A DNA stretch of 64,000 nucleotides. Origin: an uncultured Pelagibacteraceae bacterium. GTDB lineage: Bacteria; Pseudomonadota; Alphaproteobacteria; Pelagibacterales; Pelagibacteraceae. The stretch covers positions 248,001-312,000 of the forward strand of contig CACNQD010000001.1 in assembly GCA_902622545.1 (NCBI GenBank). The letters run 5' to 3'. Positions 1 through 64,000 of this stretch are shown here, piece after piece. Position numbers and translations under genes: made by a program. Positions within the stretch are counted from its first letter, which is position 1. Every line of letters begins with the position of its first letter. The notes under the pieces were generated by a model. The model was not told where the DNA came from. It was given only the letters and a program-made list of their open reading frames with translations, and made no database searches.

Positions 1-1
1 A

Positions 2-448
2 AATTTAGAAGTTGATGAAACATTAGGTCAGCTTTTAGTAGCAGAAGGATTTGCAACAATTGAATTAATTAAAGAGAGTAAATTAAGTGACTTGATTAAA
101 ATTGAAGGCATAGAAGAAGAAACAGCTAAGGAGCTTATAGAAAGAGCACTAGAATTCCATAAAAAAAATCAAGACGAAATACAAAAGAAAATAATTGACT
201 TAGGTTTAGAAACCGATTTGATAAATCACAAGGGACTAACACCAGGAATGCTTTTAACTTTAGGCGAGAAAAAAATATTAACCCTTAATGATTTTGCAGA
301 TCTTGCATCCGATGAATTAATCGGTGGATTTGATGTAATTAAGGGAGAAAAAGTGAAGATCAATGGATACCTTGAGGATTTTGCTTTATCAAGAGCTGAG
401 GCAGATGATCTTATAATGAAAGCTAGAGAAAAAATTTATAATAACTAA
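2..448 (+). CDS. nusA: Transcription termination/antitermination protein NusA, C-terminal part (5' end outside window)
   Basis: Open frame from base 2 into ORF 92..448; NusA C-terminal helix-hairpin-helix-like sequence; directly upstream of infB. Confidence 0.85.
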   Translation, partial: NLEVDETLGQLLVAEGFATIELIKESKLSDLIKIEGIEEETAKELIERALEFHKKNQDEIQKKIIDLGLETDLINHKGLTPGMLLTLGEKKILTLNDFADLASDELIGGFDVIKGEKVKINGYLEDFALSRAEADDLIMKAREKIYNN

Positions 449-458
449 TTGATGAAAA

Positions 459-2630
459 ATGGAAAAACAAAAAAAAAAACTTACAATATCAGGAAAATCA
501 AAAAGAACATTTGTTACCAAACAAAATTTTGAAAGTAAAAAAAAAATATCATTTTATGATAAAAAATTTTCAAAACCTCTAAATAAAAGTCCTAATAATT
601 TCAAAAAAAGTTTTAAACACAAGCCTTTAACGACGAAATTGAGTGACTATGAAAGAAGAAAATTAGCTGAACAAAAAGCGATGAAAGGAATCAGAGAAGA
701 TAGTAGTCAAAAAGATAGAGAAAATAAGTCAAAATTTAATACTAAAAAAAGAGAGACAAAATTAACAGTTTCAAGAGCTTTGAGTGAAGATCTAGAATTT
801 AAGTCAAGAAGTCTCGCATCAATTAAACGAGCTAGAGAAAAAGAATTAAGAGTATCAAAAAATAAAGTTAATGACGAGACTAGTGCGAGCATCAAAAGAG
901 ATATAAATATACCTGAGTTCATAACAATAAGAGATTTAGCTAATAGAATGGCTGAACAATCCTCAAATATAATTAAGCATTTAATGGGTATGGGTGTTGC
1001 TGTTACAATTAACCATACAATTGACTCGGATACTGCAGAATTTTTAGTAAAAGAATTCGGTCATAATCCGATAAGAGAGAAAAAGGCTGATGAAATAATT
1101 AAAAATATTAAAGACTCCAAGTCTCAGAATCTAAAAAATCGTCCACCAATTATCACTGTCATGGGACATGTTGATCACGGAAAAACTTCAGTTCTAGATG
1201 TGATAAGAAGCACAAACATAGTTTCAGGGGAATTCGGAGGTATTACACAACACATCGGAGCATATCAAATCGCCAAAAATAATGAAAAAATTACTTTTAT
1301 AGATACCCCAGGTCATGCAGCATTTACAGAGATGAGAGCAAGAGGATCTAAATTAACAGATATAGTAGTGTTAGTGGTTGCAGCAAATGATGGCGTAATG
1401 CCTCAAACAATAGAGTCTATAAAGCATGCAAAAGCTGCCAAAGTGCCAATAGTTGTTGCAATTAATAAATGTGACCTACCAGATGCTGATCCTCAGAAAA
1501 TTAAAAACCAACTTTTAGAACATGAACTAATAGCCGAAGACTTATCTGGTGACACAATAATGGTTGAGATTTCAACCAAAACAAAAAAAAATATTGATAA
1601 ATTACTTGAATTAATTTTACTCCAGGCTGAACTATTAGACTTAAAATGTGATTTTAATAGTAATTCAAATGGTGTTGTTCTTGAGTCAAAAATAGATATA
1701 GGCAGAGGACCGATAGCAAACATTATTGTTACATCTGGCAATCTTAAAAAAGGGAATTATTTTGTTTGTGGTACAAAATGGGGAAAGGTCAGAGCGATTA
1801 TTGATGATACTGGAAAGCAAATTAATGAAGCACTACCATCTACTCCTGTCGAAGTATTAGGTATAAATGGTGCAGCAAAATCTGGGGATGATTTCTTAGT
1901 TGTTGACTCAGAAAAAGAAGCTAAATCTTTATCAGAAGCAAGAATTGAGGAAACTAAAACTTCAAAAAATCCTTTAACTATGTTTACACAAGAGTCTGCT
2001 TTTAAAGATAATAAGTCTGAGGATTTAAATATTATAGTAAAATCAGATGTGCATGGGTCTTCAGAAGCAATAAAAAGTGCAATTAGTCAAATTAAACATG
2101 ACGAAGTAAAGGTAAAGATAATTTTATCTGATGTTGGGATGGTAACTGAGACAGATGTAAATTTAGCCAAGGCTTCTAATGCAATCTTAATTGCTTTCAA
2201 TGTCAAACCTAGCAAGGAAGCAAAAAAAATAGCAGAACAAAATAACGTTAAAATTTCTTCATTTAACATAATTTATGAATTAATTGATTTTGTAAAAAAT
2301 CAAATGTCTGGATTATTATCCCCAGACGTAGAGGAAAAGGTAATTGGTTCAGCTGAAATTTTAGAAATTTTTAAAGTATCAAAAGTTGGGAAAGTTGCTG
2401 GTTCGAAGGTGATAGACGGGGAAATTTCTCAGGACGCTTTAGCTAGAATTATTAGAGATGGAGCAATAATTTATAATGGTAAAATAAGTACTATTTTTAG
2501 GGAAAAAAACCAAGCCAAGCAAGTGTCAGCTGGACTGGAATGTGGTATATCTTTTAAAGATTTTAATGACTTTCAAAAAAAAGATATTATAGAAGCTTAC
2601 AGCTCTACTACAACAGAAAGGGTAATTTAA
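459..2630 (+). CDS. infB: Translation initiation factor IF-2
   Basis: GTPase motifs ITVMGHVDHGKTS, DTPGHAAF, NKCD; basic N-terminal region; nusA-infB-rbfA order. Confidence 0.97.
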   Translation: MEKQKKKLTISGKSKRTFVTKQNFESKKKISFYDKKFSKPLNKSPNNFKKSFKHKPLTTKLSDYERRKLAEQKAMKGIREDSSQKDRENKSKFNTKKRETKLTVSRALSEDLEFKSRSLASIKRAREKELRVSKNKVNDETSASIKRDINIPEFITIRDLANRMAEQSSNIIKHLMGMGVAVTINHTIDSDTAEFLVKEFGHNPIREKKADEIIKNIKDSKSQNLKNRPPIITVMGHVDHGKTSVLDVIRSTNIVSGEFGGITQHIGAYQIAKNNEKITFIDTPGHAAFTEMRARGSKLTDIVVLVVAANDGVMPQTIESIKHAKAAKVPIVVAINKCDLPDADPQKIKNQLLEHELIAEDLSGDTIMVEISTKTKKNIDKLLELILLQAELLDLKCDFNSNSNGVVLESKIDIGRGPIANIIVTSGNLKKGNYFVCGTKWGKVRAIIDDTGKQINEALPSTPVEVLGINGAAKSGDDFLVVDSEKEAKSLSEARIEETKTSKNPLTMFTQESAFKDNKSEDLNIIVKSDVHGSSEAIKSAISQIKHDEVKVKIILSDVGMVTETDVNLAKASNAILIAFNVKPSKEAKKIAEQNNVKISSFNIIYELIDFVKNQMSGLLSPDVEEKVIGSAEILEIFKVSKVGKVAGSKVIDGEISQDALARIIRDGAIIYNGKISTIFREKNQAKQVSAGLECGISFKDFNDFQKKDIIEAYSSTTTERVI

Positions 2631-2634
2631 TATT

Positions 2635-3000
2635 ATGGCAAATGCAGGTAGATCGGTTACTCAAAGGCAATTAAGAGTTGGAGAAATGATTAAGCAATCA
2701 TTAAGTATGATATTTTTGAAAGATGAGGCAAAAATACCAGGTATTAATACAAAAGAAATTACAGTTACAGAGGTAAGAATGGGCCCGGATCTAAAAACTG
2801 CTAAGGTCTTTGTACTACCATTGGGAGGTAAAAACTCAGAGGAAATTATAGGGAAATTAAAAGAATTTTCTTTTATTGTAAGAAAAGTATTGTCCAAAAA
2901 AATCATAATGAAATTTTTACCAAAACTATTTTTTGTAAAAGATGAATCTTTTGATTATGCGGAAAAAATTGAAAATTTAATAAAACAAGCTAATAAATAG
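2635..3000 (+). CDS. rbfA: Ribosome-binding factor A
   Basis: RQLRVGEMIKQSLS...ITVTEVRMGPDLKTAKVFV typical of RbfA; synteny. Confidence 0.93.
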   Translation: MANAGRSVTQRQLRVGEMIKQSLSMIFLKDEAKIPGINTKEITVTEVRMGPDLKTAKVFVLPLGGKNSEEIIGKLKEFSFIVRKVLSKKIIMKFLPKLFFVKDESFDYAEKIENLIKQANK

Positions 3001-3008
3001 GAAAAATT

Positions 3009-3257
3009 ATGAAAAAGAATATTACGGAAGTCAGTTTACACGAAAAAGACACAGGATCCTCAGAGGTTCAAATAGCTCTTTTAACAGATAAAATAGTGTC
3101 TTTATCAAAACATGTTAAGCAGTACAAAAAAGACAAACACTCATCTGTTGGATTATTAAAAGCAGTTAATAAAAGAAAAAAACTATTGGATTATCTTAAG
3201 AAAAATAAAATTGAGTCTTACAAAAATATATTAACGAAATTAAATTTAAGGAAGTAA
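3009..3257 (+). CDS. rpsO: 30S ribosomal protein S15
   Basis: DTGSSEVQIALLTDKI...LHVKQYKKDKHSSVGLL S15 signature; before pnp. Confidence 0.96.
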   Translation: MKKNITEVSLHEKDTGSSEVQIALLTDKIVSLSKHVKQYKKDKHSSVGLLKAVNKRKKLLDYLKKNKIESYKNILTKLNLRK

Positions 3258-5330
3258 ATGTTTAAAATTTTTAAAAAAGAAGTCGAAGTTAGTGGAAAGA
3301 AAATTAGTTTAGAAACCGGAAAAATTGCAAGGCAGGCAGACGGAGCAATAATTGCTACGTGTGGCGAAACAGTTGTTCTAGCAACTGTTGTTGGAGCAAA
3401 AAAAGTTAATCCTGATGTAGATTATTTTCCATTATCGGTAAATTATCAAGAGAAGTACTACGCGGCAGGAAAAATTCCTGGTGGATATTTTAAAAGAGAG
3501 GCTAGACCCACTGAAAGTGAAACTCTTATTTCAAGACTAATTGATAGACCTATTAGACCTTTGTTTCCAGATGAATTTAGAAATGAAGTTCAATTACTAC
3601 CTACAGTAATTTCTTATGATAAAGAAAACGAAGCTGATATTTTATCAATTATCGCATCCTCAGCTGCATTAGCAATATCTGGAATGCCGTTTATGGGACC
3701 AGTAGGCGCATCTAGAGTAGGCTTTATAGGTGGAAAGTATGTTTTAAACCCTACTAAAAAAGAATTAGAAAATTCAAAACTAGATTTAGTTGTAGCAGGA
3801 ACCAAAGATGCTGTTTTAATGGTTGAGTCTGAAGCAAAGGGTTTGACAGAACAACAAATGCTAGATGCAGTAAAATTTGGTCATGAGGGTTTCGTACCAG
3901 TAATAAAAATGATCGAAGAACTTGCAAAAGAATGCAAAAAACCTGATTGGATTGTTGAAAAGAAAGATTTATCACAGGTAAAGAAAAAGTTAGAGGGTGA
4001 ATTTACTAAAGATCTGAAAAAAGCGTTTTCTATTAAAGACAAACAAGAAAGATCTAACTTAATATCTGAAGTAACTGAAAAAGCTAAAAAGTTATACGAA
4101 GAGGATGAAAATTATTCAGAACTAGATGTTATGCACGAATTGAAAAATCTAGAGAAGGGTATTGTAAGAACTGAAATACTAAAAAATAATAATCGTATTG
4201 ACGGCAGAGGTCTTTCAGATGTAAGACCAATTAAATGTGAAGTTGGAATACTACCAAGAGTTCATGGGTCAGCATTATTCACCAGAGGAGAAACACAAGC
4301 AATTGTTACAACAACTCTAGGAACATCTGATGATGAACAAAGAATTGAAAGTTTAGAGGGTCTACAACGTGAGAGATTCATGCTTCATTATAACTTTCCT
4401 CCTTTTTCTGTTGGAGAAACAGGAAGAATAGGAACTGGAAGAAGAGAAATAGGTCACGGTAAATTAGCTTGGAGAGCAATAAATTCATCTTTACCTACAA
4501 AAGAAAGTTTTCCATATACATTTAGAATAGTTTCAGAAATCACAGAATCTAATGGCTCTTCTTCAATGGCAACTGTTTGTGGTTCATCTTTAGCGCTTAT
4601 GGATGCAGGTGTACCAATTAAAGAACCAGTAGCTGGAATAGCAATGGGATTAATTAAAGAAGGAGATGATTTTAGTGTTCTATCAGATATCCTAGGTGAT
4701 GAGGATCATTTAGGAGACATGGATTTTAAAGTTGCTGGAACTAAAGATGGAATTACTTCTTTGCAAATGGATATAAAAATAACAGGAATTACATTTGAAA
4801 TTATGGAGCAAGCTTTAAAACAAGCTAAAGATGGTAGAGTACATATTCTTGATGAAATGAATAAAGCATTATCCAAATCAAGAGATGATGTAGGTAAACA
4901 TACCCCTAAAATGGAAAAAATAACTGTTGAAAAGAAAGATATTGCTACGGTAATTGGAAAAGGTGGTGCAACAATTAGAGAGATTGTTGAAAAATCAGGC
5001 GCCAAGGTTGATGTGAATGATGAGGGCGAGGTAACAGTCGCAGCACCAGATGAAGACTCAAGAAATAAAGCAATGCAAATGATTAAAGATTTAACAGCTA
5101 AAGCTGAACTTAACAAAATTTACAATGGCAAAGTTATGAAAATTATGGAGTTTGGTGCATTTGTTAATTTTTTAGGTAAACAAGATGGACTTGTACATAT
5201 ATCAGAACTAGCAGACAAAAGAGTTGCAAAAGTTACAGATGTTGTAAAAGAAGGTGATGAAGTAAAAGTAAAAGTCATAGGGTTTGATAGAGGTAAAGTT
5301 AAACTGTCTATTAAACAAGCAGCCGTCTAA
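3258..5330 (+). CDS. pnp: Polyribonucleotide nucleotidyltransferase
   Basis: Two RNase PH domains, KH ([12 protein letters not shown]) and S1 ([28 protein letters not shown]) domains. Confidence 0.98.
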
Positions 5331-5333
5331 TTG

Positions 5334-5486
5334 ATGTTATTAGTAACGAAATTTAAAAATATTTTGTCCAAAAATAAATACGGTAAATATTTAGCTATTG
5401 GAGGTTTTGCTTTCTTTTTTATAAAAGGACTTATTTGGTTAGCAGTCATATTTTCTGTTGGTTTTAGCGCTTTTAACTTCATTTAA
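5334..5486 (+). CDS. Small (50 aa) predicted membrane protein MLLVTKFKNILSKNKYGKYLAIGGFAFFFIKGLIWLAVIFSVGFSAFNFI
   Basis: ATG 3 nt after pnp stop, hydrophobic C-terminal half, in-frame TAA at 5484-5486; below the ORF-track length cutoff. Confidence 0.55.
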   Translation: MLLVTKFKNILSKNKYGKYLAIGGFAFFFIKGLIWLAVIFSVGFSAFNFI

Positions 5487-5558
5487 ATCTCTGTTCATTT
5501 TGTGTTTGATACTCTCTAAGTAGTTGCAATAACTTTTTAAAAATGTAAGCTTTCATTA

Positions 5559-5622
5559 ACCATATCTCATGGTGATAAAGAGACCGATATCGCATCGGTT
5601 AAAAGCGAGTTTTGGAAAAACT
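5559..5622 (+). promoter_or_regulatory. Structured 5' leader with three tandem hairpins (ACCAT/ATGGT, ACCGAT/ATCGGT, AGTTTT/AAAACT)
   Basis: Perfect inverted repeats at 5559-5573, 5583-5599 and 5608-5622, followed by AAGGAG and ATG at 5637. Confidence 0.5.
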
Positions 5623-5636
5623 AACAAGGAGTGTGT

Positions 5637-5828
5637 ATGAAAAGAATGCACAGAGTTCTTAATTCGTTTAGCCGAGGCTCAAAGATCGCTAGGCTAAATC
5701 AATTAATGTTCCGAAATTTAAAATCTGTTGAAGCTAATGGTAATGGCACAAGCGGATACGTTATTAAATCTGGAAAAAACTCTGGAAAAGTTGTTGGGCA
5801 TTTAAAGAAAGAGCCTAAAAACATTTAA
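5637..5828 (+). CDS. Small basic protein of unknown function (63 aa from ATG; ORF track starts at GTG 5631)
   Basis: AAGGAG Shine-Dalgarno 5 nt before ATG 5637; Arg/Lys/Gly-rich product MKRMHRVLNSFSRGSKIARLNQLMFRNLKSVEANGNG... Confidence 0.7.
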   Translation: MKRMHRVLNSFSRGSKIARLNQLMFRNLKSVEANGNGTSGYVIKSGKNSGKVVGHLKKEPKNI

Positions 5829-5843
5829 TTAAGATTGGGGTAT

Positions 5844-5884
5844 GAGGGCACCTGGCAACAGAACGCCCCTTAAATTTTTTTTTT
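5844..5884 (+). terminator. Likely terminator: GGGC..CTG-GCAA-CAG..GCCC hairpin followed by a T-rich run
   Basis: GGGC 5846-5849 pairs GCCC 5865-5868, inner CTG/CAG with GCAA tetraloop, then TTAAATTTTTTTTTT. Confidence 0.55.
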
Positions 5885-5936
5885 ACAAAATCAGCTATTA
5901 CCTAAGTTAAAAATTTAAGTTATAAATTAAACATCA

Positions 5937-6563
5937 ATGGAAGAATTTGAAAACAAACTTAATCTAATAAAAAAAAAAATAGAAAATATCGATAAGCCTC
6001 TTATATTGGAATTGGGGGTTAAAGAGGGCAGGTCAACTAAAATGTTTTTGGAGGTATGTGATAAAAATAATGGAAGTTTAATTTCAGTAGATATTTTAGA
6101 TTGCTCAAAAGTTTCAAATAATCCTAGATGGAGATTTATACATTCATCAGATGACAATTTTGATTACATAAACAATATACTTGAAAAAAAAATTGATATT
6201 TTATTTATTGATTCATTGCATGATCCAGACCACATTAAAAAAGTTTTTTATAACTATTTTAATTTTGTCAAAATTAATGGCTTGATATTTATAGATGATT
6301 TAGTTTGGCTACCCTATGTTAAAGGAGGGTATAGAGACAATGAATTTGTAGAGACAATAAATAGGTTAACATTTAATAAAATTTTAGAGATTTTTAACGA
6401 AAATAAAAATAACTTTACTTTGGATATAAATTTCTCAGGATCAGGTCTTGCAATTATTAAAAAAATTAACGTTAAATTGAACTATGAAAAAAAAATTAGT
6501 AATAGACTTTTTTCTTTAAAAAATATTTTGAAATTAATTTACAGACCAACTCCTAAAAATTAG
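5937..6563 (+). CDS. Class I SAM-dependent methyltransferase-like protein (Methyltransf_24-type)
   Basis: LILELGVKEGRSTKMFLEV (motif I-like), DILFIDSLHDPDHIKKVFYNYFNFVKINGLIFIDDL. Confidence 0.65.
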   Translation: MEEFENKLNLIKKKIENIDKPLILELGVKEGRSTKMFLEVCDKNNGSLISVDILDCSKVSNNPRWRFIHSSDDNFDYINNILEKKIDILFIDSLHDPDHIKKVFYNYFNFVKINGLIFIDDLVWLPYVKGGYRDNEFVETINRLTFNKILEIFNENKNNFTLDINFSGSGLAIIKKINVKLNYEKKISNRLFSLKNILKLIYRPTPKN

Positions 6564-6573
6564 AAATATAAAA

Positions 6574-7359
6574 TTAAACAATATTTTTTGGGTCTGGCAT
6601 TCCTACTTTATTATAACCAGCATCAACATAATGTATTTCACCAGTAACACCACCAGCCATATCACTTAATAAATACAAAGCAGAATTTCCTACGTCAAGA
6701 TTATCAACGTTTCTTTTTAAAAAAGAATGATCAGCATTCCATTTATATAAAAATTTTGCATCTCCAATGGCTGAAGCCGCTAAAGTTTTAATGGGTCCAG
6801 CGCTAATCGCATTAACTCTAATACCTTTTGAACCTAAGTCTCTTGCCAAATATTTAACGCTTGCTTCAAGAGCAGCCTTACATACTCCCATCACATTATA
6901 ATTAGGAATAGCTTTATTAGCTTCATAACTTAAGGTGATCATACTTCCACCTTGTTTCATGATTTTAGATGATTCTTTTGCAACTTCTGTAAATGAGAAA
7001 CAAGAAATCAACATACTTCTTAAAAAGTTTTCTCTAGTTGTGTCTAGGTATTCACCTGATAATTCAGATTTGTCTGAAAATGCTATTGCATGGACTACAA
7101 AATCTATTTCACCCCATTTAGATTTTATATCTTCAAATAATTTTGTTATTTCCTCTTTTTTCTCAACATCACAACTAAAAGTAACATTTGAATTTAATTT
7201 TTCTGCCAAAGGAATAACTCTTTTCTTTAATGCATCACCTAAATATGTAAATGCAAGTTCTGCTCCTGCTTCAGCAAGTTTTTGAGAAATTCCCCAAGCA
7301 ATTGATCGCTCGTTAGCAACACCCATTATCAATCCTTTTTTACCTTTCATCAAACTCAT
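6574..7359 (-). CDS. fabI: Enoyl-[acyl-carrier-protein] reductase (NADH)
   Basis: KKGLIMGVANERSIAWGISQKLAEAGAELAFTY; SYEANKAIPNYNVMGVCKAALEASVKYLA. Confidence 0.96.
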   Translation of the reverse strand: MSLMKGKKGLIMGVANERSIAWGISQKLAEAGAELAFTYLGDALKKRVIPLAEKLNSNVTFSCDVEKKEEITKLFEDIKSKWGEIDFVVHAIAFSDKSELSGEYLDTTRENFLRSMLISCFSFTEVAKESSKIMKQGGSMITLSYEANKAIPNYNVMGVCKAALEASVKYLARDLGSKGIRVNAISAGPIKTLAASAIGDAKFLYKWNADHSFLKRNVDNLDVGNSALYLLSDMAGGVTGEIHYVDAGYNKVGMPDPKNIV

Positions 7360-7361
7360 TA

Positions 7362-8573
7362 TTAAACCTTTTCAAATACTAAAGTAGCATTAGTTCCACC
7401 AAAACCGAAACTGTTAGACATTACAGAATTTAAGTTAACATCTTTTTCAACTTTAGTTACTATTGGGTAATTTTTTGCTTCATCGTCCATATCCTGAATA
7501 TTTGCAGATGCAGCAATAAACTTATTTTTCATCATTATTAAACTATAAACTGCTTCATGAACTGAGGTTGCGCCTAATGAGTGACCTGCTAAAGATTTGG
7601 TTGAGCTTATTTTTGGTTTGTAATCTTTAAAAGCCTCTCCAACCGCTTTTAATTCTGTTATATCTCCAACTGGAGTAGATGTTCCATGAGTATTTATATA
7701 ATCGATTTTATTATTTGTCGTGCTTAATGCCATCTGCATACATCTTACCGCTCCTTCTCCTGATGGAGCAACCATATCGTAACCATCAGATGTAGCACCG
7801 TAACCAGTTAATTCTGCGTAAATTTTTGCACCTCTAGCTTTTGCGTGTTCATATTCTTCTAAAACTAAAACTCCGCCTCCACCAGATATAACAAAACCAT
7901 CTCTTGTTTTGTCATAAGGTCTTGATGCTTTTTCTGGAGTATCATTATATTTGGATGATAGTGCGGTCATAGCGTCAAACATAGCTGTCATTGCAAAATG
8001 AACTTCATCACTTCCACCAGCAAAAATTATTTTTTGTTTTCCTAATTGAATTATCTCCATTGCATTTCCAATACAGTGACCGCTTGTTGCACATGCAGAA
8101 CTTATTGTATAATTAATTCCTTTAATTTTAAATGGTACAGCTAGGGTTGCTGATGCCGTACTTGACATTGTTCTTGGAACAATAAAAGGCCCCATACGTT
8201 TAGGATTTTTTGCTCTAGTTTTGTCTGCTGCTAAAATAACATTTTCTATAGACGGACCACCAGATCCCATAATCATACCAGTTGAAGTGTTACTTACATC
8301 TTTTTCTTCTAGGCCTGCGTCTTTAACTGCTTCTGCCATAGAAATATAATTATAAGCTGATCCTGGTCCCATAAATCTAATAAATTTTCTGTCCACATGA
8401 TCTTCGAGATTAATATTTGGCTTGCCATGCACGTGGCTCTTTAAATTATATTCTTTGTATTCTTCTGAAAAAGAAATTCCTGATTTTGAATTTAATAGAG
8501 ATTGATAAACTTCCTCTTGATTGTTACCTAAACAAGAAACAACACCTATCCCTGTTACAACAACTCTTTTCAT
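7362..8573 (-). CDS. fabB: 3-oxoacyl-ACP synthase (FabB-type)
   Basis: Ketosynthase [16 protein letters not shown] active-site Cys, [21 protein letters not shown]; paired with fabA. Confidence 0.93.
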
Positions 8574-9073
8574 TATTTAAATAAACCTACTTTTAAATTT
8601 TCAGTGGAATAAATTTTTTTGCCGTCTGCTAGTAAAATTCCATTTGCTAATCCGACAGTAGTACCTTCTTTTATAAGAACTCTCTTCATATTAATTTCAT
8701 AAACTGCTTTTTTGACATTTTTAAGAACTTCGCCAGTAAACTTTACTGTGTTAACTCCTAGAGCTCTTCCTCTTCCAGGATTTCCCAGCCATCCCAAATA
8801 AAATCCTACAAGCTGCCACATAGCATCTAACCCAAGGCATCCTGGCATTACAGGATCTTTTTTGAAATGACAGTCAAAAAACCATAGACTATCTTTTATA
8901 TCCAATTCAGCAACAATAAATCCTTTGCCAAATTCTCCTTTGTTTTCACTAATTTCTGTGATTCTATCAAACATCAACATTGGAGGCGCAGGTAATTTTG
9001 CGTTGCCTGGGCCAAAAAGATCTCCATTGGCACAACTGATTAAATCTTCGTAAGTGTACGAGCTTTTTTTCAT
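8573..9073 (-). CDS. fabA: 3-hydroxydecanoyl-ACP dehydratase/isomerase
   Basis: [44 protein letters not shown]. Confidence 0.96.
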
Positions 9074-9123
9074 TTTTCGATATCCTTAATACTTGATTTA
9101 GCAAAAATATAATATAGATTTAG

Positions 9124-9140
9124 TTTAGAATAGTTATAAA
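9124..9140. promoter_or_regulatory. Irr/Fur-family-like palindrome TTTAGAA-TAG-TTATAAA upstream of irr (and between irr and fabA)
   Basis: Imperfect 7-3-7 palindrome with the same half-sites as 9610-9626 upstream of katG. Confidence 0.5.
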
Positions 9141-9145
9141 TTACT

Positions 9146-9565
9146 ATGTTTGATAATAGCCAATATATTGAAAAATTAAGAAGCTCTGGCTTAAGACCGA
9201 CAAAACAAAGAATAAAAATTTGTGAAGTTCTATTCGATTCAGAAAAGACTTTTCATTTTACTATCAACGAACTTGTAAAAAGAATAAGTAAGTCAACAAA
9301 TGACAAAATCTCACTTGCAACTGTTTATAACACAGTTCATGCTTTCAAAAATAAAGGTTATTTAAAAGAGATACCAATTAATTCTGATCAAAGTTATTTT
9401 GATACCAATACGTCGCATCACCACCATTTTTATGATGAGACTCAAAAAGATTTAATTGATATAGATGATGCAGACGTTGAGCCAGTTAAAATTAATACAA
9501 GAATTCCTGGAAAAAAAATCAAGTCAGTAGAAGTACTTGTTAAAGTCGAAGACGACAAATCTTAA
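9146..9565 (+). CDS. irr: Fur-family iron/heme response regulator, Irr-type
   Basis: LRPTKQRIKICEVLF, SLATVYNTVHAFKNKGYLKE, SYFDTNTSHHHHFYDE; no C-terminal CXXC; divergent from fabA-fabB-fabI as in other alphaproteobacteria. Confidence 0.85.
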   Translation: MFDNSQYIEKLRSSGLRPTKQRIKICEVLFDSEKTFHFTINELVKRISKSTNDKISLATVYNTVHAFKNKGYLKEIPINSDQSYFDTNTSHHHHFYDETQKDLIDIDDADVEPVKINTRIPGKKIKSVEVLVKVEDDKS

Positions 9566-9582
9566 TTCAATTTCTACATTAT

Positions 9583-9626
9583 AATAGTTCTAAACTATTG
9601 ACAAATTTATTTAGAATTATTATAAA
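9583..9626 (+). promoter_or_regulatory. katG promoter TTGACA-N17-TATAAA with two overlapping palindromes
   Basis: TTGACA 9598-9603, TATAAA 9621-9626; AATAGTT-CTA-AACTATT 9583-9599 (perfect) abuts the -35; TTTAGAA-TTA-TTATAAA 9610-9626 covers the -10. Confidence 0.65.
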
Positions 9627-9644
9627 ATATAAAAAAGGAGATAC

Positions 9645-11879
9645 ATGAGCACAGAGTTCAGAAATAAAGATTTCAAAAATATAGAATTAAGCAAATGCCC
9701 AGTAACAGGTGCAGGAACAACAGCCAAGTTTTCTGCAGGCAGAGGACAATCAAACAGAGACTTTTGGCCAAATAGTTTAAATTTAAAGATATTAAGCCAG
9801 CATTCTAATCTCACAAATCCAATGGATAAAAAGTTTAATTATGCAAAAGAATTTAAGAAATTAAATTACAAAGCTTTAAAGAGAGATTTAACAAAATTAA
9901 TGACAGATTCACAAGAATGGTGGCCAGCAGACTATGGTCATTACGGACCTTTTTTTATTAGACTGGCTTGGCATGCGGCTGGTACTTACAGAACTGGTGA
10001 TGGTAGAGGTGGAGCTGGAACAGGCAATCAAAGGTTTGCACCATTGAATGCTTGGCCGGATAATGTCAATTTAGATAAAGCAAGATTATTACTTTGGCCT
10101 ATTAAACAAAAGTATGGAAAACAAATTTCATGGGCTGATTTATTTATTTTAGTCGGAAATGTAGCTTTAGAGTCAATGGGTTTTAAAACTTTTGGTTTTG
10201 GCGCAGGAAGAGTTGATATTTGGGAACCAGAAGATGATATTTACTGGGGATCTGAAAAAGAAATGTTAGGTGTTGAAAGATACAGTGGAAAAAGAGATTT
10301 AGAACAACCACTTGGAGCTTCACATATGGGATTAATTTATGTAAATCCTCAAGGTCCAGATGCAAATCCTGATCCTCTTCTAGCTGCTCATGATATTAGA
10401 GAAACTTTTGGAAGAATGGCAATGAACGATTATGAGACTGTTGCTTTAGTTGCTGGAGGTCATACATTTGGAAAATCACATGGTGCAGCATCTGAGTCTC
10501 ATAAAGGTCCAGATCCAGAGGCATCAAGAATTCAAGATCAATCGACTGGATGGAATAGTAATTACAAATCAGGAAAAGGCGTCGATACTATAAGCAGTGG
10601 TATTGAAGGTGCATGGACACAGTCACCTATAAAATGGGATATGGGTTACTTTGATTGCTTATTTAATCATGAATGGGAATTAACAAAAAGCCCTGCAGGA
10701 GCTCATCAGTGGACACCAAAACAAAATGGCCAAAAAATTAAAATGGTTCCCGATGCTCATGATAAAAACAAAATGCATCCACCAATGATGCAAACAACAG
10801 ATCTTTCTTTAAGAATGGATCCTTCGTATGGACCAATATCAAAACATTTTTACAACAACCCTAAAGAATTTGCAGACGCTTTTGCAAGAGCATGGTTTAA
10901 ATTAACTCATAGAGATATGGGTCCAAAAGCATGTTACTTGGGTAACGAGGTGCCAAAAGAAGAGTTAATATGGCAAGATCCAGTAAAAAAACCAAAATAT
11001 AAATTGAGGAAAAGCGATATTAAAAGCCTAAGATCCAAGATATCTAAATCTAAATTGTCTGTGTCAGAGTTAGTAAGCACAGCTTGGGCATCAGCTTCAA
11101 CTTACAGAGGATCAGATAAAAGAGGTGGAGCTAATGGAGCTAGAGTTACTTTAGAACCACAAATCAGTTGGGATGTTAATGATCCAAAACAGATTAATAA
11201 AGTTATTAAAATTTTAGAAAAAATTAAAAACAAATTCGACAATAAGAAAAAATCTGTTTCGTTAGCTGACTTGATTGTGCTAGGAGGAAACGTAGGTATT
11301 GAAATGGCAGCTAAAAAAGCAGGCATTAAGTTAAATGTACCTTTCTCTCCAGGAAGAGGAGATGCTTCACAAGAACAAACTGATATCCATTCGTTTGGTC
11401 TTTTAGAGCCACAAGCTGATGGATTTAGAAACTATAATAGCGATGAGACATCTACAGTTTCAGCTGAGGAAAAGTTGATAGACAAAGCACAATTGATGGG
11501 TTTAACAGCTCCAGAAATGACAGTTCTTGTTGGTGGTATGAGAGTGTTAGATACTAATTTTGATCATTCAAAAAATGGAGTTTTAACTAAAAAGCCAGGA
11601 ACTTTAACAAACGACTATTTTGTCAATCTTCTAGATATGAATACTACTTGGAAAGAAACAGATAAATCTGAACAATTGTTTGTGGGAAAAGATAGAAAAA
11701 CAGGTAAAGTTAAGTGGCATGGTACTAGAGTGGACTTAATATTTGGTTCAAACTCGCAATTGAGAGCATTAGCAGAGGTTTATGCATGCAATGATTCATC
11801 TAAAAAATTCGTTAACGACTTTGTTTCAGCATGGACAAAAGTCATGAATTCTGACAGGTTTGATCTAAAATTAAATTAA
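9645..11879 (+). CDS. katG: Catalase-peroxidase
   Basis: [29 protein letters not shown] (Trp-Tyr-Met adduct residues), [16 protein letters not shown]; two-domain length 744 aa. Confidence 0.98.
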
Positions 11880-11883
11880 TAAA

Positions 11884-12495
11884 ATGGAAACTGCACTTAA
11901 TACACCTAAAGTAAGCTTTGAAGATTTTTACGAAGTACCTAACTTAAAATTTGATATTGAAAAACTTAGAGCTGATTTAGATAAAATTCTTGAAGAAAAA
12001 AAGTTTAATTCCCCAGGAGTTACACACTTTGGTGCAATACCACTTAACCAGATACCTAATGATGAGAATTCTATAAAAGGTAATAATATAAGAGGTAAAT
12101 ACTGGACTATAGCAGATGAAACAGGAAAAGAAGTTTCAAGAGATGTAGAAATTGACGAGTCTAAATACACTAAACTTTTACCAGAATTTGAAAAAACATA
12201 TTTTAAAGAAGTTTATGAAACTTTAAGTAAAAAGTTTAAATTAGGAAGAGTAAGATTATTATTAAAAGAACCAAGATCTACTTTAAGTTGGCATAAAGAT
12301 CCAGAGTGTAGATTACATGTACCAATAATAACAAACCCAGGTTGTTCGATGGTAATAGAAAACGTTGCAAAACATTTGCCAGCTGACGGGAAGGTTTGGA
12401 TAACAAATAACACTAAATACCATAATTTTTTTAACGGAGGGGAGCAAGCAAGAATACACTTAGTAGCGTGTGTATTAGATAGTCCGTTTAAGTAA
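11884..12495 (+). CDS. Aspartyl/asparaginyl beta-hydroxylase-like 2-oxoglutarate dioxygenase
   Basis: TLSWHKDPECRLHVPI (HxD) with distal NGGEQARIHLV; ATG 4 nt after katG stop. Confidence 0.65.
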   Translation: METALNTPKVSFEDFYEVPNLKFDIEKLRADLDKILEEKKFNSPGVTHFGAIPLNQIPNDENSIKGNNIRGKYWTIADETGKEVSRDVEIDESKYTKLLPEFEKTYFKEVYETLSKKFKLGRVRLLLKEPRSTLSWHKDPECRLHVPIITNPGCSMVIENVAKHLPADGKVWITNNTKYHNFFNGGEQARIHLVACVLDSPFK

Positions 12496-12740
12496 TGACT
12501 GAATTTACCAAAGGCATATTCGAGGTAAGTAGAGACGTTTACAAAAATAACAAAGGGTCAATACTAAGAACAATTGTTTATACAATCGGTCACTTTGCAA
12601 TTGCTATTACAGTATTGATGCTTGTAGCAGATGTATCTTTTATGATTGCTTTGACAGATGCAATTGTTGAACCAATAGCAAATTCAGTTTGGTACTTTGT
12701 TTTAGATAAGTGGTGGGCAAGTAAAAGTAAAAAGTCCTAG
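12495..12740 (+). CDS. DUF2061-like membrane protein
   Basis: Two hydrophobic segments, ILRTIVYTIGHFAIAITV..ALTDAIVEPIANSVWYFVLDKWW; overlaps preceding stop. Confidence 0.6.
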   Translation: MTEFTKGIFEVSRDVYKNNKGSILRTIVYTIGHFAIAITVLMLVADVSFMIALTDAIVEPIANSVWYFVLDKWWASKSKKS

Positions 12741-13195
12741 TTACCCCACAAATATTCATTATTAATCCATCCTACATAGTTTCCAGTTTCCACTTTAAAC
12801 CATTTTTTTTCTTCTTTTTTAACAATCAATAATCTACCGCTTTTAATTACTGCTATTGGTGTTGAATATTTTGTAGAATTTTTAAAAAGTATTTTTTCTT
12901 GAAGTGTAATTAATGATTTGTTTTTTTTAAGTTGAGATCTATGAACCCATCCACCATTATTTCTATAATCTAGAATTTTTCTAAAATTTTCTTTTTCATC
13001 AATTATTTCAACTGGAAAATTTTTTTTTAAGTATACAAATTTAATTGGGTAGTCTAACCCAGGACCATATCTTACATTTACCTTATTATATTTCAAAGAA
13101 AGAAAGTAATTTTCTTCTGCTTTTGTATCATTTAAAAAAATTAAAAAAAAAAATATAAAAATTATCCTAAACGTATTTATTATATTAAATCGCAT
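12737..13195 (-). CDS. Secreted SH3-like domain protein
   Basis: Signal-peptide-like N-terminus, KVNVRYGPGLDYPIKFVYLKKNFPVEII, GGWVHRSQL, GWINNEYLWG. Confidence 0.75.
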   Translation of the reverse strand: MRFNIINTFRIIFIFFFLIFLNDTKAEENYFLSLKYNKVNVRYGPGLDYPIKFVYLKKNFPVEIIDEKENFRKILDYRNNGGWVHRSQLKKNKSLITLQEKILFKNSTKYSTPIAVIKSGRLLIVKKEEKKWFKVETGNYVGWINNEYLWGN

Positions 13196-13902
13196 ATTCT
13201 GAATTCTAAATTTAATAAATTAATAATTAAAACTTTTCCATTTAAACACTTTCCAACATCCAAAATATATTTAATAGCTTCATTAGCTTGAATATTGCCA
13301 ACTATACCTGCAACTGTACCAATTACTCCATCTTCTTCACAAGTAGCCAAGTCATCATCAGGTGTACCTTGGTAAAAAGACTCCAAGCAAGGTTTTGTTT
13401 TTTTTGAAAAGTTGAACCCAAAAATATGTCCATCAAATTTTCCTATTGCCCCTGAAATTAAAACTTTTTTTAAAATTTTAGAAAATTTATTTATTAAAAA
13501 TTTACTACTAAAATTATCAGTCCCATCTATTATTATATCAAAAGATTGTATTATTTTTTTTGTGTTAAAATCATCAATTTTTTTCTTAAAGCTTTTTATT
13601 TTAATGTGAGGATTAACTTTTTTTATTCTTTTCTTTACTACATCAACTTTGTATTTCTTAATATCACTGGTAGTAAATATAGATTGCCTATGGATATTCG
13701 ATAAATTAACTTTGTCATGGTCAATTAAACCTATTGTTCCAACCCCAGCTCGACTCAAGTATTCTGCTACAGGACAACCTAGTCCTCCAAGACCGACGAT
13801 TAAAACTTTTGATTTTTTAAGTTTTTTTTGTCCATTGATACCAATATCTTTAAGAATAATTTGCCTCGAATATCTTTCTATTTCTTTATTTGTTAGGCTC
13901 AT
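13180..13902 (-). CDS. HesA/MoeB/ThiF family adenylyltransferase
   Basis: YSRQIILKDIGINGQKKLKKSKVLIVGLGGLGCPVAEYLSRAGVG; NIHRQSIF. Confidence 0.9.
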   Translation of the reverse strand: MSLTNKEIERYSRQIILKDIGINGQKKLKKSKVLIVGLGGLGCPVAEYLSRAGVGTIGLIDHDKVNLSNIHRQSIFTTSDIKKYKVDVVKKRIKKVNPHIKIKSFKKKIDDFNTKKIIQSFDIIIDGTDNFSSKFLINKFSKILKKVLISGAIGKFDGHIFGFNFSKKTKPCLESFYQGTPDDDLATCEEDGVIGTVAGIVGNIQANEAIKYILDVGKCLNGKVLIINLLNLEFRICDLI

Positions 13903-14342
13903 TTTTTTCCTGTGGACCCAAAACCACCTTGACCTCTAACAGTATCAGGCAAACTGTCAACTTCCTCAAATTCCATTTTAATAATTGGAACTAAAACCAT
14001 TTGAGCAATTCTATCACCATTATTAATTATGAAATCTTCTTTACCATGATTGAATAAAATAATTTTTAGTTCACCTCTATAGTCACTATCTATGGTGCCA
14101 GGAGAATTTAATACACCTATGCTTTCTTTTGCAGCCAAACCTGATCTAGGTCTTATTTGAATTTCCAATTCCTCAGGTATTGCAACTTGTAATCCTGTAG
14201 GAATTAACTCTGAGCTATTTGGTTTAATTACAACTTTTTTTTCTAAAAACGCAGACAAGTCAACGCCAGATGAACCGTCTGTTTTATATTTTGGAGTAGT
14301 TACTTCTTTATTAGTCTTTTTAATTAATATTTTGACCATCAA
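13899..14342 (-). CDS. dut: dUTP diphosphatase
   Basis: GSSGVDLSAFL, RPRSGLAAKESIGVLNSPGTIDSDYRGEL, RGQGGFGSTG. Confidence 0.97.
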   Translation of the reverse strand: MMVKILIKKTNKEVTTPKYKTDGSSGVDLSAFLEKKVVIKPNSSELIPTGLQVAIPEELEIQIRPRSGLAAKESIGVLNSPGTIDSDYRGELKIILFNHGKEDFIINNGDRIAQMVLVPIIKMEFEEVDSLPDTVRGQGGFGSTGKK

Positions 14343-15550
14343 ATCATATTCAGCTGATTGATAACCCTTTTTACAATCTCATCAGCTACTACTGATTTAT
14401 AAGTTTTAGAAATAATTTCATCTTCAACTTTTTCATCTTTATAAAATATTGAAACCTCATTAAAATCAGAGTCAAACCCAATATCGTTCTTGCTAATATC
14501 ATTGGCTATTATCCAATCACAACCTTTATTTTGTAGTTTTTGTTTACTATTTGAGTGTAAGTTATTAGTTTCCGCAGAGAAACCTATTACTAATTTTGGC
14601 TTATTATTATTTTTTGAAATTAACTTTAGGATATCTATATTTTTTTCAAAATCTAATTTTAGATCTTTATTTTTTTTTTTAATTTTATTTTCACTTAAAT
14701 TTTTTACTTTAAAATCAGCTACAGCTGCACAAAAAATTGCAACATCACACGGTAAATTTTCTATTGTCCTCTGATACATTTCTTCAGCAGTATTTACTTT
14801 TAATAAATTAATGTTTGGATCAGGGGTAAGCTTTGATGGACCAGAAATTAAGGTTGTATCAAAACCATTATTAAATAATGATTTTGCTATCTCATACCCT
14901 TGCTTACCACTCGATCTGTTTGAAATGTATCTAACTGGATCTATAAATTCTTGTGTTGGACCAGCTGTAACAATAGCTCTATATTTTTTATTACTACTTT
15001 TTGATTTAAAAAAATTATCAAGTTCTTTTAATATATACTCTATATCAGCCATGCGCCCGTCACCATATTCTCCACATGCCATTTCACCATTAAATGGCCC
15101 TATGATCCTGTAATTGTAACTTTTAATTTTTTCTAAATTTTGTTTATTTGATACATGTTCCCACATTCTCACATTCATAGCAGGACAAACAAATATACTT
15201 TTATTAGATGCTTGAACGACAGTTGTTGCTAAATCATCACTTATACCTTGACTCATCTTAGCAATAATATTTGAGGTGGCTGGAGCTATAAGTATTAAAT
15301 CTGCCCACCTTGATAGGGAAATATGGTCCATCTCAGACTCATTTTCAACAGAGTACATATCTGAATAAACTTTATTTTTCGAAAGTGAAGTAATAGATAA
15401 AGGTGTAACAAACTCAGCACCACCTTTTGTAAGTATAGTTTTAACTTCACACTGAATTTTTATGAGAGATCTAATTAAATCTAATGCTTTATAAGCAGCT
15501 ATGCCACCTGAAATTATAAGTAATATCTTTTTTTTTTCTAAAAAATTCAT
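14339..15550 (-). CDS. coaBC: Bifunctional phosphopantothenoylcysteine decarboxylase/phosphopantothenate-cysteine ligase
   Basis: ILLIISGGIAAYKALDLIR, CPAMNVRMWEH, AIVTAGPTQEFIDPVRYISNRSSGKQGYEIA. Confidence 0.96.
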   Translation of the reverse strand: MNFLEKKKILLIISGGIAAYKALDLIRSLIKIQCEVKTILTKGGAEFVTPLSITSLSKNKVYSDMYSVENESEMDHISLSRWADLILIAPATSNIIAKMSQGISDDLATTVVQASNKSIFVCPAMNVRMWEHVSNKQNLEKIKSYNYRIIGPFNGEMACGEYGDGRMADIEYILKELDNFFKSKSSNKKYRAIVTAGPTQEFIDPVRYISNRSSGKQGYEIAKSLFNNGFDTTLISGPSKLTPDPNINLLKVNTAEEMYQRTIENLPCDVAIFCAAVADFKVKNLSENKIKKKNKDLKLDFEKNIDILKLISKNNNKPKLVIGFSAETNNLHSNSKQKLQNKGCDWIIANDISKNDIGFDSDFNEVSIFYKDEKVEDEIISKTYKSVVADEIVKRVINQLNMI

Positions 15551-15556
15551 ATTGAA

Positions 15557-17125
15557 TTAAAATACTATGACACCTAAAAAAACAAGTAATAATAAACCAA
15601 TAATACTTTGATTTCTCAGAGATTTCATCTCGTTTTTCTTCTCATTTAACGAAGAATAAGAATTAGTATTTTGTGGAATTTGACCACTAGCTAAAAATGC
15701 TAAGGCTTGGTTTGCGTTTTCCATAACTTTTGGAAATTCTGGAATTTTTTTTAAAATCTCAGCAGAATCTTTTAAAGAGTCTACGACATTTTTAATAGGA
15801 TCTTTTGTTTCTTTTAACCAGTTTTCTAGCACAGGTCTTGAGGTTTCCCATATATTAGTATTTGGATCTAACTTTCTTGAAACTCCTTCTACAACTACCA
15901 TTGTCTTTTGAAGTAATAAAAGTTGTGGCTGTGTTTGCATGTTAAATTTTTCAGTAATATCAAACAATTGTTTTAATAATTTTCCACCAGATATATCTTT
16001 AACACTTTGACCAAATATTGGTTCTCCAATTGATCTTAACGCTTGAGCAAGTTCATCAACTGAAACATTTTTAGGCACTAATCCTGCAACTAAATGAACC
16101 TCAGCTACTTTCTTATAATCTCGACTTACAAAACCAAATAATATCTCTGCAAGATATCTTCTATTTAATTTATCAATTCTTCCCATAATTCCAAAATCTA
16201 TTGGTACAATTTGCCCTGATGAATTAATAAAAATATTTCCTTGATGCATATCAGCATGAAAAAAACCATCCCTAACAGCTTGTCTTAAAAAATGTTGTAT
16301 TAAATCAGTTGCAATTTTTGAAGTATTTTTTCCACTGTTAATTAATTTATCTTTTTCTCTTATTGATATTCCATCAACCCAATCTAAAGTCAGCACACTT
16401 TCACTAGTAAAATTCCAATATATTTTGGGCACTTTAAAACCTAAATCATTTTTAGTATTCTCTAAATATTCGTTAGCTGCTGCTGCTTCAAATCTGAGGT
16501 CCATTTCATGATTAGTTATTTCTTTGAATAAAAAGACTACTTCAATTAATTTTAATCTTTTAGTTTTTGGAATTAACGTTTCTACCAAATAAGCCAACAT
16601 CATTATTGCATCAATTTCAGAATTAAATATTTCTTTAATATTTGGTCTTAAAACTTTTATTGCTACATCCTTTATAGTATTACCCTCGTTTATCTTAGCC
16701 TTATGAACTTGTGCAATTGATGCTGCTGCAATAGGATCAGAGAATTCAATTATATTTTTTGAGGTTAATTCACCAAGCTCCTCCTTAATTATATTTTCTG
16801 CTAATGATTTTGAGAATGGCGGCAATTTATCCTGCAATTTTTCTAAATTTTTTGTAAGTTCTTCTCCAATGATATCCGGTCTTGTTGCTAAGAATTGTCC
16901 GAGTTTTATAAAAGTAGTCCCCAGGTCTTGAATTGTAGAACTTAAATCATTCGTGTGACCTGTTTTTTTTTGGTTTTTACTGAAAGATAATGAGACCAAA
17001 TTAAAAAATAATTTGATAAAAAATGGAACTTTGTGAGATCTATCTACAATTTCTATAATATTTGAAGAGCCTATTTTTCTAGCAATTTTAAATAATATAA
17101 TAATTTTATTGATCATATTTTCCAT
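15557..17125 (-). CDS. ubiB: Ubiquinone biosynthesis regulatory kinase-like protein
   Basis: GTTFIKLGQFLATRPD, AAASIAQVHKA, HADMHQGNIF, PIDFGIMG. Confidence 0.95.
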   Translation of the reverse strand: MENMINKIIILFKIARKIGSSNIIEIVDRSHKVPFFIKLFFNLVSLSFSKNQKKTGHTNDLSSTIQDLGTTFIKLGQFLATRPDIIGEELTKNLEKLQDKLPPFSKSLAENIIKEELGELTSKNIIEFSDPIAAASIAQVHKAKINEGNTIKDVAIKVLRPNIKEIFNSEIDAIMMLAYLVETLIPKTKRLKLIEVVFLFKEITNHEMDLRFEAAAANEYLENTKNDLGFKVPKIYWNFTSESVLTLDWVDGISIREKDKLINSGKNTSKIATDLIQHFLRQAVRDGFFHADMHQGNIFINSSGQIVPIDFGIMGRIDKLNRRYLAEILFGFVSRDYKKVAEVHLVAGLVPKNVSVDELAQALRSIGEPIFGQSVKDISGGKLLKQLFDITEKFNMQTQPQLLLLQKTMVVVEGVSRKLDPNTNIWETSRPVLENWLKETKDPIKNVVDSLKDSAEILKKIPEFPKVMENANQALAFLASGQIPQNTNSYSSLNEKKNEMKSLRNQSIIGLLLLVFLGVIVF

Positions 17126-17817
17126 CCTGAATGAATAGAAACTATACCACCTGAAAGATTTTTATAACTTGGTTTATAAAATTTGTTACTATTTAAAATT
17201 TCAATTAATTCCTCTTGATTTACAAAATTTTCAATACTTTCTATTAAATATTCATATGGTTTACTTTCCCCTACAACTATTTTGCCAATTGTTGGTATAA
17301 ATTTAGAGTAATTTTTGTATAAAAATTCTAAATTTTGGTTTTGAATTTTGGAAAATTCTAAACAAAAAAATCTTCCACCTTTTTTTAATACTCTGTAAGC
17401 TTCTTTAATAGATTTATTTAAATTTTTGGTATTTCTTAGTCCGAAACTAATTGTATAAAAATCAAAACTATTACTTGGCAAACTTAGGTTTTCAGCATTA
17501 GAAAGTTTCCATTTAATATTTTTATAATTTTTTAATCTTTTTTTCCCCTCATCCAACATTTTGCGATTAAAATCTATACATAATATTTTTGATTTATTTT
17601 GATTAATATCCGAAAATAGTTTTGCAATATCTCCAGTACCACAAGCCACATCAACAAGTGTGTCACTCGATGATGGATTAATTTGTCTTATCAATTCTTT
17701 TTTCCAATATCTGTGAATACCTAAAGACATAAAGTCGTTCATTAAATCGTATTTATTATATACTGTGTCAAAAACACTTTTCACTAACCCTTTTTTTTGC
17801 TGAAGATTTTGCTGCAT
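17113..17817 (-). CDS. ubiE: Ubiquinone biosynthesis methyltransferase
   Basis: VFDTVYNKYDLMNDFMSLGIHRYWKKELI, LVDVACGTGDIA, FGLRNTKN; next to ubiB. Confidence 0.95.
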   Translation of the reverse strand: MQQNLQQKKGLVKSVFDTVYNKYDLMNDFMSLGIHRYWKKELIRQINPSSSDTLVDVACGTGDIAKLFSDINQNKSKILCIDFNRKMLDEGKKRLKNYKNIKWKLSNAENLSLPSNSFDFYTISFGLRNTKNLNKSIKEAYRVLKKGGRFFCLEFSKIQNQNLEFLYKNYSKFIPTIGKIVVGESKPYEYLIESIENFVNQEELIEILNSNKFYKPSYKNLSGGIVSIHSGWKI

Positions 17818-17851
17818 AGTAATAATATTATTTTTATTAATATAATATTAA

Positions 17852-18706
17852 ATGCCAGAATTACCAGAAGTAGAAGTAGTCACACGTTCTCTAAAAAAGA
17901 CGATTAAAAACCTTAAAATTATTAAGATAACTGTCAACAACCGTAATTTAAGGTTTAAGCTTCCAAGAAATTTTGAAAATATTTTAAAAAATAAAATTGT
18001 AAAAAATATTAAAAGAAAATCTAAATATATAGTACTTGATCTTGGTAGTCATTTTTATGTAATTTTACATTTAGGTATGTCAGGAACTTTACATATTCCC
18101 TCTAAAAAAAGTATTACTAATTTAAGTTTTTATAATAATCCAACTTTACCGAAAAAACATAACCATGTGATAATCTATTTTGATAAATTTAAATTAATTT
18201 ACAATGATCCTAGAAGATTTGGATATTTCAAAATATTAAATAATAAATATGAACTGGATAATTACTTTACAAGAATTGGGCCAGAAGCTTTAGATAAAGA
18301 TTTTAATTTAATATATCTAAAAAAAATGATTAAAAATAAAAAAAAAAATATTAAAAATTTTTTGTTAGACCAAAAAATTGTTTCAGGCCTAGGCAATATT
18401 TATGTGAATGAAATATTACATAAATCACAAATTTTACCTATGAAAAGTGTTAGCAAATTAAGTTTAAACGATTTAACCAAAATAATAAAATACTCAAGAA
18501 TAATACTTATAAATGCTATAAAATTTGGTGGATCATCAATAAAAGACTTCAAAGGAGTTTCGGGTGGAGGGGGAAGTTTTCAAACAAAATTTAATGTTTA
18601 CGACAGAGAAAATCAAAAGTGTACTAAAAGTAAGTGTAAAGGAATAATTCGAAAAAGGTATATATCTAATAGATCAACTTTTATTTGTAATATTTGTCAA
18701 ACATAA
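17852..18706 (+). CDS. mutM: Formamidopyrimidine-DNA glycosylase
   Basis: N-terminal PELPEVEVV, LHLGMSG, NDPRRFGYF, GLGNIYVNE, zinc finger CTKSKC..CNIC. Confidence 0.97.
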   Translation: MPELPEVEVVTRSLKKTIKNLKIIKITVNNRNLRFKLPRNFENILKNKIVKNIKRKSKYIVLDLGSHFYVILHLGMSGTLHIPSKKSITNLSFYNNPTLPKKHNHVIIYFDKFKLIYNDPRRFGYFKILNNKYELDNYFTRIGPEALDKDFNLIYLKKMIKNKKKNIKNFLLDQKIVSGLGNIYVNEILHKSQILPMKSVSKLSLNDLTKIIKYSRIILINAIKFGGSSIKDFKGVSGGGGSFQTKFNVYDRENQKCTKSKCKGIIRKRYISNRSTFICNICQT

Positions 18707-18715
18707 AAAAAATAA

Positions 18716-18744
18716 TTGACCACGTCCCTTTCTAAGGTTATACC
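18716..18744 (+). promoter_or_regulatory. rpsT promoter TTGACC-N17-TATACC
   Basis: -35 18716-18721, 17-nt spacer, -10 18739-18744; only 10 nt from -10 to ATG. Confidence 0.6.
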
Positions 18745-18754
18745 TTCGCGTCTA

Positions 18755-19015
18755 ATGGCAAATACAAAATCAGCAATTAAAAGAATAAGAAGAATAAAAA
18801 AACAAACTTCTGTAAATAAAGCTAGAAAGAGTAGATATAAGTTAGCTTTAAAAAAAATAAACGGTCTAATTGAAAATAAAGATAAAAAGAAAGCACTCGC
18901 TTACTTGCCTAAGTTGAATTCAGAGCTTATGAAGATTGCAAAAACTGGGGTTGTAAAAAAAGGAAATGCTTCAAGAAACATTTCAAGGATTACTAGAAAG
19001 ATTAGCGCTCTATAA
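18755..19015 (+). CDS. rpsT: 30S ribosomal protein S20 (true start likely ATG 18755)
   Basis: MANTKSAIKRIRRIKKQTSVNKARKSR; upstream of dnaA as in many alphaproteobacteria. Confidence 0.95.
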   Translation: MANTKSAIKRIRRIKKQTSVNKARKSRYKLALKKINGLIENKDKKKALAYLPKLNSELMKIAKTGVVKKGNASRNISRITRKISAL

Positions 19016-19269
19016 TCAACCTAGGGTTACGAAAAAAAACAACTTAAAATATACTTACACTATATATAAACAAGACAAAATTTATTTAACTACATATTGA
19101 GTCAAATAAAATTTAAATAATTAATAAAAGTTTTAGTAATTATTTTTTTACTATCCTAAAATTTTCAAATTCAATTCTTAATTTATTCAATTAAGGATTT
19201 TATTTTTTTTTTTTAAATTAAAAAATTTTATTGAATATTTATCCTGAAAATTTTAGATGGAGTCTCCCA

Positions 19270-20658
19270 ATGAAAAATAATTTAAATGTTAACATAGATA
19301 AAAATTTTAATTGGGAAATCATCCAAAAAGAGTTACGTAATCAGTTTGGCAATGAAATCTATGAAAGCTGGTTAAAAAAAATTATATTTGAAGAAAAATT
19401 TACAAATTATATTTTAGTATCAGTATCCACAAGATTTATCAGAGACTGGATTGTATCTAGATATCTAGATCAAATTCTAGGAACAATTAAGAAATTTAAC
19501 AAAGAAATTGTTAGAGTAGAATTTAAAATCGAAAATAAATTAGATATTGAAAAAAAAGATACTTTTAATAATTTGGATACAAATATATCCTTTATAAAAG
19601 ACTCTTTCTTACAATATAATAGAATAGATCAAAATAAATCATTTGAAAATTTTGTGATCGGAGAAAGCAATAAACTTGCTTTTGAGGCGTCGAAAAAAGT
19701 TTCGGAAAATATCTCACATTACAACCCCTTCTATTTATATTCAGGTGTGGGTATGGGAAAAACACATTTATTGAATGCTATAGGCCTAAAACTAAAAGAG
19801 GATAAAAAAGTAACATTTATTTCTGCTGAAAGATTTATGTATCAATTCGTTAAGTCTATCAAGGCCAATGAAATGGTAAAATTCAAAGATAATTTTAGAA
19901 ATACAGAAGTTTTGATAATCGATGATATTCAATTCATGAACGGTAAAGAAGCTATGCAAGAAGAATTCTTTCATACTTTTAATTCTTTAATCGACAAAGG
20001 CTCACAAGTCATTTTATCAGCTGACAGACCACCAAATAAACTTATTAAGATCCAAGAAAGGATAAAATCAAGATTTTCTGGAGGCCTTGTAGTTGATATT
20101 CAAAGCCCTGAATATGAATTACGATTAAAAATCTTAAAAACAAAAGTTGATGAATTAAATATTTTATATAGTGAAAAATTGAAACTATCTGAAGAAACTT
20201 TAAAATTTATAAGTAATGAAATAAGAAACAGTATAAGAGAGTTAGTAGGCGCTTTAAACAGAGTAGCTTCGTTTTCAAGGATTTATAATAGGATACCAAA
20301 TCTAAATGAAATTAAGATAATTTTAAAAGATTTATTAAGTATAAATGAAACTAATATAACTATAGACAATATTCAAACACTCGTTTGTAAATATTTCAAA
20401 ATAAGTAAAAATGAAATGCTTTCATCTAGAAGATCTAGATATCTAGTAAGGCCAAGACAAGTTGCAATTTACCTTTCTAAAATTCTAACAACTAAATCTC
20501 TACCTGAAATAGGCAGAGAATTCTCCAATAGAGATCACACTACCGTAATTCATTCAGTTAAAACTGTGGAGAAATTGAAAAATGACAATAATGAAATATC
20601 TAACGGAATAAATTATTTAAAAAATCAGATTCTATATAAAAAAGAAAATGAAATTTAG
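19270..20658 (+). CDS. dnaA: Chromosomal replication initiator DnaA (ORF track starts at TTG 19231; ATG 19270 more likely)
   Basis: YSGVGMGKTHLLNAIG Walker A, VLIIDDIQFMNGKEAMQEEFFHTFN, REFSNRDHTTVIHSV. Confidence 0.96.
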   Translation: MKNNLNVNIDKNFNWEIIQKELRNQFGNEIYESWLKKIIFEEKFTNYILVSVSTRFIRDWIVSRYLDQILGTIKKFNKEIVRVEFKIENKLDIEKKDTFNNLDTNISFIKDSFLQYNRIDQNKSFENFVIGESNKLAFEASKKVSENISHYNPFYLYSGVGMGKTHLLNAIGLKLKEDKKVTFISAERFMYQFVKSIKANEMVKFKDNFRNTEVLIIDDIQFMNGKEAMQEEFFHTFNSLIDKGSQVILSADRPPNKLIKIQERIKSRFSGGLVVDIQSPEYELRLKILKTKVDELNILYSEKLKLSEETLKFISNEIRNSIRELVGALNRVASFSRIYNRIPNLNEIKIILKDLLSINETNITIDNIQTLVCKYFKISKNEMLSSRRSRYLVRPRQVAIYLSKILTTKSLPEIGREFSNRDHTTVIHSVKTVEKLKNDNNEISNGINYLKNQILYKKENEI

Positions 20659-21760
20659 TATAAATCAAAAAGATCTTCAAGAGTCTCTAGGTTTTTGTCA
20701 AAATGTGATTGAAAGAAGAAGCACACTACCGATTTTATCGAATGTCTTAATAGAGGCAAAAAATAAAATTTTAAAAATAACAGCTACAGATTTAGATATG
20801 ATTTTTGTCCACAACATTTCAAATGTTGAAATTAATGAGGAAGGAGAAACTACAACCAATTCATCAATAATGCATGACATAGTTAGAAAATTTTCTATTG
20901 GAAAAAAAATAAATATTGAAACAATATCCGAAAGTAAACTACAATTAGAGTCCGAAAAATCTATTTTTAAACTAAATTGTATAGATGCTAAAGAATTCCC
21001 TTTATCAGAAGATGAACTAAGTGGAGATCCTATAACGATAAATTCACAGAGTTTTTTAAAGCTTTTAAATAAATGTAAATTTTCGATATCAAATGATGAG
21101 ACCAGACATTATTTAAGTGGAATTTTTTTACATTTTACTCAAAATGATGAAAAAAACTATCTTACAGCTGTGTCCACAGACTCTCACAGAATGTCAATTT
21201 CTAAAATGAGGCTTAATGAAAAAATTGATTTTGAACCTATTATTTTACCAAAAAAAACTATTTATCATTTATGTTCACTTCTAGAAAACTTCAATGGTAA
21301 TATAAAAATACTAAATTCAAAATCGAAAATAGAATTTGTTTTGAATAATAGTACTCTTACCTCCAAAGTAATTGATGGAAAATTTCCAAATTATATTCAG
21401 GTTGTTCCAAAAAATAATAAAAAAAAATTGGAGGCAGATTTAGAATTGTTCCATCATAGTGTCGATAGAGTTGCTTCAGTCTCAACCGATAAAAAAGATG
21501 GTGTAAGATTTAATTTATCAAAAAATAAATTAGACTTATCTGTGAACAATGCAAATAGTGGAGATGGAAAAGAAACACTATCTGTTAATTTTGAACATGA
21601 TTTAGATATTAGTTTTAATTCCAAATATTTAATTGATGTTGCCAGTCAGTTAGAAGGTAAAAATATTGAAATTTTTTTTAATGATATTTCTTCACCAGCG
21701 TTGATTAAGGATCCGAGTGACTTTGATAGTATTTACGTAATAATGCCGATGAAGGGATAA
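20648..21760 (+). CDS. dnaN: DNA polymerase III subunit beta
   Basis: ERRSTLPILSNVLIEA, DSHRMSISKM, YVIMPMKG terminus; follows dnaA. Confidence 0.97.
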   Translation: MKFSINQKDLQESLGFCQNVIERRSTLPILSNVLIEAKNKILKITATDLDMIFVHNISNVEINEEGETTTNSSIMHDIVRKFSIGKKINIETISESKLQLESEKSIFKLNCIDAKEFPLSEDELSGDPITINSQSFLKLLNKCKFSISNDETRHYLSGIFLHFTQNDEKNYLTAVSTDSHRMSISKMRLNEKIDFEPIILPKKTIYHLCSLLENFNGNIKILNSKSKIEFVLNNSTLTSKVIDGKFPNYIQVVPKNNKKKLEADLELFHHSVDRVASVSTDKKDGVRFNLSKNKLDLSVNNANSGDGKETLSVNFEHDLDISFNSKYLIDVASQLEGKNIEIFFNDISSPALIKDPSDFDSIYVIMPMKG

Positions 21761-21762
21761 AT

Positions 21763-22464
21763 TTAGGAAATTTTATCTAGCTCGTTGTAAATAACTTTTT
21801 CAACTTCATTAGCGAATTTATTTTGTTCAATTCCAGGAGATAAAATACTTAATATTGAAACTATAATTTTTTGATTGGGAATTAGCCTTCCCTTTTTGGG
21901 CCACACTTTTCCTGAATTAATAGCGACTGGCAAACATGCAATATTCAGATCATTGTATATCCTAGAAAAACCTTTTTTAAACTTTGACCTGTCGTCAAAA
22001 CTTTTTCTTGTTCCTTGTGGAAAAATTATTAAGATTTTATTTGTATCTCTAATTACCTTACCTACTTCATCAGAAAAATTGAGATTTTCTTTAGATATTT
22101 TATTTCTATCAATTGATATGCATCCTAATTTTTTTAAATACCATCCAAATAAAGGGATTTTTATAAGTTCTTTCTTCAGTATGAACACCGGATTTTTAAA
22201 AATTGTTTGTAAAAAAAAGGTTTCAAAAATTGATTGGTGAGAGGACACTACAAAATAATTTTGATTATTTATTATGTTTTCTTTACCTTTAACCTCTATT
22301 TTTGTTGCCATAATATACTTTAAACAAAAACTGGTCCAATAACCTAAGAATTTACCTCCTAGAGTAACTATATGTTGAGGGAGTATTAAACTTGGTATGA
22401 ATAAAATTAATAGAAATATTAGACCAAAATAGAAAACACATAAAAAAATAATATTTCTTATCAT
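21763..22464 (-). CDS. plsC: 1-acyl-sn-glycerol-3-phosphate acyltransferase
   Basis: VVSSHQSIFETFF (HX4-D/E-like), IFPQGTRK. Confidence 0.85.
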   Translation of the reverse strand: MIRNIIFLCVFYFGLIFLLILFIPSLILPQHIVTLGGKFLGYWTSFCLKYIMATKIEVKGKENIINNQNYFVVSSHQSIFETFFLQTIFKNPVFILKKELIKIPLFGWYLKKLGCISIDRNKISKENLNFSDEVGKVIRDTNKILIIFPQGTRKSFDDRSKFKKGFSRIYNDLNIACLPVAINSGKVWPKKGRLIPNQKIIVSILSILSPGIEQNKFANEVEKVIYNELDKIS

Positions 22465-22468
22465 TTAA

Positions 22469-23683
22469 TTAAATTATGTCATTTAATCTTTGTTTTTTAC
22501 TAATCTTTTTTATCTTTGAGTTTTTTATAATTAATTCAACTGGGCGAGGTCTCAAATTATAATTTGAAGATAATACTATTCCATATGCACCAACATCTTT
22601 GATAGCTAAATTATCTCCCTCGTTAATTTTTTGATAATTTTTTGTTTTAAGGAAACGATCAGATGTTTCACATATTGGCCCAACAAAGTCGTGAAAACTA
22701 AAATTCTTAGATGATTTTTTAGTTAGTGGTATTATATCATGTGTAGCGTTGTATAAAGCAGGACGTATCAAGTCATTCATACCAGCATCTATAATGATAA
22801 ATTTCTTGTTAGAACTGTTTTTTATATAAATTACTTTTGTAAGCAAAACGGCTGTATCTCCAACAATGGAGCGACCTGGCTCAAAAATGATTTTACAATT
22901 ATTTTTTTTTGAAAAATTGTAGATATTTTTTGAAAGTTTTGAATAGTCTAGTTTTTTGCTATTCTTGATATATTTTATGCCCATACCTCCACCAAGATCA
23001 ATATATTCAAATTTATATTTAGATTTTGATAAAATTTTATTTATAGCAATAAGTACATTATTGTAGGGCTTGTTTCGCGTTATCTGGCTTCCAATGTGAA
23101 CACTCAAACATTTAATTTTGACATTCCTAGAGTTTTTAAATTTGTTTAAAATTTTGATAATATCATTGCCATTTAAACCGAATTTGTCTTGTGTTCTACC
23201 TGTTGAAATTTTTGTATTAGTTTTTGCATCTATATTAGGATTCAATCTTAAGCCTACACTTACTTTTTTTCTAAATTTTTCAGCTATTTTTTTTATATTT
23301 TTTAATTCACTTTCAGACTCGACGTTTATTAAAAGTATTTTTTTGCTAATTGCAAATTTTAGTTCTTCAAATTTTTTTCCAACACCTGAATATACGATTT
23401 TATTAGGTTTAAAACCTAAAGATAATACTTTTTTTAATTCGCCGTCAGATACAACATCAGCACCTAGACCATGTTCTTTAATTATTTTAAGTATCGTCGA
23501 ATTATAATTTGATTTAACAGAGAAACAAATTAGAGGATTGAACGATTTAAATGAATTTTTAAAATTAATAATATTATCAACCAGTCTTTTATTAGAATAA
23601 CAATAAATTGGAGACCCGTATTTTTTAATTAAATTTTCTGCTTTAATTTTTTCAATGTAAAAATTATTATTTTTATAATTCAT
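22469..23683 (-). CDS. lysA: Diaminopimelate decarboxylase
   Basis: CFSVKSNYNSTILKII, SVHIGSQIT, DLGGGMGIKY, EPGRSIVGD, GPICETSDRF. Confidence 0.96.
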   Translation of the reverse strand: MNYKNNNFYIEKIKAENLIKKYGSPIYCYSNKRLVDNIINFKNSFKSFNPLICFSVKSNYNSTILKIIKEHGLGADVVSDGELKKVLSLGFKPNKIVYSGVGKKFEELKFAISKKILLINVESESELKNIKKIAEKFRKKVSVGLRLNPNIDAKTNTKISTGRTQDKFGLNGNDIIKILNKFKNSRNVKIKCLSVHIGSQITRNKPYNNVLIAINKILSKSKYKFEYIDLGGGMGIKYIKNSKKLDYSKLSKNIYNFSKKNNCKIIFEPGRSIVGDTAVLLTKVIYIKNSSNKKFIIIDAGMNDLIRPALYNATHDIIPLTKKSSKNFSFHDFVGPICETSDRFLKTKNYQKINEGDNLAIKDVGAYGIVLSSNYNLRPRPVELIIKNSKIKKISKKQRLNDII

Positions 23684-23799
23684 TAAATAGTAATTTTCTG
23701 ACTTTGTATCATACTATTACCTTTATATTCAGGATCACCTTTTTTTCCACATGAGATTAAAGACAAAAATACAATTATAACTAATAAAAAATTTTTCAT
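23683..23799 (-). CDS. lptM: Small lipoprotein, LptM-like (38 aa: MKNFLLVIIVFLSLISCGKKGDPEYKGNSMIQSQKITI)
   Basis: Lipobox LISC followed by GKKGDPEYK; overlaps argH stop (ATGA) and lysA start; argH-lptM-lysA order. Confidence 0.8.
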   Translation of the reverse strand: MKNFLLVIIVFLSLISCGKKGDPEYKGNSMIQSQKITI

Positions 23800-25190
23800 T
23801 TAATTTCCTTTTTAAGTTTATTTATCATTTTCTTAATGTTTTCAAAAGATGTTCCTCCATATGATTTCTTTGAGTTAACCGAATTTTTTATGCTTGCTTC
23901 CTCTAAAATTTGGCTATTTATTCTTTTATCAATGCTTCTAACTTGATCTAATCTTAACTCCTCAAGTGATAAATTTAATTTTTCTGCTAAATTTACTATT
24001 TTTGAAGTTATTTTGTAAGATTCTCTAAAAGTAATCTTTAAATTTTTAACCATATTATCAGCTAAATCAGTTGCTGTTGTATAGCCTCTATTAGCTGCTT
24101 GAAGCATTACATTCTTATTAATTATTAAACCTTTTAAAACTTCATCAAATATTAATAAACTATTTTTTAATGTATCAAATGAATTAAATACCAACTCCTT
24201 ATCATCTTGGAGGTCTTTAAAGTAGGACAAAGGCAATCCTTTAACAATAGTAAGCATAGAAATTAAATAACCATAATTTACACCTACTTTTCCTCTTAAA
24301 TACTCCAGAGTGTCTGGATTTTTTTTTTGTGGCATGATAGATGAACCAGTTACCAAGTTGTCTTTTAATTTAATAAAATTGAATTGGTCAGAGTTCCAAA
24401 TAATCAATTCTTCTGAAATTCTTGAAATATGCATTGAGCATATTGAGACATTATATAAAAAGTCTAAAACGAAATCTCTATCAGATACTGTATCTATTGA
24501 ATTATTAGTTGGTTTACTAAATTTTAGTTTTTTCGTTGTATACCACCTATCAATTTTAAAAGACGTACCGGAGATTGCACAAACTCCTAAGGGGTTTTCA
24601 TTTAAACTTTCCAAACTATTCTTAAATCTTTTTTTATCTCTATTAAAAATCTCAACGCATGACATAAAATAATGCGCTAAAGAAATAGGTTGAGCATTTT
24701 TTAGATGCGTAAATCCTGGTAAGACTGTTTTTAAATTTTTATCTGCATTATTTATTAAACTTTTAATTACTTTAACTAATAATTTGTCAATTTCACTAAC
24801 AGAGCTCTTCATCCAAATCTTAAGATCTGTCAAAACTTGATCGTTTCTTGATCTTGCAGTGTGCAAAAAACCAGCATCATCCCCGATTAATTCAAATAAT
24901 CTACTTTCAATATTCATATGAATGTCCTCTTTAGAAGTATCAAATTTAAATTTTTTTTTATCAATCTCATTTTTAATTCTGTTTAAACCCCATAAGATTT
25001 TTTCTTTAACTTTAAGAGAAATGATTTTTTGTTTATAGAGCATATCTGCATGAACCATAGAACCTCTTATATCCTCTTTGTACAATCGTTTATCGATATT
25101 TATTGAGGATCCTACTTTTTTAAAAGTATTAGAAGTTTGTTTCTTAATACGAGTACTCCAAACTGTATAGTTGTTTTTATTTTTTCCCAT
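23796..25190 (-). CDS. argH: Argininosuccinate lyase
   Basis: LHTARSRNDQVLTDLKIW, GSSIMPQKKNPDTLEYLRGK. Confidence 0.97.
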   Translation of the reverse strand: MGKNKNNYTVWSTRIKKQTSNTFKKVGSSINIDKRLYKEDIRGSMVHADMLYKQKIISLKVKEKILWGLNRIKNEIDKKKFKFDTSKEDIHMNIESRLFELIGDDAGFLHTARSRNDQVLTDLKIWMKSSVSEIDKLLVKVIKSLINNADKNLKTVLPGFTHLKNAQPISLAHYFMSCVEIFNRDKKRFKNSLESLNENPLGVCAISGTSFKIDRWYTTKKLKFSKPTNNSIDTVSDRDFVLDFLYNVSICSMHISRISEELIIWNSDQFNFIKLKDNLVTGSSIMPQKKNPDTLEYLRGKVGVNYGYLISMLTIVKGLPLSYFKDLQDDKELVFNSFDTLKNSLLIFDEVLKGLIINKNVMLQAANRGYTTATDLADNMVKNLKITFRESYKITSKIVNLAEKLNLSLEELRLDQVRSIDKRINSQILEEASIKNSVNSKKSYGGTSFENIKKMINKLKKEIK

Positions 25191-25213
25191 GATAATTATT
25201 TGTAATATTTAGT

Positions 25214-25741
25214 ATGTCTAATTTAATTAAATTTTTTATAACAGTTATAATTATTTTTTCTACATTTAGTAGCCATTCAAAAGATTTAAATTTACCAAAA
25301 AATTTGATTATTTATGAAAAACCAAAAGAATATAAGGACGTAGTTTTTAAGAATACATTAGAAAAGGATGTAAATTTAATTGATTATGACGGACAGTTGG
25401 TGCTAATCAATTTTTGGGCAACTTGGTGCGAACCTTGTAAGGAAGAAATGCCATCACTTGATAAACTTTCTGTGGATATAAATTTTAATAACTTAGAAAT
25501 TCTACCAATAAATATCGGTCAAGAAAAAATTAATAAAATAAAAGACTTTTATATTGAAAATAACATTGAAAATTTGGATATTTATTATGACTCAGACGTA
25601 AGATTGGCAAAAAAATTTTTACTTAGAGGCGTGCCAACAACATTGATAATTAACAAAGATGGTGAGGAAATTGGTAGAGTTGTAGGATCCATAGATTTCC
25701 AAGGTAAAAACTTTAAAGCGTGGCTTCAGAACTTTGATTAA
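25214..25741 (+). CDS. TlpA-like thioredoxin-family protein
   Basis: LINFWATWCEPCKEEMPSL active site, N-terminal signal, RGVPTTLII. Confidence 0.9.
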   Translation: MSNLIKFFITVIIIFSTFSSHSKDLNLPKNLIIYEKPKEYKDVVFKNTLEKDVNLIDYDGQLVLINFWATWCEPCKEEMPSLDKLSVDINFNNLEILPINIGQEKINKIKDFYIENNIENLDIYYDSDVRLAKKFLLRGVPTTLIINKDGEEIGRVVGSIDFQGKNFKAWLQNFD

Positions 25742-25941
25742 TCTTTAAAAAAATAAGCAAGACAAACTAAAACTATGATGGCAATAAACTGCAAAAGAAC
25801 TCTTAGCTGCATCAGTTTATTTGAATATTTTTTACTTGTAGAGCCACCTTTAAAAAGTGTGCCTATACCTAAAACTAAAACAATAGCAACAGCCAATATA
25901 AGAACTATAGCTATTACCTTTATTAATATTTCGGAAACCAT
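25738..25941 (-). CDS. Twin transmembrane (HIG1-like) protein
   Basis: Two TM segments with GGSTSKKYSNKLMQLRVLLQFIAI in between. Confidence 0.7.
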   Translation of the reverse strand: MVSEILIKVIAIVLILAVAIVLVLGIGTLFKGGSTSKKYSNKLMQLRVLLQFIAIIVLVCLAYFFKD

Positions 25942-25991
25942 TAAGAGTATCTATTACATAAATTGTAAAAAAAAAATAAAATAATTTATTT

Positions 25992-26651
25992 ATGACATTT
26001 TGCCTTGATACAAAACTTATAAAACCAGAGTCTGGCAAAGAAATAAAAAATATAGTTGTATTATTACATGGTTATGGTGGTGATGGAAATGATATTGCAC
26101 AAGTCACATTAAACTGGAAAAGATTCTTACCTAATACATTATTTGTTTGTCCTAATGCTCCAGAAAAATGTTTGATCAGTCCGTCAGGTTACCAATGGTT
26201 TGATTTAAGCAAAGATGATGATGAATTCATTTTGAATGAGAGCAAAAAAAATGAGATGATATTAAAAAAATTCTTATATGAGGTTAAAGAGAAATTTTCA
26301 TTACCAAATTCTAAGATATGTTTATCTGGATTTAGTCAAGGATGCATGATGTCAATTAATGTGGGACTTTCATCAGATGAAAAATATTCTGGAATTTTGG
26401 GTTTTTCTGGAAAAATAATCAGTAAAAAAGATTTATCAAAAAGAATAATTCATAAACCTGAAACATTATTGATACACGGTGACAATGATGACATTGTTCC
26501 TTGTGTAAAGTCTTTAGAAGCCAAAGATTTCTTAGAAAGAAACAAAGTTTCAGTTCAATTAGAAATAATTAAAAACTGTGGTCATCATATACCTATTGAG
26601 GCATCAAGTATAGGATTAAAATTCATTAAAAAAATATTTCATTTAAATTAA
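25992..26651 (+). CDS. Phospholipase/carboxylesterase family alpha/beta hydrolase
   Basis: VVLLHGYGGDGND, CLSGFSQGCMMS, LLIHGDNDDIVP, GHHIP. Confidence 0.9.
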   Translation: MTFCLDTKLIKPESGKEIKNIVVLLHGYGGDGNDIAQVTLNWKRFLPNTLFVCPNAPEKCLISPSGYQWFDLSKDDDEFILNESKKNEMILKKFLYEVKEKFSLPNSKICLSGFSQGCMMSINVGLSSDEKYSGILGFSGKIISKKDLSKRIIHKPETLLIHGDNDDIVPCVKSLEAKDFLERNKVSVQLEIIKNCGHHIPIEASSIGLKFIKKIFHLN

Positions 26652-26703
26652 ATTAAACAATTTGAAGCATTGAATTAATTTTTTTTTTAGGTTAATTTAA
26701 TTT

Positions 26704-27270
26704 ATGAATTTTCAAGATCACAATGTTTCATTAGAAAAATGCCCTGCTCTTGTTTTAAATGCAGATTACAGACCTTTAAGTTATTATCCATTATCTTTAT
26801 GGAGTTGGCAAGATTCGATTAAATCAGTATTCTTAGATAGAGTATCAATAGTTTCTTATTATGATAGAGTAATCAGGAGTCCTTCATTTAGCATGAAACT
26901 ACCAAGTGTTATTGCACTTAAAAGCTACATCAAACCACTTTCTAATCCAAATTTTACAAGATTTAATGTTTTCTTAAGAGATAAATTCTCTTGTCAGTAT
27001 TGTGGAAGTAAACACGAATTAACTTTTGATCATTTGTTACCAAGATCAAAAGGAGGAAAAACAGATTGGGATAATGTTGTGACAGCTTGCTCGGCTTGTA
27101 ACGTTAAAAAAGGAGGCCGATTGTTAGAAAAATCAGGAATGAAATTAAACCAAAGACCTTTTCAACCTACTACTGAAGATCTTCATAAAAATGGTAGAAA
27201 TTTTCCACCAAATTTTTTACATAAAAGTTGGATGGACTATTTGTATTGGGATGTTGAATTAGAACCTTAA
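26704..27270 (+). CDS. HNH endonuclease family protein
   Basis: FSCQYCGSKHELTFDHLLPRSKGGKTDWDNVVTACSACNVKKGGR. Confidence 0.9.
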   Translation: MNFQDHNVSLEKCPALVLNADYRPLSYYPLSLWSWQDSIKSVFLDRVSIVSYYDRVIRSPSFSMKLPSVIALKSYIKPLSNPNFTRFNVFLRDKFSCQYCGSKHELTFDHLLPRSKGGKTDWDNVVTACSACNVKKGGRLLEKSGMKLNQRPFQPTTEDLHKNGRNFPPNFLHKSWMDYLYWDVELEP

Positions 27271-27822
27271 CTAGATTTTTTCAGAAATATTAATTGCAAT
27301 TTTAGAACCAGTTTTTATTACTTTATCAAAAATTGAATACAATCCTTCTTTAGTTGCCCCTTCATCGTAAGCAATATCTTTATGATCTATTTCATCTTGT
27401 CTAAATTTTTCTATTTTTTTTCTGAGTAATTTTTCATCATTTTTAATTTCTTTTATCTGGTTTAAATAATGTTCATCTATTATTTCCTCGACAGATGCAG
27501 TACAAAGCATTGCTGCTTTCTTTCCTAGTAATGTGCTACCAAAACCTAAACCTAAACCCAAAAGATCCCATAGAGGTAAAAATTTCGTTGGTTCGATTCC
27601 TCTTTTTTTTATCTCCTTTTCAAAAAACTCACAATGTTCCACTTCATGCTCTTTCATATGCTCAATAGTCTTCTTTAGTTCTTCATTTTTGACTATAGTA
27701 TTTAACGCTAAAAGTTGGCCTTCATATATTTTAATAGCACCTCTTTCACCTGCATGATCTACCCTAATAAATTCTTCAATTTTTTTTTTATTACTTTTTT
27801 GCATACTTGAATATATAGACAA
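27271..27822 (-). CDS. coq7: Demethoxyubiquinone hydroxylase Coq7-type
   Basis: DHAGERGAIKIYEGQLLA, EHEVEHCEFFEKEI, CTASVEEIIDEHYLNQ diiron residues. Confidence 0.9.
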   Translation of the reverse strand: MSIYSSMQKSNKKKIEEFIRVDHAGERGAIKIYEGQLLALNTIVKNEELKKTIEHMKEHEVEHCEFFEKEIKKRGIEPTKFLPLWDLLGLGLGFGSTLLGKKAAMLCTASVEEIIDEHYLNQIKEIKNDEKLLRKKIEKFRQDEIDHKDIAYDEGATKEGLYSIFDKVIKTGSKIAINISEKI

Positions 27823-28264
27823 TGACTATGGTTAAAACAAACGAAATTATAAAATTTAAGGTCGCAAGTGAAACCCCAAATATTGAAAAATCTACATCTT
27901 TACAATCAGGCTGAATATTATTTAGAGATTTAAGTATTTCCTCTTTCTCGAGGACTTTAATATTTTCACCTGTGCATGAAAATAGTGGTTCAATAATTCC
28001 TTTTTCAATACTTACATGATAACCTGACAACAAAATACCTGCCAAAAAAGTTAATCCTAAAATTATTAATAATATATTTCTATTACCAATGAAAAAAGCA
28101 GTTAAACTTGTTAATATTGCAATAGCATACGGTATTCTTTGGTATACGCATAGTATACATGGTTTAAAGCCAAGTATGTACTCTATATAGAAAGCTGCAG
28201 CTAAAGAAAAAAAACTAAGAGTAAAAATTATTATATAAAATTTTTTTATGTTTTGATCTGACAT
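27791..28264 (-). CDS. dsbB: Disulfide bond formation protein DsbB-type
   Basis: Four TM segments, ILGFKPCILCVYQRIPYAIAI, second Cys pair CTG..DCKD. Confidence 0.85.
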   Translation of the reverse strand: MSDQNIKKFYIIIFTLSFFSLAAAFYIEYILGFKPCILCVYQRIPYAIAILTSLTAFFIGNRNILLIILGLTFLAGILLSGYHVSIEKGIIEPLFSCTGENIKVLEKEEILKSLNNIQPDCKDVDFSIFGVSLATLNFIISFVLTIVIVYIFKYAKK

Positions 28265-28269
28265 TTATT

Positions 28270-28893
28270 TTAAAAATTAATAAGAAATTTATATACAAAA
28301 AATGCTAAAACTATAATAATTATCGATACTAATATAGAGACTGGAACCAGTTTTTTTTCAATAATCTTTTTCATTGCTGCACCAAAATTACCCAATAGAA
28401 AGGCGATTATAAAAAATCTAGATCCTCTAGTTAGAAGAGAGACTATAACAAAATAAATGAAGTTAAAATGCACAAACCCACTCGTGATTGTTAGTAATTT
28501 AAAGGGTACAGGTGTAAAACCCGCAATCGCAAGTAATGTAACCCACGCAATAGTTCCACCGTCAGAGGAAACCTTATCTTTTAAAAAATTAGTGTTATCA
28601 ACTCCATATAGCTCAAATATCTTTACGCCGATCTCGTTAAAAAAAATGTATCCTATAAGATATCCTAAACATGCACCTAATACTGAACCTGTTGTTGCTA
28701 TAAATGCTATTTTTTTCCACTCATTTTTCTTTGCAATTGTCATAGGTATTATAAATACATCAGGTGGTATAGGAAAAATAAAGCTTTCAATAAATGATAT
28801 AAACCCTAAAAATTTTTTAGAGTTTTTGTGACCAGCAATTTTAATAGATTTATTATAAATATTTTTAATCATAATTTTATGTTCTAAAAACAC
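28270..28893 (-). CDS. DedA/VTT-domain (YqaA-like) membrane protein
   Basis: FIESFIFPIPPDVFIIPM, GFTPVPFKLLTITSG. Confidence 0.8.
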   Translation of the reverse strand: MFLEHKIMIKNIYNKSIKIAGHKNSKKFLGFISFIESFIFPIPPDVFIIPMTIAKKNEWKKIAFIATTGSVLGACLGYLIGYIFFNEIGVKIFELYGVDNTNFLKDKVSSDGGTIAWVTLLAIAGFTPVPFKLLTITSGFVHFNFIYFVIVSLLTRGSRFFIIAFLLGNFGAAMKKIIEKKLVPVSILVSIIIIVLAFFVYKFLINF

Positions 28894-28931
28894 TCTTTAT
28901 ACTATAAATTTTATATTAAATTAATTAAAAA

Positions 28932-29018
28932 GGGCGAATGGCGGAACTGGTAGACGCGTTGGACTCAAAATCCAATAGCAGCAATGTTGTGAGAGTTCGA
29001 GTCTCTCTTCGCCCACCA
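28932..29018 (+). tRNA. tRNA-Leu (anticodon CAA), CCA encoded
   Basis: Acceptor GGGCGAA/TTCGCCC, anticodon loop CTCAAAA, long variable arm, T-loop GTTCGAGTC, ACCA end. Confidence 0.95.
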
Positions 29019-29025
29019 AAGTAAA

Positions 29026-30726
29026 ATGAAATTAGATAATTATAATAACCTTCTAGAACTTTTTTTTGACCAATACAAAAAACAAGACAAAAATAATATT
29101 TTCCTAATTAACTTGGGTAATCCAAAACATAAATTAAGTTGGGAGAAAACATACTTATTAGTTAATCACTTATCCAATCAAATATCTAAAGATATTAAAT
29201 TAGGTGATAGATGTGTCTTAATTTCAGAAAATAGACCCGAATGGTTGATATCTGATTTGGCAATTATGTTAGCTGGAGGAATTAGTGTGCCTTCTTACAC
29301 CACTTATACTACTAAAGATTATGAATATATTATTAAAGATTGTGAACCATCAGTATTAATAGTTTCAAATAATACTCAGTTTAATAAAATTAAAGACATA
29401 TTAGACTACAAAAAAATCAAAAAAATTATTTCATTTGACAGATTAGAAAATTTGAAATTTCAAAATTATTTATGCATTGAAGATATTATAAATAAAAAAG
29501 ACGGTTTTGAAAATTTTGATAGCGAAATTAGTTTAAAGCGTTCAGACCCTGCTTGTATTATCTATACATCTGGAACACAAGGAAATCCAAAAGGTGTAAT
29601 TTTGAGCCACGGAGGAATTTTGAGTAATTGCGAAGGTGGTTATGAGTTACTAAAATCAATCATATCGAAAGATATGAAATTTTTGACCTGGTTGCCATTA
29701 TCACATTCCTATGAACACACGGTACAATTCATACAAATTGCTGTAGGTGCAAAAGTATTTTACGCAGAGAGTATAGACAAATTACTCAAAAATATTAGTG
29801 ATTGCTCACCTGACATAATGACAGCAGTTCCAAGATTTTATCAAAACCTATACCAAAAGATAAGCTCTACTTTTAGTAAAGCGAAAGGTTTAAAAAAATT
29901 CCTTGTAGAAAATACTGTTAATTTAGGGTCTAAAAAATTTAATAGAGAAAAAATGAGCATTAAAGATAAAATAGTAAATAAGATTTGTGAAATTACAGTC
30001 AGATCTAAGATTAAAAAACAATTTGGAGGTAGTCTCAAGACGTTCGTATCTGGTGGTGGTGCTCTTGACCCTGAAATTGGTATTTTTCTCAATTCAATAG
30101 GATTACCAACATTACAAGGTTATGGTTTAACAGAAACTTCACCTGTTGTTAGTTGTAACCCAATTGAAGATATAAGGATAGATACTGTAGGAATTCCTTT
30201 TAGGTGTAATAATGTGAAAATAGCTGAGGATGGAGAAATATTGGTAAAGGGAGAAAACGTGATGCTAGGTTATTGGAACAAAAAAGCCGAGACTGATAAA
30301 GTATTAGTTGACGGATGGCTTCATACAGGAGACATAGGTAAATTTGTAAATGGTTATTTAAAAATTACTGATAGAAAAAAAGATATATTAATTACGCCAG
30401 GTGGTGATAACATTTCGCCCGTCAAAGTAGAGACAGCACTAAATAACTCAAATTATATTGATCAAAGCTTAGTGTATGGTGACAACAAGCCCTATCTTGT
30501 TGCTTTATTAGTTTTAAATTCAGAAATTAATGCAAATGAAAAAGATTTAAGTGACGAGATAGAAAAAATAAATAAAAACTTGACTAAAATAGAAAGAATA
30601 AAAAAGTTTTTTGTCGTAAAAGAAAATTTTTCTATTGAAAATGGTATGATGACACCAACATTAAAGTTAAAAAGATATAAAATAATTAATATTTATAAAA
30701 ATAACTTTGAACAACTTTATAAATAA
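29026..30726 (+). CDS. fadD: Long-chain acyl-CoA synthetase (AMP-binding)
   Basis: CIIYTSGTQGNPKGVILSH, LQGYGLTETSPVVS, DGWLHTGDIGKF, ITDRKKDILITPGGDNISP. Confidence 0.88.
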   Translation: MKLDNYNNLLELFFDQYKKQDKNNIFLINLGNPKHKLSWEKTYLLVNHLSNQISKDIKLGDRCVLISENRPEWLISDLAIMLAGGISVPSYTTYTTKDYEYIIKDCEPSVLIVSNNTQFNKIKDILDYKKIKKIISFDRLENLKFQNYLCIEDIINKKDGFENFDSEISLKRSDPACIIYTSGTQGNPKGVILSHGGILSNCEGGYELLKSIISKDMKFLTWLPLSHSYEHTVQFIQIAVGAKVFYAESIDKLLKNISDCSPDIMTAVPRFYQNLYQKISSTFSKAKGLKKFLVENTVNLGSKKFNREKMSIKDKIVNKICEITVRSKIKKQFGGSLKTFVSGGGALDPEIGIFLNSIGLPTLQGYGLTETSPVVSCNPIEDIRIDTVGIPFRCNNVKIAEDGEILVKGENVMLGYWNKKAETDKVLVDGWLHTGDIGKFVNGYLKITDRKKDILITPGGDNISPVKVETALNNSNYIDQSLVYGDNKPYLVALLVLNSEINANEKDLSDEIEKINKNLTKIERIKKFFVVKENFSIENGMMTPTLKLKRYKIINIYKNNFEQLYK

Positions 30727-30885
30727 CAAATAATAATTAATGTTGTATTAAGCGCATAAACATTAATGTTTTTACATTAATTAAAAAAAGATTTTTATAA
30801 TTTTAAATTTAAATTTTACAACTTAATTTCTAAAAAATTAAATAATTGACATAACATAAGAAAAAATTTAAAAATTACTTAAATA

Positions 30886-30904
30886 ACGAATCAAAATGAT
30901 TCGT
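30886..30904. promoter_or_regulatory. Perfect inverted repeat ACGAATCA-AAA-TGATTCGT in the leader of the 23-aa peptide gene
   Basis: 8-3-8 palindrome immediately upstream of AGGGAG and ATG 30923; TTGACA at 30846-30851 may be the -35. Confidence 0.5.
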
Positions 30905-30922
30905 ACAAACAGGGAGCTAAAG

Positions 30923-30994
30923 ATGGCTAAAAGAAGAAAAAAAGCTAAGAAAAAAGCTAAGAAAAAAGCTAAAAAAAGAAGAAGAAGAAGATAA
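30923..30994 (+). CDS. 23-aa polybasic peptide MAKRRKKAKKKAKKKAKKRRRRR
   Basis: ATG with upstream AGGGAG; in-frame TAA; own palindromic leader and strong downstream terminator. Confidence 0.65.
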   Translation: MAKRRKKAKKKAKKKAKKRRRRR

Positions 30995-31006
30995 TATTTC
31001 TTTTTT

Positions 31007-31049
31007 AAAAACGCTTCTCATAACGATTGTGTGAGAAGCGTTTTTTTTT
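31007..31049 (+). terminator. Rho-independent terminator, 14-bp perfect stem AAAAACGCTTCTCA/TGAGAAGCGTTTTT followed by T-run
   Basis: 31007-31020 pairs 31032-31045, 11-nt loop, T-run to 31049. Confidence 0.9.
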
Positions 31050-31905
31050 ATTCTTCTTCATTTTCAGAAACTAAACTTGTATTTTCCTCTTCACTTACAG
31101 ACTCTGTTCCATCTTTTTGCGTTTCAACTTTTTGGACCTTTTGATTAGTGACTTCACTTTTTTCTAAATTTCTTTTTAAGGCTTTATCAAGTTTTTTTTG
31201 AGTATTTTCCATAGAAAGATTTAACACAATTTGAAATTCTGAAATAATTCTTTCATATGCTTTTTCAAATAACTGCCTTTCACTGTATGACTGGTCTATC
31301 ATTATATCGTCACCTTTATTTAGATCTCTCACAACTTCAGCTAATTCATAAATTTTCCCAGATGTAATTTTCTGCTCATATTCTTGTGCTCTTCTACTCC
31401 ACATAGACCTTTTTATTTTTGGTTTGCCTTTTAAAATAGAAATAGACTTGTTTACTTGATTAATTGTCGATAAAGGTCGCAAGTGTGATTGTTTGTTAAT
31501 TGGCAATAAACCAATAGCTTTGTCTTTTTCAAATTTAATATCATAACATTGCACATCAATGCCTCCAATTTTTTTTGCATTAACAGAGAGTATTTGCCCC
31601 ACCCCATGTTTTGGATAAACAACATAATCTTTTACTTTATATTCTCTTTTTTCAGTTCCTTGTTTTTTTATTTTTACAATTTCAGGTTTTTGATCAAATG
31701 TTTTTGTAAGTTTTAAGTTTTCACTATTACTAATATTTTTTTTTTTATCTTTTTTATTAGATATTTCATTTTTTAAAATTTTTGGTCTTCCAACTTTTTT
31801 GATAATTTTTTTTGAAATTTTTTTATTTTTAGTTTTAACTTTTTTTACTTTTTTTTTCTTTTTAAAGGTTTTCTTTAAAATACTTTTCAAATTTATTTTC
31901 TTCAT
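31048..31905 (-). CDS. carD: CarD/CdnL-family transcriptional regulator with long Lys-rich N-terminal extension
   Basis: [21 protein letters not shown]...[42 protein letters not shown]; about 90-aa basic N-terminus incl. [10 protein letters not shown]. Confidence 0.9.
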
Positions 31906-32188
31906 TTTTATATTTTTCGTTGTCTTTCGGTGGATCTTTCTTTTGGGTAATATTTGGCCAAATTTCTGAATATTTCTGATTTATTTCTAACCACTTTTCT
32001 GATCCTTTTTCTGTATCTGGCTTTATCGCATCGACTGGACATTCTGGTTCACAAACGCCACAATCTATACACTCATCAGGCTTAATTACAAGCATATTTT
32101 TTCCTTCATAGAAACAATCAACTGGACAAACTTCAACACAATCCATCAGCTTACATTTTATACATTTATCATTTACTATATATGTCAT
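31862..32188 (-). CDS. fdxA: Ferredoxin (7Fe/2[4Fe-4S]-type)
   Basis: [37 protein letters not shown]. Confidence 0.95.
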
Positions 32189-32607
32189 TATTTTATTTTA
32201 GCCAGAATATCTAATTTTATATCACCCATAGTTTTGGCATCCACATAAAGCAATCCTGCTAATCGCCTCATTAGATTTTCTTCATACATATCCGAAGTAC
32301 CATCTGATAAAATAATACTCCAAATATTTTTTATTATTTCTATCTTATCATTTTTATCCATAGCTTTGATATTTTTAGTAAAATCTTGAATATGATTTGA
32401 ATCTGACTCTTTTGTTTCAGCTTCTAAAATCAATTTATCTAAATCTTCATTATTACTAAGTTTAGTCAAAGTTTCTTTTATAATTTTCTTTTCTTTGTCC
32501 GTGTAATTTTCGTCTATTTTAGCCGCGTGTATCATTAAACAAGCCACATTAAGTAGATCAGTATCATTATCTAAACTATTCTCTTTATTAAAAAATTTAA
32601 GTATCAT
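32188..32607 (-). CDS. TerB-like domain protein
   Basis: [53 protein letters not shown]. Confidence 0.75.
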
Positions 32608-35084
32608 TTTATATTCAACTGTTTCAAAGCAGCAAATGGGTTATCACTTTGAAATTTGTTCTTAGTTAGTTTATTTATTTTTTTACTAGGGCTATATTTA
32701 AAAAAATATTTGTCATTTTCAAGTGACACATTGTAATTCATTTTCTTTATTAATTTCAGAAAATTTTCTTTGCTACAACCTAAAAGATTTAACATTTTAG
32801 GCACAAGTTCAATTTTATCACCTTTTGTATTACCTGAACTTATTATTTCTAAAAATAATCTTTCTAAGATATCTATACGAACAAAATAATCATCGAACTT
32901 TTCAAAGCCACATAGCAACATAAAGTTTTTGTTGGAAAATTTTTTATCGCTTAAAAAATTTAATCCAAAAGTCGGTGGTTCTAGATTATAATTTTTTTCG
33001 TTGTAATTTTTCCATAAAATTAATCTTAATGAAACAATGCTTGGTTTTAATAGTTTGTATAAAAATATATGATACCTTCCAAATTTTACTCCCTGATCTC
33101 TTAAAATTTTCCTCTCTGTTTGATCAATTTCTTTTAACAATTTTTCGATATTATCTCTTTTCAAAACACCATTGTTTTCATACAACATGTAAGATAAAGC
33201 TCTTGTTGAAGAATTAGATGATTTTATATCTTTTAATTTTATCAAACTACCAAGTTCAATATTAATTTTTTTATTCAACCATTCTTTTAAAAAATTTTGT
33301 AATTTATTTTTATCCTCGGTTTCTACAACATCATCTACAATTGCGTTTATTTCAGGTTTTAAGTAATCATTACCTTTAGTTAAATAAGCTATAGGAAAAT
33401 TATTCCAATAAATTTTAAGATCTTTTTTTAATTCAATATTTTTTGTTTTAATTATTTGATTAATTCTCTCTAGTATTTCAGGACCAACATTTTGTCTTGA
33501 GGCCTTTTTTAATGATTTTATATCAGAATCTAAGTCTCCAATTTTAAAATCAAGTTCAAGTTTTAGACCTTTTAAATTTCCAATAAATTGATTATTAATC
33601 ATGACTTTTTCATTATCTACTATTTCAGTTTCAAAAATTATATCTTGCTTTAAACCTTTGGCTAGAACACTTGCTCGTTTATCTATAAAACTTTTTGTAA
33701 GTTCTTCGTGTAATCGATCAGATAGTCTATCTTCAAGAAATTTAGTTCTCTCCACCCAATAATCTTGATTTTCTACCCAACCATTTTTATTGGCTACATA
33801 CGACCATGTTCTCACATTTGCAATCCTATTTGAAACAGAGTCTACATTACCATCTAATTTATCTAATATAGATAATTGTTGTTTCATAAATTTACTTGTT
33901 ATTTTTCCCGGAGTCTCTCTTAAAAAATTAAATACTTTACCAACAACTTCCAAATGGTTTCCATAAGTTTTTTTTACAAAGTCAGGTATTTGACAACATT
34001 CCCAAAGTAATTTTAGTTCATTTTCATTATTAAATATTTGAAGTTTCTCTGTATCTTTTAAAATATATTTTAATACTTTTTCATCCTCGCACTCTGATGC
34101 TTTTCTCAACCAACTTTTACTAGGTCTTTCCTCTAAAGATTTAATTAACTTGTCTCCACTTTTAAAATTTAAATTTGGATTCCTCCAAAAAATTGTATGT
34201 ATTTCATCTATTTTATGGTTCTCTAGTAATTCTATTTCTTCTGCACTTATTTCTCCGCAATCTCCAGTTATTCCAAACGATCCATCATTTAAATATCTGC
34301 CAGCTCTACCTGCTATTTGGGATATTTCTGAAAGTTTTAATCTTCTTAATTTTTTACCATCAAATTTTTTTAGATTAGAAAAATAAACATTATTTAAATC
34401 CATGTTAATACCCATCCCAATTGCATCAGTAGCTACTAAATAATCAACATCACCTGACTGGTATAAACTTACTTGTGAGTTTCGAGTTTTAGGGCTTAAT
34501 GACCCCATTACTATTGCAGCACCACCTTTTTGTCTTCTTATTAGTTCTGCAATTGCGTAAACTTCCTCAGCCGAAAAAGCAATTATTGCACTTTTTCTCT
34601 CAATTCTAGATATTTTCTTGTGACCCGAGTAAGTTAATTTAGAAAGTCTTTTTCTATCAATATATTCAATATCCTCCTCTAATTTTTCAATTATATTTCT
34701 CATGGAGTTTGAGCCCATAAACATTGTTAGCTTTTCTCCCCTCAAATTTAGTAATCTATCTGTAAATATATGGCCTCTTTCGTGATCACTACACATTTGT
34801 ATTTCATCTATTCCAACAAACTCCAAAATCTTATCAACCGGCATAGATTCTACGGTGCAAAAATAATACTTAGCATTAGCGGGTATTATTTTTTCCTCTC
34901 CTGTGATCAGAGCGACTTTATTTGGGTCAACTTTTTTAATTACTTTGTCATAAACTTCTCTTGCTAATAATCTTAATGGAAAACCCATCATTCCAGTATC
35001 AAATGAAAGCATCGTTTCAATTGCTAAAAAAGTTTTTCCAGTATTTGTCGGACCTAGAACTGCTGTAATTTTATTTTTTTTCAT
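32604..35084 (-). CDS. SUV3-like DExD/H-box helicase
   Basis: AVLGPTNTGKTFLAIE, VGIDEIQMCSD, DAIGMGINMDLNNVYFS, QIAGRAGRY. Confidence 0.9.
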   Translation of the reverse strand: MKKNKITAVLGPTNTGKTFLAIETMLSFDTGMMGFPLRLLAREVYDKVIKKVDPNKVALITGEEKIIPANAKYYFCTVESMPVDKILEFVGIDEIQMCSDHERGHIFTDRLLNLRGEKLTMFMGSNSMRNIIEKLEEDIEYIDRKRLSKLTYSGHKKISRIERKSAIIAFSAEEVYAIAELIRRQKGGAAIVMGSLSPKTRNSQVSLYQSGDVDYLVATDAIGMGINMDLNNVYFSNLKKFDGKKLRRLKLSEISQIAGRAGRYLNDGSFGITGDCGEISAEEIELLENHKIDEIHTIFWRNPNLNFKSGDKLIKSLEERPSKSWLRKASECEDEKVLKYILKDTEKLQIFNNENELKLLWECCQIPDFVKKTYGNHLEVVGKVFNFLRETPGKITSKFMKQQLSILDKLDGNVDSVSNRIANVRTWSYVANKNGWVENQDYWVERTKFLEDRLSDRLHEELTKSFIDKRASVLAKGLKQDIIFETEIVDNEKVMINNQFIGNLKGLKLELDFKIGDLDSDIKSLKKASRQNVGPEILERINQIIKTKNIELKKDLKIYWNNFPIAYLTKGNDYLKPEINAIVDDVVETEDKNKLQNFLKEWLNKKINIELGSLIKLKDIKSSNSSTRALSYMLYENNGVLKRDNIEKLLKEIDQTERKILRDQGVKFGRYHIFLYKLLKPSIVSLRLILWKNYNEKNYNLEPPTFGLNFLSDKKFSNKNFMLLCGFEKFDDYFVRIDILERLFLEIISSGNTKGDKIELVPKMLNLLGCSKENFLKLIKKMNYNVSLENDKYFFKYSPSKKINKLTKNKFQSDNPFAALKQLNIK

Positions 35085-35210
35085 TTCTATTATTTGTGTG
35101 TCAAAATTTTTACCTACTATATGTTGTTACCAAGCAAGAACAAAAATGGTCTAAAACATGACCGAATCGAAGAAAAAAAAGTTCTCATTTTCATATGTTT
35201 TATAATTAAT

Positions 35211-35915
35211 TTAAATTTTAATACCTTTATATTTTCTCATACATACGTTTGCTAATAACAAATTAGGATCTATAAATATTTTTGATTTCTTAGCTTTTTT
35301 GAAAGACTTATATGCAAAAATTGCAATTGGTATTTCTGTACATCCTAGAATAATTTTCTTACACCTAATTTTAATTAAATATCTTACAGCAGGACCAATG
35401 ATTTTTTCAGCTTCTTTAACCTTACCAGATTTAACTAGCTGGATAGCTTTATTGACGCATTTTTTTTGTAAATTCTTAGTTGGTGTAACTAATTCAAAAT
35501 TTCTAGATAAATAGTTATGATAAATCTTTGTATTTATAGTGGCTTCGGTTGCTAATAATCCAATTTTACAATTTTTTTTACATGTTTTCTTAGTATGAAG
35601 AAAAACTTCTTTAGGCATACTAATTATTGGAATTTTTATTTTTCTTTGTAAATCATTATACCAGTAATGTGCTGTGTTACATGGCATTACAATAAACTTA
35701 CAATTATTTTTCTGAAGTAATCGACAACCTTTAACAAGCTCATCAAGAACATTAAAATATCTTTTTAAATTCTCTGGTCTTTTTGGAGTATCAGATTTAT
35801 TAAATAATATAAATTTAGGATATTGTTGGTCTTTTTTGCCTCTATTTAAAACTGCAATTTTATTACAAAAATCCAACCCTGCCTGGGTTCCCATACCACC
35901 TAAAATTCCAATCAT
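35211..35915 (-). CDS. Aspartate/glutamate racemase family protein
   Basis: MIGILGGMGTQAGLDF, FIVMPCNTAHYWY, KKIILGCTEIPI catalytic Cys pair. Confidence 0.9.
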   Translation of the reverse strand: MIGILGGMGTQAGLDFCNKIAVLNRGKKDQQYPKFILFNKSDTPKRPENLKRYFNVLDELVKGCRLLQKNNCKFIVMPCNTAHYWYNDLQRKIKIPIISMPKEVFLHTKKTCKKNCKIGLLATEATINTKIYHNYLSRNFELVTPTKNLQKKCVNKAIQLVKSGKVKEAEKIIGPAVRYLIKIRCKKIILGCTEIPIAIFAYKSFKKAKKSKIFIDPNLLLANVCMRKYKGIKI

Positions 35916-36312
35916 ATTTTCCTAATCACTTTCCAAACCCCTGTTGCAGAGGCAATTAATTGATCTTTTTTTTTAAGGGTACAATTAACGAATACCATAC
36001 TTTTAGTTTTTTAAGTATTTGTACATTTCCAATCAACTCATCATCTTTCCTTGACGGTGCTATAAATTTGATATCAAGCGATACGGTCACACAAGATTTT
36101 TGATTAGTTGTTCTATGCACAGCAGTTCCTGCTCCAGCGTCTATTAATGAGCAAATAAAACCACCATGGGTAATTTCTCGTTTATTTAAATGAAACTCCT
36201 TAATTGTAGCTTTAAATTCATATTCATTTCCAGAAATTTCTCTAAAATAAAGACCACCATTGTGGTGCATAAATCCAGATACTCTACTAATTTGTTCAAA
36301 ATCTTGTTTCAT
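35912..36312 (-). pseudogene. PaaI-type hotdog thioesterase with apparent 1-nt frameshift (intact ORF 35956..36312 is truncated)
   Basis: N-terminal HGGFICSLIDAGAGTAVHR in one frame; conserved-style C-terminus KSMVFVNCTLKKKDQLIASATGVWKVIRKI in another frame after an A6 run (T6 at 36007-36012 on +). Confidence 0.75.
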
Positions 36313-36318
36313 ATAAAA

Positions 36319-36402
36319 TTAAAGAATTACAGTTAGTAACAACAAAAATAAAAATACAATTGCAAAAAAAACTATCACACTGTTCTGTAAGGAAATTTTC
36401 AT
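36319..36402 (-). CDS. Possible 27-aa single-TM peptide MKISLQNSVIVFFAIVFLFLLLLTVIL
   Basis: ATG..TAA between tRNA-Arg and thioesterase gene, same strand; strongly hydrophobic. Confidence 0.3.
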   Translation of the reverse strand: MKISLQNSVIVFFAIVFLFLLLLTVIL

Positions 36403-36407
36403 AAAAT

Positions 36408-36484
36408 TGGTGCGCCTGCTAGGAGTCGAACCCAGAACCTCCTGGTCCGTAGCCAAGCGCTCTATCCAATTGAGCTACAGGCGC
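36408..36484 (-). tRNA. tRNA-Arg (anticodon ACG), CCA encoded
   Basis: GCGCCTG/CAGGCGC acceptor, anticodon loop CTACGGA, TTCGAACTC T-loop, ACCA end. Confidence 0.95.
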
Positions 36485-36549
36485 TAATAAATTAACATAA
36501 ATCATCTATATTTTAATGTAATTTTTAAATTTAAGTTTATTCTATCGTA

Positions 36550-37656
36550 ATGTCAAAAAATTCTAAAGATATAGTTTTAACATCTGCCTTGAGAACATCA
36601 GTGGGCAAATTTGGAGGCATTCACAAGAAACTTCAAGCCCATGAATTAGGCTCAATCGTTATAAAAGGTATTTTAAAAAAAACCAACGTAGATCCGTTAG
36701 AGATAGATGAAGTCATACTTGGCCAAGTTTTACCAAGTTTAGGAGGACAAAATCCTGCAAGACAAGCCTTAATAAAATCTGGAATCCCTAAAGAGAAAAC
36801 TGCTTTTAATATTAATCAAGTTTGTGGATCAGGACTAAGAGCTATTGTTTTAGGATACCAGTCAATTTCTATGGGCTCATCAAAATTTGTTATCACTGGC
36901 GGGCAAGAAAGTATGTCAAATTCAGATGAGAAAGAAATGTTAACAAATGGTTTAATAGATGCTTTTAACAATTACCATATGGGTGTAACTGCAGAAAATG
37001 TTGCAGAGAAATTTAATATTTCAAGAGATGAACAAGATCATTTTGCTCTAGACTCACAATCTAAAACTGAAAGTTCAATCAAAAGTAAAAGATTTTTAAA
37101 TGAAATAATTGATAATAATCAAGATGAACACCCAAGGTTTAATTTAAATATTGAAAATCTTAAAAAGTTAAAACCTGCTTTTAAAAAATATGGTACTGTT
37201 ACTGCTGGTAACTCATCTGGTATAAACGATGGTGCAGCTGGCGTCTTACTTACAACAAGAGATTTAGCTGAGAAAAAAAATTTAGATATCCAAGCAAAAA
37301 TTGTTTCTTGGGCAACTTCTGGAGTTGATCCAACATTAATGGGTTTGGGACCAATTCCGTCCTCTACAAAAGCTCTTGAAATTGCTGGTTGGAGTATAAA
37401 TGATTTAGATTTAATAGAGTGCAATGAAGCTTTTGCTGCACAAACACTTGCTGTTGTTAAAGAACTCAAAGTCCCTAAAGAAAAACTAAATGTTAATGGA
37501 GGTGCAATTGCTATAGGTCATCCAATCGGAGCATCAGGCGCAAGATTGATAGTCACATTAATTCATGAAATGATCAAAAGAGATAATAAAAAAGGGTTGG
37601 TTACTCTTTGTATAGGTGGTGGTATGGGTATCTCTATGTGTATTGCTCGCGATTAA
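36550..37656 (+). CDS. Acetyl-CoA acetyltransferase (thiolase)
   Basis: NQVCGSGLRAIVLG active Cys, NEAFAAQTLAV, NVNGGAIAIGHPIGASGAR, CIGGGMG. Confidence 0.95.
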   Translation: MSKNSKDIVLTSALRTSVGKFGGIHKKLQAHELGSIVIKGILKKTNVDPLEIDEVILGQVLPSLGGQNPARQALIKSGIPKEKTAFNINQVCGSGLRAIVLGYQSISMGSSKFVITGGQESMSNSDEKEMLTNGLIDAFNNYHMGVTAENVAEKFNISRDEQDHFALDSQSKTESSIKSKRFLNEIIDNNQDEHPRFNLNIENLKKLKPAFKKYGTVTAGNSSGINDGAAGVLLTTRDLAEKKNLDIQAKIVSWATSGVDPTLMGLGPIPSSTKALEIAGWSINDLDLIECNEAFAAQTLAVVKELKVPKEKLNVNGGAIAIGHPIGASGARLIVTLIHEMIKRDNKKGLVTLCIGGGMGISMCIARD

Positions 37657-37769
37657 TGTTTTAAAGATTTTAAATTCTTATTTAATAGCGCCAATTGTAT
37701 CCATACTCTTGCGTCAAATTTTTTGCTATTATCTCTTTTTAGTAATAATTTTTTTAATAAATTAATCAT
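37653..37769 (-). CDS. Possible small protein (38 aa) MINLLKKLLLKRDNSKKFDARVWIQLALLNKNLKSLKH
   Basis: ATG..TAA filling the thiolase-aceE gap, convergent with thiolase; protein-like composition. Confidence 0.35.
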   Translation of the reverse strand: MINLLKKLLLKRDNSKKFDARVWIQLALLNKNLKSLKH

Positions 37770-37837
37770 TTAAACACTTTCATATTTAAGGATGTCAAAA
37801 AAAAGATATAAATATGTTATAAATATAGCTTCAAATA

Positions 37838-40800
37838 ATGAAAAAAGATCTTTTAGTACCTGATATCGGTGATTTTGAAAACGTTGAGATTATAGAGCTG
37901 TTAGTAAAACAAGGCCAAAAAATTTCTATTAATGATCCAATAGTAACATTAGAAAGTGATAAATCTAGTGTTGAAGTACCATCAACAGAGGAAGGGGTTA
38001 TAGAAAGCATATCAGTCAAGATAGGGGATAAAGTTTCAAAAGGTGATAAATTAGTTTCAATTTCTGTAGAGGGCGGAAGTAAAAAAATCGAGGAAGTTAA
38101 GGAAGTTAAAAAAGATACGGAAATACCAAAAGATACAGAAAAAATTATAAGTGATGCAGAAAAAATACAAAAAATTGAAGAACCAAAAATTTTCAGACAA
38201 GAAATTTCTGAGACTAAAAAAACTTCTAAACTAGAAAATTCAAAAATTGAGATTGTTTCAGATACAAATGATATAGATCCTAGTGAGACTAAAGAGTGGC
38301 TTGAGTCATTATCTGCAGTACTTAATAGCGATGGTAAAGAACGGGCACAATATATAATTAGACAATTAATAGAGCACTCATACAGAGAAGGTTCTGGATT
38401 AGTAATGTCTAGAAATACTCCGTATATTAATACAATACCTCCTGAGGAAGAAAAAAAATTACCTGGTGATCAAAATATAGAGAGAAAAATTAGATCTCTA
38501 ATTAGATGGAACGCAGCAGCTATGGTTGTAAGAGCTAATAAAAAAAACCCAGAATTAGGTGGACACATTGGAACTTTCGCTTCAGCCGCAACTTTATACG
38601 ATGTTGGAATGAACCATTTTTGGAGAGCAAAAAATAATAAGTTTGGTGGAGATTTAATATATTTTCAAGGTCATAGTGCTCCAGGAATTTATGCGAGGTC
38701 TTATCTTGAAGGTAGATTGAGTGAAAAACAATTAGATAATTTTAGACAAGAAGTTAAACCAGGTGGCCTATCATCTTATCCACATCCATGGCTGATGCCA
38801 GAGTACTGGCAATTTACTACAGTATCTATGGGTCTTGGTCCAATGCTCGCAATCTATCAAGCAAGGTTCATGAAATATCTTATCAATAGAGGTTTAATCA
38901 AAGATGAAAGTCGAAAGGTTTGGGCGTTTTTGGGTGATGGCGAAATGGATGAACCAGAATCTCTTGGAGCTATAGGATTAGCGGCTAGAGAAAATTTAGA
39001 TAATTTAATATTTGTGGTAAATTGTAATCTTCAAAGATTAGATGGTCCAGTAAGAGGTAATGGTAAAATTATTCAAGAGTTAGAGGGAATATTTAGAGGG
39101 GCTGGATGGAATGTTATAAAAGTTATTTGGGGTTCTTACTGGGACCAATTATTAGCAAATGATAAAAAAGGTATTCTAGTAAAAAGAATGAACGAAGCAG
39201 TCGATGGGGAGTACCAGGCTTTTAAAGCCAAAGGTGGAGCATACGTCAGAGAAAAATTTTTTGGAAAATATAAAGAACTAAAAGATATGGTATCAAGTAT
39301 GACAGACCAGGATATATGGAGACTTAATAGAGGCGGTCATGATCCACACAAAGTTTATGCAGCTTATCACCAAGCTGTAAATACTAAGGGACGTCCAACA
39401 GTTATTATAGCAAAAACAATTAAAGGTTATGGAATGGGAAAATCTGGTGAAAGTATAAATACAACACACCAGCAAAAAAAATTGGATGTTAAAGATTTAA
39501 TGTATTACAGAGACAGATTTGATGTTCCTCTAACAGATGAACAAGTAAAAAATATTCAATATTATAAGCCAGATGAAAATTCGGAAGAAATTAAATATTT
39601 AAAAGGCAGAAGAATGAAACTTGGTGGGAATATACCCGAGAGATCCACTTTTGCTAAGCCAATAAAAGCTCCACCTAAGGATATTTTTGAAGTTTTAAAA
39701 CAATCGACTGGTTCAAAGGAAATGTCAACCACGATGGCACTTGTTAGAATGTTAACTAACTTGTTAAGAGATAAAAATGTTTCTCCAAGATTAGTACCAA
39801 TCATTCCCGATGAGGCAAGAACTTTCGGAATGGAGGGATTTTTTCAAAAAATTGGTATTTATGCTCATGAAGGCCAAAAGTACGAACCAGTGGACTCAGA
39901 ACAACTATTTACATATAGAGAGGATAAAAAAGGACAAGTATTGGAGGAAGGAATTACTGAAGCAGGTTCGATGTCATCTTGGATTGCAGCAGGAACAGCT
40001 TACACAAATCATGATATTGAAATGATACCTATTTATTTGTTTTATTCGATGTTTGGTTTTCAAAGAGTTGGTGACTTTGCATACGCCGCTGGAGATAGTC
40101 AAACAAGAGGTTTTTTAATTGGTGCCACATCTGGAAAAACAACTTTGGCAGGAGAGGGTTTACAGCATCAAGATGGACATAGCCATTTAATTGCATCAAC
40201 TATTCCAAATTGTGTTTCTTACGATCCAACATTTGCTTATGAACTTGCTGTAATTTTCAGAGAAGGTTTAAAAAGAATGCATGAAAAAAAAGAAAATGTT
40301 TTTTATTATATAACAACATTAAACGAAAATTACCCGCATCCAGCTATTCCAAATGAAAAAGGCATAGAAGAGGCAATATTAAAAGGGATGTATAAAATAA
40401 AGTCAAAAAATATTAATAAAAAAACAAAAATCACTTTACTAGGATCAGGCGCAATTTTAAGGGAAATGATGGAAGCATCTGACATTTTAGAAAAAGATTA
40501 TAAAATTGATGCTGATGTTTGGAGTGTAACGAGTTTTAACGAATTAAGAAAAGACGGAATTGAGATTGAAAGACATAATTTGCTTCATCCAAATGACCCT
40601 CCAAAGGAGACATTTTTAGAAAAATGTTTGAAAAATTCTGAAGGACCTGTTCTAGCTGCATCCGATTATATGAGAATTTACTCAGATCAAATTAGGCCTT
40701 ATACAAAAAAAAATTTTTATTCCTTAGGCACTGACGGATATGGCAGAAGCGATACTAGAAAAAGTTTAAGAAACTTTTTTGAAGTTGATAAAAAATATAT

Positions 40801-40918
40801 TGTTACTTATGCTTTGAGCGTTCTTTCAAAAGAGCAGTTGATCGCATCAAAATATGCTGAAGAGGCAATTAAAAAATACAATATTGATAAAAATAAACCG
40901 ATGCCAACTAAGTTATAA
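37838..40918 (+). CDS. aceE: Pyruvate dehydrogenase E1 (homodimeric AceE-type) fused to an N-terminal lipoyl domain
   Basis: Lipoyl domain with ESDKSSVEVPS (K42 codon 37961-37963), K/E-rich linker, then E1: GHIGTFASAATLYDVGMNHFWRA, AFLGDGEMDEPESLGAI, GHDPHKVYAAY. Confidence 0.95.
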   Translation: MKKDLLVPDIGDFENVEIIELLVKQGQKISINDPIVTLESDKSSVEVPSTEEGVIESISVKIGDKVSKGDKLVSISVEGGSKKIEEVKEVKKDTEIPKDTEKIISDAEKIQKIEEPKIFRQEISETKKTSKLENSKIEIVSDTNDIDPSETKEWLESLSAVLNSDGKERAQYIIRQLIEHSYREGSGLVMSRNTPYINTIPPEEEKKLPGDQNIERKIRSLIRWNAAAMVVRANKKNPELGGHIGTFASAATLYDVGMNHFWRAKNNKFGGDLIYFQGHSAPGIYARSYLEGRLSEKQLDNFRQEVKPGGLSSYPHPWLMPEYWQFTTVSMGLGPMLAIYQARFMKYLINRGLIKDESRKVWAFLGDGEMDEPESLGAIGLAARENLDNLIFVVNCNLQRLDGPVRGNGKIIQELEGIFRGAGWNVIKVIWGSYWDQLLANDKKGILVKRMNEAVDGEYQAFKAKGGAYVREKFFGKYKELKDMVSSMTDQDIWRLNRGGHDPHKVYAAYHQAVNTKGRPTVIIAKTIKGYGMGKSGESINTTHQQKKLDVKDLMYYRDRFDVPLTDEQVKNIQYYKPDENSEEIKYLKGRRMKLGGNIPERSTFAKPIKAPPKDIFEVLKQSTGSKEMSTTMALVRMLTNLLRDKNVSPRLVPIIPDEARTFGMEGFFQKIGIYAHEGQKYEPVDSEQLFTYREDKKGQVLEEGITEAGSMSSWIAAGTAYTNHDIEMIPIYLFYSMFGFQRVGDFAYAAGDSQTRGFLIGATSGKTTLAGEGLQHQDGHSHLIASTIPNCVSYDPTFAYELAVIFREGLKRMHEKKENVFYYITTLNENYPHPAIPNEKGIEEAILKGMYKIKSKNINKKTKITLLGSGAILREMMEASDILEKDYKIDADVWSVTSFNELRKDGIEIERHNLLHPNDPPKETFLEKCLKNSEGPVLAASDYMRIYSDQIRPYTKKNFYSLGTDGYGRSDTRKSLRNFFEVDKKYIVTYALSVLSKEQLIASKYAEEAIKKYNIDKNKPMPTKL

Positions 40919-40921
40919 AAA

Positions 40922-41818
40922 ATGAACCAAATTATACATGCAAGCCCAAAGGTAAGAAAGTTTGCAAGACAACTAGGGGCAGACATTTCTCAATTAAAAG
41001 GTACAGAAAGAAATGGTAGAATTACTGAAACAGATGTCCGAAATTTTATAAAAAATCAAATTAATCAACAAGAAAACATTCCAAAGAAATCAATAAAAAA
41101 CGAAAAAAAAAAATTAGAGTTTGATCACAGCGAGTTTGGCGAAATAGAAATAACACAAATGCCACGAATAAAAAGATTGGCAGCACCGAATTTATCTGAG
41201 TCTTGGCGAACAATTCCACATGTGACACATCATGATGAAGCCGATGTAACCGAACTAGAAAATTTTAGAAAAAATTTAAAAGATAATTACACTGGAGAGA
41301 AGAAAAAAATAACGCCTTTGGCTTTTATTATTAAAGCTTTAGTAAATAGTTTAAAAAAATTTCCAAATTTTAATTGTTCTTTAAAAGACGAAGAAAACTA
41401 TGAGCTAATATTAAAAAAATACTTTCACATAGGTATAGCAGTTGATACAGAACATGGTCTGATGGTACCAAAAATAAGAAATGCAGATAACAAAAAGATA
41501 GAAGACTTATCAATTGAACTTAAGGATATAAGTGAAAAGTGTAGAAATTTAAAAATTGATAAAAAGGAATTTTTTGGAGGCTCTATGACAATTACAAGTT
41601 TAGGAGGTATTGGTGGAACTTTTTTTACACCAATTATTAACCCTCCTGAAGTTGCAATATTAGGTATTGGTAAAATAGTGGAACGAAGCAAAAATTTAAT
41701 GCTACCATTATCTTTGTCTTATGATCACAGAGTAGTTAATGGTGCAGATGCAGCAAGGTTTTGTAACGAATTAAAAGATAACCTTGGGCAAAATTTCGCT
41801 TATAAATTATCATTATAA
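40922..41818 (+). CDS. aceF: Dihydrolipoamide acetyltransferase (E2) lacking a lipoyl domain
   Basis: Begins with peripheral-subunit-binding domain (ASPKVRKFARQLGADISQLKGTERNGRITETDV), catalytic LSYDHRVVNGADAARF; no lipoyl domain present. Confidence 0.93.
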   Translation: MNQIIHASPKVRKFARQLGADISQLKGTERNGRITETDVRNFIKNQINQQENIPKKSIKNEKKKLEFDHSEFGEIEITQMPRIKRLAAPNLSESWRTIPHVTHHDEADVTELENFRKNLKDNYTGEKKKITPLAFIIKALVNSLKKFPNFNCSLKDEENYELILKKYFHIGIAVDTEHGLMVPKIRNADNKKIEDLSIELKDISEKCRNLKIDKKEFFGGSMTITSLGGIGGTFFTPIINPPEVAILGIGKIVERSKNLMLPLSLSYDHRVVNGADAARFCNELKDNLGQNFAYKLSL

Positions 41819-41822
41819 TTTA

Positions 41823-42719
41823 ATGACAAAAAAAGCTTCTTTAGCAAGTGCACTACTTTGTTGTTTTATTTGGGGAACAACTTTTATTGCACAAGACACA
41901 GGTATGGATAACATAGGGCCTTACACTTTTAATGGTGTAAGATTTATGGTTGGCTTCCTTGCTTTATTACCTATTTTTTTATTGATAGAAAAAAAAAATT
42001 TTGCATCTGAGTTTAATAAAGATAAAAAAAAATTTATATATTTATCATTTTCAATTGGTATTTTTCTTTTTTTAGGAACTGCACTTCAACAAGTAGCGCT
42101 CTTATACACAGATATTGCTAATGCAGCATTTTTCACAATTTTTTATGTTCCAATGGTTCCCTTTGTAGTTCTTATTTTATTTAAAAGAAAAGTTCATTGG
42201 AGTGTTTATCCCTCTGTAGTTTTGTGTGTAATTGGTGGATATTTATTGACTAATTTTTACGATGCTACTGTGAGAAAAGGAGACATGTTAGTTATTTTTT
42301 GTGCCTTCTTTTGGGCTCTACATATTATTTTTATAGGTGAACTTGTAAAAAGCTTTGAGCTGCCAATTACTGTTGGTTTAGTCCAAACTTTTATTGTATC
42401 TGTGCTCTCTTTGTTAATTAGTCTCTATGTTGAGGAAATAAACATACAAAAAATACTCTCTGAAAAATATGAAATCCTTTATGCAGGAGTTTTATCAGGT
42501 GGGTTTGCATTTGTTTTACAAATTTATGCTCAAAAGAATATTAATCCTGCTCCTGCAGCTATAATATATTCTTTAGAGGGTGTCTTTGCTGCTATGGCCG
42601 CTTGGTTAATTTTAAGTCAAGTTTTAAATATAAATAACATTCTTGGATGTATTTTTATTTTAATTGGAGTTCTATTATCGCAGTTACTTCCAGAAATTAA
42701 AAAGGCTAGCTATAAATAA
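41823..42719 (+). CDS. EamA/DMT-family transporter
   Basis: Ten hydrophobic segments, LLCCFIWGTTFIAQDTGMD; ATG 41823 fits better than the 41784 start in the ORF track. Confidence 0.88.
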   Translation: MTKKASLASALLCCFIWGTTFIAQDTGMDNIGPYTFNGVRFMVGFLALLPIFLLIEKKNFASEFNKDKKKFIYLSFSIGIFLFLGTALQQVALLYTDIANAAFFTIFYVPMVPFVVLILFKRKVHWSVYPSVVLCVIGGYLLTNFYDATVRKGDMLVIFCAFFWALHIIFIGELVKSFELPITVGLVQTFIVSVLSLLISLYVEEINIQKILSEKYEILYAGVLSGGFAFVLQIYAQKNINPAPAAIIYSLEGVFAAMAAWLILSQVLNINNILGCIFILIGVLLSQLLPEIKKASYK

Positions 42720-43473
42720 TATAAAAAATAAATAAAGATAAAATAATTCTATAAATTATAAATAAATTAAAATTAAAATTTTTTATGAAGATCAAAAAAT
42801 ATTTAATTGTGATATAAGAAAAAATAAAAGATAAGAATACAGATAATATTATTAGTGAATTAAAAGTTGCTTCGTTTGTAAATACATCTTTCAAACTTAA
42901 AAAACTTGCGCCAGCTATTGCTGGTACAGATAAGTAAAAAGATATTTTAGTAGCATCATATCTATCAAAATTCAAAAACCTTCCTGCTGTTATCACTATT
43001 CCAGATCTACTTACTCCAGGAAAAAGAGAAGCGATTTGGAACAGTCCAATAATTAATATTGTTTTTAAATTCAAATCAGTATCTATTTTTTTTGTTACTT
43101 TAACTTTATCAGCAAAATAAAGCACTATTGCGAAAATTAACGATAACCAAGCAAGCAGTTTTAGGTTTCTTACATAATCTATTAAACCTGTCGTATAAAT
43201 TATAAAGCCAGCTATAATTAGAGGAATAGAACCAATTACAATTAAATTTAAAATTTGTTTATTTTTAAGAATATTTAAGAAGTCTTGTCTGAAATAGAAT
43301 AGAACTGCTAAAAGAGACCCTAAATGCATTCCAACATCAATCATTAATGATTGATTTTTAAAATCAAATAATTCTGAAATTATATAAAGATGTGCGGATG
43401 AACTTACTGGTATAAATTCTGAAATTCCTTGAATTAATGAAAGAATCAAAATTTCGTAGTAATCAAACAACAT
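42706..43473 (-). CDS. uppP: Undecaprenyl-diphosphatase
   Basis: LIQGISEFIPVSSSAHL, LFPGVSRSGIVITAG. Confidence 0.95.
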   Translation of the reverse strand: MLFDYYEILILSLIQGISEFIPVSSSAHLYIISELFDFKNQSLMIDVGMHLGSLLAVLFYFRQDFLNILKNKQILNLIVIGSIPLIIAGFIIYTTGLIDYVRNLKLLAWLSLIFAIVLYFADKVKVTKKIDTDLNLKTILIIGLFQIASLFPGVSRSGIVITAGRFLNFDRYDATKISFYLSVPAIAGASFLSLKDVFTNEATFNSLIILSVFLSFIFSYITIKYFLIFIKNFNFNLFIIYRIILSLFIFYIIYS

Positions 43474-43643
43474 CTTATTTTCTTAAGATATTTCAAAATT
43501 ATAGCAATAAGATGTATGCATACTTGCTATGCAAAATATGAATTAATGCCTAATTTTCTTACTTTTTTGAAAATTTAGGTCAATTATTATGTCCCAATTT
43601 TGATTTATATACTCAATCGCTTATTGTATAAGGGCGATCGATT

Positions 43644-45083
43644 ATGTCAGAAAAAATGCTCAAATTCGTAAATATAGGTCAGCAAAATCCACCTAAAAGA
43701 GATACCGATAATAGGAAGGAGGATTTTAATGAGATCTATAAAGAATTTATTCATGGAAAAGCTCAAGAACAGTCTAGCCGATGTTCTCAATGCGGAGTTC
43801 CATTTTGCCAAGTACATTGTCCTTTAAGTAATAACATACCCGATTGGCTCAAGTTAACAGCTGAGGGTCGACTTGAAGAGGCTTATAATTTAGCTCAAAG
43901 CACAAATAACATGCCCGAGGTTTGTGGTAGAATTTGTCCTCAAGACAGATTATGTGAAGGAAATTGCGTAATAGAACAATCTGGTCACGGCACAGTTACA
44001 ATAGGATCTGTAGAAAAATTTATCACAGATAATGCTTGGGCAAATGGTTGGGTAAAACCAATCAAAATAGAAAAAGAATTAAATCAAAGTATTGGAATAA
44101 TAGGATCAGGACCAGCGGGCTTAGCTTGCGCCGAACAACTAAGAAAGAAGGGTTACAAAATAACTGTTTACGATCGTTATGACCGTGCAGGAGGTTTGTT
44201 AATTTATGGAATACCTAATTTTAAACTTGAAAAGGAAGTTGTTGAAAGAAGAATTAAACTTTTAAAAGATGGTGGAATAAATTTTAAATTAAATTTTGAA
44301 GTTGGAAAAGATGCAACTTTAGATGAATTAAAAAAAGAGCACGACGCAATACTTATTGCTACAGGTGTTTATAAACCTAGAGAAATAGATATTAAAGGTA
44401 GTGATCTTGGAAATATATTTCCAGCAATGGAATTTTTAACAACATCAAATAAAAAAGGTTTAGGTGATAAAGTTGAGAACTTTGAGAACGGAACTTTAAA
44501 TGCAAAAGATAAGAATGTAGTAGTTATCGGCGGTGGTGATACAGCGATGGATTGTGTCAGAACTGCCGTTAGACAAAAAGCTAAATCTGTAAAATGCCTT
44601 TATAGAAGAGACAAAGAAAATATGCCAGGGTCTGCAAGGGAGGTTGCTAATGCAGAAGAAGAAGGTGTTGAATTTGTTTGGTTAAGTGGTCCAAAAGAGT
44701 TTATTGGAAATAATAAAGTTGAAAAAGTTTTAGTAAATAAAATGAAACTAGGTGATCCTGATGATGGTGGAAGGAGAAAGCCAATTATTGATGAAGGATC
44801 TGAATATGAAATTGAGACTGATATTGTTATAAAATCCTTAGGATTTGATCCCGAGGATTTACCTAAATTATTTGACGAAAAAGATCTTCAAGTTTCAAAG
44901 TGGGGAACAATTAAGATTGATTTTGATACAATGGAAACTAATTTAAAAGGAGTTTTTGCTGCAGGTGATATTGTAAGAGGTGCCTCACTTGTAGTTTGGG
45001 CCATTAAAGATGGTAGAGACGTAGCGGAGAGTATCGATAAATTACTAAAGTCAAAAAGAGAACAGGATTTAAAAGTGGCATGA
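43644..45083 (+). CDS. gltD: Glutamate synthase small subunit
   Basis: RCSQCGVPFCQVHCPLSNNIPDW, CGRICPQDRLCEGNCV, IGSGPAGLACAEQL, VVIGGGDTAMDCVRTA. Confidence 0.96.
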   Translation: MSEKMLKFVNIGQQNPPKRDTDNRKEDFNEIYKEFIHGKAQEQSSRCSQCGVPFCQVHCPLSNNIPDWLKLTAEGRLEEAYNLAQSTNNMPEVCGRICPQDRLCEGNCVIEQSGHGTVTIGSVEKFITDNAWANGWVKPIKIEKELNQSIGIIGSGPAGLACAEQLRKKGYKITVYDRYDRAGGLLIYGIPNFKLEKEVVERRIKLLKDGGINFKLNFEVGKDATLDELKKEHDAILIATGVYKPREIDIKGSDLGNIFPAMEFLTTSNKKGLGDKVENFENGTLNAKDKNVVVIGGGDTAMDCVRTAVRQKAKSVKCLYRRDKENMPGSAREVANAEEEGVEFVWLSGPKEFIGNNKVEKVLVNKMKLGDPDDGGRRKPIIDEGSEYEIETDIVIKSLGFDPEDLPKLFDEKDLQVSKWGTIKIDFDTMETNLKGVFAAGDIVRGASLVVWAIKDGRDVAESIDKLLKSKREQDLKVA

Positions 45084-48000
45084 ACAAATTAAGAAAAAAA
45101 AATTTAGATTTACTAAAAAAATCAGGAGTTTACCATGAATCTATGGAGCATGACGCTTGTGGCGTTGGTTTAGTTGCATCAACTGATGGAAAAAAATCTA
45201 GAAAAGTTGTTGAGTATGGCATTCAAGCTTTAAAAGCTGTTTGGCATAGAGGAGCGATTGATGCAGATGGAAAAACAGGTGATGGAGCTGGTATTCATAT
45301 AGAAATTCCCTCTGATTTCTTTATTGAAAAAATAGAGGCTACTGGACATAAGCATGACGACTCTGAGGTTTGCGTAGGAATGCTTTTTTTACCAAGAAAT
45401 AATTATTCAGCACAGGAGGAATGTAGATCAATTGTTGAGAGCGAATTAACAAAAAGTAACTTTAATATTTACGGATGGAGACAAGTTCCAGTTGATCCAT
45501 CAGTGTTGGGTGAAACAGCAGAGTCAAATAGACCTGAAATCACCCAAGTGCTTTTTAAACATAATACTGAAGTAGAGAAAGGTAAAAAATTAGAAATAAA
45601 ACTTTATGAAGCTAGAAGAAAAATCGAAAAGAAAATTTTAGAGGCAAATTTAAATGACTTTTATATTTGTTCATTTAGCTCCAAATCAATTATCTACAAA
45701 GGAATGTTTCTTGCTGAAGCTTTATCGGACTTTTATTTGGATTTAAAAGATGAGAGATTTACATCTAGATATGCAATTTTTCACCAACGTTTTTCTACAA
45801 ACACAGCACCTAGTTGGGACCTAGCTCAACCATTTAGAGCTTTAGCTCATAATGGAGAGATAAATACATTAAAAGGTAATATTAATTGGATGAGAGTCCA
45901 TGAAGAAGAAATGTTTAGCCCCATATTTAAAGATATGGAAAATTTAAAACCAGTAATACCAAGTGGTAACTCAGACTCTGCTTCATTAGATAATGTTTTC
46001 GAAATACTTAATATTTCTGGACAACCAGCTCCTTTAGCAAAGTTAATGCTGATACCAGATGCCTGGTCAAAAAAAAGTAAAATATTACCTGCTGACCACC
46101 AAAAGTTATTTAATTTTTTAAATAGTACAATGGAACCATGGGATGGACCTGCGGCTATCGCAGCTACTGACAATGAATGGGTAATTGTAGCAACCGACCG
46201 AAACGGTTTAAGACCTATGAGATACACATTGACAAAAGATAATCTTCTTTTTGCTGGATCTGAAACTGGAATGATAGAGCTTAATGAGAAAAAAATTATA
46301 TCTAAAGGAAGATTAGGGCCAGGAGAAATCTTAGGCGTTAGAATAGAAAAAGGAAAAGTCTTTAATAATAAAGATATTAAAAATTATCTCGCTAAAGAAT
46401 ATAAACATTTCAATAACCAAATTATCGATTTAGACAAAAAACTACCTATTAAAAACGAAAAAAACATATTTTCAGGAGATAGTTTAAGAAAACTCCAACA
46501 TTGCTTTGGATATAGCTTAGAGGATTTAGAATTAATACTTCATCCAATGGCAGAAGATGCTAAAGAGGCGACAGGCTCAATGGGAGATGACACTCCACTT
46601 GCAGTCTTATCAAATAAATACAGACCACTTTACCATTTTTTTAGACAAAATTTTAGTCAAGTTACCAATCCTCCAATTGACTCACTAAGAGAAAATAAAG
46701 TTATGAGTTTAAAAACCAGATTTGGAAATTTGGGTAATATTTTGGATTTTAACAATTTAACAGAGGAAAATATTTACGTTTTGAACAGCCCTATACTAAC
46801 AAATAATCAATTTGAAAAATTCGTTAGTTTTTTTGATAAGAATAATAAAACTATAGACTGCACTTTTAAATTTGATGAAGATATTCAAACAAAACTAAAT
46901 TCTATTAAACAAGAGGCTGAAATTTATGTAAGACAAGGGGTAACCCAGATAATACTAAGCGATAAAAATGTTTCTAAAGAAAACTGTCCAGTTCCAATGC
47001 TTTTATGCGTTGGTGCTGTTCATACTCATTTAACAAAAATGAAATTGAGAGGCTATGTTTCCATAAATGTACAGACTGGAGAAGCTCTTGATACACATTC
47101 ATTTGCCACTTTAATAGGAGTGGGTGCAACTACAGTAAATCCTTATTTAGCCCTAGATAGTTTATATCAGAGATTTGAAAAAAAATTATTTGGCAAATTC
47201 CTGTATGAAGAGTGTGTTGAAAGATATGTAAAATCAGTAAATTTAGGTCTTTTAAAAATCATGTCGAAGATGGGTATTTCGGTAATAAGCTCTTACAGAG
47301 GTGGATGTAATTTTGAAACTGTTGGTCTAAGTAGGACAATCGTAAGAGAATTTTTCCCTGGTGTTTTATCTAAAATTTCAGGAATTGGATTAACAGGTAT
47401 TGAAAAAAAAGTTAGAAAGATACACGAAGAAGCGTTTAATAATGAAAATAATGTATTACCTATTGGAGGAATTTATAGATACAGAAAAAATGGAGAAACA
47501 CATCAGTATCAAGGTAAATTAATACACTTGCTTCAATCAGCTGTGACTGCAGGCTCTTACGATTTATATAAAAAATATTCAAAAGGTATACATGACTTAC
47601 CACCTATAAATTTAAGAGACTTAATCGATTTTAAAAAAAGAAGCCCAATATCTATAGACTTGGTAGAGTCAGTTGAAGACATACAAAAAAGATTTGGCAG
47701 CGGAAGTATGTCTCATGGCGCCTTATCAAAAGAAGCTCATGAAACACTTGCTATTGGCATGAACAGAATTAAAGGGGCATCATGCAGTGGAGAGGGTGGA
47801 GAAGACGCTTCCCGATTTAAAAAAATGGAAAATGGAGACAGTGCTAATTCACGTGTAAAACAAGTTGCTTCAGCTAGATTTGGGGTAACAATTGATTACT
47901 TAAATAATTGCAACGAAATTGAGATAAAAATTGCTCAAGGCGCAAAACCTGGTGAAGGAGGACAACTACCTGGATTTAAAGTTACAAAAGAAATTGCAAG

Positions 48001-49576
48001 ACTTAGACACTCAACTCCAGGAGTTACTTTAATTTCTCCACCCCCGCACCACGACATTTACTCAATAGAAGATTTAGCCCAGCTTATTTACGATCTAAAA
48101 CAAATTAATCCAAAAGCTAGAGTCGGAGTAAAACTTGTTGCATCTTCAGGAATTGGCACAATTGCAGCAGGTGTAGCTAAAGCAAAAGCTGATATTATAC
48201 TTATTTCTGGTCATAACGGAGGGACTGGAGCAACACCGCAAACAAGTGTTAAATATGTTGGTATACCATGGGAGATGGGATTAACAGAAGCAAACCAAGT
48301 TTTAACTTTAAATAACTTAAGACATCAAGTGACTTTAAGAACTGATGGAGGAATTAAAACTGGCAGAGATGTAGTCATAGCAGCAATGATGGGAGCAGAG
48401 GAATTTGGAGTAGCCACAACCGCATTAGTTGCAATGGGTTGCATCATGGTGAGACAATGTCATTCAAACACATGTCCTGTTGGAGTTTGCACACAAGATG
48501 ACGAGTTAAGAAAAAAATTTACAGGCACACCAGATAAAGTTGTAAATTTATTCAAATTTATCTCTGAAGAGGTTAGAGAAATTCTCGCAGAATTAGGATT
48601 TAAAACACTTAATGAAATAATTGGAAGAACTGATTTACTAAGGCAGATAAGCAAAGGTTCACCCAATCTAGATGATCTAGATCTTAACCCTTTGTTTGTT
48701 AAAGCTGACCCGGGTAAAAACAAAAGGTATTGTGAAGATCCTAAAATTAATTACGTTCCTGATACAGTCGATCAAAAAATCTGGCCAGAGATATTAAATA
48801 ACTTAGATACAAAAACACCTCTAAAAGATGAGTATTTAATTGAAAATACCGACAGAGCTGTTGGAACAAGAATATCTTACGAATTATATAAAAAATTCCA
48901 AAACAAAACTTTGGATGACGGTTTTTTAAAAATCAATTTTAAAGGTTCTGCTGGTCAATCATTTGGAGCATTTGGAATTAAAGGTTTAAAATTAATATTA
49001 AATGGAGATGCAAATGATTATGTTGGAAAAGGGCTTTCAGGCGCAACTCTTGTGGTAAAACTTCAAAAAGAAAGCAATCTAATTTCTTTTGAAAATACTA
49101 TTATTGGTAATACAGTTTTATATGGAGCAACTTCAGGTAAATTATTTGCAGCAGGACAAGCTGGAGAAAGATTTGCTGTTAGAAATTCAGGCGCAACAGC
49201 AGTAGTTGAGGGTTGTGATTCAAATGGTTGTGAGTACATGACGGGAGGTAATATAGTAATTTTAGGTGAAACAGGTGATAATTTTGGAGCTGGAATGACA
49301 GGTGGAATGGCCTTTATTTACGATAAAAAAAAAGAATTTGATAAAAGAGTTAATCCAGAGTCAGTAATTTGGCAAAAAATTGAGACAGATTATTGGAAAT
49401 CTCTTTTAAAAAATCTTATAACAGAACATCAGCATGAAACAGAGTCTTTACTATCAAAAAAAATAATTGATAATTTTGGTCAAGAAATAGAAAATTTTAT
49501 TCAAGTTTGTCCAAAAGAAATGATTGATAAATTAGAAAATCCGATTTCAAATAAAGTTGTTAGTTTCGCAAGTTAG
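45080..49576 (+). CDS. gltB: Glutamate synthase large subunit
   Basis: HDACGVGLVASTDG amidotransferase Cys, RFSTNTAPSWDLAQPFR, GHNGGTGATPQTSVKYVGIPWEMGL, CHSNTCPVGVCTQ. Confidence 0.98.
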   Translation: MNKLRKKNLDLLKKSGVYHESMEHDACGVGLVASTDGKKSRKVVEYGIQALKAVWHRGAIDADGKTGDGAGIHIEIPSDFFIEKIEATGHKHDDSEVCVGMLFLPRNNYSAQEECRSIVESELTKSNFNIYGWRQVPVDPSVLGETAESNRPEITQVLFKHNTEVEKGKKLEIKLYEARRKIEKKILEANLNDFYICSFSSKSIIYKGMFLAEALSDFYLDLKDERFTSRYAIFHQRFSTNTAPSWDLAQPFRALAHNGEINTLKGNINWMRVHEEEMFSPIFKDMENLKPVIPSGNSDSASLDNVFEILNISGQPAPLAKLMLIPDAWSKKSKILPADHQKLFNFLNSTMEPWDGPAAIAATDNEWVIVATDRNGLRPMRYTLTKDNLLFAGSETGMIELNEKKIISKGRLGPGEILGVRIEKGKVFNNKDIKNYLAKEYKHFNNQIIDLDKKLPIKNEKNIFSGDSLRKLQHCFGYSLEDLELILHPMAEDAKEATGSMGDDTPLAVLSNKYRPLYHFFRQNFSQVTNPPIDSLRENKVMSLKTRFGNLGNILDFNNLTEENIYVLNSPILTNNQFEKFVSFFDKNNKTIDCTFKFDEDIQTKLNSIKQEAEIYVRQGVTQIILSDKNVSKENCPVPMLLCVGAVHTHLTKMKLRGYVSINVQTGEALDTHSFATLIGVGATTVNPYLALDSLYQRFEKKLFGKFLYEECVERYVKSVNLGLLKIMSKMGISVISSYRGGCNFETVGLSRTIVREFFPGVLSKISGIGLTGIEKKVRKIHEEAFNNENNVLPIGGIYRYRKNGETHQYQGKLIHLLQSAVTAGSYDLYKKYSKGIHDLPPINLRDLIDFKKRSPISIDLVESVEDIQKRFGSGSMSHGALSKEAHETLAIGMNRIKGASCSGEGGEDASRFKKMENGDSANSRVKQVASARFGVTIDYLNNCNEIEIKIAQGAKPGEGGQLPGFKVTKEIARLRHSTPGVTLISPPPHHDIYSIEDLAQLIYDLKQINPKARVGVKLVASSGIGTIAAGVAKAKADIILISGHNGGTGATPQTSVKYVGIPWEMGLTEANQVLTLNNLRHQVTLRTDGGIKTGRDVVIAAMMGAEEFGVATTALVAMGCIMVRQCHSNTCPVGVCTQDDELRKKFTGTPDKVVNLFKFISEEVREILAELGFKTLNEIIGRTDLLRQISKGSPNLDDLDLNPLFVKADPGKNKRYCEDPKINYVPDTVDQKIWPEILNNLDTKTPLKDEYLIENTDRAVGTRISYELYKKFQNKTLDDGFLKINFKGSAGQSFGAFGIKGLKLILNGDANDYVGKGLSGATLVVKLQKESNLISFENTIIGNTVLYGATSGKLFAAGQAGERFAVRNSGATAVVEGCDSNGCEYMTGGNIVILGETGDNFGAGMTGGMAFIYDKKKEFDKRVNPESVIWQKIETDYWKSLLKNLITEHQHETESLLSKKIIDNFGQEIENFIQVCPKEMIDKLENPISNKVVSFAS

Positions 49577-49583
49577 GATATAA

Positions 49584-50435
49584 ATGAATCTTTTATGCTT
49601 TGGTTATGGTCAAGTTGCCAAAAACTTAGTAATAAATCTTTTAAAAAAAAAAGTAAATTTAAATTTAACAATTTCAACTAGAGAAAACTCGTCAATTAAA
49701 AAATTGGGTGACTTTGAATTTGAAAACCTAGAATTCAAAGAAAATACATATGATAAAAAAATTTTGGACAAATTAAATGAGTACGATTATATCTTAATTT
49801 CTGTTCCACCAATTAATTCAAACGATTTATTTTTAAAAAATCTTGCTAATCATGTAACCGAAAGTAGTAAAATTAAATCTATTTTGTACTTGTCATCAAC
49901 TAGCGTATACGGAGATCATAACGGCGCATGGGTAAATGAAGAAAGTGAAACTAAACCAAAAACTAAAATGGGGATTGACAGACTACATATAGAAAATAAG
50001 TGGATAGAATTTTCAAAAAAGAAAAAATTACCAATTCAGATATTTAGATTAGCTGGTATTTATTCAGAAAAAAATAATGCAGTCAGCAGGCTCCAAAACA
50101 AACAAAGTTTTTTAGTTGTAAAAGAAAATCATTTTTTTTCAAGAATACACGTTAAGGATATATCTGAAATATTATATCTGTCTCTAATAAATATTAAAGA
50201 AAATCAAATATTCAATCTTGCCGACAACAAACCAGCATCGAGTGTTGAGATTGCAAGTTATGCATCTAAATTGTTAGGATGCGAATTACCTACAAAAATA
50301 AATTTTGAGGACCTAGAGGATGGGGTTTTAAAGGATTTTTATAGAGATTCAAAAAAGGTTTCTAATGAAAAAGTAAAAAAAGAGTTAAACTATGAGTTTA
50401 TTTACCCTTCTTATAAAGAGGGTTTAGCGCAATAA
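49584..50435 (+). CDS. NAD-dependent epimerase/dehydratase (YeeZ-like SDR)
   Basis: LLCFGYGQVAKNLVINL, YLSSTSVYGDHNGAWVNEES, FRLAGIY. Confidence 0.8.
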   Translation: MNLLCFGYGQVAKNLVINLLKKKVNLNLTISTRENSSIKKLGDFEFENLEFKENTYDKKILDKLNEYDYILISVPPINSNDLFLKNLANHVTESSKIKSILYLSSTSVYGDHNGAWVNEESETKPKTKMGIDRLHIENKWIEFSKKKKLPIQIFRLAGIYSEKNNAVSRLQNKQSFLVVKENHFFSRIHVKDISEILYLSLINIKENQIFNLADNKPASSVEIASYASKLLGCELPTKINFEDLEDGVLKDFYRDSKKVSNEKVKKELNYEFIYPSYKEGLAQ

Positions 50436-51175
50436 TTAATTATTTTATCCATATAATTACTCAAAATTTTTAAGTCTTTCACTCTTGAAAGACTATGGTC
50501 TCCTTTTTTTATTTTTATAAATTTTTTCTTTGAATTTGGGAATACTTTTAATATTTTTTTTGACAAACTTTGAGGTACCACATTATCCTTTTCACCATGT
50601 AAAAGATATACCGGAAACTTTGATTTACTTTTTTTATTAAGAACTTTATTCTTTCGACCATCTTTAATAATTTTCAAAGTAATTTTATACGAATAGTCAT
50701 CGTTTTCTAAATTGTAATATTTATTTTTAAGTAACAAATTTTTATTTTTTCTACTTAATTTTTTCCATATCAACCTATCCAGAAATTCTGGCGCTGCTCC
50801 AATTCCGATAAAACCTACTATATTTTTAAAATATTTGAGCTGAATTAAACCTAACCACGCCCCTAAACTAGATCCTATAATTATTATTTTTTTGTTAAAT
50901 AGTTTTTTTTTAATAATGAATTTAACATCATTAGACCAACTAGTAATAGTTCCTGTTTCAAATTTACCATATGATTTACCATGACCAGAGTATTCAAGAC
51001 CCATAAAACCAACTTTCCTTTTTTTACATTGTTTCATTAAATAATTAGGTTTCTTACCAGTCAAATCTGACTTCAAGCCATGTAAAAAAACTACAAAAAT
51101 ATCAGATTTAGGATCTTTAAATATAACCCTAATTTTCTTGTTTGTTTTATATTTTATAAATTTAAATTTAGTCAT
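50411..51175 (-). CDS. Alpha/beta hydrolase
   Basis: VFLHGLKSD, IIGSSLGAWLGL nucleophile elbow, LLHGEKDNVVP, KGDHSLS. Confidence 0.88.
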   Translation of the reverse strand: MTKFKFIKYKTNKKIRVIFKDPKSDIFVVFLHGLKSDLTGKKPNYLMKQCKKRKVGFMGLEYSGHGKSYGKFETGTITSWSNDVKFIIKKKLFNKKIIIIGSSLGAWLGLIQLKYFKNIVGFIGIGAAPEFLDRLIWKKLSRKNKNLLLKNKYYNLENDDYSYKITLKIIKDGRKNKVLNKKSKSKFPVYLLHGEKDNVVPQSLSKKILKVFPNSKKKFIKIKKGDHSLSRVKDLKILSNYMDKIINYCAKPSL

Positions 51176-51211
51176 AAAGAATTACAAAATATGATAATAT
51201 AAGAATATTAT

Positions 51212-52369
51212 ATGTCATCTAAATTAAAAGTTTTACAAGTAATACCTAGATTAGACTACGGAGGAGCTGAAATAGGGTGTTATGACCTGGCGCATTATTT
51301 AAGTGAACAAAAAAGCAAATCTTATATTGCAACTAGTGGAGGCAAATTAATTAAATATATAAATAAAAAAAAAGTTAAATTAATTAAAACCCCAGTTCAC
51401 AGTAAAAATCCGATATTAATGATTTTAAATATCTTTATCTTATCATTAATTGTTCTTTTTTTTAGAATTAACATCATCCATGTTAGAAGTAGGGCACCTG
51501 CTTGGTCGTGTTATTTTGCTGCAAAAATTACTCGGTGTAAGTTGGTTACTACCTTCCATGGGACATACAACTTTAATTCATCATTAAAAAAATATTATAA
51601 TTCAATTATGCTTAAGTCAGATTGTGTAATAGCTGGCTCAAATTTTATATTTAAACATATTTCAGAAAATTATCCTGAGTATGTTCCAAAAATGAAAAAA
51701 TTTTTAGTAATATTTAGAGGTATTAATACAGAATATTATGATCCAAATAATATCAACAAAAAAGAAAGAGCAAAATTTTTTACAAAATTAAATATCGAAG
51801 CAGGTAAAAAGATTATTCTTATGCCCGGACGACTTACAGAATGGAAAGGTCAAGAGTTGTTAATAGAATCTTTAAATATTTTAAAAACCAATTTTGGATA
51901 CAAAAACTTTGTAGCCATTATTTTGGGGTCAGATCAAGGAAGAGATGCCTATAAAAAAAAACTACTAAGACTGGTTGAACAACATAGACTAAATAATGAT
52001 GTTATTTTTTTAGAACACGCAAATTCAATGCCTGTTGCATATAGCATAGCAAATGTAGTTATATCTGCCTCAATTGAACCCGAAGCTTTTGGAAGAGTTT
52101 CTGTAGAGGCTCAATCAATGAAAAGACCAATTATAGCAAGTGATATTGGTGGTTCTAAAGAGACTATTATAGATAATAGAACTGGATTGCTATTTAAGTC
52201 AGCAGACCCAAAATCTCTAAGTGAAAAAATTGATAATATTTTTAGATCTGATGATACAACGCTAAATGCCATGGGAAATAGTGGAAGAAAAAACGTTGAA
52301 CAAAAATTTAATGTTGAAAAAATGTGTTTTTCAACTTATTCAGAATATAAAAAACTAATAAATGCCTAA
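51212..52369 (+). CDS. Glycosyltransferase family 4 protein
   Basis: PRLDYGGAEIGCYDLAHYL, LMPGRLTEWKGQELLIESL, EPEAFGRVSVEAQSMKRPIIASDIGGSKETI. Confidence 0.9.
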   Translation: MSSKLKVLQVIPRLDYGGAEIGCYDLAHYLSEQKSKSYIATSGGKLIKYINKKKVKLIKTPVHSKNPILMILNIFILSLIVLFFRINIIHVRSRAPAWSCYFAAKITRCKLVTTFHGTYNFNSSLKKYYNSIMLKSDCVIAGSNFIFKHISENYPEYVPKMKKFLVIFRGINTEYYDPNNINKKERAKFFTKLNIEAGKKIILMPGRLTEWKGQELLIESLNILKTNFGYKNFVAIILGSDQGRDAYKKKLLRLVEQHRLNNDVIFLEHANSMPVAYSIANVVISASIEPEAFGRVSVEAQSMKRPIIASDIGGSKETIIDNRTGLLFKSADPKSLSEKIDNIFRSDDTTLNAMGNSGRKNVEQKFNVEKMCFSTYSEYKKLINA

Positions 52370-54278
52370 TATAACTTTACCAGATGGAAAAAAGTTATCT
52401 TTTGATGAAAAGGTAACAGGAAAACAGATTGTAGAAAAAATTAGTAAGTCATTAGCCAAAGAAGCACTTATAATGAGTGTTGATGGAAATCTAAAAGACT
52501 TAAGTTTCGAAATAGAAAAAGATTCTAAAGTAAAAATTTTAACATCAAAAGATGATGATGGTTTAGATACCATTAGACACGACACTGCTCATATTTTAGC
52601 AATGGCTGTGCAAGAGTTATTTCCTGGAACCCAGGTCACAATTGGTCCAACAATAGAAAATGGATTTTATTATGATTTTGCAAGAAAGGAACCTTTCACG
52701 GAGTCTGATTTAAAAAAAATAGAGACTAAAATGTCAGAGATAGTTGACAGGAATGAAACTACTTATAGAGAAGTTTGGGAAAGAGACAAAGCAATTACTC
52801 ATTTTAAAAAAATGGGAGAAAATTATAAAGCTGAAATTATTCAAGACATTCCCAAAGGTGAGGATATTTCAATTTATTTTCACGGCAAATGGCATGATCT
52901 TTGCAGAGGTCCACATTTACCTTCGACTGGTAGAATTGGTAAACATTTTAAACTAACAAAGGTTGCGGGCGCGTATTGGAGAGGTGATTCAAAAAATGAA
53001 ATGTTACAAAGAATCTATGGAACATCTTGGGCATCAAAAAAGGATTTAGAGGATTATTTAAAAAGATTAGAAGAGGCTGAAAAAAGAGATCACAGAAAAT
53101 TGGGCAAAGAGATGAATCTTTTTCATTTTAGAGAGGAAAGTCCTGGAGCAGTTTTTTGGCATGAAAAAGGATGGAACTTATTTCAAAAGCTAGTTAATTA
53201 TATGAGGAAAAAGCAGCAAGATGCAGGTTATAAAGAAATTAACACTCCCGAAATATTAGATAGATCTTTATGGGAAAAATCTGGACATTGGGAAAAATTT
53301 GGTGCTCATATGTATACTTCACAAACCCCAGATGAGAAAATTTTCGCAGTTAAACCAATGAATTGCCCTGGGTGTGTTCAGGTATTTAATCAAGGATTGA
53401 AAAGCTACAGAGACCTTCCGCTTAAAATGTCAGAGTTTGGAAAAGTTCATAGGTATGAACCATCTGGTGCTTTACATGGATTATTAAGGGTAAGAGCTTT
53501 TACGCAGGACGATGCACATATTTTTTGCACTGAGGATCAAATAACAGAACAATCGCTTTCTATAACAAATTTAATTCTGGAAATTTACAAAGATTTGGGT
53601 TTTAAAAATGTTATTCTTAAATACTCAGATAGACCAGATCTAAGAGTTGGTAGTGACGCAGTTTGGGACAAGTCTGAAAAAGCTTTGCTGAAAGCAGTAA
53701 AAGAAACAAAACTAGATTACAGTATAAATAAAGGTGAGGGTGCTTTTTATGGTCCAAAAATTGAATTCGTTCTAAGAGATGCAATTGGTAGAGATTGGCA
53801 ATGTGGAACGTTGCAAGTAGATCTTAATTTACCAGAAAGATTAGGAGCATCATATGTAGAGAAAGATGGCTCTAAAAAAGTTCCAGTCATGTTGCATAGA
53901 GCTTTATTTGGATCACTTGAAAGATTTATAGGAATATTAATTGAAAATTATTCCGGCAAACTTCCATTTTGGATTAGTCCTTTACAAACTGTTGTAATAC
54001 CTGTTTCAGATGAGTTCGACGAGTATTCAAAAAAAGTAAATAAACAATTAATCGATGCAGGTTTTTCATCAGAGGTAGATCTTAAAAATCATAACTTAAA
54101 TTATAAAATTAGAGATCATTCGTTATCAAAAGTACCAATTTTATTAATATGTGGAAAAAAAGAAGTTGACTCTAACAGTGTAACTATTAGAAGATTGGAT
54201 TCTAATAAACAGGAAAATATAGAATTGAAAAAATTTATAACTACCCACCAAGCTTTAAACAAAGCCCCTTCTTTATAA
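52362..54278 (+). CDS. thrS: Threonyl-tRNA synthetase
   Basis: TGS domain, RHDTAHILAMAV, MNCPGCVQVF, RAFTQDDAHIFC, VMLHRALFGSLERFIGIL. Confidence 0.97.
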   Translation: MPNITLPDGKKLSFDEKVTGKQIVEKISKSLAKEALIMSVDGNLKDLSFEIEKDSKVKILTSKDDDGLDTIRHDTAHILAMAVQELFPGTQVTIGPTIENGFYYDFARKEPFTESDLKKIETKMSEIVDRNETTYREVWERDKAITHFKKMGENYKAEIIQDIPKGEDISIYFHGKWHDLCRGPHLPSTGRIGKHFKLTKVAGAYWRGDSKNEMLQRIYGTSWASKKDLEDYLKRLEEAEKRDHRKLGKEMNLFHFREESPGAVFWHEKGWNLFQKLVNYMRKKQQDAGYKEINTPEILDRSLWEKSGHWEKFGAHMYTSQTPDEKIFAVKPMNCPGCVQVFNQGLKSYRDLPLKMSEFGKVHRYEPSGALHGLLRVRAFTQDDAHIFCTEDQITEQSLSITNLILEIYKDLGFKNVILKYSDRPDLRVGSDAVWDKSEKALLKAVKETKLDYSINKGEGAFYGPKIEFVLRDAIGRDWQCGTLQVDLNLPERLGASYVEKDGSKKVPVMLHRALFGSLERFIGILIENYSGKLPFWISPLQTVVIPVSDEFDEYSKKVNKQLIDAGFSSEVDLKNHNLNYKIRDHSLSKVPILLICGKKEVDSNSVTIRRLDSNKQENIELKKFITTHQALNKAPSL

Positions 54279-54824
54279 GTGCCAGATTTTAAACAAAATT
54301 ATTTTCAAAGAAGAACCAAACATAAAGGACCAAGATCCAATAATCGGATTGTTTCAGCAGAAGTTCAAGTTATTTCAAGCGATGGACAAAATCTAGGAAT
54401 ACTTAATACGCAAGAAGCAATTACAATTGCCAAAAATGAAGGATTAGATTTAATCGAAATAGCTCAGAATGCTAAGCCTCCAGTTTGTAAAATAATGGAT
54501 ATGGGTAAATATAAGTATGATGCGCAAAAAAAAGCAAACAAAGCCAAAAAGAAACAAAAGAAAATTGAGATAAAAGAAATAAAATTAAGACCAGTTACTG
54601 AAATTCATGACTATACCTTTAAGATTAAAAATGCTCAAAAGTTTCTTTCAAAAGGAGACAAAGTGAAATTTACTATAAAATTTAAAGGAAGAGAATTACA
54701 ACACTCAAATTTAGGCGATGAACTAATGCAAAAGATTAAAACAGATATGGAAAAACTTGGAAAAGTTGAACTCCAACCAAAATTTGATGGTAAACAAATG
54801 ATTATGATCATGCAGCCTATTTAA
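54279..54824 (+). CDS. infC: Translation initiation factor IF-3 (GTG start directly after thrS stop)
   Basis: NNRIVSAEVQVISSDGQNLGIL, DLIEIAQNAKPPVCKIMDMGKYKY, KEIKLRPVTEIHDY. Confidence 0.95.
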   Translation: MPDFKQNYFQRRTKHKGPRSNNRIVSAEVQVISSDGQNLGILNTQEAITIAKNEGLDLIEIAQNAKPPVCKIMDMGKYKYDAQKKANKAKKKQKKIEIKEIKLRPVTEIHDYTFKIKNAQKFLSKGDKVKFTIKFKGRELQHSNLGDELMQKIKTDMEKLGKVELQPKFDGKQMIMIMQPI

Positions 54825-54832
54825 TAAATATC

Positions 54833-54861
54833 TTGTAAATTTATTATTATATTTGTATAAC
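54833..54861 (+). promoter_or_regulatory. rpmI promoter TTGTAA-N17-(TG)TATAAC
   Basis: -35 54833-54838, -10 54856-54861, 10 nt from -10 to ATG; same geometry as rpsT promoter. Confidence 0.55.
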
Positions 54862-54871
54862 CCTCGCACTT

Positions 54872-55078
54872 ATGCCAAAACTAAAGACTAAAAGTTCAGC
54901 AAAAAAAAGATTTAAAATTTCTGCAAGAGGAAAAGTTATTATGCCTCAAGCTGGTAAAAGGCACGGAATGATAAAAAGAACGAATTCACAAATTAGAAAA
55001 CAAAGGGGTACGACTGTGATGTCTAAGCAAGACAGTAAAATAGTTAAATCATATATGCCCTATAATTTAAGAGGATAA
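54872..55078 (+). CDS. rpmI: 50S ribosomal protein L35
   Basis: [22 protein letters not shown]. Confidence 0.96.
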
Positions 55079-55082
55079 TAAG

Positions 55083-55439
55083 ATGCCAAGAGTTAAACGA
55101 GGTGTAACAAGTAGAGCAAAGCATAAAAAAGTTTTAAAAGCGGTAAAGGGCCAATGGGGAAGAAGAAAAAATACTATTCGAGTTGCAAGACAGGCTATGG
55201 AAAAATCCATGCAGTACGCTTACAGAGACAGAAGAAATAAAAAAAGAGAATTTAAATCATTATGGATCCAAAGGATTAATGCTGGCGTAAGATTAGAAGG
55301 TTTAACTTATTCAAAATTTATATATGCGTTAAATAAATCAGGTATAAAAATAGATAGAAAAATTCTTGCTGAAATAGCTTACGATAATCCTGAAGCATTC
55401 AAATCTATTGTTAAAAAAGCGCAAGCCGCACTAAAGTAA
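55083..55439 (+). CDS. rplT: 50S ribosomal protein L20
   Basis: [35 protein letters not shown]. Confidence 0.97.
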
Positions 55440-55482
55440 TCTTAGGTATTGTTTTTATTTGTTTAAGAAATAATCTGTAATT

Positions 55483-56550
55483 ATGTCAGATTTTGAAAAA
55501 AAAGTTTTAGAATTTAAAAATAAATTAGATCAAACCCAAGACGTTAAATTAGTTGAAACTATTCGTTCAGAAATTTTTGGAAAAAATGGGTTTATTAATC
55601 AAGAGTTTAAAAAGATTGGAAGCTTGTCAGCTGATGAAAAAAAGAATTTTGCGTCCTCTATAAATAAAGCAAAGCAAGATCTTCAAAATATTATTAGATC
55701 TAAAGAAAACGAAGTTTTAAATAAAGAGCTTAATGAAAAATTAGAGAAGGAAAAAATAGATGTAACTTTACCTGAGAAAGATTTTAAAATTGGTAAAATT
55801 CACCCTGTTTCACAAGTAATAGATGAAATCTCTTGTATATTTTCAGAAATTGGTTTTTCCGTTGAAGAAGGTCCAGATGTTGAAAATGACTACAATAATT
55901 TTACAGCATTAAACACACCTGAAAATCATCCCGCAAAAGATATGCACGACACATTTTACCTTGATAAAAATATGAAAACACTATTAAGAACTCATACTTC
56001 CCCAGTTCAAGTTAGAACTATGTTAAAGGGCAAACCTCCTTTTAAAATTATAGCTCCAGGAAGAACATATAGAAGTGATAGCGACCAAACTCATACTCCA
56101 ATGTTTCATCAATTAGAGGGATTACACATCGATAAAAATATAAATATGGGTCATTTAAAAGGTTGTCTAAATTATTTCATAAAGGAATTTTTTGAGGTCA
56201 AAAAAATTAAAATGAGATTTAGACCAAGCCATTTCCCATTCACCGAACCTTCTGCAGAAGTTGATATTGGTTATAGAATTGAAAACAATAAAATAATAAT
56301 AGGCGAGGGAGATAAATGGCTTGAAATTTTAGGTTGTGGAATGGTCCATCCAAATGTTTTAAAAAATTGCAAAGTTAACTCAAAAATATACCAAGGTTTC
56401 GCTTTTGGAATAGGAATTGATAGATTGGCAATGTTAAAGTATGGAATTAATGATCTTCGATCTTTTTTTGAATGTGATTACAGATGGTTGAATTATTATG
56501 GTTTTGATCCACTGGATGTTCCTACAAACTATAGAGGATTAAGTAGATGA
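55483..56550 (+). CDS. pheS: Phenylalanyl-tRNA synthetase alpha subunit
   Basis: [54 protein letters not shown]. Confidence 0.97.
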
Positions 56551-58919
56551 AATTCACAAAGGATTGGCTAGATATTCACCTAAAGTCAAAAAAAAAGGAA
56601 TCTCAAATTATAGATAAATTAAATAATATCGGATTAGAAGTAGAAAAGATAGAACCAATAAAAAATGAATTAAGTGATTTTGTAATTGCAAAAATTATTA
56701 AAGCTAACAAACATCCCAATGCAGATAGATTAAAATTATGCGAGGTTGATATTGGTGAAAATAAAGTTGTTAAAGTTGTATGTGGAGCACCAAATGCAAA
56801 AGATGGTCTTTTAACTATATATGCTCCGCCTGGTTCTGTGATCCCAAAAAATGGAATGAAATTAGAGGTCTCAAAAATAAGAGGTGAAACTTCTTATGGA
56901 ATGCTTTGCTCTGAATCTGAACTGAAATTATCAGATGAAAGTGAGGGAATAATTGAGCTAAATAGTAAAAATAATAATAAAATTGGCAAAACTTATTTTG
57001 GTAATTCTAATAAAGACAATGTAATTGAACTATCAATTACACCAAATAGACCAGATTGTTTGGGGGTAAGAGGTATAGCTAGAGATCTAGCAGCGTGTGA
57101 TTTTGGTGATTTAAAAGAATTAAAAAAAACAAAATTAAATAAAAAAATTAAGCATAATTTAAAAGTAAAAATTGAAAAAGACAAAAATCAAGCTTGTTAC
57201 GCATTTGGCAGTTGCATAATTAGAAATATCAATAATAAAGAGAGTCCAGGCTGGTTAAAGAATAGAATTTTAGCATTAGGTTTAAGACCAATATCTGCAG
57301 TCGTTGATATTACAAATTATGTAATGTTTGATTTAAATAGACCCCTCCACGCTTATGATTTAGATAAAATTAAAAACAGAATCATTATAAGAAATTCAAA
57401 AAAAGGTGAAATTTTAAAAGCACTCGATAATAACAATTATACTTTAGAGGAAAATATGTGCGTTATAGCTGATGACGACGGTCCACTAGGATTAGGTGGT
57501 ATAATTGGTGGGACTAGGTCTGGCACGGAGATAGATACTAAAAACATTTTAATTGAGTCCGCTTATTTTGATCCTGAAATAACCAGAAAAACCGCTAAAA
57601 ACTTAGATTTAAATAGTGATGCTAAGTTTAGATTTGAAAGAGGCATAGATCCTAATTCAGTTGTGTCAGGTCTAGAGGCAGCAGCTGATTTAATAACAAG
57701 TATTTGTGGTGGCGAAGTTTCTAAATTTGATATCCAACAAAATAAAAGATTTAAATCATTAGAAATCAAATTTGATCCAAGCATTGTAACTAAAACAATA
57801 GGAATAAATATTAAATCAAATCAAATATTAAAAATTTTAACAAAACTAGGTTTTAATTTGAAAAAAAAAGGAAAGATTTTTTCGGTAAAAGTTCCAACCT
57901 GGAGACCAGATATCTTTGGTGAAATTGATTTAGTTGAGGAAGTTATTAGAATTATGGGATTAGATAATGTCAAATCCATTGAACCTGAAAAAATCAGAAT
58001 TAAACCAACACTTAATTTTTATCAAAAACATTTTCACTTAGCCCAAAGATCAGTTGCATCCAAAGGTTATTTTGAGACTGTCACTTGGTCATTTACTGAT
58101 GAAAAATTAAACGATAGTTTTAAAGAAGAAATAGATACTATAAAAATTGTTAATCCAATCAGTTCTGATCTAAATGTCTTAAGAAATTCATTATATCCAA
58201 ATTTAATATTTTATATGGAAAAAAATTCTAAAAGAGGTTTTGATGATCAGTCACTTTTTGAAATTGGACCGGTTTTTACAGGAAAAAAACCAGGCGAACA
58301 AATAACAGTTGTGTGTGGACTAAAAAGACAAAGTGTTAGTGACAAACAACAAGGGGAAATTGATGTATTTGAAATAAAAAAAGATTTTATCCAAACACTA
58401 ACGGAACTAGGAATTAATAAAGATGAGTTTAGAATCGAAGCCAAAACTCCTAGCTATTATCATCCTGGAATATCTGGATCTATTTATTCAAAAAAATATA
58501 ATCTATTGCTTGGTTATTTTGGTGAGCTGCATCCAAAGATTACAAAAAAAACATTTGGCTTTGAGTTACTTCTTGAAAATATAGTAGAATATAAAAGTAG
58601 AACAAATAAGGTTAAAGAAAGTATTAGTTTTTCAGATTATCAAAAATCAGACAGAGACTTTGCATTTGTAGTGGATAAAAATATTAATGCACAAAATTTA
58701 ACGGATGTAATATCAGATATTGATAAATCTTTAATAAAAGATATTAAAATTTTTGATGTATATGAAGGTGAAAATATTCCTCCTGGAAAAAAATCAATAG
58801 CCTTAAAAGTAACAATACAATCTGACCATAAAACATTAAATGAAAACGATTTAACAGATATTTCAAACAAAATTGTTAATTCTGTTGAGGAAAAAATTGG
58901 TGCAAAACTAAGATCATAA
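56547..58919 (+). CDS. pheT: Phenylalanyl-tRNA synthetase beta subunit
   Basis: [73 protein letters not shown]. Confidence 0.97.
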
Positions 58920-60728
58920 ATGTCTACTCTTGATAATATTAGAAACTTTGCAATCATTGCACATATTGATCATGGAAAATCAACGATCGCAGATAGAATA
59001 ATTCAGTTATGTGGGGGATTAACTGAGCGTGAGATGAAAGAGCAAGTTTTAGACTCAATGGATATTGAGAGAGAAAGAGGAATAACTATCAAAGCTCAAA
59101 CAGTTAAACTTAAATATAAATCTAAAGATGGCAAGGATTATATACTTAATATAATTGATACCCCCGGGCATGTAGACTTTAGTTATGAAGTGAGCAGATC
59201 TCTATATGCTTGCGAGGGCTCTATACTAATTGTTGACAGTACCCAGGGTGTTGAGGCTCAAACCTTAGCAAATGTATATCAGGCCTTAGATACAAATCAT
59301 GAAATTATACCTATTTTAAATAAAGTAGATCTGCCTGCCTCAGACCTTGAAAGAACAAGAAAACAGATAGAAGATGTTATTGGTATTGAAACTTCAAACT
59401 CAGTGCCGTGTTCAGGTAAAACCGGAGAAGGTATCGGAGAAATATTAGAGCAGATAATTTCAGTATTGCCTTCTCCAAAAGGAAGAGTAGATGAAGATTT
59501 AAAATGTTTACTCGTGGATAGTTGGTATGACTCTTACCTTGGAGTTATTATTTTGGCCAGAGTAATTGATGGAAAAATAAAAAAAAATATGAAGATTAAA
59601 ATGATGTCCTCAAATAGAGAATACACTGTTGAAAAAGTTGGAGTATTCACTCCCAAACCAATAGATGTAGAGGAATTAAATTCAGGCGAAATTGGATTTA
59701 TTATAACTGGGATAAAAAATCTTTCAGAAACTAAAGTCGGAGATACTATTTGTGACTCACTAAATCCTATTAAAGAAGCTTTACCTGGCTTTAAACCAAG
59801 TAAACCGGTTGTATTTTGTGGTTTATTTCCAGTTGATAGTTCTGAATACCAAAAATTAAAAGACGGTCTCGCGAAGTTAAAATTAAATGATGCAAGTTTT
59901 TCATACGATCCAGAGTCATCTTCTGCATTAGGCTTAGGGTTTAGATGTGGATTTTTAGGTCTCTTGCATTTAGAAATAATAACTGAGAGACTAGAGAGAG
60001 AATTTGATATAAATTTGCTAACCACAACCCCTGGAGTTGTTTATAAAGTACACTTAAACAACGGTAAGATTATAGATTTGCAAAATCCATCTAGTTTACC
60101 AGATCCAACTTTAATAAAAATGATAGAGGAACCATGGATTAAGGCCACAATAATAAGTCCTGATCAATACCTAGGCTCTATCATGAAATTATGCCAAAGC
60201 AAAAGAGGAATACAAAAAAATTTAAGTTACTCCGGTAATAGAGCAGTCATCAATTATGAGATACCATTAAATGAGGTTGTGTTTGATTTTAATGATCGCT
60301 TAAAATCAATGACAAGTGGATATGCTAGTTTTGATTATGAAATAATAGGACATAGAGAAGGAGATTTAGTTAAACTTGGAATATTAGTTAATTCAGAACC
60401 TGTAGATGCACTTGCAATGATGGTTCACAAAGATTTTGCTCAAACAATAGGAAGAGAAGTTTGTGAAAAATTAAAAGATTTAATTCCTAGGCATAATTTT
60501 ATGATACCTATTCAAGCTGCAATAGGTGGAAAGATAATAGCTAGAGAAACCATTAAAGGATTTAAAAAAGATGTACTCACAAAAATCCATGGAGGAGGCG
60601 CGTTAGATAGAAAAAGGAAACTTTTAGAAAAACAAAAAAAAGGTAAGGCAAAAGCTAAACAATTTGGAAGAGTAGAAATACCACAGGAAGCTTTTATTGG
60701 TGTATTAAAAATTAATAAAGAACGTTAG
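58920..60728 (+). CDS. lepA: Elongation factor 4
   Basis: [45 protein letters not shown]-terminal [19 protein letters not shown]. Confidence 0.98.
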
Positions 60729-60730
60729 CC

Positions 60731-61432
60731 ATGAAATTTATTAGAGAAAACATCAGAAAATTAAAATATAAGATTAAATTTTTAAATATAAAAAATATTA
60801 ACAGAACATATATTTCTAATTTTTCGTCTAATCCAAAACTGTCTAATCTGATGAACCATTATGGTAGCGATAAAGGAGGTAAAAATAACCATCATAATTA
60901 TGCAGATTATTACTCAGAAATTTTTTTTCATAAAAGAAGTGAAGTAAAAAATTTTTTGGAAATAGGCCTAGGTACGAATGATGTAAATTTACCTAGCAAT
61001 ATGGGTAAAGATGGAATTCCCTTAGCTTCACTTAAAGCTTGGAGAGATTATTTTTATAATGCAAATATATTCGGTGCAGACATCGATAAGAATATCCTTA
61101 AAAATGAAAATAGAATTAAAACTTTTTATGTAGACCAAACTAATCCTGTTACAATTGATAAAATGTTCAAAGATATTGGAGTGGACAATTTTGATATAAT
61201 TTTAGAGGATGGTTTGCATGAATTTAATGCAAATATTTGCTTTTTTGAAAATTCTATAAAATATCTTTCATCAAAAGGAACATATATAATTGAGGATGTT
61301 TATTATAAAGATCAAGAAAAATTCATTAACTATTTTAAAAAGCTAAACTATAATTTTTCAATTATAGATATTTACCATGAATTAAATATTTCTAATAATT
61401 GCTTAATAGTAATAAAAAAAAATAATGATTAA
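60731..61432 (+). CDS. Putative SAM-dependent methyltransferase (sugar O-methyltransferase-like)
   Basis: NHYGSDKGGKNNHHNYADYYSEIF, NFLEIGLGTND, FGADIDKNIL, DIILEDGLHEF. Confidence 0.7.
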   Translation: MKFIRENIRKLKYKIKFLNIKNINRTYISNFSSNPKLSNLMNHYGSDKGGKNNHHNYADYYSEIFFHKRSEVKNFLEIGLGTNDVNLPSNMGKDGIPLASLKAWRDYFYNANIFGADIDKNILKNENRIKTFYVDQTNPVTIDKMFKDIGVDNFDIILEDGLHEFNANICFFENSIKYLSSKGTYIIEDVYYKDQEKFINYFKKLNYNFSIIDIYHELNISNNCLIVIKKNND

Positions 61433-62234
61433 AAAAAAAATTTTTGATTGTATTACTTTTTTTGATGAAAACTTGATAACAAACTCCAGATTTGAAATTT
61501 TAAATAATGTTGTAGATTATTTTATAGTTTGTGAATCAAAATACGATCATAAAGGAAGAAGAAAAAAAATTAATTTTAAGTTATTAAACAAAAAATTTAA
61601 GAACAAGGTTAGACACATTGTTATTAATGAGCAATTTCCAAATTTAACAAATTTATGGAAAACTGAGGAATATCAAAGAGAAAAAATTTTTAATAAGTTA
61701 AAAGATGCAAAAGATGATGATTTAATTTTATATTCTGACTCAGATGAGATACCTGATCCAATAAAGATCAAAAATTTAAAATTGAAAAAAAAATATGCAA
61801 TATTTATGCAAAAATTTTATGTTTATAAATTAAATGTTTATAACAAATACGAAAGCCCATGGGAAGGAACAAGAGCTTGTAAAAAAAAAAATTTAAAAAG
61901 TTTTACTTTTTTGAGAAAAAAAATATTAAAAAAAAATTTAGACAAACCGTTTTGGAGACTTAGAATTGAAAAAGATATACAAATAATTAACAATGGTGGA
62001 TGGCATTTCAATAATTTATATACAATTAAAAAAATATCCAAGAAACTCAAAACATTCCAACATACTGAATTTTCAAGTAGATCATTTTCATCTGTTAAGA
62101 CTATTAAAAATAAAATTAAAAATTTAAATGACTTGTTTGGTAGAAATCATAAATATATTAAAATTAAAATAAACAATACATATCCAGATTATATTAGAAA
62201 AAATAAAGAAATTTTTAAGGATTATATAATTTAG
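61425..62234 (+). CDS. GT17-like glycosyltransferase
   Basis: IFDCITFFDENLITNSRFEILNNVVDYFIVCES, LILYSDSDEIPDP, GGWHFNNL. Confidence 0.75.
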   Translation: MIKKKIFDCITFFDENLITNSRFEILNNVVDYFIVCESKYDHKGRRKKINFKLLNKKFKNKVRHIVINEQFPNLTNLWKTEEYQREKIFNKLKDAKDDDLILYSDSDEIPDPIKIKNLKLKKKYAIFMQKFYVYKLNVYNKYESPWEGTRACKKKNLKSFTFLRKKILKKNLDKPFWRLRIEKDIQIINNGGWHFNNLYTIKKISKKLKTFQHTEFSSRSFSSVKTIKNKIKNLNDLFGRNHKYIKIKINNTYPDYIRKNKEIFKDYII

Positions 62235-62246
62235 AATATATTTTAA

Positions 62247-63098
62247 ATGAAAAATTTATTCCTTTGTTCATTTGCTAGCTCTGATTTAAAAAGAAGCGCA
62301 GTAAGATTTGAAGAACAAGCTGTGAATATGGGTATTTATAAAAGAATAAAAATATATGGATATAACGATTTATCGACAGAAAAAAAAATACAGGTTGATA
62401 ATTTTTTCAAGATTAAACAAAAAAGACTATATGGTTATGCTTGCTGGAAAGCATTCGTCATAAAAAAATTATTAGATCAAATACCAGAAGACTCTATATT
62501 ACAGTATTCTGATATAGGATGTCACTTAAATCCAAAAGGTAAAAATAGACTGCAGGAATACGTAAAACTGTGTGATAAAAATGGTATTTTAACATTTCAG
62601 TATAAAAATCCAAATTTTAAAAACTTCAATAATTTTAAATTTCAAGAATATTACGAGTATCAATATACAAAAGCGGATGTTTGGAAATATTTGAAAATTA
62701 GCGATAGTTCAGAAATATTGAAAACTAAACAAATTTGGTCTGGAACTATTTTTTTCAAAAATAATAAGTTTGCCAGAGAAATATTAGATAAATGGAATAG
62801 TTTATTAAATATTAACAAATTAATTGATGATAGTGTTTCTACGTCAAAAAATCATAAAGATTTTATAGAGCATAGACATGATCAAAGTTTATTTTCATTG
62901 ATATGTAAAAAACGAAACGTTTATAGCCTTTCAGCGTCAGAATGTGAGTGGGCTGAAGTAAACAATTCTAGGACATGGGATCATGCAATTAATTTTCCAA
63001 TTCATGCAAAAAGAGATAAAAGGTATAATTTTTTAAAACGTTTTTTAAATAGACAAAAGAAAAATTTAAATAGGATGTTTAAGTATGCAAAAAATTGA
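62247..63098 (+). CDS. Putative glycosyltransferase-like protein of the glycan cassette
   Basis: KQKRLYGYACWKAFVIKKLLDQIPEDSILQYSDIGCHLN; IWSGTIFFKNN; HRHDQSLFSLICKK. Confidence 0.55.
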   Translation: MKNLFLCSFASSDLKRSAVRFEEQAVNMGIYKRIKIYGYNDLSTEKKIQVDNFFKIKQKRLYGYACWKAFVIKKLLDQIPEDSILQYSDIGCHLNPKGKNRLQEYVKLCDKNGILTFQYKNPNFKNFNNFKFQEYYEYQYTKADVWKYLKISDSSEILKTKQIWSGTIFFKNNKFAREILDKWNSLLNINKLIDDSVSTSKNHKDFIEHRHDQSLFSLICKKRNVYSLSASECEWAEVNNSRTWDHAINFPIHAKRDKRYNFLKRFLNRQKKNLNRMFKYAKN

Positions 63099-63882
63099 AA
63101 TGTATTGTGTTACAAATAAAGATGTACCATATCTCAATAAGACACCATATAATCTTGCTGCTGTTGGAGGAAGCCAATTTTCAAAAAATTATCTTAGATG
63201 TGATAATAATGACAATATTTTTTACAAAGAAAAAAATTATTCTGAACTAACATTTCATTATTGGTATTGGAAAAATATGTTAAATTTCTCCAAAAGTGAA
63301 TGGATCGGATTTTGTCAAAGAAGAAGATTTTGGATTAAAAATGAGTCAGTTGGTCAAATAATTGATGTAAAAAATCTCAATGATCATTTATTAACTCATA
63401 TTCCTGATAATATAGGAGATGTAGAAAGCATAATATGTGAATCTATATCTGTAACTGGATCTAAAAGAAGTAAAATATTTAAAAGAGGCTGGAGAAATAT
63501 AATTAAAAATCCTTTAATTTTATTTAATAGAAAAAAGCACAATATTTTACTTCACTTTGATATGTTTCACGGATATGGAAATCTAAATAAAGCAATCGAC
63601 GTTTTGAACGACGAGGATAGAGAAGATTTTAGAAATTATGTAAATGTAAATAGTATCTTTAACCCACACATTATGTTCATTTCAAAACATAAAATTTTAG
63701 ATAAATGGTTTAAATCATTGTTTCCGTGGTTAGAAAGATGTGAGAAGGTATTTGGATTTAATGATTTGCTTGGCTATGATAAAACTAGATTGTATGCTTA
63801 TTTAGCTGAAAGATATCTTTCATTTTGGTTTAAAAAATATACTAAATATTTAGAACAGCCGTGGATTACAATTAAAACTTAG
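63085..63882 (+). CDS. DUF4422-like putative glycosyltransferase
   Basis: YSELTFHYWYWKNMLNFSKSEWIGFCQRRRFW resembles the ELT..YW.WKN...GL.HYRR pattern. Confidence 0.6.
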   Translation: MQKIEMYCVTNKDVPYLNKTPYNLAAVGGSQFSKNYLRCDNNDNIFYKEKNYSELTFHYWYWKNMLNFSKSEWIGFCQRRRFWIKNESVGQIIDVKNLNDHLLTHIPDNIGDVESIICESISVTGSKRSKIFKRGWRNIIKNPLILFNRKKHNILLHFDMFHGYGNLNKAIDVLNDEDREDFRNYVNVNSIFNPHIMFISKHKILDKWFKSLFPWLERCEKVFGFNDLLGYDKTRLYAYLAERYLSFWFKKYTKYLEQPWITIKT

Positions 63883-63971
63883 GAGAGATGGCCGAGCGGT
63901 TTAAGGCGCACGCTTGGAAAGCGTGTTTAGGGGAAACTCTTTCGTGGGTTCGAATCCCACTCTCTCCGCCA
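63882..63971 (+). tRNA. tRNA-Ser (anticodon GGA), CCA encoded
   Basis: GGAGAGA/TCTCTCC acceptor, anticodon loop TTGGAAA, long variable arm, GGTTCGAATCC T-arm, GCCA end. Confidence 0.95.
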
Positions 63972-64000
63972 TTAATTTGATCTTTTATATTTTTAAAAAG

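Follow-up and report, generated by a model that had tools for sequence, protein, structure and literature searches.

A putative Irr operator conserved before irr and the adjacent, exchangeable peroxidase gene in SAR11 bacteria

The window, that is, the whole 64-kb stretch of DNA analysed here, comes from an AT-rich, 1.15-Mb SAR11 genome of the family Pelagibacteraceae. Within it, fabI, fabB and fabA are read leftward and irr and katG rightward (Table 1), with start codons at 9146 for irr and 9645 for katG as read from the sequence. The divergence of fabA and irr is kept at nearly all irr loci of the family and at several other alphaproteobacterial loci. The candidate irr promoter is only suggestive, because matches of this kind occur at chance level in such an AT-rich stretch. 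Control of fabA, raised as a possibility in the initial annotation, found no footing, the sole minus-strand promoter candidate touching the box being within chance. The fabA–irr gap also contains TACTTGATTTA (about 9090–9102), which is kept across most genera and may be part of the fabA promoter. On the far side of katG, a gene resembling aspartyl/asparaginyl beta-hydroxylases starts 4 nt past the katG stop and is possibly co-transcribed with it.

Table 1. Features of the irr–katG locus, in window coordinates.
Feature	Position	Strand	Basis or remark
fabA, divergent neighbour of irr	8573..9073	-	NCBIfam fabA above cut-off; not claimed as target
Candidate irr promoter, TTAATA-N16-TATAAT	9086..9113	+	Consensus scan, 10/12
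Putative Irr box before irr, TTTAGAATAGTTATAAA	9124..9140	+	Just 3' of the candidate -10
irr, Fur-family regulator, 139 aa	9146..9565	+	Pfam FUR; best NCBIfam model IrrA
Upstream Irr-type box, ATTATAATAGTTCTAAA	9578..9594	+	Ends 3 nt before the katG -35
Perfect palindrome, AATAGTTCTAAACTATT	9583..9599	.	From the initial annotation; no operator in its own right
katG promoter, TTGACA-N17-TATAAA	9598..9626	+	TTGACA 9598–9603, TATAAA 9621–9626
Main putative katG Irr box, TTTAGAATTATTATAAA	9610..9626	+	Overlaps the -10
katG, catalase-peroxidase, 744 aa, slot after irr	9645..11879	+	NCBIfam cat_per_HPI, 1151 bits
Aspartyl/asparaginyl beta-hydroxylase-like gene	11884..12495	+	Pfam PF05118, 37.7 bits

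The irr product scores 78 bits against the Pfam FUR profile (PF01475, cut-off 23.1). Its best two NCBIfam models are IrrA (132.2, cut-off 150) and Irr (120.4, cut-off 170), those for PerR and Fur scoring far lower. As the curated Irr cut-offs are not reached, we call the protein an Irr-like ortholog on account of its model rank, its synteny and the box, and not a certified member. The family comparison covered 117 genomes, many of them incomplete, of which 76 encode katG and 65 an irr ortholog (strong match). All 65 SAR11 Irr proteins share residues H37, D86, H92, H94 and D105 without exception, and H93, the middle position of the HxH cluster, is present in 64. In the alignment, the five invariant residues match the iron site of PerR and the His-cluster of Bradyrhizobium japonicum Irr, a residue correspondence already described (PMC4700492). 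The PerR cysteines of the Cys4 structural zinc site are unmatched in the aligned region of SAR11 Irr; 27 of the 65 proteins have no cysteine at all and 55 have one at most. The window Irr lacks the Cys-Pro haem regulatory motif, its single Cys26 being followed by Glu; that motif is of the Bradyrhizobium type and not general to Irr. No OxyR-grade match was found (the lone LysR-type match reached 41 bits, the cut-off being 329), which favours a local Irr switch for the peroxidase.

The exact motif TTTAGAAN3TTATAAA occurs only twice in the window, before irr and before katG, precisely where the initial annotation had placed it; 100 dinucleotide shuffles of the window gave a mean of 0.03 matches and a maximum of 1. 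The likeness to the rhizobial Irr box also holds, both sites being one mismatch from the symmetric TTTAGAAN3TTCTAAA (ICE). The perfect palindrome at 9583–9599 is present as described, but its reading as a second operator was rejected: perfect 7-3-7 palindromes number 19 in the window and 14.4 ± 3.5 in the shuffles, so this one is within chance, and relatives do not retain it. The conserved register is instead the box at 9578–9594, five bases upstream.

Conservation of the katG box follows irr. All 48 genomes with both genes carry irr directly 5' of katG, with a gap of 37–128 bp measured to the first aligned KatG residue. Of these, 45 have the exact box and 47 a box with no more than two mismatches, the latter as compared with two of 19 katG promoters from genomes without irr. 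Fisher's test on this contrast gives 9 × 10−13 with kinship ignored, relatives being non-independent samples; the joint loss of box and irr in several lineages is therefore the stronger point. Thus, fabA faces katG directly in three genomes (G001, G049 and G077) that lack both irr and box, and the box is degenerate in two more with katG and no irr (G062 and G073). The exception is G006 (83% complete), in which an exact box is kept and no irr was found. At six SAR11 loci (L027, L029, L030, L031, L034 and L038) irr seems to have been deleted from between fabA and katG, katG staying in place. With genus weights, the 14 specified columns of the katG box are conserved at 0.99–1.00 and the flanking columns mostly at 0.35–0.8, values somewhat inflated because sites were selected for having at most one mismatch to the pattern. 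Most irr loci of the family retain the irr box, as do most members of a set of 80 named genomes (single-cell genomes and MAGs); it is less constant than the katG box and shows decay in genus g2 and in part of g4. This footprinting in katG-positive relatives, in which the box stands while the flanking DNA drifts, supports by comparison the autoregulation of irr and the direct control of katG by its neighbouring regulator that had been predicted from the window.

At katG promoters, the second half-site is nearly always TTATAAA and not TTCTAAA, and the likely -10 hexamer falls within it. A TTGAC lies at a near-fixed distance 5' of the box in most relatives, with another spacing in part of g4. On the simplest view, one half-site serves as operator and -10 at once. 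A second Irr-type box is found upstream in 12 promoters of katG or of the rubrerythrin gene (rbr), the window's included, at a centre distance of 30–32 bp (32 bp in the window), about three helical turns. It is missing in most irr–katG genomes.

Across the 117 genomes the exact motif is not enriched, with 142 matches against 194 for the reversed control. The matches cluster by location, however, 76 of the 142 lying within 650 bp of an irr start. Away from the locus there are 0.62 exact boxes per genome with irr and 0.50 without. We rejected such counts as proof of a large regulon because they do not exceed the control; the exact-motif search misses weaker boxes, so a larger regulon is possible. 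The other exact matches of the window's genome (C3:5211, C4:198038 and C7:4487) and a one-mismatch site at 12969 of the window fall inside or at the ends of coding sequences and not in evident promoters. The symmetric core TTAGAAYNRTTCTAA occurs in eight of the 117 genomes, four times at irr–katG; the remaining four genomes share no target. In one genome (G014), an exact Irr-type box (L274:1507–1523; C42:19306) is followed after about 27 bp by the start of a gene for a 1-Cys peroxiredoxin, possibly a third peroxidase target, seen in this genome only. In another (G026), two copies of TTAGAATTATTCTAA stand 129 bp apart (L240 and L242; C1:76168 and 76297), inside a long stretch without an evident gene.

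The slot after irr is not always filled by katG. In 16 irr genomes of the family that lack katG, rbr follows irr directly. These are the only genomes among the 117 with rbr, which is always next to irr, and katG and rbr never occur together, an exclusivity with a chance probability of 5 × 10−9 if the genes were independent. The SAR11 rubrerythrin is a protein of 137–138 aa (PF02915) below the NCBIfam cut-off for full-length rubrerythrin, and wherever the sequence is long enough the next gene encodes an Fe-S oxidoreductase. Family rbr promoters mostly have box variants, often the same one or two boxes; in several the boxes are weak only, or upstream only. The irr-bearing SAR11 lineages therefore split cleanly into a katG type and a rubrerythrin type. 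A second collection of 80 named genomes, which overlaps the first set, comprises 51 irr–katG and 27 irr–rbr genomes, with neither assigned in two.

Among irr loci taken from a set of 190 alphaproteobacterial genomes, rubrerythrin is the next gene in most, and five irr–rbr loci from other Alphaproteobacteria (L255, L257, L268, L290 and L298) have a canonical ICE with no mismatch. One genome of another family (G224) has irr–katG with the box. Two loci from two other alphaproteobacterial families, L340 (G243) and L341 (G262), show the order katG and then an irr homologue, so that katG and irr are linked there as well, though arranged differently. The irr-linked SAR11 proteins form two clades in the KatG tree, with other alphaproteobacterial KatGs between them, and a single clade is rejected (p-AU 7 × 10−32, the groups having been named after a tree was seen); katG has thus reached the irr slot at least twice. 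Since irr followed by rubrerythrin, with a canonical box, is found widely in Alphaproteobacteria, katG probably replaced rubrerythrin. The irr–rbr arrangement would then be ancestral and katG secondary, a direction that we infer from the comparison of loci.

We consider it likely that these features form a local two-promoter regulon, in which Irr represses irr and the next peroxidase gene and the slot has been refilled by katG with the operator kept. The boxes, their positions and conservation, the linkage to irr, the exclusivity of katG and rbr and the two KatG clades are observed; binding, repression and signal are inferred. An Irr dimer would bind TTTAGAAN3TTATAAA just 3' of the irr -10 and across the katG -10; in this and some other lineages a second dimer would sit against the -35, some three helical turns farther upstream. 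Repression is implied because the box spans the katG -10 and lies just past the candidate irr -10: bound Irr would block RNA polymerase, and irr and the following peroxidase would stay low until Irr is inactivated. The invariant His/Asp cluster may be oxidised in a haem- or iron-dependent way, and the resulting inactivation of Irr would release both promoters and supply a peroxide-removing enzyme. In the B. japonicum cluster, haem-derived iron activates H2O2 (PMC4700492); this chemistry and the invariant residues make haem plus oxidant a plausible signal, by analogy, for SAR11 Irr. The slot, ancestrally occupied by rubrerythrin, would have been refilled with katG at least twice in SAR11 behind the same operator. 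Points that weigh against this reading are the weak or upstream-only boxes of several rbr promoters, the exact box of G006, the Irr model scores below cut-off and, in P. ubique, irr mRNA and Irr protein levels that stayed unchanged when iron was limiting (PMC2864753).

Some alternatives concern the protein or its action. Binding of the boxes by another Fur-family protein, Fur itself or a third paralogue, is allowed by the presence of three such proteins in the window's genome and has a parallel in Magnetospirillum, where Fur binds the katG promoter (PMC3251581). We nevertheless regard it as improbable, as the motif is the known Irr target and the box tracks irr and not fur, being absent at katG of G001, G009, G022 and G040, all with a Fur-like match and no irr. 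Slightly less probable still is that Irr activates katG from the upstream box. Activation by Irr does occur, depending on box position (PMC7762939), and the upstream box abuts the -35, but that box is missing in most irr–katG genomes, while the near-universal one overlaps the -10, where a bound protein should block polymerase. A further alternative is that the box is chiefly a -10 region, conserved and AT-rich, which resembles ICE by accident. It would fit the overlap of TTATAAA with the -10 and the lack of genome-wide enrichment. This we judge very improbable: the upstream half TTTAGAA is equally invariant outside the -10, the box before irr does not overlap the candidate -10 of that gene, katG promoters without irr are mostly boxless, and the class-level version of the box is the symmetric ICE.

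An iron or haem economy calls for the same regulator and operators as our preferred reading and differs in the signal alone. Irr would repress the iron-costly KatG (haem) and rubrerythrin (di-iron) when these are short, peroxide having no direct part. Iron in both slot enzymes fits this account, as do the release of DNA-bound apo-Irr by haem (PMC7762939) and the Irr repression of bfr and a rubrerythrin-like gene in B. japonicum (PMC3413700). Against it, none of the sites examined placed a box in the promoter of a typical iron gene, and off-locus boxes are about as frequent without irr as with it. We take SAR11_0399 to be the irr-linked rbr of P. ubique, because G026, which we take to be HTCC1062, has only one rbr. 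Its mRNA rose 1.57-fold under iron limitation, and irr and fur went with stationary phase and not with iron (PMC2864753), a poor fit to plain low-iron repression. We hold this economy to be a serious contender, if somewhat short of probable. A peroxide signal fits at least as well, because the non-haem rubrerythrin shares the operator and because of the rbr rise. We tentatively propose that SAR11 Irr is a dedicated peroxide switch, an analogue of PerR, whose regulon consists only of irr and the adjacent peroxidase gene and whose operator outlived its enzyme, with unrelated peroxidases (rubrerythrin and two KatG lineages) installed behind it more than once.

SAR11 rank with the most abundant bacteria of the sea, and which organisms remove peroxide from the ocean is a live ecological question in which katG counts as a leaky function. 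The Irr regulator, its ICE boxes and its control of genes for oxidative stress were already known (PMC3413700, PMC7762939), as was katG in offshore SAR11 (PMC12636525). Our literature search, which did not cover the regulon predictions of Rodionov et al. 2006, returned no report of Irr-controlled SAR11 katG or of katG/rbr exchange, and the arrangement of an exchangeable enzyme behind an Irr box appears undescribed. It suggests one local peroxide-defence switch that goes on working while the enzyme behind it is replaced, a regulator–operator pair that persists through the exchange, and offers a testable account of how SAR11 control the irr-linked peroxidase.

PerR, as in Bacillus subtilis with its catalase genes, is a Fur-family repressor of its own gene and of peroxide enzymes. 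Its five metal-site residues match SAR11 Irr, which nevertheless lacks the Cys4 zinc site in the aligned region and scores far lower with PerR models than with Irr models. The rhizobial Irr/ICE regulons (Bradyrhizobium, Rhizobium, Brucella) involve the same protein family by best profile score and the same TTTAGAAN3TTCTAAA-type box, and the fabA synteny is found in part of the class; autoregulation of Brucella Irr is reported in a title cited in PMC2864753. By contrast with these regulons, the exact SAR11 box marks essentially one locus and not many iron genes, one of its half-sites departs from symmetry throughout where it also serves as -10, and the window Irr is without the Cys-Pro motif. 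Rhodobacter sphaeroides Irr likewise has a small regulon, both boxed genes (mbfA and ccpA) acting in oxidative stress defence (PMC3413700), but these targets are other ones, with no katG or free-standing rubrerythrin among them and no binding at the katE upstream region. In Magnetospirillum gryphiswaldense, too, a Fur-family protein acts at the katG promoter (PMC3251581); the regulator there is Fur, whereas the SAR11 box tracks irr.
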